A stretch of 64,000 bases of DNA from Liolophura sinensis (Eukaryota > Mollusca > Polyplacophora > Chitonida > Chitonidae), in the NCBI RefSeq assembly GCF_032854445.1, contig NC_088304.1, positions 30,945,732 to 31,009,731 of the forward strand, in the 5' to 3' direction. How positions within the stretch are numbered: position 1 is the first letter of the stretch; the number at the start of each line of letters is the position of its first letter. Position numbers and translations under genes: made by a program. The notes beneath the pieces are model-generated. The model did not search any database. It saw nothing but the letters and a program-made list of their open reading frames with translations, and was not told the DNA's origin. This document shows positions 1 through 64,000 of the stretch, piece after piece.

Positions 1-1480
1 TTCTTTAGGGGTACATTGTCACCCTACCCTTACAGAAGCTCTACCTGAAACTATGACCCTACAATTGTTTAACAAGGCCTGTTTCTTTGGGGGTACATTG
101 TCACCCTACCCTTACAGAAGCTCTACCTGAATTTATGCCCCTCTGTTTGTTTAACAAGGCCTGTTTCTTTGGGGGTACATTGTCACCCTACCGTTACAGA
201 AGCTCTACCTGAATTTATGCCCCTCTGTTTGTTTAACAAGGCCTGTTTCTTTGGGGGTACATTGTCAACCTTCCCTAACAGAAGCTCTACCTGAATGTAT
301 GACCCTCTGTTTGTTTAACAAGGCCTGTTTCTTTGGGGGTACATTGTCACCCTACCCTTACAGAAGCTCTACCTGAATTTATGCCCCTCTGTTTGTTTAA
401 CAAGGCCTGTTTCTTTGGGGGTACATTGTCACCCTACCCTTACAGAAGCTCTACCTGAATCTATGACCCTCTGTTTGTTTAACAAGGCCTGTTTCTTTGG
501 GGGTACATTGTCACCCTACCCTTACAGAAGCTCTACCTGAAACTATGCCCCTCTGTTTGTTAGCCTGTTTCTTTGGGGGTACATTGTAACCCTACCCTCA
601 CAGAAGCTCTACCTGAATTTATGCCCCTCTGTTTGTTTAACAAGGCCTGTTTCTTTGGGGGTATATTGTCACCCTAACCTTACAGAAGCTCTACCTGAAT
701 TTATGCCCCTCTGTTTGTTAGCCTGTTTCTTTGGGGGTACATTGTAACCCTACCCTCACAGAAGCTCTACCTGAATTTATGCCCCTCTGTTTGTTTAACA
801 AGGCCTGTTTCTTTGGGGGTACATTGTCACCCTACCCTTACAGAAGCTCTACCTGAATGTATGCCCCTCTGTTTGTTTAACAAGGCCTGTTTCTTTTGGG
901 GTACATTGTCACCCTACCCTTACAGAAGCTCTACCTGAATCTATGCCCCTCTGTTTGTTTAACAAGGCCAGTTTCTTTGGGGGTACATTGTCACCCTACC
1001 CTTACAGAAGCTCTACCTGAATCTATGACCCTCTGTTTGTTTAACAAGGCCTGTTTCTTTGAGGGTACATTGTCACCCTACCCTTACAGAAGCTCTACCT
1101 GAATTTATGCCCCTCTGTTTGTTTAACAAGGCCTGTTTCTTTGGGGGTATATTGTCACCCTATCCTTACAGAAGCTCTACCTGAATTTGTGCCCCTCTGT
1201 TTGTTTAACAAGGCCTGTTTCTTTGGGGGTACATTGTCACCCTACCCTTACAGAAGCTCTACCTGAATCTATGACCCTCTGTTTGTTTAACAAGGCCTGT
1301 TTCTTTGGGGGTACATTATCACCCTACCCTTACAGAAGCTCTACCTGAAACTATGACCCTACGATTGTTTAACAAGGCCTGTTTCTTTGGGGGGTACATT
1401 GTCACCCTACCCTTACAGAAGCATTACCTGAATCTATGCCCCTCTGTTTGTTTAACAAGGCCTGTTTCTCTGGGGGTATA
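1..1480 (-). repeat. 82 bp tandem array derived from PES1 exon 13 and its splice donor
   Basis: About 18 head-to-tail copies of an 82 bp unit; several are slightly shorter through a small deletion at the GTTTGTTAGCC variant. On the minus strand each unit reads like the end of the last visible PES1 exon ([13 protein letters not shown]) followed by TCAG|GTAGAGC, an intact-looking 5' splice site. The rightmost unit overlaps the genuine exon end (donor at 1427, GTAATG). Because 82 is not a multiple of three, successive units change frame and no long protein results. Reading through the real donor gives a stop at 1402-1404. The array lies in the intron after exon 13. Confidence 0.93.
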
Positions 1481-4400
1481 TAGTCACCCTCCTCTTCTTC
1501 CACAAAGGGGGACAGGTGAGGTGGCAGTACCACCCCCGGGAAGTACTCCTCTACCGGAGCCAGAGATCTTGCATTCACGGAGTCAAACACCCACTGTGGC
1601 TGAATGTAATACCTGCAAATGTACCACAAGTACATGTGACACTATGTTATCATTGTCTACTACAGGCCAACATGCTGTAAATGTGTGTTTGTGATAAGCC
1701 AGTACAAAGCATTCATATCACAAAGCAGTCCTATCAAAAAGCAGTCTCCTCCTGGTTTAATTTATAGTGCTACCTCACTGAAAGTACTGTGGCAGGAGGC
1801 GATTGGCTAGTATTTTCATTATACATACCTGTAACCGTATGGAGCCTCATGCTGAATGTTATACACATTTCAACAAAGCCACCACTTGTGAGCCTCTTTA
1901 CTCTCTCCACTGTGAACCTTTGCATAGCTTCGAAGTAAGTTTCTACAAAACTGCTTACTTGTATATAAAATGCTTTTAGGCACTGTTGCTAAATATATTT
2001 AAGTATATCTAGAGCGATTATGACATTGTAATTTGCTGTCGTTTAGCAGACAGAAATTTCTCAAGGTGAATATCTACATCCCTATTTATGGATATCTGCC
2101 ATGTTTTTAGTGAACTTCATTTACCACCAGTTATGAAGTCGAAACCATGAAATTAGTTAATGTCAGGAAATATAACTTACTTTCCACAGGTTTTACTTAT
2201 CCGCACAACTCTAGTATAGGTTTTACTTATCTGCACAACTCTAGTATAGGTTTTACTTATCTGCACAACTCTAGTATAGGTTTTACTTATCTGCACAACT
2301 CTAGTACAGTTTTTACTTACCTGCACAACTCTAGTACAGGTTTTACTTATCTGCACAACTCTAGTATAGGTTTTACTTACCCGCACAACTCTAGTACAGG
2401 TTTTACTTATCTGCACAACTCTAGTATAGGTTTTACTTATCCGCACAACTCTAGTATAGGTTTTACTTATCTGCACAACTCTAGTATATGTTTTACTTAT
2501 CTGCACAACTCTAGTATAGGTTTTACTTATCTGCACAACTCTAGTATAGGTTTTACTTATCTGCACAACTCTAGTATAGGTTTTACTTACCCGCACAACT
2601 CTAGTACAGGTTTTTCTTACCTGCACAACTCTAGTACAGGTTTTACTTATCTGCACTACTCTAGTATAGGTTTTACTTATCTGCACAACTCTAGTATAGG
2701 TTTTACTTATCCGCACAACTGTAGTATATGTTTTACTTATCTGCACAACTCTAGTACAGGTTTTACTTATCTGCACAACTCTAGTATAGGTTTTACTTAT
2801 CTGCACAACTCTAGTATAGGTTTTACTTATCCGCACAACTCTAGTATATGTTTTACTTATCTGCACAACTCTAGTACAGGTTTTACTTATCTGCACAACT
2901 CTAGTACAGGTTTTACTTATCTGCACAACTCTAGTATAGGATTTACTTATCTGCAGTCGTAAATTTCCTTCTGTAATCTCTTTTAATGCACTATTTTGAC
3001 GAACATTTCTACCTTCAGCATTTCCCTTGCCATCTTGTCTGCTATCATACATTTCATTCCTCCAATTTTGGAGAACTCCCACTGTAAATCTATGTGGCTT
3101 CATACGATAAATTCTACATCTGTCAACCCTATATAATAACAGAGGGTCTTTGTAGGGTGAACTTTGAAAGATGTGAAGAGTTTTTCTGTGTCAAATTAAA
3201 CTTTACAGAAACTTGTCAGGTTGTAATATTAACACCATGTTGATCTCATGAGTACAGGACTGTCTACATTTGTGTTGTAACAGTGAGAAGCCCCGCTGAA
3301 AGATTAAACACCGGTCACTAACATAACCACTGCTGTATAAGTGCTGCAATCCAGCCTACTCCAGCCCTACAGACCAATACACATTATTATTATAACATTA
3401 TATTAACTGATAACCAAATATAACCATCCATACCACGGCCCAGTTTTTTAAAAGTGGATTAACTAATACTGGTATTAAGTCATATTTTATATTTAAAATT
3501 TTGGCCAAACTCAGTTTTCCTGTTTTTTAGTTCACATTTAATACACTTTTTTTTAAGGCTAAGTGTAAAATTGAAAACTTGACTTAAAGTTAAATCTAGT
3601 ATTAAAATCTTAAACCAGTTTTGAACAACTGGTTCCAGCCCTTTAAGTGAGTCAGTGAGTTCTTAGGGTATAATGTCATACTTTTTTCAGTCATATGATG
3701 ACAAAGGAGTCCCTAGAGTGCATGTAATGTGCCTCCTTGTCGCAGGACGGTTTTCTACCGCTCTTTTATCTAGTGCTGCTTCACTGAGACAACTTACCGA
3801 AGACAAGTAAGCCGCCCCACTCAAGCCATTATAAGGATACAGGTCAACCAGTCATTGTATGATTCCCTTAATGTTGAAAGCCAAGTCAATGAAGCTACAA
3901 CTTCCTCTTTTAAGGCGTTAGGTGTGACCTGATCCAGGATTGACCGTGGATATATGATCTCAAAGCGGGCGATCTACCAAAGGAGCCATCGGGGCTGGTA
4001 CCAGCCCATTACTACCTTAGAGTTATGAACACCCATGTCTGCAAGTGTCACACATCGCAAGTGTCACACATCGCAAGTGTCACGCATCACAAGTGTCACA
4101 CATCACAAGTGTCACACATCACAATGTGCCACACATCACAAGTGTCACACATCACAAGTGTCACACACCACAAGTGTCACACATCACAATGTGCCACACA
4201 TCACAAGTGTCACATATCACAAGTGTCACACATCACAAGTGTCACACATCACAAGTGTCACACATCGCAGGTGTCACACATCACAATGTGCCACAGTGAT
4301 GTTATAACCTTTCAATAAATCCAATTACCTGTACCTTCACTCTTTTGCCCCTTTTGCCTTAAAACGTGCCAGAACTATATGATTTTAACACTTCAAAATA

Positions 4401-7400
4401 TCTGTACCTACACACTTTTATCTCTTGAACACTAACGTTCACATTCAACAAACACATGAACCAAGTTAGAAACTACCTCTGATATTGTACAAAATATTGT
4501 TAGTTACCTGGACATATAAGTTGTCATTAGTTTGGGACGATCAATGATATGATGTGTGATTGTCTCATCAGTTTCATTGTAGGTGGCGCCAACAGCCAAT
4601 GATTTGTCCCATGACACCTCTCCTCCAAAGGTCCTGAGAAAAAACAACATAGACCTATTAAAACAACTGCTACTGATAACCCATGTTAAAGTTATCGCTA
4701 ATTCCTTTTTATCAATCTGGTAATTTTTTTTTGCATTCAAATCTTTATTTCCATGTGCAACAGTGAGTGAGTAAAAATACATAGAGAAAAGTAAATGAAG
4801 GCCTGTGAGAAACAGTTATATTCTTAGTACAACTCTCTACATACTGAAAATCTTCAATTAAAGCACTTTTCCCAGTCGAATTTAAGCATACAATTATAAT
4901 GAAAATGATGCCAAAAATGATTTCTTTGCTTTACTACAGATGCAATCTTCCTAAAACTATGCATATTATTTCTCTTCTCCTCTTAGTTCTCTCAGAATGT
5001 TCCAAAATGTTGGTTGTAGTGTTGGTTGAAGAATCAGGGTACATGTACATTTAAAATATCATTGTTCTCTTGTGAAAATGGGTTTCTCATTACCAAACTC
5101 CACGTTTTCAAATCCAAAACTTCCTAAACATTGATCAATTCCAATTAGCTCATTTTTTCATGGTTGCATGGAGTCTAGGCTAACTTTCTTACCTTATAAT
5201 GAAGACCAAGCTCTCCCGTGGAACTTCTCGATTCAGATAAAACTTGAAACCTTTGAACAGATTCTGAAGCTTTTTCAAACTGGCAGCTTCCAACTGGGCT
5301 TTCTCCAGCATTTCTGCACTGTCAGACTGCACAACAACAAAAAAAGACACAGGATATTTAATACCTGCTGTGTACTGTAAACTATGGCATCCAATAAATA
5401 GATGGGTCCATCACATCCAGTGTCCCACCACCTCTTCTCGTGACAACGTTACTTTTCATTTCATTCCCGATGAAAGCCATTGTGACGTCACAGAAGGACT
5501 GAACCTCTGTAATCTATGCGTGGAACATGCGTTTGACCTACTTGCAACAAAACTGACTATGATTTGTCAAATGTGTGTTCATAGAGCTAAACCTCTGCCT
5601 CTGTGACACTGGTACACTGCCTCGCAAAATGGAGAAGCTTTCCTGCCTCAAGTAAAATGGGCCTAAATGGGAAGTCTATTGTTCATTCCTACCTTTGCAT
5701 GATGATTTGTGAGCAAAATGGTTACAAGAGAACAACGGTAAATCCGGAATACACAGAAGTTGCCATTCCACCAAAATACACAGAAGTTGCCATTCTGCTG
5801 GAATACACAGAAGTTGCCATTCCACCGAAATACAAAGAAGTTGCCATTCCGATGGAATACACAGAAGTTGCCATTCCACCGAAATACACAGAAGTTGCCA
5901 TTCAACCGAAATACACAGAAGTTGCCATTCTGCTGGAATACACAGAAGTTGCCATTCCGCTGGAATACACAGAAGTTGCCATTCCGCTGGAATACACAGA
6001 AGTTGCCAATCTGCTGGAATACACAGAAGTTGCCATTCCACCGGAATACACAGAAGTTGCCATTCCGCCAGAAATTAAAGTTTTCATGGAATTACATCAG
6101 TTGACATTCTTACATGTACTTCAGACCAGGATAATTATTGAAGTTCATAACAATGCTTAATTCGCAAGTGTGGAAGACAACCATGAGTAAACATGACTGG
6201 CACAGAATCAACTACAAAGTTACAGACAAAATGTGTAGAAATAAATTCAGAATTTCCCTATCACACTATTTCTGTACAGAGTTTGACAAACATGAAGCAT
6301 CATGTATGTGCAAAACAAAATCTGCTTCCATGAAAACATTAAAAGTTAATGATCTATGTAAACTGAAGTGTCCATGCAGTAAACATTTCAGTAAAATAAT
6401 GACAACATTCTGAATATTGTCCAGGCTCTGGTCCAATGAAAAGACATGTAAATACATAATGTATATATATTTATAGACATTATTAATTCTATATCAAAAT
6501 TTTTTCCCTGGCTGTTACAAAACATAAGATAATAAATTCAGATGTTACATCAGAGGGTTAGACTACGTTAGACTGGGTACATCCTGTACAACCTGCAGAT
6601 GGTCGTGGGTTTCTCCCTGGGCTGTGCCCGGCTTCCTCCCACCATATATAAATAAAATAAATAAAATATATAATTGGGGCTCCACTAAAATTTACAAACA
6701 TTTTATCTCATTTAAAAGTCAATAACTAGATCATCTAAGATGACCTTGTCATTAACTCGCTAGATTTGGGTACTTAAACAAATTTTTTTTTTAAAGGTAA
6801 CTGCAGTAGAAATTGCCCCAGACTGCTACTTTAGGCAGTTTGTATTTTGGGTATACTCTGGGCAGTCCTGGAACAGATGTCATCTATAGACCTGTATATA
6901 ATACACTACAAGTTTGCTACAACGTACAGTTCAAAGGTTGTAGGTTCTATATGCATTGCATGTTGATTTCACACGTCTTTCCTTACCTCTGCTGCTGGGA
7001 ACTGATCGAGTTCCACTTCCTCCTCAGGTACATTCGCACTTACAGACTGTAAGGTTTGTGTCAGGGCACTCAATCTCTGTAAGAGTTACAAGAATGAATG
7101 AATGAATGAATGAATGACTGATTATGGCTTAACGCCACATCAGCAATTTTTCAGTCATATCGTGGCAAGAACAGTGTGTTACACAAAGAAATCTGTTTAT
7201 TATTTAAAGTAGAAATTCCTACTTTATTAACCATTAAGTACAGTAAACTAGTGGTCAAAAGTACTACTTATGACCTGCTTTTGGGTATTTATTTAGGTAT
7301 GTAAGAGACGAAATCTTACCTCTTCAACTTTCTCAGAATCAAGACATTTCCCCTCAGTATCATCTTCATCTTCATTATCCAATGACAGCTGAAAAACCAC

Positions 7401-10400
7401 AACAAATTATTCACCGGGATTAGTTGTGCATGGTATATATCTACATAGACAAACTGTCACTTAGACACACATATATATCTAACATATACTGCATGAATAA
7501 GAGCTGATGTAGATGAGTTTTATTTCCACATGATGCCGAAGTGTGACCAAGCTTGAGAAATCATGTTTCACACCAACATTACGTAACATGTATAATGTAA
7601 CATTACTCTGCTAATGCCATCGTGCAAAATGTGGTCGTTGAAAGATAGGCTGACTTGAAAAAAACACATGTAGCTCCACACCTGTACAGGTAAGACGTAT
7701 ATGTTACAGAAACGGGCTCTACTCACCTTTGGTGGATAGTGAAGGTTGAGTGTGGTGTAGAGTTTAAAGTTGACAAAGCCCAGCATTGTCGTGTAGAATT
7801 CCACAAATGTCTGCATAATACGGTTATCTACTTCTGAAGGCGGCTGAAACAGGACAAAAATGAATCATGTCTCAAAAATATTGCAAGAAAATGGCTACCT
7901 CTGTTACTCATTGAACGGTTTATTGGTGGAGTAAACCAAACCCGCCACATCTTGACACAAGCAATCACTTCAACACAAGACCTTATCGGGCAGTGTGCAC
8001 TCGTCATAATGTTTTCATCCCCTAATTCAGCGGTAGATCTTGTCTCTTTGTCATAAAAATATATTTATTTGTTTATTTATTTGATTGGTGATTTACGCCG
8101 TACTCAAGAATATTTCACTTATACGACAGCCAGCATTATGGTGGCTGGAAGCCAGGCAGAGCCAGGGGGAAACCCAGAACCATCCGCAGGTTGCTGTCAG
8201 ACCTTCCCACGCATGGCCGGAGAAGAAGCCAACATGAGCTGGACATGAATTTACAGGGACCGCATTGGTGAGAGACTCCTGGGTCATAAAAATATAGTGC
8301 TAACTCTAAAACGTGATGTACACAGGAAAGTCTTGCATCTGCTTGTGGATGGTTGTGGGTTTGTCTTGGCTCTGCCCAGTTTTCTACCATCATAATGCTG
8401 GCCACTGTCTTCAAAGTGATATATTCTTGGGTACAGCTTAAAACACCACTCAAATAAATTAATAAAACATTTACTTTCATAAAATTAAAGAAATTACTGT
8501 GGTCAAGGATTTTATTTATTTACTTGAATGGTGTTTTAGGCCATATTCACTTAGAGTATTTCACTTATATGATAGCCGCCAGCATTATGATGAGAGGAAA
8601 CCCAGCACAGCCCGGGGGAAACCCATGACCGTCCGCAGGTTAAAAGGCTTTAAGGGTGTTGAAGTCCCATTTAATCTTACCTCAAACCCAAACTTATGCG
8701 GAACAACCCAAGTGAGAGTTTGTCCCATGATCTCAGCCTGATAGTAGATGCCCTTGATTGATATAAACACCTGCAAACAGAAAAATCAGGTAAGAAACAG
8801 GATATAAATACTCACAGTTGATTGATTTATACATTTTGATTGGTGTTTTATGCCATACTCAAGAATAGTTCACTTATACAACAGGGGCCAGCATTATGGT
8901 GGGAGGAAACCAAGCAGAGATCGGGAGAAACCCAAGACCACCTGCAGGTTGCTGTCGGACCTTCCCGGAAAGTAACACATATCATTTTAACAGAAGTTTG
9001 GCTGTCTCCACACCAATTTCAATCCTTGATAATTTCAACATGATTTACATACCCTTAAATAAAACTGCCAATGCAAAATGGCACTTGTTTGGTGTAGTTT
9101 ATAGCTTCTGTTAGCTCTATAATTGGTAGCAGATGCAAAGGGAAATTTGGTAAATCACACAGGGTAAACCAATAATCTTTCCATCAAGAAAACCGTTGAT
9201 TGATTATTCTTACCTTACGAAGAGCTTTGGCAGCTATGACATAATGCATGAATTCAACTGAAAAAAAAAAGACAAGAAAAATGATCATAACTCATAATTC
9301 TTATAATACTAAGCTTGTAACAAGCCAAGAAAATGGTTACAAACATTAACTGCTTTATTTACTGTTGCAATTTTTAATATTTCCTTTCCCTCAGAAATCC
9401 ATGAGACAGTTACAACCTGCTACATTTTTACAAGGTGTATGTATTATAAGCTCAGAAATCTGCACAAAACAATCAAAAATTTAATTTCATTACAAATGGC
9501 TAACTAAAATCTGAGTCATTTGAAAATTTTAACTTTATTTATTATCTGCTTGGTGTTGATGCCACACTGAAGAATGCTTTTCACTTACATGAGGGGGTTC
9601 AGATTTATTGGTGGAGAAAACCAGAGTGCTTGCAGTGAGCCACTGGTCTTTGCCATTTACCTGACAAGCTGTCTGACTAAGAGCCGCAATCAACGCAGCG
9701 AGAGCCGGATCTGACCCCGCGATCTCATTGGTCAAATGCCTAACAGTCAGAGGGAGCTTTAACCATCTGAGGCAGCAAGAACTCGAATCAAACTTTAGGA
9801 CATTAAAAAAAAAACCAAGGGGTAAAAAAGACTGCTTTTTGCATGAATCTTCTACACTCTACTACAGATCCAAACTGAGATCAAATTTCCCTGAAGCTCA
9901 CCTGATAACCTTCGACACAAGTGGATCAGATTGATGTACGTTCTTTTCGTCTTGGGAAATGTGGCGAAGAGAAAGCACATGGACAAACAGTCATCAAGGT
10001 CTCTCAGAGCATCAATGAAACTGGGGTACCTGAACATATACCACAAAAACGAAGAGATGAATATACATGTAATCTGGTGACTTTCCTTTTATTTACTTAC
10101 TTATTTTGGAGTACAATGTTGTTTGTGACACAATTTTTGACCCAATGTTGACACTCTTTGTTTATAGAGCTGCATCACTAGAATGCCATGCTGTCAGCAG
10201 ACATGAGGCTTTACCTACAAGACCTACCCTAATTCTTCTAATTTTTCGGACAAATATTAGCACTGCTGAAAGCAAAGAATTACATTTTTACAAGTTATAA
10301 ATGTGTTGTCCATTAGATGAACTAACCATGTGAGAAAAAAGAAACTAAATATTCCTGCTCCAATTACGTCTACATTGGTTAAAAAGAGCAGACTCGAAGT

Positions 10401-13400
10401 CGTAAAAATCAGAAGAATCAGGGTAGTCACAGTAAACCGTCACAATGTGAAGAAGAATCTGGGTAGTCACAGTAAACCTAACCAAGTGAGACTCAGGGCA
10501 GTCAGAGCAAACTGTCACAACGCGAAGAGGAATCAGGGTAGTCACAGTAAACTGTCACAACGCGAAGAAGAATCAGGGTAGTCACAGTAAACCGTCACAA
10601 TGTGAAGAAGAATCTGGGTAGTCACAGTAAACCTAACCATGTGAGACTCAGGGCAGTCACAGTAAACCGTCACAACGCGAAGAGGAATCAGGGTAGTCAC
10701 AGTAAACCGTCACAACGCGAAGAGGAATCTGGGTAATCACAGTAAACCGTCACAACGCGAAGAGGAATCAGGGTAGTCACAGTAAACCGTCACAACGCGA
10801 AGAGGAATCAGGGTAGTCACAGTAAACCGTCACAACGTGAAGAGGAATCAGGGTAGTCACAGTAAACCGTCACAACGCGAAGAAGAATCAGGGTAGTCGC
10901 AGTAAACCGTCACAACGCGAAGAGGAATCAGGGTAGTCACAGTAAACCGTCACAACGCGAAGAGGAATCAGGGTAGTCACAGTAAACCTAACCATGTGAG
11001 ACTCAGGGCAGTCACAGTAAACCGTCACAACGCGAAGAGGAATCAGGGTAGTCACAGTAAACCTAACCATGTGAGACTCAGGGCAGTCACAGTAAACCGT
11101 CACAACGCGAAGAGGAATCAGGGTAGTCACAGTAAACCGTCACAACGCGAAGAGGAATCAGGGTAGTCACAGTAAACCGTCACAACGCAAAGAGGAATCA
11201 GGGTAGTCACAGTAAACCGTCACAACGCGAAGAAGAATCAGGGTAGTCACAGTAAACCGTCACAATGTGAAGAAGAATCTGGGTAGTCACAGTAAACCTA
11301 ACCATGTGAGACTCAGGGCAGTCACAGTAAACCGTCACAACGCGAAGAGGAATCAGGGTAGTCACAGTAAACCGTCACAACGCGAAGAGGAATCAGGGTA
11401 GTCACAGTAAACCGTCACAACGCGAAGAGGAATCAGGGTAGTCACAGTAAACTGTCACAATGCGAAGAAGAATCAGGGTAGTCACAGTAAACCGTCACAA
11501 CGCAAAGAAGAATCTACATTACCATTTTATATGACAATCACAATCTACTTTCAGGTACTGACGTTCTCATGCCTTTATATATTGGCACTGATGTAAATAC
11601 ACAAGCAGAGTTTTATTATTTTATTATTTATTGTCTTTTGTAGAGCTAAAGTCCATCTTGAAACTGACATCATTTTGATATGAATTCCCTGGCTAAAAAA
11701 GGGCAAATGAACCCTTGTAGGTGGGTCAGCTGTGACGTCAACGCTGAGGCACCGCGCAACTGGCTCAAGACCTGCTGTGACAGTAAATCTGGTGTTTTTA
11801 ATTCATTATTGCATTTCTCAGAAGATAGCATAGTGTAAGAAAGTCTTTGTACATCTTTTTAAATAACTGACCATTAGCAAGTTACTAAAAAACTTGTGAT
11901 ATGTGTATATGTGCACTACATGTATGCAGGTGGAAGACAAGTGGCCTTCATCAAATGACTACAAAGCAAGAGTGGTAGACAGCTTATTGTCACCTGGGCC
12001 TCATAAACACAAAGGGTCGGGGAAAACAGATAGTTCCTGCCCAATATCTGGATTGCAGCTGCTCCTTGCATGTCCCAACCTTCATCAACCAATACTCAAT
12101 GCATGTCCCAACCTTCATCAACCAATACTCAATGCTTGCCCTAACCTTCATCAACCAGTACTCAATGCATGCCCTAACCTTCATCAACCAGTACTCAATG
12201 CATGCCCCAACCTTCATCAACCAATACTCAATGCATGCCCTAACCTTCATCAACCAATACTCAATGCATGTCCCAACCTTCATCAACCAATACTCAATGC
12301 ATGTCCCAACCTTCATCAACCAATACTCAATGCTTGCCCTAACCTTCATCAACCAGTACCCAATGCATGCCATAACCTTCATCAACCAATACTCAATGCA
12401 TGCCCTAACCTTCATCAACCAATACTCAATGCATGTCCCAACCTTCATCAACCAATACTCAATGCATGTCCCAACCTTCATCAACCAATACTCAATGCAT
12501 GCACTAACCTTCATCAACCAATACTCAATGCATGCCCTAACCTTCATCAACCAGTACCCAATGCACGCCCTAACCTTCATCAACCAGTACCCAATGCATG
12601 CCCTAACCTTCATCAACCAGTACCCAATGCATGCCCTAACCTTCATCAACCAGTACTCAATGATTCCCTTAAACAAATTATTCGGAAATCTGAACCACAA
12701 CTCACCGTTCCTTGACGATGTGGTCCAATTTGTAGTTGGGTCTGTTTGACCTTATTCTGGCCTCAGCATCGGCGTTCCTCTTTGAAACCGCCTTTTTTAA
12801 CCTTCGCAAAAAGACCTTCCAAAAGACAAAGACAGTCATGGTTATGTTAAAGGACTAAACAATCGAAGTAGCTGTCATTACTAAACTCAACAAACAAACG
12901 GACAAACTGATGGATAGATGGATAAAGGGATGAATGATTATTCCTATTTATAAAGTCATTTCAGCAATATTTCAGTCCTCATGCAGTGAGAAAATGTTTG
13001 ACCTGGGAAACAGTATGGTGTTCAATATGAAAATGACAACATTCTAAAGTAAATAAAATGAGAGGGTCATTTTCCAAGGCCAGTCCTACATAAAAATACA
13101 AATACCCATTATAATACAAAAACATAAAATGTTTAAACTACATCCCAGATGGGACGTATCATAAAATCACTAAACACTGGATATTACCTTAAATTCTCTG
13201 AATTTACGAAGAACAGGTTCATGTCCCAGAAATTGGATGTCTTTGAGATAGTAGTAGGTCTTTGGGGCTGTACTTCCCTTACCAACCTTCTTCTTGTGTT
13301 TTGGTTCATGTGGGTAGATTCCTTTCAGAATACATAAGCGCCTACAAGATGAAGGAACATAAATATCATCAATGCAAGTTCTTGCTACACCCAAATATCT

Positions 13401-16400
13401 GTTTCATAATAATCTCTATTGGTACAGCACTGACAGATGTACATGGCAACACAAACCTCTGAAAATTACCTAATATGTCATCCAGGGCTACATTCCTCGT
13501 TTTGCCTGGTTCTTAAAGTTCTAGTGATCCTAGAAACGTGTTTTGAGGTTTTATATTTGGAATATGGATTTATTTGACTGGTGTTTTAAGCCGTACTCAA
13601 CAATATTTCACATATACAACAGCAGAGCCCCGGAGGAAACCCACAACCATCTGCAGGCTGCTGCAAACCTTCCCATGTACAGACGGAGAGGAAGCCAGCA
13701 TGAGCTGGAATTGAACTCAGAGTGACAGCATTGATGTGGGGCTCCTGGATCATTGCCCCGTGCTGGTGTGCTAACACCCTCGTCCATGGAGACTCCCCTT
13801 TATACTTGGCAGGTAGAATGGTGTCAGACTGGAATAAGTAAGTCTCAACACCAAAAGCAGTTTTATTTTATGACATTTAAAATTTTTTGTAAAATTTTGG
13901 GTTATTTTTTTTTTATATGAAGAGTTACACTGGTCAGCAAACAAGGCAAAAGCCCAGAACAATCCACGAAGAATTTAACTACATTCGTCATGTATATTAA
14001 CTCCAGTCACAAGCTTGGGTGAAACCAACGAGCAACAGTAAGTTGCTTACAAGAGAAAACTTATCTCCTGAATTTAATTTTATAATGGGATGTTGTCACA
14101 TTTCAGTAGTACGAAGGACATAGCTCTACCTGTCACACATGGCCATACCTGAAGTCTGGGAGAGACACCTGGAGTTTTTTCAAAGCTTTATTCCTGGAGA
14201 TGTATGCTGTGGCTGCTCCACTCTCATACTGAAAGGCAAAATTCAGCACTGTTAAAATGGCTTTGACAGAAACATGTCTGTGTTAAAAAAAAAATGTCAC
14301 TTAATTAGAGCCATGGTGAAAGATACATGTATTTTTGGGCCTAAGAGCCAACTTTATATCAACCAACTGTTAACTCACATTTATTTGCTGCCTATCAGAT
14401 TTTCTCACGCTATTATAAACAGCTACAAATGTTTGTATGTACGCTTAGGGTCTACGTGGTACTTTGGTATGGGTTTAACCAACCATATTGGGAAGTTACT
14501 GACAAATTTTCCCACAGGCGACGTACAGATATGCACCACATATTGGGCGGAAGACAAGTAGTCTTCTATGAAAGATAAGACTAATTAAACAGTCACATGA
14601 ATATCATCAGTACTGCCCCTTTCCAGAAAATGATTCAAAGTGAATGTAGTTGCGGAATGTAACTCTGAATCAATCAACATGAAGTGTTGGCAGAGTTATG
14701 CGGAATAACTGCTGCTAATACGTGGGATCTACAGTAAGCCACATTTACCACATCTTCACACGCGCATCAAGTCTTCCTTAGTGTAAATCGATGTCAACCG
14801 AGCAGTCCCCATAATCATCTAACCTGATCTGAGTATGGCTGAACCAAAAATGATCCACGACAACCGCACAAATTCACAAAATAGATACATTTACAGACTT
14901 GACACAAAGGTTATTAACAAAATAATTAAAAAAAAAAGAGTGATACTAAATTCTGTAATAATACCTGCCTGTGTGACAGTTTGTCACTCAACAACAGTGT
15001 TTACACAAACCACACACGTAAGAGCTCTGAGTCAAGTCCCCTCCATTTTTGTTTTATGCATTTGGTTTGTCCAGTTTGGGTTATGGTTTTTATACGCTTT
15101 CAGTTTTAAACTGATCAGAACACTCCAGTCTTAACAGTCGATGATAAAATAGTTTGATTTATGAGGTAAATGAGGACAATATGTTTGAAAATGAAGCCAG
15201 GCAATGTTCTTTTAGCCACAGAGGTATTTTTTGTTTTCAAATTGTCACAGTGTTCGTGGCTTTACGCAGGGGCGAAGTGGAGGGGGTGGGGGTGGGGGTG
15301 TGGAGTGGGGGTGGAGCGGGGTCCAAGGGGGCCATGCCCCCCCCCCCCCACTTTGGCCAGCATATCTTTTGCCCCCCGCCCCCCACTTTTCAGGTTCTGG
15401 AAATTATATACACTTGTAACACAAACAGGCCCTTCAGCGAATAAAACATCACACTATAGCAAATATATTTTCTCAGTGACCTAAACATGGTACACTGCAA
15501 TTTTCCCAGTTAACATTACCATTAATATAGGGCCTACATGTTTTTTCCGTCCTTGGGCATATATAAACATATTTATATATGTTTATGAGTTATCTCCCTT
15601 AGATGGGACTCTTCAGTCGATTGAAATGGAGCAACCTGACAAACTCTGTCGAGTTCAACGGTCGATAGATTCCTTTTTTACGACATCTGCGAATTGAACT
15701 TCACTGTCTAGCAATACAAGCCCCTCCACAAGCGAACAAAGTCAGGTACCAATACCAAGTGGCAATGAACTGATCACGTGCCAAAATTACACAGGTTTGT
15801 GTAGGTTTGCTTGTTTTAAGTTTCAGTACACATATAGAAATAGCATATATTAATATATACAATTCTCCCATGGAAGGCCAAATCATCTACAGTGTAATCT
15901 GACAAAAAAGTGCACTCATTTGTCTCCAAACACAATCTTTTTTTCTAATTTAGTGACTGTGTTTCTATGCGATCATGCTGCAGTTCTATTCAGCCCAAAA
16001 AGCAGAATAATTAATAAATTTGTGCAATATATGCACTCATCAGTGTTGAGTTATTTATTTCACTATGGTTTATCGTCATTCCAAGAATATTTCACACAGG
16101 ACGGGTTGCAAGGTCAATCTACACCAACCTTTCTCCGACAAGCATAAATTTAATGTTGAATTCTGGATAAATTGTTACAATGTTCTTTGTTGACCCTTGG
16201 TTCTCGAGGCAAAAGCGTCAACCATTGAGCTAAACGTCTATTTCAATGTTTTCAGGCAGGCTGAAATAGTCAATAACGCCTCAATTGACATATCTAAGAT
16301 ATGGCAAATCGTCTCCAAGGCGATATAGCTCCTTCAGAGCTTCCGGGGCCTTGCCGGCCCTGCATCCCTGTTAAGTGGTCGAACATTACAATGCCACCCA

Positions 16401-18409
16401 ATGGCTGATGAACAGCAGTGGATCATTTGACTCGATGAATTAGGTCATCCAAAGCTAGGAAGGGTATGTGTATAAGCCACATTCGCATTTCAGGATGTGC
16501 ACCACAGCACTCACCACATCAGGGCAGCTGTGGTCAAATTAGCACCCAGTCACGGAGAGTAGTCTTTTAAGTTTGTGGTGGCAGTTGTTTTTCACCGCCA
16601 ATAAAACAGCAAAATTTCACAGTAACACTTTCAACTTGGCATTTTCAGTCTCCCCAATGTTTATGCTATCAGTTACCGTGAATGGGGGCACAATTTACAA
16701 TGCAGAATCTCCGTGAAACAGATATTCAGTGTCAGAAACATACCACCGCTTATGTCTGCAGACACTTATGTTCTTTATCATTTTGTCTATCGTTTTATCA
16801 CAAGCATAACCTCGATCTATTATTCCATAGGCTGCGTGGGCCGAGAATCCTTGGTGATGCTCTATGTGAATGCCTATACTGACAGCCTCAACATATTTCA
16901 CAAGGGCAGATAACTGCATTAGGTTTTCATATGGGGCGCACTCTTGCGTTAGTTTGGAGCCATCCTTGGTGAATAAGATTTTGCCAACGATCTGATCATG
17001 CCTGATTCTACATATACATATATATATATATATATTACTGTTTGAATGGCCTATAAAGGAATAGCCCAAGATATCGGTCTGAGGGTGGCCTGAGAGCTAT
17101 GTGGACATGATTCCGGTATAACAAAGAGCTACCCTCTCGTTCAAATCCCATGCATGCACGTTAGATTCGTCCTAAGTACACACTGAGCACAGCAATTCTG
17201 AAAGCTGAAATATTTACGCACATTTGCCTTTACGTCACTTTACACCATCTGATGTAAATCTTAGCTGAAGTCGAAAATAGGCTCATATTTAGCAAGTCGC
17301 CAAGTGCTGCCATGTTTTCAAAATCTGTGTCAGCATGGCATGCGTGCGTAGCATCGGTTGACCTTTCAGTAAAATTGAATGGAATGTACACCGAAGATAA
17401 CCCTCCATTTTCACTGCAAACTTATTTTGACAGTTTGCACATACTGTGTGGTCTGTCATTCTGATCAACAGCCTTCAGTCAATTGCAAATTCATGTCAAG
17501 TGGTTTTCTGTCTGTCAAAACTGACGGCCAGGTGATCAAAACCTAGTGATATCCTGGAAGGTTAACCACACATGAGCGGGGAGGAACAACCTGATTCACG
17601 GCATGTGTGTGAAGTCACAACTGGGAATTATCTTGGATTTACTGGTCACAGCGGAGGAGTCTTCCAGGTTAAAATATTTGGCTGCTGTAAAGACTAGGGT
17701 GCTGTCTATTGTTAGTTGGTGACCTCCTTTTCGGATATGTGCGTAGTGAAAAGCAGGTTACAGAAAGTGGAAAAAATTGGCAGAGGAACAGAGAATGTCT
17801 TGGTGAACATAATTTATTGGAGTGTTGCCTGGGTTAATGCATGGGAATAATATGTAAGGCTGGGGGTGCTGTCTGACGTCAGCTCATCGAAGAACCTGTT
17901 TTTCACAACGCACATATCTGAAAAGGAGGTCACCAACTAACAATAGACAGCACCCTAGTCTTTACAACAGCCCAATATTTTAACCTGGAAGACTCCTCGG
18001 CTGTGATCTATGCCTAACTCCATATTAAAAGATCGCCGCCTTGAACCTTGGCTAGTAAAGGGAGATGTGAGCTACTACAATCAGCAGCAAACCGGAAAGT
18101 TTAATGACTCTACACTCTAAAAGTCCAAGCAGCGTTAACGGGATATTGACACTGTACAGAACAGAGTTATGATGATCTTTGAAAAATGATGACACAAGCC
18201 TAAATCCACTGTTGTGCAAAATAATGTTCAGACGTAAGGAGACGTGTACAACGAAGGCTTATACGGACCCCATTTTTCGTGACCAAGCAACCCGTGACAT
18301 CACAGCTGATATGAAAATAAGAGTAATTCATTCCTACACTACTGAATTTTGGATAGGAAAACCTCAAATGGTGCTTTAAAATCCATACCTTTTTCTTCTC
18401 TTTCACCAT
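1428..18409 (-). CDS. PES1: Pescadillo homologue, 13 exons visible, 3' end outside the window
   Basis: Nucleolar protein of the PES1-BOP1-WDR12 complex, needed for 27S/32S pre-rRNA processing and 60S subunit assembly (family knowledge). Exons in transcript order: 18389-18409, 14149-14228, 13188-13341, 12706-12815, 9902-10029, 9214-9257, 8681-8770, 7727-7843, 7320-7388, 6987-7076, 5193-5326, 4508-4633, 1428-1612. All borders are GT..AG and phases join without a break, giving 449 codons plus one base. The start ATG (18409-18407, reading MVKEKKK then a donor) matches the family N-terminus. The Pescadillo N-terminal domain (about residues 8-280) shows [40 protein letters not shown] and GFVNFKLY. 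Exons 9-10 encode an acidic linker. A BRCT domain (about 320-420) contains [11 protein letters not shown] and QPQWVFDS with its conserved Trp395. The acidic and lysine-rich C-terminus (family length about 590 aa) must lie left of base 1. The last visible exon merges into a tandem array made from its own end. Confidence 0.96.
2188..2955. repeat. 30 bp minisatellite, about 25.6 copies, in a PES1 intron
   Basis: Unit AGGTTTTACTTATCTGCACA plus ten more bases ending in CTCTAGTAT. The length is divisible by three and the unit lacks stops in some frames, so long repetitive open frames arise on both strands (2147-2962 plus, 2177-3103 minus). These are not genes. It lies in the intron between PES1 exons 12 and 13. 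The remainder of that intron (1613-2187 and 2956-3640) shows only AT-rich unique sequence. Confidence 0.95.
3647..4017 (-). mobile_element. Full-length SINE, family C (tRNA-derived, ACTC-type tail)
   Basis: On the minus strand the element begins with a tRNA-like head (A-box-like TTTGGTAGATCGC, B-box-like GGTCAATCCTGG). It continues through a body containing AAGAGGAAGTTGTA, GGGGCGGCTTACTTG and AAGCAGCACTAGATAAAAGAG, and ends in CATATGACTGAAAAA plus a CACTGACTCACT tail. The same body recurs at 40556, 45506 and 51085 on the plus strand. It lies in a PES1 intron in sense with the gene. Confidence 0.85.
4041..4296. repeat. 14-15 bp minisatellite (CATCACAAGTGTCA), about 18 copies
   Basis: Short tandem units based on CACAAGTGTCACACAT, with periodic variants reading CACAATGTGCCACACAT. 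It sits 212 bp from PES1 exon 12, in the same intron as the 30 bp array. Open frames in several registers here are artefacts of the repeat. Confidence 0.93.
5744..6072. repeat. 27 bp minisatellite, 12 copies, in PES1 intron 10
   Basis: The unit starts GGAATACACAGAAGTTGCCA and ends TTCCACC; the plus-strand frame reads EYTEVAIPP repeated. Units are divisible by three, so spurious open frames run on both strands. It lies in the intron between exons 10 and 11. The remaining intron sequence (5327-5743, 6073-6986) holds a SINE family A 3' fragment at about 6591-6670 and otherwise nothing recognisable. Confidence 0.95.
7091..7175 (-). mobile_element. SINE 3' end with (ATTC)n tail
   Basis: Five TGAA units are followed by GCTTAACGCCACATCAGCAA and TTTTTCAGTCATATCGTGGCA. 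Read on the minus strand this is the CATATGACTGAAAAATTG...GTTAA 3' end shared with family C, but with an ATTC tail. A related fragment with a weaker tail lies at about 12925-13010. The element abuts PES1 exon 10, whose acceptor is at 7077-7078. Confidence 0.6.
8066..8286 (-). mobile_element. SINE family A, nearly full length
   Basis: Contains the family signature GGTGATTTACGCCGTACTCA, AGAATATTTCACTTATACGA, CCAGCATTATGGTGG and AACATGAGCTGGACATGAAT, in sense with PES1 (intron 7). The tRNA head at the right end is truncated at CTCCTGGGTCAT. The family is described at the complete copy at 59869. Confidence 0.85.
8330..8643. mobile_element. Two SINE family A copies in opposite orientation
   Basis: 8330-8468 is plus oriented (GATGGTTGTGGGTTTGTC, CATAATGCTGGCCACTGTC, AAAACACCACTCAAATAAAT). 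8507-8643 is minus oriented (TTACTTGAATGGTGTTTTAG, CCGCCAGCATTATGATGAG, GGGGGAAACCCATGACCGTC). Together they form a potential inverted-repeat hairpin. The second ends only 37 bp from the 3' end of PES1 exon 7. Confidence 0.85.
8823..8966 (-). mobile_element. SINE family A fragment beside PES1 exon 7
   Basis: GATTGGTGTTTTATGCCATA, CAGCATTATGGTGGGAGGAA and CACCTGCAGGTTGCTGTCGG identify the family. Its A/T-rich 3' end lies about 52 bp upstream (in transcript sense) of the exon 7 acceptor, so that exon is framed by SINEs on both sides. A strongly diverged relative (GCTTGGTGTTGATGCCACAC) is visible at about 9535-9640. Confidence 0.85.
10411..11514. repeat. 40 bp minisatellite with interspersed 35 bp variant, about 28 units
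   Basis: The main unit AGTAAACCGTCACAACGCGA + AGAGGAATCAGGGTAGTCAC (40 bp) is interrupted at 10479, 10626, 10981, 11058 and 11290 by a 35 bp variant carrying CTAACCATGTGAGACTCAGG. The variant recurs at uneven spacing, as expected after block duplications. The array occupies PES1 intron 4. Unit borders carry no unique spacers. Confidence 0.93.
12067..12662. repeat. 33 bp minisatellite, 18 copies, next to the PES1 exon 4 donor
   Basis: The unit reads CATGCCCTAACCTTCATCAA + CCAATACTCAATG; a plus frame gives [11 protein letters not shown] repeated. The array ends 43 bp from the exon 4 donor (12705), inside intron 4. The flanking intron 11515-12066 has no recognisable feature. Confidence 0.95.
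13478..13790. mobile_element. Dispersed repeat plus SINE family A (minus)
   Basis: 13478-13560 (CATCCAGGGCTACATTCCTC, TAGAAACGTGTTTTGAGG) is shared in part with 27480-27700 and 35925-36110. 13563-13790 is a SINE family A copy (TGGTGTTTTAAGCCGTACTC, GAAGCCAGCATGAGCTGGAA, CTCCTGGATCATTG) with an internal deletion around the CCAGCATTATGGTGG block. Both lie in PES1 intron 2. Confidence 0.75.
14229..17643. other. PES1 intron 1, left part: mostly unannotated sequence
   Basis: Contains a G-rich block at 15271-15312 facing C-rich runs at 15338-15390 (GGCCATGCCCCCCCCCCCCC), which creates overlapping low-complexity frames, and a short AT dinucleotide run at 17016-17034. A tRNA-like SINE head is read on the minus strand at about 16190-16232 (TTTAGCTCAATGGTTGACGC). 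Nothing else is recognised. Confidence 0.5.
17644..18009. mobile_element. Foldback element with about 115 bp inverted arms (MITE-like)
   Basis: Left arm 17644-17760 and right arm 17896-18009 are near-perfect reverse complements. Both contain GAGGAGTCTTCCAGGTTAAA, GACTAGGGTGCTGTCTATTG and TAGTTGGTGACCTCCTTTTC, separated by about 135 bp of non-palindromic sequence. No clear target duplication is visible. It lies in PES1 intron 1, about 380 bp from exon 1, so it could form a large hairpin in the pre-mRNA. Confidence 0.8.
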
Positions 18410-18600
18410 TTTGACTTGAAAAACAAGGGAAGGCACGTCTTCTCCAGCGATCAACACAACCACGAGGTGGCTGCTTCCGGTGTGTCAGAGGTCAAGGTTA
18501 AATGCCGTGCAATCACTGCCAGGCCTGCCAATACTGGAAGTGTTTTTTCAAACCTTCCTGGCCAACCTGACCCTTTTCTCTAGCAAGCAAACACTGCTAT
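18410..18600 (-). promoter_or_regulatory. Probable PES1 promoter and 5' UTR
   Basis: The region directly upstream of the PES1 start codon contains an ETS-type CCGGAAGC motif (CTTCCGG on plus, 18474-18480) about 66 bp from the ATG. No TATA box is evident. The assignment rests on position; the transcription start cannot be seen. The gap to IFT20 (18600-19900) holds two SINE family A copies and no gene. Confidence 0.4.
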
Positions 18601-18877
18601 TCCTCAATCTCAGTCAGTGTTTTCATGAATGACTATCATGGAGCAGATTTTATTATCTGCCTGACGTAAGCTGCAAGTAACATGAGAACAAGTTCTTGTT
18701 CATAGCCTAGGTCTGGTTTTGTGCCTCCACCAAGGAAGCTATATGTACATGTTTTTATGGCAGCTTTACGGAAAAAGATGTGCCTGAACGTCACCTTGAA
18801 TGAAACTTTGTGCACCGTGAGCTAGGCCTTTAGGTCATGTATCAATCCAGTACATTTTTGTACAGTACCTGGGACTA

Positions 18878-19745
18878 ATATATTTATTTAATTAGTGTTT
18901 TAAGCCTCATTCAAGAATATTTTACTTAAACGACGGTGAGCAGCATTATGGTGGGAGGAAATTGGGCAGAGCCTGGGGAAACCCACTCCATATGCAGGTT
19001 GCTAGAAGGCTATCCCACATACATGTATTTTAATTCTAAAAATAATTATGTCACACAACGTTTCTTTTTCAACAGGACATCATCTTAATGCCAGCATGAA
19101 GGTACCAAGATTGACTGATTGGAGTTAACACATTAAGTGTACTCAAAAATATCAATCTCACGTATGGAGGAAACTCAAATGCTCAGTCGGTCTTCTGGCA
19201 AGCAACTGATGAAGTTTGACAGATGTGAGACACCTATTTTTACCCCCAAAATAAGCTCAATGTGTCTGCCATATTGGTGGAAACAAATAAACTTCATGCA
19301 AGATCAACTGAATGGCCCTGGGACAGTGTTGAGAGCTTTTTACCACCAGGCCTTCACGAACAGCGGCGGCACTGTAATCTCGAAAGCTCGTTTGCCTGAG
19401 GCTGGGACAGAACCATAACCACAGGGCTATTCTCATGCTTACTGGAATCAATACTTTGGGGTACCTGTTTACCACAGTAGTTGACATATCAAAATGCAGT
19501 GTATAATTAGTGTTCAATTTTATCCGTTTGACACAAAGTTTCGTCTCCTGTCCAATAAAACTTTATCCACACCTCTCAGTTCTGTCCAATGTTTGCCTAC
19601 TTCATGAATTCAATTTTCAAGCATACATTAGTTTAAATCTGATTGATTTATTTCTTTGCTTGGTGTTTTACGCCATGCTCAAGAATATTTCACAACTACG
19701 ACGACAGCCAGCAGTATATGGTAGCAGAAAACCGGGTCATTATTA
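18878..19745 (-). mobile_element. Two SINE family A copies between PES1 and IFT20
   Basis: 18878-19014 (AATTAGTGTTTTAAGCCTCA, AGCAGCATTATGGTGGGAGG, TATGCAGGTTGCTAGAAGG) and 19640-19745 (CTTGGTGTTTTACGCCATGC, AAGAATATTTCACAACTACG) are both minus oriented and truncated before the tRNA head. Sequence between them (19015-19640) shows no gene. Confidence 0.8.
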
Positions 19746-19901
19746 AAAAACTGAAGAAAAAAAAAAAAACCTCTACAAACAGCACAGTAATTTGGACGGA
19801 ATGTTGTATTCTGGATAATAGTACATATATCACAACAAAAATTATTTTACACCAATTTTACATTTTATGTACAAATTTTAAATTTGACAATTTCCAACTG
19901 T

Positions 19902-22696
19902 TTACTTTTGCAAAATAAACTGATCTATGAAGTCATTCTGGTCGCTTTCTTCCTTCTGTAATGTCTCATACTGAATCCTTAACCTGAAAGAAAAGTTGAG
20001 AAATTATATCATTTCTATCCAGAACAAAAAAAATTTTTTTTTTCATGAAATACCAAACCAAGCAAGGTTTCAAAGAAATGAATAATTTAACCCACAAATA
20101 TCACAAATAAGTAAATAAAATGAACTGTTTGTTACGTACTTAATTGTCTGACTGGTGTTTTACGCCATACTTAAGAATACATGTAGTTCATGTACAATGG
20201 TGGTCAGCATTATGATGGCATTAAACTGGCCAGAGCCTGGGAGAAACCCACGACTATCTGAAGGTTGCTGGAAGACCTTCCCCCAAAAGACTGCAGAGGA
20301 AACCAGCATGAAGATTGTTCATCTGCTATCTGAGTTGGCACAAGAACATTTGACTTGTGCAAAGGCAGTCGGTGTCACACGTGGAGGAAATTAGACTGCC
20401 TAGAATAAACCTGCCTTTGACAAGTAACTTTCCCAAAAGCTGAACTTCCTCACATGTGACCCACAGATTTTCATCTGCTATCTGAGTTGGCACAAGAACA
20501 TTTGACTTGTGCAAAGGCAGTCGGTGTCACACATGGAGGAAATTAGACTGCCTAGAATAAACCTGCCTTTGACAAGTAACTTTCCCAAAAGCTGAACTTC
20601 CTCACATGTGACCCACAGATTTTCATCTGCTATCTGAGTTGGCACAAGAACATTTGACTTGTGCAAAGGCAGTCGGTGTCACACGTGGAGGAAATTAGAC
20701 TGCCTAGAATAAACCTGCCTTTGACAAGTAACTTTCCCAAAAGCTGAACTTCCTCACATGTGACCCACAGATTTTCATCTGCTATCTGAGGTGGCACAAG
20801 AACATTTGACTTGTGCAAAGGCAGTCGGTGTCACACGTGGAGGAAATTAGACTGCCTAGAATAAACCTGCCTTTGACAAGTAACTTTCCCAAAAGCTGAA
20901 CTTCCTCACATGTGACCCACAGATTTTCATCTGTTATCTGAGTTGGCACAAGAACATTTGACTTGTGCAAAGGCAGTCGGTGTCACACGTGGAGGAAATC
21001 AGACTGCCTAGAATAAACCTGCCTTTGACAAGTAACTTTCCCAAAAGCTGAACTCCCTCACATGTGACCCACAGATTTTCATCTGAAGATAGATATCCCA
21101 GAGAGAACTCAATTTATGTAACACTTTGGCAGAAGGCAGATGGCAATTTAAATGACCTTAGAACCACATACCAGCACCAAGGCTGTGATAACACTGGTGC
21201 CAGGAAAATCTAAGCGCTTCCCAGTATCTGGCTAGGACCGAATCAACACACTATGTACCCATTTCTTAAAATATATTATTTTATAACTTTCTTCTTTAAC
21301 AAACCTTTCAAGCTGCATTTTCTTTTCTATTATTAAAGCTTGTAACTGCTGTTCTTGTGCTTCTCTCTGTTTTGCCATGGATTTCAAGAGGTTTCTTGCG
21401 CCAATTGCCTGGAATTGAAGTAAAAGAAGATGCAATGGATATTTTTTATAACAAATGGACACAATCTCAATTTTGTAAAGTTAAAGGGAGAACAAGGCAG
21501 ATTCAAACAGTACATAATTCCAAATAATACATTTTTCCACAGGAATATTTCAACAAATAGTAGGAAGAAACTATATAGACCTAAATGACCTCAGACTAGT
21601 TTAGAATTCCAAAAGATTTTGGTTTCAGTTTAATTACAGTGTGAGATAATTCTCATTTAAGCAACATAACCTGCGAGAGCTACGGAGAGAAAAAGCCCCA
21701 AATATATTGGATGTACAGTAAGGAACATTTTACAAAAGCATTAAACCTTTCCTAATATAAACCAACGTCAATCGAGTGATCTCTGTAATTAACTAACTTG
21801 TTTTAAGACTTGCCAAACCAAAAGGTTCAAGGGCAATCCCACCTGTTCATGAGAATTGGTCACATTTTATGAGTCTATACCATAGCTGTTGGTGAGCTTG
21901 GCGATGAATGACTTTTGAGTGGCCACATCAGACAACCAGATAAGATGGCAACCCTGAAAATATCCCTTTTTTTTTTCTTCGTGAATTTGTATCATGGAAA
22001 GTGTTACTACACATTTTAATACGCTTTTAAAAAGCAGTAAATGTTTCTTACTGGAAATACAACACATTTTGGGCTGTTTCTCTCTAACTCCAGCAACTGC
22101 ATTGTCATGATTTTTGGTTTCAATACTATCAAAACAACTCACACAGAAATGAATTTTTAATGGAAAAAAAAAACAAAAAAAAAACATTATCAAGATGCAA
22201 ACGTAATATTCACTAGGAGAGATACCTTCATTTTCTCCTTCTCCACTTCTTTTGCCACATTGTCAACGACATCAATGAATGACCCAACAATCTTCTGAAA
22301 ATCAACAATTTCTGAAAAGAGAAAACAGAATGACAACTGAGTGATGGTCACACATCAAAACCTCACATGTAACTTTAATGTTAGTAATGTGGCATTTAAT
22401 GGGGTAAGAGTGACTGCTTTAATGTAATTAATTATGTCAGTTTCTGTTTCTTTACTGTTATGTTGTTGTTGTTCATGTCATATTATTACTGCTCAGCAAC
22501 AAGATTACGGAAACAATGTTTCTTAGCCCGCTCAAATTTCTGCTCCAAAACTGATAATGGCACACTTACTTTCCACAAATTCTTTGCATTCTTCTTTTAA
22601 CTCTCCTGTCTGTTGCGCTACCTCTGGTTCAAGAACCCTGATTTTATTTAATTCGTCAAAATGTAGCCCGGCTCTCGCAAGTGCTTCGTCTGCCAT
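19902..22696 (-). CDS. IFT20: Intraflagellar transport protein 20, complete, 4 exons, 132 aa
   Basis: Small coiled-coil subunit of IFT-B that also sits at the Golgi (with GMAP210/TRIP11 in vertebrates) and helps move membrane proteins to the cilium (family knowledge). Exons: 22570-22696, 22226-22311, 21305-21408, 19902-19983, stop TAA at 19904-19902. Phases join without a break and total 132 codons plus stop, equal to the human protein length. Diagnostic stretches are [46 protein letters not shown] and the C-terminal [11 protein letters not shown]. Residues about 75-120 are predicted coiled coil from the Gln/Glu/Leu pattern. The ATG at 22696-22694 begins [13 protein letters not shown], in line with the family start. 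Intron 3 contains a 152 bp tandem array and a SINE. The gene starts 412 bp from the divergent KCTD gene. Confidence 0.97.
20139..20312 (-). mobile_element. SINE family A next to the 152 bp array
   Basis: TGACTGGTGTTTTACGCCAT, CAGCATTATGATGGC, GAGAAACCCACGACTATCTG and AAACCAGCATGAAG. The tRNA head is missing and the copy stops within 6 bp of the first 152 bp unit, so the array may have begun at the broken SINE end. It lies in IFT20 intron 3. Confidence 0.8.
20318..21085. repeat. 152 bp tandem array, 5 nearly identical copies, in IFT20 intron 3
   Basis: Units start TTCATCTGCTATCTGAGTTG and end CATGTGACCCACAGATTT, with only a few substitutions between copies (for example GAGTTGG/GAGGTGG, ACACGTGG/ACACATGG). 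The high identity implies recent expansion or homogenisation. A 62-codon minus-strand frame repeats in each unit and is not a gene. The array starts 335 bp from exon 4. Confidence 0.95.
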
Positions 22697-23108
22697 AGTT
22701 ACTGCTTCTTCTCCGACCCAGGAATTCTAACTTCATGTTAACAGCCGCTTAAGGGTATTTCAAGTTAGTGTTGGCTATTTTCGTTTTATCGCAAAGAAAC
22801 AAAAATTTTATCACATATCACTACACCAAACATAAACACATTGTCACATTCCAAAGATTTTCTTAAAACAAATGCAGTTTTCTACAGCTACCCCGTATTT
22901 ATGCATACGAATTTACGGCTATATTTCTGCTCCCTGCTCTGCTCGTCTGAAAGATCTAAATTTAGAACAGATTTTAATGGTACTTATGTACAAGCCCATG
23001 TCTGAGTCATTTTAGGTTGTATCGTTGTGTTGTAGCCAGTTATCCACAGACGAACCTGTCGTCTGTTTAGTTAATTTGTTCATAACTTTATTCAGCATCC
23101 CTTTCAAA
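22697..23108. promoter_or_regulatory. Candidate bidirectional promoter between IFT20 and KCTD
   Basis: 412 bp separate the two start codons, so both 5' UTRs and core promoters must share this segment or lie in introns not visible here. A TGAGTCA AP-1-like site is at about 23001. I could not identify a convincing X-box (RFX site, expected for ciliary genes) by eye, and there is no TATA box at an obvious position. The assignment is positional. Confidence 0.65.
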
Positions 23109-26100
23109 ATGTCGGGGGAGCACAAGACTGTGATCAAGGGGAATTCGTCAAAATATGTGAAGTTAAATGTCGGAGGTTCCTTGCATTACACGACGATAGG
23201 AACCCTAACCAAACAAGACACCATGCTGAGAGCAATGTTCAGCGGCAGGATGGAGGTTCTCACTGATTCTGAGGGTAAAATCTTCATCTGTTTTTGTCTG
23301 CATATTCACATCCAGAGAAATTATTTTTGTGAGGGCACATATCAACATGTAGGACAAAACCTTATCTCTGGATGACTATAAAAAAAAAGGATGTGATAGC
23401 TAGCCATCCAGGGCTACCTTAGCCAACAGTTTTCTTGGAAAACAATAGACATGTTACCGCTTCAGTAACATCGGGAGATCCGGGATCAAACCTGGGTGGG
23501 GTCATACCAAAGACTTTGCAAATGGTACTTGTTGTAGACCAGGATGACTACATCATGCTCTTTTATATTTGTTCTGACGCTCACGTAGTCATGTCTGGGT
23601 CCCATTCTCTCCGGTGGGAAGAATTGTACAATTTTGGAAAGCAGTCAATTACTAACCCATTACCCAGTCATTCCTTTACAATGCTTAAGAGTCCTAGGGC
23701 ACGTGCTTGTTAAAATGCTGAGATGTCAATCATCCCAAAAAGTAAACATCCATTTATATTTATTAAAGTGCAGCATCTCTGCTCACTTTTCATTTACGAA
23801 ATGGCTGCCATTTACACGATGTGCATACGCCGAAAGGTAGCTGGATTCGAAATGGCTGACCTATACTGGCCGCATTTGTGGAGGTCACGCATGTTAAAAG
23901 AACAGCACATGCTCTAGTTTGGTTCCCTGGCGTATGATTTGTACATCTGATGTCAAGGGGACTAAAACCAGCCATCGATGATCGTATAACAACAAAAGGA
24001 CATCATAACTACAGCAGTAGCATCGAATGGATATTTTGGGATCATCAACATCTCGGGATTTTAACAGTCAGGACCCTAAGCATTGTAAAGGAGTGACTGG
24101 GCGGGCGTGGTAGGTTAGTAATCAGCTGCTTTCCAAAATTTTACAATTCTTCCCAGCGCGGCAAAGGGGGCGCAGTCTTGACGACGCGAGCATCAGAACA
24201 AATATAAAAGAGCGTGGCATAGTCATCCAGGGCTATACTATATATACTTGTTGCTGCCTCACTTGGCACTCAACAATGAAAGGTTAAAGCAAGGAAACCA
24301 AACTGCAGGCCAAGTGTCAGTGTAATATGACTGGGTTGGGTGATATTTTGTCTTTGGAATGATACTTCATTTGCGGTAGCACTTTGGTGGCATGGACTTG
24401 GCCTGCCACAAGAAGACACAATATTAGTACAAATACATCATGACTCCTCATCTTCAAATGACTCCAAAATTGTTAAGTGCGACCTTAATCCCAGATGTAC
24501 ATGCTTACATAGACAATATACATGTATTATGTTTATCAAGGGTTATAAGTCCACAGTAGGCCTATGGGACTATTTGTTTAGCAATATATATGTAAATTAC
24601 ATATATATTGCTAGGGCTTAATTAGCGGATTGAAAACTGAAAATCCTGCATGGGTAAACATAGCCCCCTTAGAACTACACCTACAGTTGCCCTTACGCAG
24701 TGATTTTCGAGAGCACCATCACCATATATGCATGAAGCTGATTTAGATCTTGTTGTAGTGGCATATGGTTTTTAAATTTTTCGGAATTGTATTGTCTTGA
24801 TATATCATTTGAACACATTGAAGTTAGTAACTATTTTCCATTCTTTAGTTCATTTGATAACGTCTTATAAATATTCATACTTTAGCTAATTTTTGTGTCC
24901 TTACAGGCTGGATCCTAATTGACAGATGTGGCAAACACTTTGGCGCCATATTGAACTTTTTGCGGGATGGAAGTGTACCGCTGCCAGAGACCCGTAGGGA
25001 GCTGAGAGAACTGCTTCAGGAAGCCAAATATTACTGTGTCCAGGAACTAATGACCATTATAGAGCAAGAAGATGAAAAACGGTACAAAAAGAAACCCGAT
25101 GAAGTGGAACCAATCTGCCGTGTACCCCTGATTACCTCCCCTAGGGAAGAACAGTCAATAGTTACAACATCAACAAAGGTAATTTAAGAATGTGCTGCCC
25201 TGGAAATTGTCTCAGGAGATAAGGTGATATTTTGGAAAACAAAATGATTAAATCTTGAATGTAATTTACATGTATCTATTAAGGAAGTTTTGAAAGCCTT
25301 AACTAAGGATACACAACTAGTAGTTAACAGAAATAGAAGGGACCACAGGGTAGTTTGAAATGTTGGATTTGGTTGAGATTCCAATTTGAAAGACTGATAT
25401 TTAAAAGTAAATATTTTAACTTAAAGTTTATTTTTTTTTATTTTTCAGCCAATTGTGAAACTCATGTGTAACAGGCACAACAACAAATACTCGTACACAA
25501 AGTAAGTCGTGCATTGTCTTATATGTAGTCTTTCATAATTCAGTAATGTAGGCGTTTCAGGTATATAGAAGGGGAAAAGGAATTAAGAACCTGAGTCACT
25601 CACAGTAGTGAATAAAAGAAGTTGTACATGTATGCAAGGAAACTGATTGTTCTTTACTTTTACGTTTCAGTCAGTCAGATGACAACTTACTGAAGAACTT
25701 GGAACTATTTGACAAATTATCGTTACGCTTCAAGGACAGAGTGCTCTCTGTAAAAGATGTGATAGGGAGCAATGAGATATGTTGTTGGTCATTTTATGGA
25801 CATGGACAGAAAATTGCAGAGGTGTGCTGCACTTCCATTGTCTATGGCACAGACAAAAAGCATACAAAGGTAAGAAATTACTAATGCCGGCTTTCAAATT
25901 TGAGGTGTGCTATCACAGTCCCCTACTTACCACACACCTGAGACAAACACCAGTTGTGCTAGTAAGACTACACCTGACAAAATTAAAGTCGATTTGAAGG
26001 TGTGTAATGATCACACGCATGCTTGAAAACAAGATGAAGGCCTGGAATGGCTTCACTTTCAAGCTAGCAGACTTAACTGTAACTTTTGCCTCAAAAGAAT

Positions 26101-28075
26101 TTGTACAGGACGTTGAAAGTATATCTTTTGGTACAATCACTTCCATATTATGAAAGAGAGCTGTTATTATCATGAGGTCAGTTTCACCATGAAATCATAT
26201 TTTCCTCTTGATGTAATATTCAGGGTAATGGGAAGTCCATTACTTCTGGTGTAATACATGTATATTCCAAAGCTGACATAGATTGCAAATGCACTTTATC
26301 CAGCATTGTCACAGCTGCTGCACACTTTATGCAGCATTGTGGCAGCTGCTTTGTAAGCCCCTCTGGTCTTGTTTATAAGCAGAATTTGTAATCCATGCCA
26401 GTAGTTGTTTGCATTGCACAGGAAATTTGTGCATTCCCCACTCTGACTATTCACAGGGTTCTTGGTGACAATAAGCTGTTGAAAGGGCCTGTAAGGTCTT
26501 GCATTATTTGAAGATCACGTGTCTTCCTAATATATATATGTGAAATTTTGTATGTCACTTCTGGGAAAGTTCTTCAGCATCTCTACCCTGGGCAAATGTT
26601 TTCTCCACTTATAAAATGACTTCCATCATTTAAGAGAAAATATCCTGAGTATGTTATTACACAACTGTCTCTCAGTCAATATCATGAGTGTAGTTGTTTT
26701 CATTTGGTGTGTGGTATCATGTAAGATGGATGGGTGGTTTTGTCAGCTTTCTCTTTTTACTTCTTTTTATTAACTTAAACTAAATGATGCTTCAAAAACT
26801 CCTTCTTTAGGGTAGCTAACCAAAGTCAACAGAGAAAGCAGGGTAGGTTGAGAGGGTTTTTTTTTTTTAATTCTGGCTTATGAAAAAGGTATGGGTTTTA
26901 AAGAAGTTAACACCTACATGTACATAAAAAGTAAAACTTCCACTGAAAGCGTGAGAGAAACTTTAAATTAGGGTTCTGTTTTGGCAGGGGGAAATGTCAG
27001 ATTACCTCCAATGAACATATTTTTATTGATGAAAGAGAGTTTTGCATTTGAAGCTGACCAAGGGCCATAACTATAGTTAAAGAATTTTGGACAGGAATGA
27101 GCACATCAAGCACTTGAACCTGCGGAGTAAATATACGTTTACTGTAGCCATTTGAAGGTAGAGTTCAGATGTGGGGAGCAGCGGGAAAGTTCTTTGTGAG
27201 CAATTTTGTCCAATCAGGATAACCAAAGTTGTTTTTCCCTGTTAAGTTTCCAAATGTGATGTGAAACAATGTTTTACAATGTTGATAGCCTAGAAGTTCG
27301 CAAGCATTAGTTTCCTTGAAATGTTCATGTTAAAGTTTGACATTGGCAGGTGTCACACCATAGTGTGCAGTAATTCATTGTAGCAGCAATAGGGGAGGCC
27401 AGCAGACGAGAAAACATGATGCTTTACAGTCTTCTCTGTATGGTGTGGCAGCCCGTTTGACACCGATGGTACGACTCCCAAACCTTGCTCATCATTCTAG
27501 ACTCTGGGTTGTATTGATTTTAGAAACGTGTTTTGAGAGGTGTCTGTAAGGTAGGATGACTAATGTGTATCATACTGAGAAATGTGAATTACAGCACCAG
27601 AGGTAATATCTCACAATATTGATTTGGCTCCAGAAGCACTCTTTTTGTGGTGGAATTTTTAGGTAATTGACATTAGTTACGATATACCGCAAAACGTCAG
27701 TGTTGTGTTGGACTCAGGTCTCTCTGTAAGCAAGTGGCCCATGTTAAAAGATTAGAGGTCAAAATCCTGATCACTCATCAACAGAGCAAGTTGTACAGCT
27801 GCTGGTCACTGCTAAGAATGGTCTCACTGATTGGCAGTTTATTGCATTGTTAACTTGTAACTTGTCTTTTTTGCATACAGGTTGAATTTCCAGAGGCCAG
27901 GATATATGAGGAGACCTTGAACGTTCTGCTGTACGAGAACAGAGACAAAGGCCCAGATGAGAGTCTGATGCAGGCCACCAGGGGGCACACTGTGGGGGTA
28001 AGCGGTTACCATAGTGACGATGAACCTGAAGAACGCCATGACCGGGACAGAGGAGATCGGACTCGACGAAAGTAA
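23109..28075 (+). CDS. KCTD10: BACURD-type BTB/POZ (KCTD10/KCTD13/TNFAIP1) CUL3 adaptor, 5 exons, 294 aa
   Basis: Substrate adaptor of CUL3 ubiquitin ligases; vertebrate members target RhoA and interact with PCNA/Pol delta (family knowledge). Exons: 23109-23274, 24907-25178, 25449-25501, 25671-25869, 27881-28075, stop TAA 28073-28075; all GT..AG and in phase. The KCTD T1/BTB domain covers about residues 15-105 ([47 protein letters not shown]). The BACURD C-terminal region follows: [70 protein letters not shown]. The tail is charged ([19 protein letters not shown]). The start is the first in-frame ATG and matches the MSG start of vertebrate homologues. Vertebrates have three paralogues from this ancestor, so the symbol stands for the group. 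It is divergent from IFT20. Confidence 0.95.
23405..24360 (+). mobile_element. SINE family C copy split by a foldback DNA transposon
   Basis: 23450-23534 is the tRNA-like head of family C (CCGCTTCAGTAAC, GATCCGGGATCAAACCTGGG). Its body resumes at 24246 (ACTTGTTGCTGCCTCACTTG, CACTCAACAATGAAAGG, AATATGACTGGGTTGGG). The interruption at 23535-24245 has inverted arms of about 200 bp. ACTTGTTG is repeated at 23527-23534 and 24246-24253, with a further T shared upstream, as a target-site duplication. It lies in KCTD intron 1. Minus-strand SINE homology continues poorly beyond 24360. Confidence 0.75.
23535..24245. mobile_element. Foldback (hAT-like) non-autonomous DNA transposon
   Basis: Arms at about 23535-23750 and 24030-24245 are reverse complements with moderate divergence. 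Shared blocks include CTCTTTTATATTTGTTCTGA, GGGAAGAATTGTA, TTTTGGAAAGCAG, CCTTTACAATGCTTA and GAGATGT. An 8-9 bp target duplication and a terminal TAG fit the hAT superfamily. The roughly 280 bp centre has no transposase frame. Confidence 0.65.
24579..24613. repeat. Perfect 17 bp palindrome with 1 bp centre
   Basis: AGCAATATATATGTAA, a single central A, then the exact reverse complement. It is AT-rich and in KCTD intron 1. It probably marks slippage or a cruciform-prone site; no function is apparent. Confidence 0.7.
25870..27880. other. KCTD intron 4: mostly unannotated, one dispersed repeat
   Basis: 26292-26350 is a direct duplication (CACTTTAT.CAGCATTGT twice). 27480-27700 matches the repeat at 35925-36110 and part of 13478-13560 (TTTTAGAAACGTGTTTTGAG, TACAGCACCAGAGGTAATAT, AGCACTCTTTTTGTGGTG). 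No exon is needed here: exons 4 and 5 join in phase. Confidence 0.6.
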
Positions 28076-29930
28076 CACCAGGCAGGATCACATTTGTGAA
28101 GAAGTTGTGTGAAAGTTTCAAAATGTTTTGAACATTTTCTAATGATGTCAATCAAAATTGAGTCTCATGGGCACTGAAATTGTGAAATAGTGGATTTTCA
28201 TGCTAGTGTCATATAATTGAGGTTTTATGTAAGTTATGATGTATTACAGAGATTAAATTGTGATACTTGTAGAATGACGCTGTCCCGTGCTGTATGAACA
28301 TTGCACAAATAGGAAGCTGACTTTAATTAGTAAGTCATGCAAATCATAAATAAAAAGAATATTTTCATTTAATTTTTATTATTATTATTATTATTCTGAA
28401 AAATTGCTGTGAGAATGCCACAGGTTTGTCTGCGGGGTGTTCATCGGTGTCTTGGAGACACCCTATTCTGACAAAATTGACATGGAAGAGAGAGAGGAAG
28501 TAGGAGAAAGATTGGAAATGTTATACCCTGATATAAAATTCTGGCTAAATCCGTTATGGTTACAGGTTGGTAGTTTTGTACCTGCTAGAACTTCACAAAC
28601 CACATAAATAAACAAAGCTCTTTCCATTGGAAGATTTCTGGATGTGGAAAGAAGGTTTTGGAAAGAAAAAATTATCCTTGGGATTTTTTGATTTAAATTG
28701 GATGGGAGATCTTCAGCGGCAAGTTCCTGTCAGACAGGGACATGTAATATGCACATAAGACTCATGGGCCTGTTTGGCAAACTGAGCTCTGAAACCTTGA
28801 TATAATATTCAGTTTATGGTCTGACACAGGTGTTCAAATTTGATATATTTGTCTCAACCTAACACTAAATGTTTACAATTTACCTGCTGCAGCCTGAAAC
28901 TAAGGGTCTAAATCACATCTCAAACTTTGATCTACCCTAATTCCTAAACCTTTTCAGCCTCTGCAACCAATAGTTTGAAACGATGTAGAGCACAAATTTG
29001 CACAGATTTATGAAACTTGCATCTTTAGTGACACAAAAGAATCATTTTAGCATCATTTTGATAATAATTCTATGCTTAAATTCCTCTGAAAAAAATGTGC
29101 TTTAGCAGTTGGAAAGGTTGAAGATTTACTGTAAGTCAAAATTGACTTTGTAGAAGTGATCTCTGTGTAAAAATTTCTCTTGACTCTGAAAGTGAAATTT
29201 TCTTAACTATACAACGTAAATGAAAAAGAAATAATAGAAATTGATATTGTCAAGTTATTGGAAGATTTGACGTGTGTGGATTGCTTCTACAATTTATTTT
29301 CTGTGATGTGAAACTCTTACATTTATTGTTAACATGGCCATTGGCATCTGTGTATATTTTCATTTTGGGAATACAGTGTATCTACACCTAGAAATGTATT
29401 GAAGTGTATTGAAAGGAATGAGTGCAGTTTTTTTTTTTTTTTTTTTTTTTTTACTTCTCAGTGTGGAACACCATACCAGAAAACAAAATTGATTTATGTT
29501 ACGGCATTAACATTATAATGAGCTGATGTGAGTGAGCTTTTGGCTGTTTGTATGTATGTTTAAAGTGTAAAATGCTGCACGTTCATTTGCCCTGTACAGA
29601 TCATATGTGGCATGCAACCAAACACAGATATGGATGGAAGTTAATGTCTTTAATGTAGCAAATCATTGGTTGTACCATATGGAACATATGCTGTATTTAT
29701 TCTTTGTATGTTTAAAATACATTTACATGTGTTATGAAAATGTTTTTAATGCAAAACTGTGTTGATTTGTTTGTGGAACGTTTTGTACTACAAATAATGG
29801 TATAAAAAAACGAAAGATACTAGCACTAGCTATACATACAGTCCTCAAGCTCACCATAGTGGGACATATTTATTGTTAAACCAAAGCTCCAGCTTGTATA
29901 TCCTTCAATAAAAGTTTGAAAAATAATATC
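28076..29930 (+). other. KCTD 3' UTR candidate with two poly(A) signals
   Basis: AATAAA occurs at 28349-28354, followed by a T/A-rich stretch, and again at 29907-29912, so short and long 3' UTRs are both possible. Within the longer form lie an ATT microsatellite (28378-28396), a SINE-unrelated MITE at 28936-29135 and a T run of more than 20 at 29430-29452. Which signal is used cannot be decided from sequence. Confidence 0.5.
28936..29140. mobile_element. MITE family E, copy 1
   Basis: Begins CTAATTCCTAAACCTTTTCA and ends GGAAAGGTTGAAGATTTACT, so the ends are inverted (ATTCTTCAACCTTTT type). Internal similarity to 37845-38045 includes CCTCTGCAACCAA, TTATGAAACTTGCATCTT and ATAATAATT. It lies in the possible long KCTD 3' UTR. 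Confidence 0.75.
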
Positions 29931-32440
29931 ATTATTTACTAGGTTTTATAAAGCTTTGTGTCTTTTGTTTTTTTTTGCTGGGAAAATAATTCTTTCCAAT
30001 TTTATGCATGGCTATTTGGGAATTTATAATTCCAACTCTTTTATTGCTAAAGGTAAAAAAGTCCTACATATGCATGTGACGGGTTGGCTAACTATTTTGA
30101 TCACACATAGATGACATACTATAACATGAGTGTCTATTTTCTTTACCTTTAGTTGCAAACAAGTTTGATCTTTAAACGCCTCTATGATTGACTGGAAGTG
30201 GAATGTGCCTGAGTAGTTGTGTATGATGCTGGTCTGTCAATCTATAGATCGCATGAGGTTGGGGTTCAATCCTGACCATCGACAGAGAATTTGTGGATTG
30301 CCCCCCTCGTATTGTTCATGGGGCCTTGGTGGCAAAAGGCAGTCCCATGCAGTTCTTTTGCACAGTCCAACATTCATTGAAGACAGCTTGCCTTACACCA
30401 GGATGGTGTGAATATCTTAGTGTTGGAAAAGTTTGTAGGTGTAACATGATGGGAGGTTAATTAGGTGGTATGTGTGTGTTTGGGTTTAATGTAGTACATT
30501 TCAGTCATATAATGAGTCATGTGGTGTGTGTATATAAAGAGCCTAGCGTCTCTTGTTGTGGCAGGGCAAGTCCATTATGCCAAAGATGCCACACATAACA
30601 CCTCACCTAGTCACATTATACTGACACATGGTCTATCAGTCCTGTTTTCTTGCTCTAACCTCTCATCCCTCCAGTCCTGTGCACCAAGCGACAGCAAAGG
30701 TACCTTTCTTAGAATCTTTGAATTTTTAGAATTGTATGATCGAAACAGGTCTACTTGCTTTTTACAAAAGTGAGCAAACCAAGAGAACAAACCAAGTGAG
30801 TAGGAGATAACCCCTTTCCCATTTAGTCAACTGAAGTTTGATATAAGCTATTGGAATTGTCAATACATAATTATTATATGTATGTTGGTCTTGCAGCAAC
30901 CTGCAGATGGTTGCGAGTTTCCCCCGGGCTTTGCCCAGTTTCCTCCCACCATAATGCTGGCCGCCATCGTATAAGTGAAATATTCATCAGTACAATGTAA
31001 AACACCCATCAAATAAATAAATAAATAAATAGATGTATGTCTGTTGTCATAACATTCCTCTATAGACCATATATTTTGTTATATTAACTGTTAACATGCA
31101 GTTATTTGAGCATGCAACATTTTTAATTCAAACTCTTTAAATCATCATATCTATCTCTGAAGAGTACAAGAATTGTAAATGATTATTAATATTTCACCTA
31201 AAGCTTGTTGTGTAAAACTGCATTTTCTGAAGCAAATAAAGGCCATAACATGATACTTTTGATATCAATACTGTACTTTATCTGTTAAGAAATTAATCAA
31301 ACTACACGTACACAAGAAATCTAAAGTGGCCCATAATGGTGAGTGAATCAGTCAGACTCTAGCAGACTGTGTCAACTGAAAAATGCTAAACTGAAGGTGA
31401 AATACAATCATTCTGATATCAGTGAAGGTCAAATTATTTTTTCTGTGTTATTATGTATCAATTTTAAATAGATAGATGTAGGACTACTGTTATTGTTTAT
31501 CACAGTACCGTATATAAAACCTTACCCCGTAACAAGGAGGGAGAAAATGTCAGATTTGACTGAACTACTTAGTTCAGTTTATTAATTAAAAACAACAAAA
31601 TCAATGAATCTTATTTAATATACATAGGCCCATATTCGTGTACTCTGAACCAAGTTCACTCTGGTAAACTATGTAAGTATACAGCTTTAACATGCTCCTT
31701 CCTCTCTGGCCATAGGTGGGGAATAGGCTCTTCTGGTTTCCTCCCACCATTATGATGCAGGCTGCTGTGGTATAAGTGAAATATTCTTGAGTACAACTGG
31801 AGTAAAACACTAAACAAATAAATGATAAATAAACTGATATACAGCTTTGTTTCTGTAGAAACTGCTTTTCTGGGAAAGGGAAATGCTGTGATGTGTTGAC
31901 CTATATATCACAGCTAAATGTGGCTCGTAGTTGGGGTCAGGCCTGTATATTTATGCCATATATTATAGCTGGCCTACTTGCAGGAAGTAGCTACATGTGT
32001 ATAGACTATCACATAGTTTATAAATTTCCTGCAGCAGCAGGTTAATTCATATGATAAAGAAAATTAAAGTTTCTTTTCAGGAATTCATGAACACCAGAAA
32101 TTACAATTTCCTTCAGTTTGTGTCACGAGTGGTTGTTCAAGAATATGAGAATTGAGTTGCACTTATAAAGGAAATCACTGCATACATGGCTCTTGTTTTT
32201 ATGACCTCATCCTGAGTGAGATGTGGGTTCAATCCTGACCTTGGGCATGACCGTCTTCAGGATGTACCTATGTAGGCCTATATTACAGTGTACATTTAAA
32301 GAGCACATGCAAATGGAAATATTCAGCCGTGTACACCTACACTCTTTAATCAGCCAATAAACTGATGTGGAATATGAAACATAAACAGTAAACATTCTCG
32401 TTCTGAAAGCAAAATAGTGTCTTGTATGGGCTTATAGGGG
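29931..32440 (+). other. Intergenic region with SINE copies and tRNA-like fragments
   Basis: SINE family A copies are at 30893-31031 (GCAACCTGCAGATGGTTGCG, AAACACCCATCAAATAAATA) and 31705-31835 (TTTCCTCCCACCATTATGAT, AAGTGAAATATTCTTGAG), both plus. Lone B-box-like segments sit at about 30253-30270 (GGGGTTCAATCCTGACC) and 32225-32242 (GGGTTCAATCCTGACC), probably remnants of other tRNA-derived SINEs. No gene is visible. Confidence 0.6.
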
Positions 32441-33002
32441 ACTAGACATCTATTTACTTACATGTAGCCAACAGGTATGTGGACTACATAAACAAAGTTT
32501 CAAACAATGAAGGTTACGTATTACCTGCATGTGTTGTCAACGGCCTGCATATACACGTACATGGTGTGAGTTACTACATATATTTGTCAGAAAACACATG
32601 CAGGGTCGACAAACATAAAATGTATAACAAATAACAGCCCCTCCAGATATGCAACATATTGTGGTCGACGAAAGCAATGTTTTGTCACTATACTGTCAAA
32701 GCAGTAATCGATGCACTTAAATGATATTCAAAATTAAATGCACTATGGGGAATTTGACAGGTATAATGTTAACAATTAAAATTTACCTAATACACAAATA
32801 TGTACTATAAAAAAAACCTACTGAACCGCCCTCAATGTTACAGTATGACACATATATGCCATAAGTGTAAATAGCTAGGGAAAAGCCATATTAACTGTCT
32901 CTGTTTCGTATATTTTCTTGATTTGCCTAATTTGACTTGACCTATAAATCAAAAAATGCAATGAAGTATAGGCGGTTCCTTTTGAATGAACGAGGTCAGC
33001 GG

Positions 33003-33099
33003 GTAGACCACGTGACTTTGGCATCACTAACAACAGACAAAACACGCGGTGCGTGGAAGTGACAGCGGCAAATTTAGAGATCTATCTGTCGTCGGACGG
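33003..33099 (+). promoter_or_regulatory. Possible promoter and non-coding first exon of the SLC6 gene
   Basis: Locally GC-richer sequence with a CACGTG E-box (33009-33014) is followed by GTCGTCGGACGG|GTGAGTAC, a strong 5' splice-site match at 33100. The SLC6 coding exon 1 has a 5' UTR acceptor at 40780-40781, so at least one upstream non-coding exon exists. This is a candidate only, 7.7 kb away. Confidence 0.25.
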
Positions 33100-33446
33100 G
33101 TGAGTACCCACAGGACTGTCTCGTGTGTGTGGTATTATTATCCATACATTGGCCTGCAGATTGACTTGTGAACAAAACTGATATCCTCATGTTTCGTAGG
33201 TGCCTTCGAAAAAATATGCTACCTTTGAAAGCTTGCTCTTTCTTATGCAGTCTCGGGTCAACTTCGATGGCACTGGCATGAAATTTCAATTTACATTTCA
33301 TCAGAGCCTTACTTAGCTTTGCATATGAACACATGGTTAAAACTTGAGTGCGGTATGTTAAAGCCTTGGGCGGTTTCTAGGTGTTACCATTACAGTGGAA
33401 GAACGGATCGGAAATATGCAAGTCATCGTCTTGATTTTATAGCTCA

Positions 33447-33607
33447 AGGCTAAGCCAGACGTTCCTACCGTAACGTCATGTACACTTTAACGCGGACAAT
33501 TTCACTTAAAAAACCGGGTTCGAGGCATTTTTTTTTAAATGATATTGTTCGCGTGGAAGTGTGTATGACCGAAGGTGGACATTGCGGTAGGAACGTCCAG
33601 CTTAGTT
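33447..33607. mobile_element. Short hairpin element with about 60 bp arms
   Basis: TAAGCCAGACGTTCCTACCG on the left is mirrored by CGGTAGGAACGTCCAGCTTA on the right. The arms extend inward through CGCGGACAATTTCACTT and its partner AAATGATATTGTTCGCG, enclosing a loop of about 30 bp. Open frames on both strands here (33465-33717) follow from the palindrome and are not genes. Confidence 0.75.
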
Positions 33608-34085
33608 TTGGTCTACCTTTTTTGTTTACTGAGAAGTGCTTTTGGTACACGTGCATGCTTGTGGCAGGCAAGATCGATCAACCAGCCAGTAGCCTTTTAG
33701 ACAAGTGGTTTGTATGATACCCGAGTGTAGTATGTCAAAGCATTCTTAACACACTTGCACTCAGATTGACCCCAAACTCCCCCCTCCCACCCAACACCAG
33801 TTTTAAGCTATAGGCCTAGGTGCATGTAGATATCATATAGTCTAGTTCATTCTTGCACTGATCTAGTCCGTCCAGATGGATTCAGTTATTTAACTTGAAA
33901 TTTCTGGTGTTTGTCGTAACATTGACTCAGTATTATGGGGAATGTCAAAATTTTAGTCCATCTAGTTGGACTAGCGTACAACACATATATCCAGTAGGCT
34001 TAATGTGTGCTGAAAACTAATTTACCCAAATACAGGATACAGTGTGTGCAAATTGGAATGAGGATCATAGGTTTAGCCAGAGGAG

Positions 34086-34345
34086 TATGTGTCTCAGTGT
34101 TTTTGAGACGCCCTATTCTGACAAAATTAACATGGGACAAATAATGTGTCTTTGGGAGCATCACCAAGGACTTCCTGGCCCATGCAAATGAGGATATTTT
34201 TGAGGTTTTTAAATAGAAAGCGCTCTGGCATGGGTTTGGAGCCATCCTTGACAGAACAAAATTTTTGGCTAACTTAACATCAGAGCAACCTCGGATTAGG
34301 GGTTCATAATTCGGGATCTTTTCTGACGTTAGTCTGTCCACACCC
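34086..34345. repeat. Dispersed repeat shared with 28436-28500 and 16930-16985
   Basis: TTTTGAGACGCCCTATTCTG, ACAAAATTAACATGG matches 28450-28485. GGGTTTGGAGCCATCCTTG matches 16955-16975. The class is unknown. The preceding segment 33608-34085 and the G-rich 34570-34680 show nothing coding. Confidence 0.5.
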
Positions 34346-34835
34346 CTCAAAAACCTTGCTGCAGATTTCCGACGGACAACTTGATGGAACTGGTCTCAGG
34401 TGGTCTGCACTGGTCTCATTTTAGATACAGCCTGTAAACAAATGGGACTAACTATATCCTGGTTTATTTTTTCATGCAATCTAGCTGATGTGACGAAAAC
34501 CGTGACGATTTTTTTTCTCCTCATGGGGAAGTGTAATATATGCTCTCTCAAAGTTTACTTTACTTTACTCTGGGAAATAGGTGTGTGGTGGGGCAGGTGG
34601 GGGTGTATTTAGCCTTGTTATTACGGTGGCGGGGTGGGGTGGGGGTGATTTGATGGCGTTGGGGGTGGTGGAATGGTAGCACGGTCAGTTTCTGAGTGAG
34701 CCCTCCTATGAATATAGGAGACTGGATTGGAAGCATGTAGGAGAAATCGATTTAAAGTGCGGTAACATTGATCTACTCATGCTCAACAACAGCATGGAAG
34801 GTGGAGTTAAACTCTTCTTTCTTAAGCGCAAAAAG

Positions 34836-35121
34836 AGGCCTTGTGGCCAAGATGGTTCGTATGCTAGCATGGCGCAATGACCCAGGAGCATCTCACCAAT
34901 GTAGTGAGTTTAAGTCCAGCTCATGCTGGCTCCCTCTGCTGTCGTAGGTGGGAAGGTCAGCCAGCAACCAGTGGACGGTTGTAAGTCCCCCCCAGCCCCC
35001 CCCCCCCCCCCCCCCCGGGCTTTGCCTAGTTTCCTCCAACCATAATGCTTAGCGCCATGGTATAAGTGAAATATTCTTGAGTGCGGCATAAAACACCAAT
35101 CATAAAAAAATAAATAAGTAA
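34836..35121 (+). mobile_element. SINE family A, full length, with a C-run expansion
   Basis: tRNA-like head GGCCTTGTGGCCAAGATGG, B-box-like TGAGTTTAAGTCCAGC, then CTCATGCTGGCTCCCTCTGC, a run of about 30 mostly C residues at 34987-35016 in place of the usual CCCCCGGGC, CATAATGCTTAGCGCC, AAGTGAAATATTCTTGAGTG and an A-rich tail. Confidence 0.85.
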
Positions 35122-35849
35122 AGTAGAAAATGTTTTGATGTCCCATAAGACTACATGCCCATGTATTTGGCCTCTTGCTCTATCTCTACTGTACATGTCT
35201 ACATAAGCACATCTTCACATTGTAAACGCCTTTGATTTAATCATTCCTGAAATCTGCTGATGGATAGAACATCGTTAAGAAGAGATGTCATTAAGCAGTT
35301 GTATAGTCACTGCCACAGGTCTGTGTTGTGATGCTTTAAAATGTGAAACAACGATGTTCAGTATTTTTTTTGTTCGACTTCATTAGACAGCTGCCTCAAG
35401 GAAACTAGGCCTTACGTATGTATATATACATATCCATGTAAATGGAAGGCATTATGCATAGGTTCAACCATTGACAATTATAATAACCAAACTAATAGAA
35501 AATAAATGAAAATGAAACTCTTACATATTTATTATGTATAAATGGTAATTTCACAGGCAGGATTTGTTGTATGACCAGTTAAAGGTGAACCTTATTCATC
35601 CAAAAAAAAAAAAAAGGATATTTGAGAGCTTTGTGGAGATGACAGTTTTTCACTCCATTTTTGATCTTAACACTGAACAGCTTCAGGTAAGAACTTAAGC
35701 ATGTACATGTAGCCTGGAGGGTGAAGTACAATGTGCTGATATGACAAATCAGGAACGTTCATGAATTCCCATAACTATGTCAGCATGGTGGCCATTTATG
35801 TACCAAAATCCATGTGTGACTAAATAAGTATATTAACATATATCATTGA

Positions 35850-36200
35850 TTTGGGTTCAATGCCATCCTGAGGAATTCTTCATGTACCCTAAAAAATAAA
35901 TGACCATAATGTCCATGACTTTGCCCATTTTTCCTGATTTCTAAAGTTCTGTTGACTTTAGAAAGGTGATAGAGAGGTTTGCTTGGAACATAGGATGATG
36001 TTCTTCGAAAATTGTATGTTGTAGCACCAAAAATAATATTTTGTGACATTTATTTGCCTCTAAAAATGCACTTTTGGGAGTGAAATTTGAGGTCATTTGG
36101 AGTATATATAGCCGGTATGCATGGACAAAAAACTGAGCTTGTCCCGGATGTGCATGCACACTCAGCCGTCTGTGTTTTCATGACCGGGAATTCAAGTCTG
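35850..36200. repeat. Dispersed repeat related to 27480-27700
   Basis: TTCTGTTGACTTTAGAAAGG, AACATAGGATGATGTTC, TGTAGCACCAAAAATAATAT and AAAATGCACTTTTGGGAGTG align with the copy in KCTD intron 4. A B-box-like GGGAATTCAAGTCTGACC at 36184-36201 follows. The stretch 35122-35849 holds nothing recognisable. Confidence 0.6.
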
Positions 36201-36875
36201 ACCACTAAAATCAGTAAATCCAGTTTACGATGACATTTCAGAAACTCACCTTTAGAATGTTTTGTTAACATGTAAGGTTCTGTAACATAGAAAGTTGATA
36301 GGCCAATTACGACATGTACACAAGTGCTTGTATATCAGATCACGGTGGGAGTTGTGTCACTCTGCCCAGCAGGTGCATGTATACTCCAAACCAAAACAAG
36401 ATTTCTAAAAACACTCACTGCTACACTTCTTAGTTTTCTTTTTCTTTCTTAAAATTTTTTTAAAGTTCCTTATTATTAGCCTGCTGGGTAAAATATTGAG
36501 ATTTATAAAGCTGTCAGCTTCTTCATCAATTAACTTGATGTGTTTGTATAAATACATGTATGAACACTTATTTTAGCATTTTTAAACTGACATATTTCGC
36601 TTGATTCTGATTTATTCATCCGCCTGGCTTATAGGGTCACGCCAGAGTTTTTTGTGAATTGAGTTCAATTTATTTCTATAATCAGAAACACTGAATTGTT
36701 GATATCAAAAGGTATAATTTTAAGGCCTTTTTGTGCTCTTGAATGTCCCATTTTTTTACCTACCAAACTTTACATGAAATACAGTAATATGTTGGGAGTG
36801 TAATTTGGGAAAGAGTTGTCAAAGCCTCTACTGGCCATTATTAAAGCTAGGTTGTGTGTTCAGTTACATCTCTTT

Positions 36876-37457
36876 TAAAGGAGAAGAAAATTTAAATATC
36901 AATCAAATTCCATTGAAAAGAGTATGCATTTCCTCGCAACTGCATGCCACAAAACAAATTCTAATTTGTACCTCAAGTTGATAAATTATAAATAAAGTCA
37001 GAGCCAAAATCTGCTGTGGGCGACTCCATTTTGCCTAAGAACTAGTCCTGAAGTCTTCTGTGTTAGAAGGAGAATTGCCGTCGGAAACCGCCGAAGTGCA
37101 ATTCGTACATTTCTGTAGAACTCTTCTTCCAGAAGGCAGCGAACAGTACAGTTCGTTTTTCGCATGACAATCGGAAAACTGGAATGTTGGATGTAGGTTC
37201 CGAGTTTACATGAACAAGCCGGCAGTTTAAAGACTCTCATTGGCTGAGAGGAAACACACCCCCAGCATAAATTACAGGGTGTTAAAGATGGAGGACATCA
37301 TGGACTCAGCGATTTATGCCAGCTTCGCTGTTTTCAGACTTTACGTGTATGGCAATGAAAAATCGCAAAATTATGCAGCAGGCACCAAAAGATAGAAAAA
37401 AATGTGCTCTTTTTAGCCCCATAGTGTCATTTTTTAAAGTTTTCTTCTCCTTTAAAA
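36876..37457. mobile_element. Non-autonomous DNA element with TIR TTTTAAAGGAGAAGAAAA
   Basis: The 18 bp terminal sequence at 36876 is found inverted at about 37440-37457 (TTTTCTTCTCCTTTAAAA). The interior of about 540 bp has no long coding frame. No certain target duplication is visible. The following 37458-37840 shows nothing recognisable. Confidence 0.6.
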
Positions 37458-37842
37458 TTTGACAGCCTGGTAAGTTCTAGCTACATGTATCCTGTACTGA
37501 CGGATTGGGTTTGGTTTGTCAACTATAGGCTTATCAAGGATAAGCTTCAGTGTTTACCCAAACCTGGTTTCAGTTCAACTGTAACTCTACCCCAGCCTGT
37601 GGTGTGCCCTAGGGTTGATGCTATAGGTTAGTATAAGATGCTGGCCATGTATATGCACCATGAATGACAGTAGTGTGGACTACAATCTTCCTGTACAGGA
37701 AGGAACATTTGTCACCCAGTCACAGTATTACCACCTAACAGTACAAAGTGATTCTGTCTGAAGTTCTTTTGTACTGTGAGGAATTGGCCTTTGCGAGTAT
37801 GGACCCAAAACATCTGTTTCGAAGCATACTGTTATTCTTCAA

Positions 37843-38045
37843 CCTTTTCAACAGCCTCTGCAACCAACATTTAGAAACATTCTGAGAGCTATGGGGTGAA
37901 GAGAAATAGTCTGCATATCCTGTTTTATGAAGCTTACATCTTCAATGACACAGACAAATCATTTTTAGTGACATTTTCATAATAATTGTGTGCATAATTC
38001 CACTGAAGAGAGTCCTTTAGTGGCTGCAAAGGTTGAAGATTTAGA
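37843..38045. mobile_element. MITE family E, copy 2
   Basis: Starts TACTGTTATTCTTCAACCTT and ends GCAAAGGTTGAAGATTTAGA. The interior shares CCTCTGCAACCAA, CATTTTCATAATAATTGTGT and GACACAGACAAATCATTTTT with copies at 28936 and 49526. The remaining 38046-39950 is unremarkable apart from a SINE family A fragment (minus) at about 39310-39365. Confidence 0.75.
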
Positions 38046-39959
38046 GTATATCAGAGTGTTAGCATACATTAATACATCTATGTGTCATGTTAATTGTAAT
38101 TATCAGTGTAAACACACGTATACCCTAATTCCTCAATCTTTTGGCACATGCAAGAGCAGCTTTCAGTGCGATTTATACAAGTTTGTAATTTGGTGTATTA
38201 AATAAAACTACAAGGGTTGGATTGACCAATTTCGGGGCTTCATAAAAAGTATAATTTTAACGATATGCAAAGAATAATGCCTTCGTAATATGCTTGAATA
38301 AACACTTTGCAAACATGGGAAAACATGGAAGAATGACAGTATAGTTAAGGTACAGGTATCCTCATATATATGAATAGGCCAAATACTGATGGGTGATTCA
38401 AAGCATTAATTATAGGACGGACGACTGCTGGTTTTAATGTCCTATGAAGCTTACATGGAATTTTTTGTCGTTTATTAAGTTAACACGGCTGGAATAATGC
38501 GCGTAGTTAATGGGAATACTGAAAAATATGTTTGCTCATTGATTTTGCAAACATTCTCATAACATATGCCGCTGAATACAGGAGGCCAGTATAACATAGA
38601 TCGACATGTATATACCGGTAAGGAGATTGTTTCTTTATTGATAGATGATGCACCATTTGGAAACTAATTAAATACCTTTAAAGATAAGCCTACTGTATAT
38701 ACAGCATTATTATTACATACTGTGGTGCAGAAAAATAGGATCTATGAATGTAAAGAATTTTGTGTCAAACATGAAAAAGATCAGATATTTTTGTGTAGTG
38801 CACATGTGTGAAAGTGTGTTTTGTACAAAGTCCGGAAACTTCAGCATGTAGGTGTATTTAAATAGAAGAAAACTAGGGAATTGTATTCGCTTGAGAAAGA
38901 TCCTAGCAGAAAAAATTATGTTGAAAGTAATATTGTCTTTGAGCGTGTGAATTTTTGTACAAATGGATTGAAGAATTACACTGTACACCTGCCGAGCAGA
39001 TCAGTTTTGAAGGTGTCAGACAGATGTTGGCAAACATAAAAACTCAGCCATGCATAGCAGGTAACTGGGATAACTATCAAATAGCAGGTGAGAAGTTGAT
39101 TGTGAAAGGCCCAAAGTCCATGTATGAGATAAAAATAAATAAAACACACACCAGACCTCCAGTATGTTGAATGCATGCCGACTTACCTGTTTTTTGTTTT
39201 TTTTTGTTCAAACAAATTTTGCATAATTATAGGCATTGTTAAGCGGCATTTGAACTGTTTTTCAAGGTTTTTTGGCCTGTGCCCCTTTACTGCCTAATCG
39301 CACTATCTTGTGCAACTCGAGAATATTTCACTGTAAACTCAGCCAGGTGGGAGGAAACTGGGTAGAGCAAATAGGAGGAAACTGTAGCGGCAAACAGATT
39401 TGCGCTGTGCAACAAGATCATGTGTGGGAGGATATTTTGCTGTGTCTCTGTGCAGAAGAGTTGATTTCAGTCTGCATGGTACCTTGCCTGAAATGAACTC
39501 TTGTGATATCTGTGCCGAAGATGAAAATAGAGCATGAAAGAAGATAAAGCGAAAAGGAAAGCATGTCGGTGGGATTTTTCTCAGCAATCATGAGAAAGGA
39601 ACAGTATATGAACAATGGCCTGATTAATTGTCGCTGTTTAATGTTGGTCTTTTTTGGGTTCATTTGAAATTTTGGACTAAAGATAACATTAAAATATTAT
39701 CTGTATTCATGTCATGATCTGGGAATGATCAGAGCATGGGTTTTGATCTACACTCGGCCTGATGCTAAGTGAAAACATTGGGCTGGTATTGTCACTAATG
39801 TAGACATGTCTATTTGCTTATCTGTCCTTTGCCTTAATGAACAACCATGAAATGAATACACTGATCGCTTTGTGTAAATGTACATGTAGAAAAAGTGTTT
39901 GCGGGCAAAGTTTCATACACTTCGTATTTTTTTTCATATTTTTTTCATAAGGTTTTCAC

Positions 39960-40530
39960 ACTCAGTACATTGTTCATTGTTTATGCTCTCTGTACATTCT
40001 TCTATGTTTATACGCTCTGTATATTGTTCAGTGTTTATATGCCCTGTACATTGTTCCATGTTTATACACCCTGTGCATTGTTCCATAGTTATACACCCTG
40101 TACGTTGTTCCATGTTTATACACCCTGTTCGTTTTTCCATATTTATACACCCTGTACGTTGTTCCATGTTTATACACCCTGTTCATTTTTTCCATATTTA
40201 TACACTCTGTACATTGTTCCATGTTTATACCTTCTGTACATTGTTCCATGTATATACACTCTGTACATTGTTCCATGTTTATACACCCTGTACATTTTCC
40301 TTGTTTATACACTCTGTACGTTGTTCCATGATTATACACTCTGTACGTTGCTCCATGTTTGTACACCCGGTACATTGTTCCATGATTATACACTCTGTAC
40401 ATTGTTCCATGATTATACGCCCTGTCCATTGTTCCATGTTTATACACCCTGTACATTGTTCCATGTTTGTACACTCTGTACATTGTTCCATGATTATGCG
40501 CCTGTTCATTGTTCCATGTTTATACACTCT
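39960..40530. repeat. 27 bp minisatellite, about 21 copies, upstream of SLC6 exon 1
   Basis: Unit TTTATACACCCTGTACATTG + TTCCATG, divisible by three, giving open frames in all plus registers and on minus (39895-40564). Many substitutions between units suggest an older array. It ends about 250 bp before the first visible SLC6 exon. Confidence 0.95.
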
Positions 40531-40555
40531 CTACAGCCTGTTCAGCATTAAGTGC

Positions 40556-40765
40556 AATGACTGATCGGCCTTTATCAGCATAGTGGATATGGGGTGACTT
40601 ATTTGCCTTCGATAAGTCGTCTCACTGAAGCAGCACCAGATAAAAGAGCGGTGGAAATCCGTCCTGCGACAAGGAGGCATGTTACATGGACTTCTTGGTC
40701 GTCATATGACTGAAAGATTGTCAAGTACGACGTTAAACCCTATAAGCGCTCGTTCACTCGCATTT
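40556..40765 (+). mobile_element. SINE family C, 5'-truncated, just before an SLC6 splice acceptor
   Basis: GGGGTGACTTATTTGCCTTC, AAGCAGCACCAGATAAAAGA, CGTCATATGACTGAAAGATT and tail CGTTCACTCGC. It ends 15-20 bp from the acceptor TTTGTTTACAG at 40781, so the SINE tail directly adjoins the polypyrimidine tract. Confidence 0.85.
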
Positions 40766-40781
40766 TTACTTTTGTTTACAG

Positions 40782-40837
40782 GTACCTGAAATAAGCAAGT
40801 AATAAAGATTCCAGAAGCCTGAAGAGCAACAAATTTG
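40782..40837 (+). other. 5' UTR part of SLC6 exon 1
   Basis: A good acceptor (TTTTTACTTTTGTTTACAG) precedes 56 bp without an in-frame upstream ATG, then the start codon at 40838. An earlier non-coding exon is therefore expected. Inference from splice-site quality. Confidence 0.55.
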
Positions 40838-43800
40838 ATGACAATGGGCAAATCGTACAACATGAACACTGCTGGTCGCGGTGACTTTATGCCGTGTCCA
40901 GACTCCAAACTGGACATAGAGAAAACCCCCGAGGCTGAGGGTGGGGGGAGTGAAGCTCTGCAGGAAGAACGCCCCAAGTGGTCCAAAAAGATAGACTTTG
41001 TGCTGGTGTGCGTGGGTTATGCTGTGGGCCTGGGTAACATCTGGAGGTTCCCGTATCTGTGCCACAAAAGTGGGGGAGGTAAGCGCAGGAGTATACATGG
41101 AGCTATAAGATTTATCATCTGTGATCATTGGTGATTATTTGTTCAGCCCTTTAGTGTTTGCTTTGATTTTGGTTTTTTTCTTTTTTATACTTTTTTAAGC
41201 TTCATGGTTGGCAAATTTATCAAGCTGCATGCTCATTTTATTAGAATATCTTTTATGTGCACATATAGTGAACTCAAGCACTACCCTTTTTTACCCATCT
41301 CAATCTTTTTTGATCAATCACTAACTCATTTTAACCCATTTTAGCCATTTTAACCAGGTGAATGCCAGCCTTCATTTAAAATCCACCTCATTTGCTTTTG
41401 TACTATGTTTAAGCGCCAAACTTCATGGATTTCAGATGGGAAATCGTCAAAAAACATGTACTGGTATTGAGAACAGCTGTTTTTAAGATTAATTAAAATG
41501 AAGAACAGAAAAGAATTATTTAAATTACTGTGTATATGCAAGCTTTAGTTGACTATAATTTAATGATTTTAAAAAGCCTGAAAGCGGTGTATATTTGAAT
41601 ATAGATCAACTCTGATCCAGTGTAAAAACTGAGGTTTGTTTCTCAGTTTGAATAATGATTGAGTCTTTGAATAATGATTGCGTCTTCTTCATTTGTAAAT
41701 CCCTTGAAAAACCTGAATTGAATTTAATTCTGTTTTACAGACGGATATTTTAGAGACATAAATGCATATGTTAAATGTAAATTTTCAGCATTCATTTCAT
41801 GCAAGTCTATCCCATTTAATGGGTGAAATTTAACGGAATGAATTAATTCTTGCATGTAATTGCATGCCTGACAGCAGCTCATCAAGCCACATACTTATAC
41901 ATATGATTGAGGTACTAGTTTATAGTTGAATGGTGTCATTCCCATGTGATTTAGAGTTGCTATACCCAATTAGAGACATCTTACATTGACATGATTGAGG
42001 TACCAGTTTATAGTTGAATGGTGTCATTCCCATGTGATTTAGAGTTGCTATTCCCAATTAGAGACATCTTACCTTGACATGATTGAGGTACTAGTTTATA
42101 GTTGAATGGTGTCATTCCCATGTGGCCAGAGTTGCTATTCCCAATTAGAGACATCTTACATTGACATGATTGAGGTACCAGTTTATAGTTGATTGGTGTC
42201 ATTCTCATGTGGTCAGAGTTGCTATACCCAATTAGAGACATCTTAACTTGACATGATTGAGGTACCAGTTTATAGTTGAATGGTGTCATTCTCATGTGGT
42301 CAGAGTTGCTATACCCAATTAGAGACATCTGACCTTGACATGATTGAGGTACTAGTTTACAGTTGAATGTATCATTCCCATGTGATTAGAGTTGCTATAC
42401 CCAGTTAGAGACATCTTACATTGACATGATTGAGGTACCAGTTTATAGTTGAATGGTGTCATTCCCACGTGGTCAGAGTTGCTATACCCAGTTAGAGACA
42501 TCTTACCTTGACATGATTGAGGTACCAGTTTATAGTTGAATGGTGTCATTCCCTTGTGGCCAGAGTTGCTATTCCCAATTAGAGACATCTTACATTGACA
42601 TGATTGAGGTACCAGTTTATAGTTGATTGGTGTCATTCTCATGTGGTCAGAGTTGCTATACCCAATTAGAGACATCTTAACTTGACATGATTGAGGTACC
42701 AGTTTATAGTTGAATGGTGTCATTCTCATGTGGTCAGAGTTGCTATACCCAATTAGAGACATCTGACCTTGACATGATTGAGGTACTAGTTTACAGTTGA
42801 ATGTATCATTCCCATGTGATTAGAGTTGCTATACCCAGTTAGAGACATCTTACCTTGACATGATTGAGGTACCAATTTACAGTTGAATGGTGTCATTCAC
42901 ATGTGATTTAGAGTTGCTATACCCAGTTAGAGACATCTTACATTGACATGATTGAGGTACCAGTTTATAGTTGAATGGTGTCATTCCCATGTGGCCAGAG
43001 TTGCTATTCCCAATTAGAGACATCTTACATTGACATGATTGAGGTACCAGTTTATAATTGATTGGTGTCATTCTCATGTGGTCAGAGTTGCTATTCCCAA
43101 TTAGAGACATCTTAACTTGACATGATTGAGGTACCAGTTTATAGTTGAATGGTGTCATTCTCATGTGGTCAGAGTTGCTATACCCAGTTAGAGACATCTT
43201 ACATTGACATGATTGAGGTACCAGTTTATAGTTGAATGGTGTCATTCCCATGTGGTCAGAGTTGCTATACCCAATTAGAGACATCTGACCTTGACATGAT
43301 TGAGGTACTAGTTTACAGTTGAATGTATCATTCCCATGTGATTAGAGTTGCTATACCCAGTTAGAGACATCTTACCTTGACATGATTGAGGTACCAGTTT
43401 ATAGTTGAATGACTCATTCTCATGTGATCGGAGTTGCTTAATTTCTGTATTTCACGTAAAGTTTAGCGTTCTTCAAGTGACACATTCTTGCTTTATTCTG
43501 ACTTGACTGATTCATTGACCTTAAAAGGCGGTGCAAGATTTTTTTGTGAAGTTAATGTCTTTATAATAGAAAGACTTAACTGTTAACCTTGTATCATTCT
43601 AAAGAATTCATGTGCTTCTGAGAGTGCATTTTTACATGCTAAACTTGAGATAAAATATAGTGTTTTCAGTGCCATTGGCATGTCCATTTTGAGTGCTAGT
43701 GGCATGTCCATTTTGAGTGCCAGTGGCATGTCCATTTTGAGTGCCAGTGGCATGTCCATTTTCAGTGCCAGTGACATGTCCATTTTCATCTGATTTTAAC

Positions 43801-46800
43801 CAAAGTTTCAGATCTTAGTAGAATCCTAGACTATGGTAAAAGTCTAATATTATATCTTTCTCTGGATATCACTGCCTTTGCTTACACTCTGGCTGAGCTA
43901 TGAAGCCTTCTATAAACTGAAGAGCAGGTACATACAAACAAGTACATGTATATATGGATTTCATAGGCCTGATGCAGTGTAGGCAAAGGTAAGAGATATT
44001 CACAGCTACTGGATATGATATCATAGGCATGCGTCACCAGGATATGCTTTTAATTGTTTGTCTGCGCTGTGACTCTGTAACTCAGATAAGGCTTTTTGAC
44101 AGTGATAAATGCCATGGACATAATAACTAAACCGACATGCCATTGCTTAATGTGGCATTAATGGTGTATTATCGGATGAAACAGGTGTTCTGTGATAGGC
44201 CTATTATATCATTCATGTTACAGTTAACATTTTAGACATTCATGAGGGTATTAAAACAAAGGAATGTCAGTTTATTTACTCATGAGTTTATGGTATATTA
44301 TTGCAAATCTGTATTTAGCTCTAACTTACGGCCCTAAACGATTACATGTTTGAACAGTATTTTATCACTAAAAGGGGCTTCTGAGAAACGCAATATTGAC
44401 ACTGGTAGATTTAAATCTACTAAAAAAATAGATTTTCAATTACTTCCTTAGCACTGGTCTCCATCTGGCCACCTACATGTAGCTTATACATGTATAGATC
44501 CCTGAGGTGATGTAGGACACGGCTGACCACCTACATGTAGCTTATAGATCCCTGAGGTGATGTAGGACACGGCTGACCACCCACATGTAGCTTATACATG
44601 TATAGATCCCTGAGGTGATGTAGGACACGGCTGATCACCCACATGTATCTTATACATGTATAGATCCCTGAGGTGATGTAGGACACGGCTGATCACCCAC
44701 ATGTAGCTTATACATGTATAGATCCCTGAGGTGATGTAGCACACGGCTGACCACCTACATGTAGCTTATAGATCCCTGAGGTGATGTAGGACACGGCTGA
44801 CCACCCACATGTAGCTTATACATGTATAGATCCCTGAGGTGATGTAGGACACGGCTGATCACCCACATGTATCTTATACATGTATAGATCCCTGAGGTGA
44901 TGTAGGACACGGCTGATCACCCACATGTAGCTTATACATGTATAGATCCCTGAGGTGATGTAGCACACGGCTGACCACCCACATGTATCTTATACATGTA
45001 TAGATCCCTGAGGTGATGTAGGACACGGCTGACCACCCACATGTATCTTATACATGTATAGATCCCTGAGGTGATGTAGGACACGGCTGATCACCCACAT
45101 GTAGCTTATACATGTATAGATCCCTGAGGTGATGTAGGACACGGCTGACCACCCACATGTATCTTATACATGTATGGATCCCTGAGGTGATGTAGGACAC
45201 GGCTGATCACCCACATGTAGCTTATATATGTATAGATCCCTGAGGTGATGTAGCACACGGCTGACCACCCACATGTATCTTATACATGTATAGATCCCTG
45301 AGGTGATGTAGGACACGGCTGACCACCCACATGTAGCTTATACATGTATAGATCCCTGAGGTGATGTAGCACACGGCTGGGTGATGTAGGACACGGCTGA
45401 TCACTCGCAGAACTTGCTTACCTTTCAACCTGTGATTTTATATCAAAATGATGTGGATTTGCAGATGGATTCTAGCTATACACAAGCATACTGCTGCATT
45501 GATTTCAATGGGATAGTGCAATGACTGGTTGACACATATCAGGATAATGGCTTGGGTGGGGTGGGTTACTTGCATTCAGTAAGTCATCTTCAGTGAAGCA
45601 GTACTAGATGAAAGAGCAGCGAAAGGATGCGCCTTCCGTGCACTAAAAAGACTCCTTCTTCGTCATACGACTGAAAAATTGTTAAGTACAACATTAAACT
45701 CACTAACTCACTCAATCAATCAATCAATCAATCCAATTGACAAGACTGACAGAATTCTGGGTTTGCAGACAGTGATTCATCAGCTCTCTGCTTGTTCATG
45801 CATTTCAGGCAATATGGATGGGTGAATTATATAGCTTTATCCTTTGTTACATTTCGTGCTTTTATTTCAAATTGTAATATTTATTTATTAATTTATCACC
45901 ATAAATATCGCCTGTTTGCTACAGGGTTTCTGCGGGTTTCTTTGTAGGTGGTGATAACTTGTGACAGCATCCACATATCTGTTGTAATTAAGAGATTAAT
46001 TAAGAGAGGCTGGTAGGGATTATCTGTTGCGAATAGATATGACTGCTAAATGTTTATTGCCTCCTGCTAACTTTCCTCTATATAGTCATGATAATAACCA
46101 GGGCGTAGAACATTTTTTTATCGTACAGTGGTTGTAAGATAAGTTGTACGTCAATAAGACTGTACCTTTGTCCTGTATGTGGGATTATCGCACTTGTTTG
46201 GGAAATGGGAGCCTGTACATCTCGTGCGACACTTGCTGACCTCAACCCATTGCGGACATTTTAGGTCTTCTGTATGATAACACAAACAACAGCTGTAATC
46301 ACCCCACGGGGGTGGGCTTTATAAACACATTCCAGCCAGTTTGCTCAGAACCTGTCAATATAATACACCAATTTACTCCCAGTTTACTCTTTCATGGAGT
46401 ATTATAATTTTTTTGATTTAACATAAGTAGGTTGATCTTTTTACATTTTTACAGTGGCCTATCCATTTGCTTATAAATCTACAGCGTACCTGTACATACT
46501 GTCATTCTTCAACCACTTTGCACATTTGCTATCTGTTTAATCAAGCAAATTCTGAGGGTATCATTCTGTGCAAAATGATAACATTGTACTTTTTATGAAT
46601 CCCTGCATGAAACTGGCCAAGCCAACTAATGTAATTTTATCTCCAAAATCAAAGTAAAAACATGCAGAAGTTGCACTGAAAGTTGCTCTTTTATGTGCGA
46701 AAAGTTTGAGGTATTAGGGTAGGGATATAAATATGCTAGCCTATTCAAAATCCTGACAGTAACAGTTATCATTACATGCATGTATTTTATGTAAGAGCTT

Positions 46801-49800
46801 GGAAACAGTGAAAAGAATGATATTTGCGGAGGAACAGCAGGAGGCAAAATTGATTGAATATGAAAATTTTAAACACATACAGTAGGTCAAAGCTACTGCC
46901 TACTAGTTTGTATTGCCAGTGCGGTTTAAAAGGCTTAATGAAGCGTACATGTATAGAAAAGTCTTCCGTTGATCAGAACCTGCAGTCTGTCTAGTGCTGC
47001 AGGCATCATGAATGGGACCATTAATGTTGTTTATTACTGGTTCAAATTGATACCTGCTTCTGTGGAGGTAGAATTCATCTCAAAATTTACATCATTTTGA
47101 TACAAATTCCCTACTTAAAAGCCAGAATGCGCCCTGCTGGTGACGCCACCACCACTGAGGTACCATGTGACTGGCAGACCTGCTGTCCTTCCATGATAAT
47201 GCTGGCTGCGGAAGTATAACTTAAATATTCTTGAGTATCACATAAAACACCAATCAAATAAATAAATAATTCGTGTAACAGCAAAAAATTTTTAGTAACT
47301 TGCCCAAGGTCGAATCATGAGTTTGTTAGTAACTTGCCCAAGGTCGAATCATGAGTTTGTTAGTTAACTTGTCCAAGGTCAAATCGTGGGTTTGTTAGTA
47401 ACTTAGTAACTTGCCCAAGGTCGAATCATGAAGTCTTATATGCCTAGAGCACTCTGGTTTCTCCATCCCATAGAACTGCTCGATTTTTGTTGGAGATTAC
47501 TTCAGTTGCTTTCAATGAATATATCCTGCAAAATCAGATTTGATCTCGGTCTCTGAGTGAAAATCTGTACATCACATAAGAAATATAAAGGATTGATGAA
47601 ATGGGAAAATAAAAGAAAGTGGATGGTATTAAGGAAAATTATGAAAGATATTTAACTCTGGTCCAAAGTGAGTTAAATATGTTCAAGTACAGCAATAAAC
47701 TTCAGTTCAATGATTGAATACATAGACCTGTTATGCCACGATCCTTATGAGTACATGTAACTTTTTAAGTTTTGCACATTTAGTGTAATTAATTTTCCAA
47801 TTTTCCTCTTTTTCTAATTTCTTCCATTTCTGCTACAGGTGCATTCCTCATCCCTTACTTCATCATGCTAGTGCTGTGTGGGATTCCTCTGATGTACATG
47901 GAGTTGGCAGTGGGGCAATACACCCGCCAGGGGCCCGTTGGGGCAATGGCCAAGATCTGCCCTCTGCTGAAAGGTTTATTTGTGGTCATTGTTGTGTCCT
48001 TCACTTTTTATTTATTCTCCCAGCAATAAAGTAAATTACCCTAAAATATTGCCCCAAATTTGCATATTTAAGAAACATATGCAATACTATAAAATATTGC
48101 ATGTGGTGCTGAAAGAATTTCCAGTAGGATATCATCCTGACTTCCAATCAAACCTGAAAACGCTTTTTCCCTAGCATATCATCCTCACTTCCAATCAAAC
48201 CTGAAAACACTTTTTCCATAGCATATCATCCTCACTTCCAATCAAACCTGAAAACACTTTTTCCATAGCATATCATCCTCACTTCCATTCAAACCTGAAA
48301 ACACTTTTTCCATAGCATATCATCCTGACTTCCAATCAAACCTGAAAACGCTTTTTCCCTAGCATATCATCCTCACTTCCAATCAAACCTGAAAACACTT
48401 TTTCCATAGCATATCATCCTCACTTCCAATCAAACCTGAAAACACTTTTTCCATAGCATATCATCCTCACTTCCATTCAAACCTGAAAACACTTTTTCCA
48501 TAGCATATCATCCTCACTTCCAATCAAACCTGAAAACACTTTTTCCATAGCATATCATCCTCACTTCCAATCAAACCTGAAAACACTTTTTCCATAGCAT
48601 ATCATCCTCACTTCCATTCAAACCTGAAAACGCTTTTTCCATAGCATATCATCCTGACTTCCAATCAAACCTGAAAACGCTTTTTCCATAGCATATCATC
48701 CTCACTTCTATTCAAACCTGAAAACACTTTTTCCATAGCATATCATCCTCACTTCCAGTCAAACCTGAAAACACTTTTTCCATAGCATATCATCCTGACT
48801 TCCAATCAAACCTGAAAACACTTTTTCCATAACATATTATCCTCACTTCCATTCAAACCTGAAAACACTTTTTCCATAACATATCATCCTCACTTCCAAT
48901 CAAACCTGAAAACACTTTTCTCATAGCATATCATCCTGACTTCCAATCAAACCTGAAAACACTTTTTCCATAACATATCATCCTCACTTCCAATCAAACC
49001 TGAAAACACTTTTCTCATAGCATATCATCCTGACTTCCAATCAAACCTGAAAACACCTTCCAAAGATCAACATTAGTCTCACAATCGTACAAAATGTTTT
49101 TTGATGGCCAAAATTTTAGGTCATGTAAATGTGTGTTGTTCCCAGCGTGGACGGACAAAATAGAGAATCCCATCAAGGGATCCTGGTAAAGTGAGGCCTC
49201 GCACCAGCAGAATAATCAGCACCAAGTAAGGAAATCCCACATCCCCCACCCCACAACACACACACACACCCAATCCCAGGTGCATCTTGCATGTAACGCC
49301 CAGCAACCCATCACCCACCCACCCCCACTTCCCCACCCCCATTCAACGTACACACTTGGTCGTCTTTTAGAATTTGGAAAGATTACCAGCTTTTCTGTAG
49401 TCTTGGATGGAATTTGGGTCATTTAGCAATTGATTACCACATAAATAACAGTGAGTTTTTATTTATATGTTCAAGAAAAAAGAAAAGCTCACACAAAACT
49501 GTAAACTGGGCAAACTGTCTAGAGCCTAATTCTTCAACCTTTTCAACCAATATTTTGAAACTTTCTGAGCGAACAGTATGGTCTAAAGAAATAATCTGCA
49601 GAGTTTTATAAAGCTTAAATCTTGAGTGACACAAACAAATCATTTTTGAATGAATCAAGTGCTTAAGTGGTTAAAAAGGTTGAAGATTGACAGTAGTGTT
49701 TTACTTGATGTGCAGGTACTGGCCTGGCCACTGTGGTCATCTCCTTCCTGTTCACCACCTACTACAATGTGATCATCACTTGGGCCATGTATTACCTGGG

Positions 49801-52800
49801 TTACAGTTTTTACTCCACCCTCCCCTGGGGTGACTGTAACCACACCTGGAACTCTGACCAGTGCTGGGATGCTTCTGTCAACCAAACTGGTGCAAACTCC
49901 ACCATCAATTCCACGCTCATTGACAACTTCAACTCCACCGTAGATGCGATTGTGCGTCGCCCAAACGACACCATCTCTCCAACTCAGGATTTTTATGAGT
50001 GAGTGTGTGTGAATGTTTGAATAACATAAATATTGTGGAGATTTACATAAAAATGAGTTTCCTGCAAACCATCTCAAGCCCTAAATATTATATTTTACCA
50101 AAATTTAAGATTGAAATGACGATCTATACGACATGTATCTATGACGACATGTACCTTGACACCCAGATTAAATCCTCTGTCATATTCCAAAACATTTAAG
50201 ATTTGAACCAATCTTCAAATATTTTTGCAAATAATTTCATTTCTGGTTTCAGATTTTAGTCAAAGCCAAATTGCTACCTGTGTGTTTTGCTAGGATAATT
50301 ACCTGTGTGCTTTGTGACTTTGCAGGAGAGTGGTACTACAGAAGACTTCTGGTATAGATGACTTTGGGACCATCAAATGGGATTTAGCCCTTGTACTTTT
50401 TGTCGCATGGGTTGTTGTTTACTTTTGTATTTTTAAGGGACCAAAGTCAACGGGAAAGGTAAGCTCAGATGTGAAGAGAGATACCGTGGATAATAGCCAG
50501 AATTTCAAGCCTGGGTTAATTCTTCTCTCTGCTTAAGTAAAATACATAATCTGGTTACCTCTGCCAGCAACCTGCGAGTGGTCATGGATTTCCTCCAGAC
50601 TCCTGGTTTCCCCCCACCATGATGCTCGCCGCTGTCATATAAGTGAAATATTCTTGAGCATGGCGTAAAACACCAATCAGATAAATAAATAAACAATCTG
50701 GTTACTGGATACAGTAGCAGGAGTGAAATATTCACAGTTGACTACCACAGCGTGTGAAGTATTGCCTCTCGTTTCCTTCACTCGTGAAACTAACCTATGC
50801 TTGACTTGATCTGAACCAATTCCCTCTTTTCCATGGGGTGCCAAACAACTTCTGAGTACAATTAATAAATTGCATATCATTCCATTTAGTTGAGGAAGAT
50901 CTTTAGCTTAATAATGTGTTTATTTTTTGTGAATTGTTAACAAATTCTGCTCCATGACAGTTTGGAAGAGACGTGTATAAATTACATCTGATATCTTTTA
51001 GCTCCAATTAAGACTAGTTTCATTGACAAACGTCATAGGGAAACGTCATGTGGATTTTGCAATTGAAATACATGTAGAACTTCAGTTCTCTGCGAGCATC
51101 CGCTTCAGGACCGGTAGATCCAGGATCAATCCTTGATCGAGTCACACCTAAGACTTTAAAAGAGGAAGTTGTAACTTCCTCGCTTGGCGTTCAGCATGAA
51201 GGGGATAGTGCAACGACTGGTTGACCCGTATCAGTATAATGGCTCGGGTGGGGCGGCTTACTTGCCTTCGGTAAGTCATCTCAGTGAAGCAGCACTAAAT
51301 AAGAGAGCGGTGGAAATCCGTCCTGCAACAAGGAGGCACATTACACGTACATGCACCCTAAGGATTCCTTCGTCGTCATATGACTGAAAAATTGTTGAGT
51401 ACGACATTAAATCCCAAGCACTCACTCACTCACTCAGTTCTCTGCTTCAGAACTTTCATTGTCTTTTTTGAGTAAAAGGCTATACTGAAAAAGTAGCCAG
51501 CTACTTGGCAGAGAATTGCATGAAGTCAAATAGGAACTTTGGTGAAAGTAGACAGCTACTTGCTCAAAATTGTACTGAAATAGCATGCTGGAAACCACCT
51601 TCTAATAAAGTCACTGGTTCTACGGAACTGCCACAATGTGGCTGAAATACTGCCCATGTGGTATAAGGCCATTATCATTCATTCTACAACTGAAATAGAG
51701 CTGATATCTAGAGTTATATGCCCCAGTCATTTGTTATTTCATCAGTTTATTGATTTGACCATTTGATTAATCAGGGCTGTTTGTTTCTGTGGTCAGGTTG
51801 TGTATTTTACCGCCACCTTTCCTTACTTGGTGCTGATCATTCTGCTGGTGCGAGGCCTCACTTTACCAGGATCCCTTGATGGGATTCTCTATTTCGTCCG
51901 TCCACGCTGGGAACTTCTGCTGGATGCCACGGTCAGTGACCAGCCATTCAAAGTCATGAGTTAAAACCGTATCAGGTCACTGATATAGTCCCTCCTGGAA
52001 GAGAAAATGAAGGATAAATTTAGCAATGCATGTATGGGAAGCTTTCCTGTAGATACATACAAGCAAGTTTAGATACACACATGTTATAATTTGGCTGAAA
52101 TTACTCAAGCACGTCTAACAGGTATTATCATGGGTGGCTATAATCCTCTTTTGTTTCCTGCGGTGTAATCTGGATCAGAAATTAAAACAAGGGAGGTTGG
52201 ATTATCACTATGTAAGAAAACTACATTCACACCTATTGTGAGCAGTATTCAAAGAGATGTATCCTGTTTTCGAACCAGCCTTTGACTGTCGAGTGAGTAG
52301 GATTGTTTTCGGTTTTAATCGTCCTCTGTAGCCAGTCAGAAAGCATTGTTAGCCATTACATACAGCTGTCAAACAATCATTGCGTTGTTGTATACAGTTC
52401 GTAATTTCTTAGAAGCTCACTCATTGGTCCACTGGAGATGCACAGGCCAATGGGATAGCCAATGGGATAGCATGTATCAAAGCGACATTCATTGGAAGTT
52501 TGCATAGTTTGCATATATGTAAAGCTTAATTTTAGTTTAATACTTCAAGTCCAGTTTGTGCTGACATTCTCTCTGGCCTTACTTGGGAAGGTCTGTCAGA
52601 AGCCTGCAAATGATCGATAAAATGATAAAATAAATAAATAAATCAAATAATTTAATTACAGCCATTACACACATGACCAATTTGATCGAAATCGACCCCA
52701 TGGCTGCGCATATAGTTTTGAATTTATCCAAAAATTTGAGTATTTATACAAGAAAAACACAGAATCGAGTTTTTTTTAACTCTGATAGTCAGTTTTTAAC

Positions 52801-55800
52801 AGAATTGCACCACCAAATACCGGGGTCTAAAATCCACAAGTATGAATCCCTGCTTGATCGGTGTACGGCGTTAAACACCAATGAAATAAATAGACATAAC
52901 ACCAATTACATAAATACATGGTCGTACACAGATAGACAAATAATTAATGCCAGCAAAACCATAGGCTATCCTCCTTTGCCGGGGGTAAAAATATTATCTA
53001 TTCACATGTCATTCTCTTCACAGGTTTGGGTCAATGCTGCGGCTCAGAACTTCAATTCCATTGGCATTGCCTTCGGGGGCCTGATTGCAATGTCCAGCTA
53101 CAACCGCTTCAACAACAACATATTCAAGTAAGCTGTGAGGCTAATTGGTTGTTTCACGTCAGTGTATAGGTACATTGACGTGAGTATGTCTCCCTGCAAA
53201 AGTGAAGGCATTAATAAATTTTAGGTTTCTGTGAAATCACATGTAAAGGTGGCTGATATGGATTTATTGGGACCTCCGCGGCCAAGGGAGTTAGCAGACC
53301 AGCACGGCGCAATGATCAACGAGTTTCCCACCAATGCGGTCGTTGTGAGTTCAAGTCCAGTTCGTGATGGCTTCCTCCTTGGATGTACGTGTTAAGGTCT
53401 GCCACCAAACTGCGGAGTGTCATGGGTTTCCCCCGGTTTCCTCCCACATAAAACACCATCAAAGAAATAAATATATGAGCTTATTAAAATTTTTCTCATG
53501 CTTTAAGGGTAGGCTGGGGCTGTTATGACTTGGGTATCTCTGTCAATCATATTTTGATACTACATGTATTTTGTATTTGGGTTTACTTTGTGGAACCTCA
53601 GATCAAGTTTCAAATCCAGCCTAATCCATCCTTATAAATTTTTCAGAATTACTGAATTTAGTTGTTCTCATTGATTCATGGAGCAACTACTCCAAGTGTC
53701 GTGCGATTTTGAAAATTTTGTGCACATTGTCCTTTTTGAGTATTAACCGGACATCAGATTCTAAAACCAGATCATGCATAAGATTTGCATATTTATTAAC
53801 TTCCTTGATTCTGGTTGTGTGTCATCTTCATATATTATCTGATTTCCTGAACACTTTGTGCTCTAGTTCATTCTTGACCTCAGATCAAGTTTGAAAGCGG
53901 ACTTGATCCATTTAGAAGCTTTGCATACTATTTAGCGCGGGGCTTAATTTCTTTTAATTTGCTTGTTGCTCTTGTGCATGCAGGGACGTCCTCACAGTAA
54001 CAGCTATAAACTCAGCTACCAGCCTTTTGGCTGGATTCGTCATTTTCTCCATTTTGGGGCACCTGGCATACAAACAACAGGCAGATGTCACAGATGTTGT
54101 CTCGCAAGGTGAGATGCTACCAATACAGACAAAGTTTCGTTTACCTCTCGGTCAACCAATATTGGCCAAGGGGTATTTTCGTATCTAGCGGCGTGTGTCT
54201 GTCCATATCTCTAGAAGGATTTATGCCATATTCACCAAATTTACACCACACATACACTGTACACTTTGTCTTAAGGAAGAACCCTTTTGTTTCAGCGACC
54301 TTGACCTTTTCCTTCAAAGTCATTGGGTCATTTAAGTTAAATGTTATAAAAGGCTTGTAAACATGCTCTCTCTAGAACAGTTTGGCCGAAGTTCACCAAA
54401 CTTACACCACACTTACACCTTGGTATGAGGGAGAACCCTGTTGATTTTCAGCGACCTTGATCTTTTTCTTCAAGGTCATAGGGGTCATTTAAGTTAAATT
54501 TTATATAAGAGTCTGGAGAGGCAGTCTGAAATAAACAAAAAAGTTGTTATTCTAAAAAGGTATTCTCCTGCTTTGGTTTCACAACCTTCTAAATGCCACC
54601 CGAAGAAGATCTACACATTATTACATACCACCGTTAAGTTGATTCTATTCTTTACATTGTTCGTGTGCTCAAGACTGAGGGTTTTAAGCGCATTGCATGG
54701 TATTTTTTTTCCTTTTATGAGTGCTGTATTTCACCCAAAGTTTGATACATATAAATGCCAAAACTTTTGTCGTTTGAGTTTGTCTGATAATAAATTCATC
54801 CAACTTCACTGAGCACTCTCAGGTGGGCCCGTAAGATTGATAAACTGATCAGAATCTAGTGAAATGTGAATTAGTAATCACAGGACAAAACTTTGTATTA
54901 CAAATTTACTGAAAAAAAAGAAATAAAACCTGTCCCAAACTACTGAAGTGTAAATCCCAAAAAGTCTTTAAAGTACTTTTTATCTGTTTTTATTGTGAGT
55001 AAAAGGCATGGTGGATAAGTTTGCGCAAAAATAATTCAAATTCTTTACTGAAATTGCTTAGAAAATGATTCTAAATATTTTCTGAAATTGTTTTCTTTGT
55101 CTGCTGATACAACATGTATCAAAGTGAATGTTGTAATAAATGAGACCAATTGAACCATTAGAAAAATAATCCTCATACTTCCTCACTTACAGCGAGATGT
55201 TTTCTGATTGGTTTTAGGTCCTGGGCTGGTGTTCATTATTTACCCAGAAGCCTTTTTGTCCATGCCCATTCCTCAGCTGTTTGCATTCTTGTTCTTCTTC
55301 ATGCTGATCTGTCTGGGCATTGACAGTCAGGTAATGTCTGCTGTACAAGCAACAAAGGAGATCTTCAAACACTGGAAATCCACGGCTTTCAGTGTCACCC
55401 AAATAAGTGTATTTCTGTTTCTGTATTTGATTCTGGTATTTGGTTGGTGTTTATTAATGCTGTACTCGAGTGCAGTGTGAAAGTCAATCTTAAAATTACA
55501 GTTATTGAAAAACCTGCTTTGAGGAGGATAGAAGTTTTCCTTAAAATTGCACTTCATGAAACCTGGACAAGTAGAAATAAAAAAGAGTAAGGACACAAAA
55601 AGCTGATACAAAATGGATAACTGCTATAGATAATTGTGTCTAGTGTGTGCAACCTGAAATAAACCAGCCTTAAATATTGCAGAACTCAGTAATGGACTGT
55701 CAACAGACACATCAAAATTCACAATTCACCTGGCTTCTAAACTTGTTAATCTCCTCTTGGTACCAGAGGTACCTCCCGGTACAAGAGGAGGTCAATCTCC

Positions 55801-58800
55801 TCCCCCGTACCAGAGGAGGTCAGCCTCCTCCTGGTACCAGAGGAGGTCATTCTCCTCGCGACACCAGAGGTGGTCAGCCTCCTCTCCGTACCAGAGGTGG
55901 TCAGTCTCCTCTCCGTACCAGAAGTGGTCATTCTCCTCCCGGTACCAGAGGAGGTCATTCTCCTCCCGATACAAGAGGAGGTCAGTCTCCTCCTGGTACC
56001 AGAGGTGGTGAGTCTCCTCCTGGTACCAGAGGTGGTCAATCTCCTCCCAGCACCAGAGGTCATTTTCCTCTCCATACCAGAGGTGGTCAGTCTCCTCCCG
56101 GTACCAGAGGAGGTCATTCTCCTCCCGATACAAGAGGAGGTCAGTCTCCTCCTGGTACCAGAGGTGGTGAGTCTCCTCCCGGTACCAGAGGTGGTCAATC
56201 TCCTCCCAGCACCAGAGGTCATTTTCCTCTCCATACCAGAGGTGGTCAGTCTCCTCCCGGTACCAGAGGAGGTCAGTCTCCTCCTGGTACCAGAGGAGGT
56301 CAGTCTCCTCCCGGTACCAGAGGAGGTCAATCTCCTCCCGGTACCAGAGGAGGTCAATCTCCTCCCAGCACCAGAGGATAAATTTGCAGGATAAATTCAT
56401 TACATGGTTACTCAAGGATACGATGCGCGAATATATGGTGTCAATAGTTCTCATATTGGTGTCTGTATGGTGTCAAGAATCTTGATATTGGTGTCAATAA
56501 TATGAGGATTATTGACACCATATATTTGCGTATCCTGTCACTGTGTAAACATGTAACTAATGTTGTTCTTCATTTCCTTTCTGCTTTCAGTTTGCATCTG
56601 TTGAAGTTGTCGTCACCACAATCCATGACCACTTTGGAGTTCAGATGAAGAAGTTCTTCAAGCGGAAGGAGTTTAGCATTGCCATCATCTGTCTGGTGTC
56701 ATTCATCTGTGGACTGCCATGTGTCTTTCAGGTAATAAGGGCCACATCAATGAACAATTCTCAATGAAAGATTCTTGTGAAAACAGTTCACAAGAAGTAA
56801 TTTAGAGTAGAAGAACGATGAAGAAAATTGAGGAGGTGAATGTTTGTGAACTTGAGAAGAGGTTTTCTTTTGTGCTTCTGGAAAAGGGTGAGACAGGTGA
56901 TCGGTAAAAGTGAGACAGGTGAACGGTAAAAGTGAGACAGGTGACGGGTAAATTAATGTCAACAAATGTTGCCTAATATTTCAACAACAAAAGAGTTTGA
57001 ACTCAGAATTCCCAAGTTTATTTCTTTATACTTTGATTAGTGTCTTTAGTCAAATACATTGCTGTCATTTAACAATTTAGTTGGTGTAAGCCATGGCCTA
57101 GTGGTCGATATGGTTAATCATCAACCACTAGGATCCACCAGGTGGCGCCTCATTCCTGGCGTCTCATTCCTGGCGCCTCATTCCTGGCGCCTCATTCCTG
57201 GCGTCTGACCTGGAATTTGTTGATCTTCTCCGTCCTTACCTGGCATATTGAATTGTGTTACATTTATTGTAAAATGTTAATCAGTTTATGAGCTGTGTTT
57301 TACCAGTGTGGTGTGTATATAGATCTGTACATCACATGTGGGAAGGTTTGTTTGTAGCTTGCTAGGGGTAGATTGTTTACACTGGGCACACTACATGTTA
57401 TTTCCTCCAACCAAAATATTGACTGCCATGACATCTTGACTGATGTTGACATGCACAAGTTTTTGTTTGCATGTAATTGGTCTGATTTTTTTTTTCAATC
57501 TGAACCAAGTGTTCTTCCTCACAATGCAGTTATAGTTCTTTAAAAATCCAATCTCTAGCTTTTCAGAAGATACATTTATAAATCCTTCCAAAGATTTGCA
57601 GAAGGAGGTATTAAGTCTAAAGGCATTTTTCGTGTGTGGAAACTTTAAACAAAATATGAAATTTTTTTGAAGTCATTGAAGAAAATTTGAAAAAACTTTC
57701 ATCAAAGGAAAGTTAAACATCATTTTAAGGATTGTAGAAATCCAAGTTCAAAAATAGGCTCTATTGTTGCATTTTTATTTTATTTCCATTGAAATCTAAG
57801 TTCAAAAATAATTGTTTTTGTGACATTTTTATTTTATTTTCAGTGAAATCCAAGTTCAAAAATAATTGGTTTTGTGGCATTTCTATGTTATTTTTCAATG
57901 AATTAAAGACAGTCAATTGTTGTAAATGTAAGTCACATTGGCTTTTATGTTCTATTATGTTCACCTGTAAACCAAATGTTTTCTATATTATTATACACAA
58001 AATGAGAAGGATGTTAACATAATTGCCTTAATTTCAGGGAGGGATCTATTATTTTGGACTGATAGATTACTACGCCGCTGCCTTATCACTCATGTACTTG
58101 GCCTTTTTTGAGGTCATCGCAATAACATGGATTTATGGTAATGAATTATTTGCAAAATAATAAAGTCAGTGTGTGATGAGAAAAAGCAAACATGAAATGA
58201 AGTTCCTCAAATGGTTTTTTCTTATTCCTTCAGCTTATTATGGTTGTAATGGCAGTATGATTCACAGCGCTTCACATAATGATTTTGTTTTTGGAATGTA
58301 GGCTTATTTTGATGAGAACGAGGCTGTTTCTGTCAAATATCTGGTCAAATCTTTCCCAACTAAATAGAAATATAAAGTTGGAATGATTTCATCATAATGA
58401 TAGTAACAGTCAATTGTTGAGCTTGTTACGATCAAATTTCTGGTTTTCATTGCCAATTGTTTTGTCAGCCAATGGGAATCTCTTCTTGTTTTAATCACAC
58501 CGTACATATGTGGGTGGGTTTGTCATTATCTACTACTTTGACGGTGTGATGATTTCATAAAGGGTAATGGATAAGACTCCTTGAGAATTTCATCTTGTAA
58601 ATTCGCGTCGTCTTAGGGCACTTCGTCCTAGACGACAGAATCCTTCAAAAATGTTAGGAAAAAAAATAAAGGAAATTTTGTATGCCAGTAATTCAGCTTG
58701 AAGTTAAATATTCACATAATTAAATGTAAAGTATTACATAAATCAGCAAAACATTGAAGTTAGTGTTCTGTTTTACAGGTGCAAAACGGCTGGCTCGAAA

Positions 58801-61800
58801 TGTAGAAGAGATGACTGGCTCCCCACCGTCCATTTTCTTTGTTGTCTGTTGGTATGTCCTCTCCCCATTGCTCATTTTTGTAAGTATTTTTATTAATATC
58901 TGATTCAATTGATGCATGCTGTATTTCACTTACAAATCAGCGGCCAGCATTGTAGTGAGAGGATACCAAGCAGAGCCTTTGGAGGGGGGGGTGGGGGAAA
59001 CCACTATCATCTGCAGGCTGCTGGCAGATCTTTTTCATTTTCATTTTTATTTTGTTTTATTCACCAAAGTATGCTGCAATACAAAAAATGTTTGTTGTTT
59101 ATAAACTTGGTAGGAACAGAAACCCCACAGATGACCCAATAGAAAGGCAACATAAGCTGGAGTTGAACTCACAACGGTCGCAGTGGTGAGAGGCTACTAA
59201 GTCATTGTGCTGCACAGTTATGCTATTAGGCCACTCAGCTACAGAGGCTCTAAATATTTTTTATCAACTCTACTGGCATTCAAGTGTTGGTCAAACCTAT
59301 GGCCGTTTTCATGAAGTGCACGTAGTTAAGTGAGAACTTAACCACACTATCACAGCGTACGTTGTAGAGATACAAAGTTCACTTAACTAAGAGCTATTGA
59401 AAGAAGGTAGTCGGATCAAGATTTGAAAATTGAAATTCCACAGTATGGTAGATTTCATTGAATACAGCTTATGTGCAAAATTACAGCTTTTAGCCATGTC
59501 CCATATTATTGTAGTAAAGTTTCAAACTTTCATCTTGAATTATCCAGGCGACAACATGTTTGTTTACTATCGATCAGTTCATGACTGATACCGATGTTAG
59601 ATTCGGGCCTATTCGGAAATGTACATGTAGTTACGTGGTGATGTGATACAGTAGCTGTCAGTCAAAGTGCCGGTAGACGAGAAAGGCTACAAGAGAGAAA
59701 ATATCAGTGAGTGCAAGAAAGAAAAAGACAATATGCATCCAGAATAGAGAGAGGAATGAGTTGATATTGAGAGAAAGAAGAATTGAAAAGGGAGAAGGAA
59801 AGATAAGATGCACTGAAAGCTGAAATTGTCGAATAAACCCCAAAGTTTTTCTTGAGCTCTAAGGAGGGGGCCTCCGTGGCTCAGTTGGTTAGCACGCTAG
59901 CGCAGAAGCCTGTCACCAGTGTGGTCCCTGTGACTTCAAGTCCAGCTCATGCTGGTTTCCTCTCCAGCCGCACATGGGAATGTCTGTCAGCAACCTGTGG
60001 ATGGTCATGGGTTTTCCCTGGCTTTTGCCTGGTTTCTTCCCCACCATAATGCTGGCCACTGTCATATAACTGAAATATTCTTGAGTACGGCATAAAACAC
60101 CAATCAAATAAATAAATGAATAAAGTGAGTTGTGAGGAAAGTTTAGCAACAACGACCTGTTAGCGTCACTAGTTCATTCGTGATTTCTGGTGTCAGCGAT
60201 CATTTTCCTCTGAGTTAATTTGAATTTCATCCTACAATTACTTGTAGTTGAAAAATATTCGCAAACGGACAATAAATCTCAATAACGGAGAATAAATCTC
60301 ATAAAATACCAGTGAGATTTAGAACTTGTAAAAGTTGGACTTTCAGCAGATAGCTCTCGTGAGTGACAGGCTTTAGACTTCACCCAGTCCTGGAAGGTCA
60401 GGTGATCAGGACATTCTGGTGTGAAGACACAGACGATAGTCGGCCATGGAGGTTGTAAAAACCGCGTTGTGATTTCCTTACATATTAATAACCAGATCTC
60501 TAAACTGTGACAGCATATGGTTGAAAAGACCAGTCGAACAGATCAAAATAAACATTTCAGAACAACTAAGGGAAAATAATATTTTACTCATCTTCTCCAA
60601 CTAACTGGCTTAAGCACTAAAGTACACTTCATGAAACCCACCCCTTGTTAAGTGATCCAGATTGTCTGATGGTGGTGGATTAAAACTGGCCGTGAACAGA
60701 AGTTGGAGATTCCCATTGTTCTCGTTGTTTGTGTTGCGAGCGTTTGTCAAGTTTGTAACAATAAGACGTCGACCACACTTGTGTGACCTGACCAAAGTCT
60801 TCCACCAATGTTAAGTGTGTCACAAGTGGGAAGGTTTGTCCGAGGGTATTTTCAGAGTGAGGTGATTATGTATACATACATGTCCATGTGTATGCAAACA
60901 TTTCTCAGTCAGTTACAAGACTGAGTCACATCTTACAACTAGCTAGAAGACAGAGTAACGGAACTTTTGATTTCTCTGGATCAGTATTTGCATCGACAAC
61001 CAGACAGTCCTAAACAAAATGAAATAGATTTATGCGTACAGAAATAATTTTTAATTTGAGGAAATGTAGTTTGCATGACCATTGATCTTTTCAGGGCATA
61101 TGGATATTTAGCATGATCCAGTATGCACCTGTCAAACTTGGAAAGTACGTGTATCCTGATTGGTCAGTTGGCTTAGGATGGGTCATCGCTCTGATGTCAA
61201 TCATCTGTATCCCTGGTGCCGCATGCCACGCCTTCTACAAGGCAGAAGGAAAGGGTATCTGGCAGGTAAGAATAAATGAACTTCATCTTGCTGGTGACAC
61301 AGTATATGTACACACACCTAGCGACTCCTCTTTGCCTTTTCACTGAAAATTTAAGTACGACGTAAAACCTAAAGCATACATACCTGGTTAAAAATGGCCC
61401 TTCCCTGGAGAAAAAAAGGAAGAAACAAAACAAAATTTTCACGCGAATTCTCCTGACATATTTTTAACCAGAAGTTTAATTCCAACAATTGTGCCACTCT
61501 GGCATCCAAATGAGATGGCTTCTGTCAAAATACATCACAGGATCACCAAACAGTCTGACATGGGATTCCACAGAATTTCCCCCAAATTGACTAACCCCTC
61601 GTACACACAAGCTGGAGATTCTTTTGTCATGGCCTCGGACAGGGAATTTCTGGAAATTCTACAGCTCTCACGGAGCCTTCATGATGGTAGATGATGCCAG
61701 TGTAGCCAATTTCTCAGAAGACCACTCATTTTCCACCAATAGGGTGTCCATATATACATGTATGTGTCAGATGTGAGAATGTTTGTCAATACATACCATA

Positions 61801-62284
61801 GCTGGGTGGGAAATACCCAAGGCCTTCTAGTTTGCTCTGCCGATAAATGTCAGACCAACATTGTGTAAATGAAAAGTCTTCATTATGGTGTTAAACAAGC
61901 AATCAAATACATCATTCGATCATGCACAGAGGGTTAATAAGATAACAGTAATAATAATCATTATTAAATCAGGATCAATGATTGTCCCGTAGACCTAGGC
62001 CTCCTTGGCTCATTGGCTTGAGCAAATAGAGTATTCAGATACAATTACAGCTGTACTGTCATTGTAACAACCTTTAAAACGGAAACACACATTTTGTCGA
62101 CCAGTGTCAAAGACTGCAGTGGAATTTGTCTATATCCCTTTTGTTCCAGCGCTTCTTGAACGCTCTGCGCTCCCCCATGCGCGAGGGTCAGTCTTCAACT
62201 GCGTACGCATACACCGCAACAGACATGCCCCTCCAGGAGAAACAGGATGCCTATCTGATGAACGGGGGAAAACCTCCTCTGTGA
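40838..62284 (+). CDS. SLC6 family Na+/Cl--dependent transporter, 13 coding exons, 638 aa
   Basis: Twelve-helix plasma-membrane symporter of amino acids or related osmolytes. Exons: 40838-41078, 47839-47973, 49716-49998, 50326-50458, 51797-51931, 53024-53127, 53984-54108, 55218-55330, 56591-56731, 58038-58137, 58779-58879, 61095-61265, 62150-62284 (stop TGA); all GT..AG and in phase. TM1 has [16 protein letters not shown] (residues 60-75). The chloride site is complete by alignment to GAT1: Tyr108 (VGQYTR), Gln317, Ser321, Ser357 (INSATS). Asp421 in LGIDSQ is the Na2 residue. Extracellular loop 2 has the Cys166/Cys175 pair and six N-glycosylation sequons (167-211). TM1-TM2 resemble glycine/GABA-type members; monoamine transporters have Asp where this has Gly64. 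TM6 reads [14 protein letters not shown] instead of the usual VW.DAATQIFFSLG, so the substrate cannot be assigned. Confidence 0.95.
41903..43438. repeat. 87 bp satellite-like array with higher-order structure, SLC6 intron 1
   Basis: About 17.6 units beginning TTGAGGTACCAGTTTATAGT and containing GAGTTGCTATACCCAATTAG. A distinctive pair (ATCTGACCTTGAC followed by a unit with GAATGTATCATTC) recurs at 42331, 42765 and 43287, offsets 434 and 522 bp, that is blocks of five and six monomers. The minus frame reads [20 protein letters not shown]; not a gene. Confidence 0.95.
43661..43788. repeat. 24 bp minisatellite, 5 copies
   Basis: Unit GCATGTCCATTTTGAGTGCC + AGTG in SLC6 intron 1. The minus frame reads MDMPLALK repeated. 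43789-44460 is otherwise featureless. Confidence 0.9.
44469..45405. repeat. 58 bp minisatellite, about 16 copies, SLC6 intron 1
   Basis: Unit GGTGATGTAGGACACGGCTG + ACCACCCACATGTAGCTTAT + ACATGTATAGATCCCTGA. At 44544 and 44768 a shorter form lacks the 8 bp TACATGTA-type segment. Variants GGACACGG/GCACACGG and GACCACC/GATCACC alternate in blocks. Confidence 0.95.
45506..45735 (+). mobile_element. SINE family C, 5'-truncated
   Basis: GGATAGTGCAATGACTGGTT, GTGGGGTGGGTTACTTGC, GAAGCAGTACTAGATGAAAG, TCGTCATACGACTGAAAAAT, and a CACTAACTCACTCAATCAAT tail. It lies in SLC6 intron 1. The rest of the intron to 47180 holds one diverged MITE family E relative at about 46497-46722 (TACTGTCATTCTTCAACC). 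Confidence 0.85.
47188..47431. repeat. SINE family A 3' end followed by a 34 bp minisatellite
   Basis: 47188-47272 carries CCATGATAATGCTGGCTGCG, AAACACCAATCAAATAAATA (plus). 47291-47431 is four units of AGTAACTTGCCCAAGGTCGA + ATCATGAGTTTGTT with one 8 bp internal duplication. SLC6 intron 1. Confidence 0.85.
48124..49060. repeat. 47 bp minisatellite, about 20 copies, SLC6 intron 2
   Basis: Unit CATAGCATATCATCCTCACT + TCCAATCAAACCTGAAAACA + CTTTTTC. Variants (CCTGACTT/CCTCACTT, CCATTCAA/CCAATCAA, AACGC/AACAC) recur in groups, showing block duplication. It starts 150 bp after exon 2. Confidence 0.95.
49139..49234 (-). pseudogene. Inverted partial copy of SLC6 exon 5 inside intron 2
   Basis: The minus strand of this 96 bp segment equals 51818-51913 of exon 5 at 94 of 96 positions and encodes the same peptide ([30 protein letters not shown]). 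Both differences are third-base synonymous changes (ATC/ATT, TTC/TTT). Neither splice site of exon 5 is included, so it is a duplicated exon fragment, not a usable exon. A C-rich, CA-repeat tract (49235-49345) adjoins it. Confidence 0.92.
49526..49696. mobile_element. MITE family E, copy 3, adjoining SLC6 exon 3
   Basis: Starts CCTAATTCTTCAACCTTTTC and ends TTAAAAAGGTTGAAGATTGACAG. The terminal repeats are inverted and the interior (GACACAAACAAATCATTTTT) matches the copy at 37843. It ends about 20 bp before the exon 3 acceptor at 49714-49715, so the branch point of intron 2 probably lies in or beside the element. Confidence 0.8.
50558..50697 (+). mobile_element. SINE family A, 5'-truncated, SLC6 intron 4
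   Basis: GCCAGCAACCTGCGAGTGGT, CCACCATGATGCTCGCCGC, TAAGTGAAATATTCTTGAGC and AAACACCAATCAGATAAATA. It lies 100 bp after exon 4. Confidence 0.85.
51085..51440 (+). mobile_element. SINE family C, nearly full length, SLC6 intron 4
   Basis: Head GCATCCGCTTCAGGACCGGT, B-box-like CAGGATCAATCCTTGATCG, then AAAGAGGAAGTTGTAACTTC, GGGGCGGCTTACTTGCCTTC, AAGCAGCACTAAATAAGAGA, CGTCATATGACTGAAAAATT and a (CACT)n tail. It is the best plus-strand reference copy in the window. Confidence 0.88.
52560..52900 (+). mobile_element. Fragments of SINE family A, SLC6 intron 5
   Basis: 52560-52650 (TTGGGAAGGTCTGTCAGAAG then AAATAAATAAATAAATC) and 52850-52895 (GCTTGATCGGTGTACGGCGT, TAAACACCAATGAAATAAAT) are internally deleted copies. 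The open frame running from 52673 into exon 6 is intron sequence and not coding before 53024. Confidence 0.65.
53272..53476 (+). mobile_element. SINE family A with complete tRNA head, internally deleted
   Basis: GGGACCTCCGCGGCCAAGGG head, GCGGTCGTTGTGAGTTCAAG + TCCAG B box, TTTCCCCCGGTTTCCTCCCA followed directly by CATAAAACACCATCAAAG, so the CATAATGCTGGCC to AATATTCTTGAG core is missing. SLC6 intron 6. Sequence 53560-53900 contains two copies of a motif ACCTCAGATCAAGTTT. Confidence 0.85.
54195..54510. repeat. Two tandem copies of a roughly 150 bp dispersed repeat, SLC6 intron 7
   Basis: TCACCAAATTTACACCACAC / TCACCAAACTTACACCACAC, CAGCGACCTTGACCTTTTCC / CAGCGACCTTGATCTTTTTC and GGTCATTTAAGTTAAAT in both. 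Similar sequence is a familiar dispersed motif in mollusc DNA (recollection, not checked). 54511-55217 shows nothing else. Confidence 0.65.
55748..56378. repeat. 27 bp minisatellite, about 23 copies, SLC6 intron 8
   Basis: Unit TCCTCCCGGTACCAGAGGAG + GTCAGTC. A plus frame reads RGGQSPPGT, other frames are also open on both strands, producing five overlapping long frames (55677-56454). Each unit holds a KpnI-type GGTACC palindrome. A block of about ten units is duplicated almost exactly (55958-56075 versus 56111-56249). Confidence 0.96.
57143..57206. repeat. 14 bp minisatellite, about 4.5 copies
   Basis: GGCGCCTCATTCCT units alternating with GGCGTCTCATTCCT, SLC6 intron 9. Confidence 0.85.
57739..57902. 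repeat. 54 bp tandem repeat, 3 copies, before SLC6 exon 10
   Basis: AAATCCAAGTTCAAAAATAA then a T-rich half ending TTTTATTTTATTTCCATTG. SLC6 intron 9, 135 bp upstream of the exon 10 acceptor. Confidence 0.88.
58914..59252 (-). mobile_element. SINE family A interrupted by about 110 bp of other sequence
   Basis: 58914-59032 gives the body (GCGGCCAGCATTGTAGTGAG, CATCTGCAGGCTGCTGGCAG) and 59145-59252 gives the tRNA half (ACATAAGCTGGAGTTGAACT, GGTCGCAGTGGTGAGAGGCT, CCACTCAGCTACAGAGGC). The intervening T-rich piece is foreign to the family. SLC6 intron 11. Confidence 0.8.
59869..60121 (+). mobile_element. SINE family A, complete reference copy (tRNA-derived)
   Basis: The element opens with a tRNA-like head: GGCCTCCGTGGCTCAGTTGG, A box TGGCTCAGTTGGTTAGCACG, B box GTGACTTCAAGTCCAGC, the parts needed for Pol III transcription. 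The body has CTCATGCTGGTTTCCTCTCC, CAGCAACCTGTGGATGGTCA, CACCATAATGCTGGCCACTG, AACTGAAATATTCTTGAGTA and AAAACACCAATCAAATAAAT, ending in an AAAT-type tail. At least 18 copies or fragments occur in the window. SLC6 intron 11. Confidence 0.92.
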
Positions 62285-63626
62285 TAACCCAACTTACCTC
62301 ATTACAGTAGTGTAATTGTTTGGCCTCAGTGATGTCGTTGTCGTAGCCTTGCAGAAGTGTTATGGTGATGATGGTGAACTGGTTGAAGCCAGGAAATCAT
62401 GTCATTATTTTTGCACAGTATGCCATGTTTTGGATACCTGTATGTCTGTACTATTGATAGAGAAGGTTATTTTTCACATCAAATTTGTGGTAATGAAAAA
62501 GAAAATTTTCTGAGGTAGTTTTTTCTCTTATGTACATTTAAATGTGTATTTGTTAAGATTAGTTTTACTTATACATGCGTCTACAAATGTTTATAACATG
62601 TTTCTTCAATACATGACCACTGTCTTGCTCTGTACCCACTGTTGATCATGGCGGAAAAAAAGTCTTTGTATGTCTTTTAATGATTATTCATTGTTTAATG
62701 TTGCATTTGTTTTTTGTTTGATCTTTTTAAAAATCAAGAGGTATAATGTTTTTAGGATGTTTAATGCACCATTTATTTTCTCCACATTTTTATATTCTTC
62801 AAGGAGAGTGGGATTATCATGATTGTTTGAAGTCATTCGCTTTGCTGAAAGGCACATACATGTATTTTCTTTGTTCTTTTAATTGTAACTCCATCATAAT
62901 CTCGGATTTCTATAGGATCATATAATGACTACTTCATGTTAAGACTGTTGAGGTATCCAGTCTCTTGGTTCACTCACGTGTTTTAACACACATGCTCATT
63001 TGCCTTCTGGAGAATTCATTGTGGACATGACCTGATTAAATCTGAACAAGAAGTCAGTGGTTTTTCAGTTCCATTTTTTCTTCATGTTTTAAAATTTTAG
63101 ACATGGCCATTTTCTGTGGCCACTTTGCACTATTTGCATTGTGTAATTTTCGTAAAATTTTGTCAAAGGGGATTTATGAATAGAAAAGTAACTATTTATA
63201 TTTCTATATTGTGACTCTTCCATATATCCCACAAAGATAAATACAGCACTGTCAAAGAACATGTCCAGCACGGTTTGCTGAGATGTGCAAGATTCTGCAG
63301 GGAACCAGAATTCCAAAGATACATGACTGTTGATATTCACGAAATGTGTTGCGTTTTGACAGCGGCTTCGGCATCTGAGGGATTTTATACAGGGCATAAT
63401 ACATGGAGACACTTAGGAGTACAAAATTACCTATAATTTTATAGAACGTTTCGATATTTCAATTCTGATATTTCTAACGTGACCCCCCCACCCCTACCCA
63501 CCCAACAGAAATTTGCCATGGATATGACCCAGGGATGACAGCTCTGTTTTTCACCAAAGATTAAATCACTCTGGTGTGCGAGCTGTGGAGAAAAACGGTT
63601 AATAGTTCGTGAAAAAGCCTTGTGAA
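62285..63626 (+). other. SLC6 3' UTR and downstream intergenic region
   Basis: No canonical AATAAA was found close to the stop codon, so the 3' end cannot be placed. A C-rich tract is at 63482-63507. No repeat family is recognised here, in contrast to the introns. Confidence 0.4.
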
Positions 63627-63809
63627 ATGTCCACAAATGATGTACACCAGCTTTGTACAGAAGCGCTTTTGGGTGAAAAGTTGGTGGAAAGTTCCATGGA
63701 ATTATTGGCGATTTACTCAACCAGGAATGAACCAGCTGTGCAGATTTACGCACTGTTACTTTTAAATGGAGATGATCTTAAAGACATTAGAAATAAAAAG
63801 GCAAAACTG
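63627..63809 (+). CDS. Possible first coding exon of an unidentified gene
   Basis: ATG in a favourable context (GTGAAATGT) opens 61 codons of non-repetitive, helix-like sequence (MSTNDVHQLCTEALLGEKLV, then ELLAIYSTRNEPAVQIYALL) ending at CTG|GTATCAG, a possible donor in phase 0. The composition is protein-like and no low-complexity repeat is involved. I do not recognise the family; a chance open frame is about as likely. Confidence 0.3.
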
Positions 63810-64000
63810 GTATCAGTATGGTACTGTTGAGTGACTGGTACATGAGTGGTAAAGCACCAAAGTTGTATCAACCTGTACAGTGGTACAAATGGCTGAGCTG
63901 TCTGACAATGTATTACATGTATGCGAATTCAGAATGAACTTCATTGATAGTATTAAAATTGATCAGAAAGTTTGTCTGTTGTGATGGCTGGTGAGTTAAA

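Follow-up and report, generated by a model that had tools for sequence, protein, structure and literature searches.

Results

Organization of PES1 and of the array at the end of exon 13

The window, by which we mean the whole 64,000-nt stretch of DNA analyzed (contig C10:30945732-31009731), belongs to the 609,464,459-base assembly in 632 pieces that was used for genome searches; the chiton concerned has since been renamed Liolophura sinensis by the authors of its genome (PMC12441733). PES1 is encoded on the minus strand, where exons 2-17, with GT-AG borders, join into a single, stop-terminated open frame of 1,830 nt. The gene model covers exons 2-17, and the number "exon 13" assumes one preceding exon because the PES1 fragment begins at human residue 9. 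The chiton coding sequence matched human Pescadillo (8fkp) with an E value of 3.1e-197, and the Pfam matches of its protein were Pescadillo_N, BRCT_2, and BRCT. A second PES1 locus was ruled out, as the exon 13 protein matched a single place in the genome (E value of 0.001 or better). The features at this locus, all on the minus strand and with exon-intron borders marked by a slash, were as follows:

1428-1612, PES1 exon 13, holding the end of the BRCT region and a conserved tail; the putative founder copy of the repeat is the exon's last 63 nt (gene model and protein match)
1426-1427, the GT of exon 13's own donor, CAG/GTAATG (gene model, donor scoring)
1-1427, 5′ part of PES1 intron 13; the whole intron is 1,979 nt and exon 14 lies at L001 7814-7948 (gene model)
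1-1490, 82-bp tandem array within the window, exon end included, extending to about window -204 (L001 8296; Tandem Repeats Finder)
1402-1404, TGA that read-through from exon 13 meets in frame, ahead of every decoy donor (translation)
44-1344, 17 decoy donors CAG/GTAGAG, with the G of GT at 1344, 1262, 1180, 1098, 1016, 934, 852, 770, 694, 612, 536, 454, 372, 290, 208, 126, and 44 (donor listing)
Beyond the window, three further decoy donors at -38 (GTAGAG), -120 (GTAAGG), and -202 (GTAAGA; donor listing)

The repeat unit of 82 bp consists of the last 63 bases of exon 13 and the first 19 of the intron, splice donor included, and this bears out the original prediction that the array derives from the end of that exon and its donor. 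Run on the window alone, Tandem Repeats Finder reported an array at 1-1490 with a period of 82, 18.3 copies, and 93% matches; with flanking DNA included, 20.8 copies with 92% matches were found (L001 8296-9990, or window about -204 to 1490). The locus thus holds head-to-tail units of tens of bases at high identity, as a minisatellite does. The array begins 63 nt upstream of the end of exon 13, fills ~82% of intron 13, and is cut by the window edge, the full donor-anchored count being 21 copies with the exon end. The extent and donor series first described were accurate within the window, but the array runs past its edge, and the last two units, with their strong donors, had been missed.

The copied 63-base segment encodes protein residues that are also present in human PES1 (human counterpart GDYVPPEKLKLLALQRGEDP), and it is therefore the array that was copied from the exon. 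All 21 genomic DNA matches to the unit, query included, fell within this array, in a search that skips very common words. Compared with the interior consensus, the exon copy differed at 6 of 82 sites, a similarity far beyond chance, the second-last unit at 10 of 82, and the last at 22 of 82. The 18 interior copies held 45 substitutions among 1,476 cells, and two 76-bp units had one deletion in common. Few substitutions in the interior, together with two diverged units at the end, are what is expected of an array homogenized in its middle. This pattern also bears on whether the repeat was collapsed or expanded during assembly, which we regard as very improbable. There is a single assembly, made from 14x HiFi data, but the mean HiFi read is given as 8,347 bp (PMC11068029), against an array of 1.7 kb, and both the private variants within units and the diverged distal copies speak against an artefact.

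Variable columns were distributed as 5, 7, and 4 over codon positions 1, 2, and 3 (21 columns each). Since this shows no third-position bias, the evolution of the copies is not that of coding sequence, and coding constraint on them was ruled out. The longest invariant run (18 columns) spanned the decoy donor, with a permutation P of 0.0096 when the shared deletion was counted and 0.09 when substitutions only were counted; invariance over the decoy donor is thus weakly supported.

Strength and order of the repeated donors

In transcript order, the exon donor CAG/GTAATG is followed by CAG/GTAGAG 18 times, by CAG/GTAAGG, and finally by CAG/GTAAGA, giving 20 extra donors in total. The multiplication of donors that had been predicted was thus confirmed, with 17 CAG/GTAGAG sites in the window and the true GTAATG donor at 1427. 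All 18 interior units retained CAG/GTAGAG. Using a human donor matrix not fitted to the chiton, which affects every bit score given here, we obtained 7.35 bits for the exon donor, 5.05 for the interior GTAGAG, 11.42 for GTAAGG, and 11.0 for GTAAGA. Simple U1 duplex energies were -8.1 kcal/mol for the exon donor, -8.0 for the interior decoys, and -11.5 and -11.0 for the distal pair. The interior decoys were therefore weaker than the true donor by matrix score and about equal to it by U1 energy, whereas the two distal donors, which lie outside the window at intron positions +1547 and +1629, exceeded the exon donor by both measures. Among the 15 PES1 donors scored, that of exon 13 was the third lowest and the distal pair stood at the level of the better ones; a +5 G was missing in four of the 15, exon 13 included. 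By parsimony, the founder donor was probably a GTAAG-type site that persists at the far end of the array, with the exon and interior copies having changed since.

It had been suggested that the decoys act in splicing. One form of this idea is that the GTAGAG decoys compete by their number, so that copy number would tune PES1 isoform or mRNA level. The retention of CAG/GTAGAG in every interior unit and the similar U1 energies of interior and true donors are in keeping with such competition, but the interior decoys fall 2.3 bits below the true donor on the human matrix and the donor invariance has the equivocal P values given above; we consider this reading quite unlikely.

Consequences of reading through the exon 13 donor

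The TGA at 1402-1404 was confirmed to precede all decoys. The nearest decoy junction lies 57 nt past it and the remaining junctions lie farther, the two distal ones at 1,521 and 1,603 nt. In mammals, nonsense-mediated decay usually follows when a stop lies more than 50-55 nt ahead of a junction. As every decoy junction is at least 57 nt past the stop, decay is predicted over a stable truncated protein, and decoy use would be likelier to lead to mRNA decay than to the truncated Pescadillo first envisaged. Joining the 1427 donor to exon 14, on the other hand, keeps the full PES1 frame, with the array sitting between the two exons. This full frame, together with the position of every decoy behind an in-frame stop, was counted in favor of 1427 as the donor that is used.

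These distances and the strong distal donors also define another reading, in which the weak exon donor would sometimes lose to the two distal ones, so that exon 13 is extended with a stop, the mRNA decays, and the PES1 level is set as a result. The scores and U1 energies of the distal pair and the long distances from stop to distal junction would suit such a poison exon. It would, however, have to be 1.7 kb long; the scoring matrix is a human one; and intron 12 likewise has strong pseudo-donors in sequence that lacks homology to PES1 exons. Moreover, according to a review, the first donor of a repeated series in human F7 is normally the only one used (PMC6627357). We judge the poison exon to be unlikely. 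It is similarly doubtful, and somewhat more so, that the repeat itself made exon 13 a poison exon of variable length. With its own donor weak, the interior copies disarmed, and the ancestral strong donors preserved at the far end, such an exon would divert part of the PES1 pre-mRNA to decay in proportion to the state of the array.

Donors and minisatellites elsewhere in PES1 and in the genome

Eight pseudo-donors in intron 12 scored at least as high as its true donor, one of them a perfect CAG/GTAAGT at 2320. Strong intronic donors are therefore not special to the exon-derived array. A 30-bp array occupies window positions 2188-2955 of this intron, and a few of its sense-strand units have strong donors, including the one at 2320; no match was found between this array and PES1 exons 2-17. 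Over 14 PES1 introns (intron 15 excluded), 16 sense-strand sites reached 8 bits or more, vs. 18 in a reversed control, of which 13 fell in intron 10. One of the eight arrays in PES1 introns matched a PES1 exon when exons 2-17 were compared, and an exon origin among these exons was rejected for the other seven.

Minisatellites are common in this genome: 16 sampled 10-kb pieces, taken at round coordinates, contained 25 arrays covering about 11 kb, with at least one in 12 of the 16. In the window, 16 tandem arrays (period of at least 15, at least 2.8 copies) covered about 10.3 kb, or 16%, vs. about 7% in the sampled pieces. The window also has a 27-bp repeat at 55772-56377 whose unit translates as PPGTRGGQS, a possible coding repeat, and an 87-bp array at 41903-43438 (434-bp higher order) whose consensus has a donor-like AAG/GTAAGA on the minus strand.

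We also considered whether minisatellites of this genome favor the donor word CAGGTAAG. Triples at 30-58 nt spacing numbered 1,208 for CAGGTAAG, 330 for its backwards form GAATGGAC, 99 for GATGCAAG, and 34 for the backwards form of the latter, GAACGTAG. The single words occurred 30,137, 14,616, 13,436, and 4,971 times, respectively, so that word frequency accounts for part of the excess of CAGGTAAG triples; per 100 words, triples came to 4.0, 2.3, 0.74, and 0.68, with CAGGTAAG still the highest. Array families with 38-44 nt spacing, counted by eye over the region from C1 to C3:23.27 Mb, numbered at least 10 for CAGGTAAG (among the matches listed, 100 of 310 places), 7 for GAATGGAC, and 3 for GATGCAAG. 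Per 10,000 words these correspond to at least 3.3, 4.8, and 2.2, which places CAGGTAAG between the two controls among the matches listed. A large array of ~54-bp units, many with CAGGTAAG, was seen at C1:1375435-1381670. Forty arrays were then sampled from 232.5 kb (44 less four that scored below 100). Donors of at least 8, 9, and 10 bits were present in 4, 3, and 2 units, vs. 4, 2, and 1 reversed units and 4.5, 2.4, and 1.2 expected from dinucleotide shuffling. A preference for the donor consensus was rejected, as the array counts fell between those of the control words and the sampled arrays showed none. Since neither approach revealed enrichment, the excess of CAGGTAAG triples may be due to a small number of large arrays. 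A clear genome-wide excess of donor-bearing arrays was thus not upheld, and a modest enrichment may exist.

Discussion

The array in PES1 intron 13 is, with good confidence, an exon-seeded intronic minisatellite in which the 1427 donor would be the one mainly used, the array being removed as intron and most decoys staying idle. We infer, from the sequence, both this donor choice and the following history. A tandem duplication across the boundary of exon 13 and intron 13, comprising 63 exon and 19 intron bases, would have started the array, and slippage and unequal exchange would then have produced about 20 intronic copies evolving without coding constraint. The spliceosome would mainly take the first donor, so that the whole array is spliced out and most decoys, being weak, are idle. 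On this account the array is most likely neutral or harmless. Counted against neutrality were the weak exon donor with its two stronger distal competitors, the failure of U1 energy to separate the true donor from interior decoys, and the longest invariant run covering the decoy donor.

A known counterpart is intron 7 of human F7, where, according to a review (PMC6627357), 37-bp repeats have the exon donor in the first of a near-identical row and cryptic donors downstream. In cell models, a change at +5 led to exon skipping and to use of the downstream cryptic donors (PMC6627357). Compared by description, the chiton array is alike in that its first unit, the end of exon 13, holds the exon's own donor and 20 CAG/GTA sites follow it. 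It differs in its 82-bp unit, its roughly 20 copies, and the gene and animal concerned; moreover, the chiton exon donor naturally lacks the +5 G, most decoys score lower than it, and two distal ones score higher. By this analogy, the array is of a kind already known from human F7, its anatomy being comparable and its scale larger. The normal preference for the most upstream F7 donor and the lower score of the interior decoys both weigh against decoy action in splicing. Control of PES1 isoform or mRNA level by copy number, also put forward in the original prediction, was not borne out either, given the weakly supported invariance over the decoy donor, the lack of third-position bias, and the lack of a clear excess of donor-bearing arrays.

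In the potato RdRp gene, an intron is reported to have been gained by tandem duplication (PMC4974935). Like that event, as described there, the proposed chiton duplication spans the border of an exon and an intron and reproduces splice signals; unlike there, the chiton copies sit within an intron that conserved exons flank, and no new intron is seen. Nothing splitting exon 13 was found, and the frame continues from exon 13 into exon 14, with the array lying between the two.

Ordinary intronic minisatellites have comparable unit lengths, tandem order, a homogenized middle, and a diverged end. The chiton array resembles them in all four respects and differs in that its founder unit has coding sequence and a real donor. 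No minisatellites or VNTRs with splice donors were apparent in the literature titles and abstract openings listed, which does not imply their absence from print.

Were the reading of a variable-length poison exon true, a fast-mutating repeat would be linked to ribosome production. The locus offers a natural series of about twenty near-identical donors that follow a single exon of a gene for ribosome biogenesis, and with it a ready test, outside mammals, of which 5′ splice site the spliceosome prefers, the first or the strongest.
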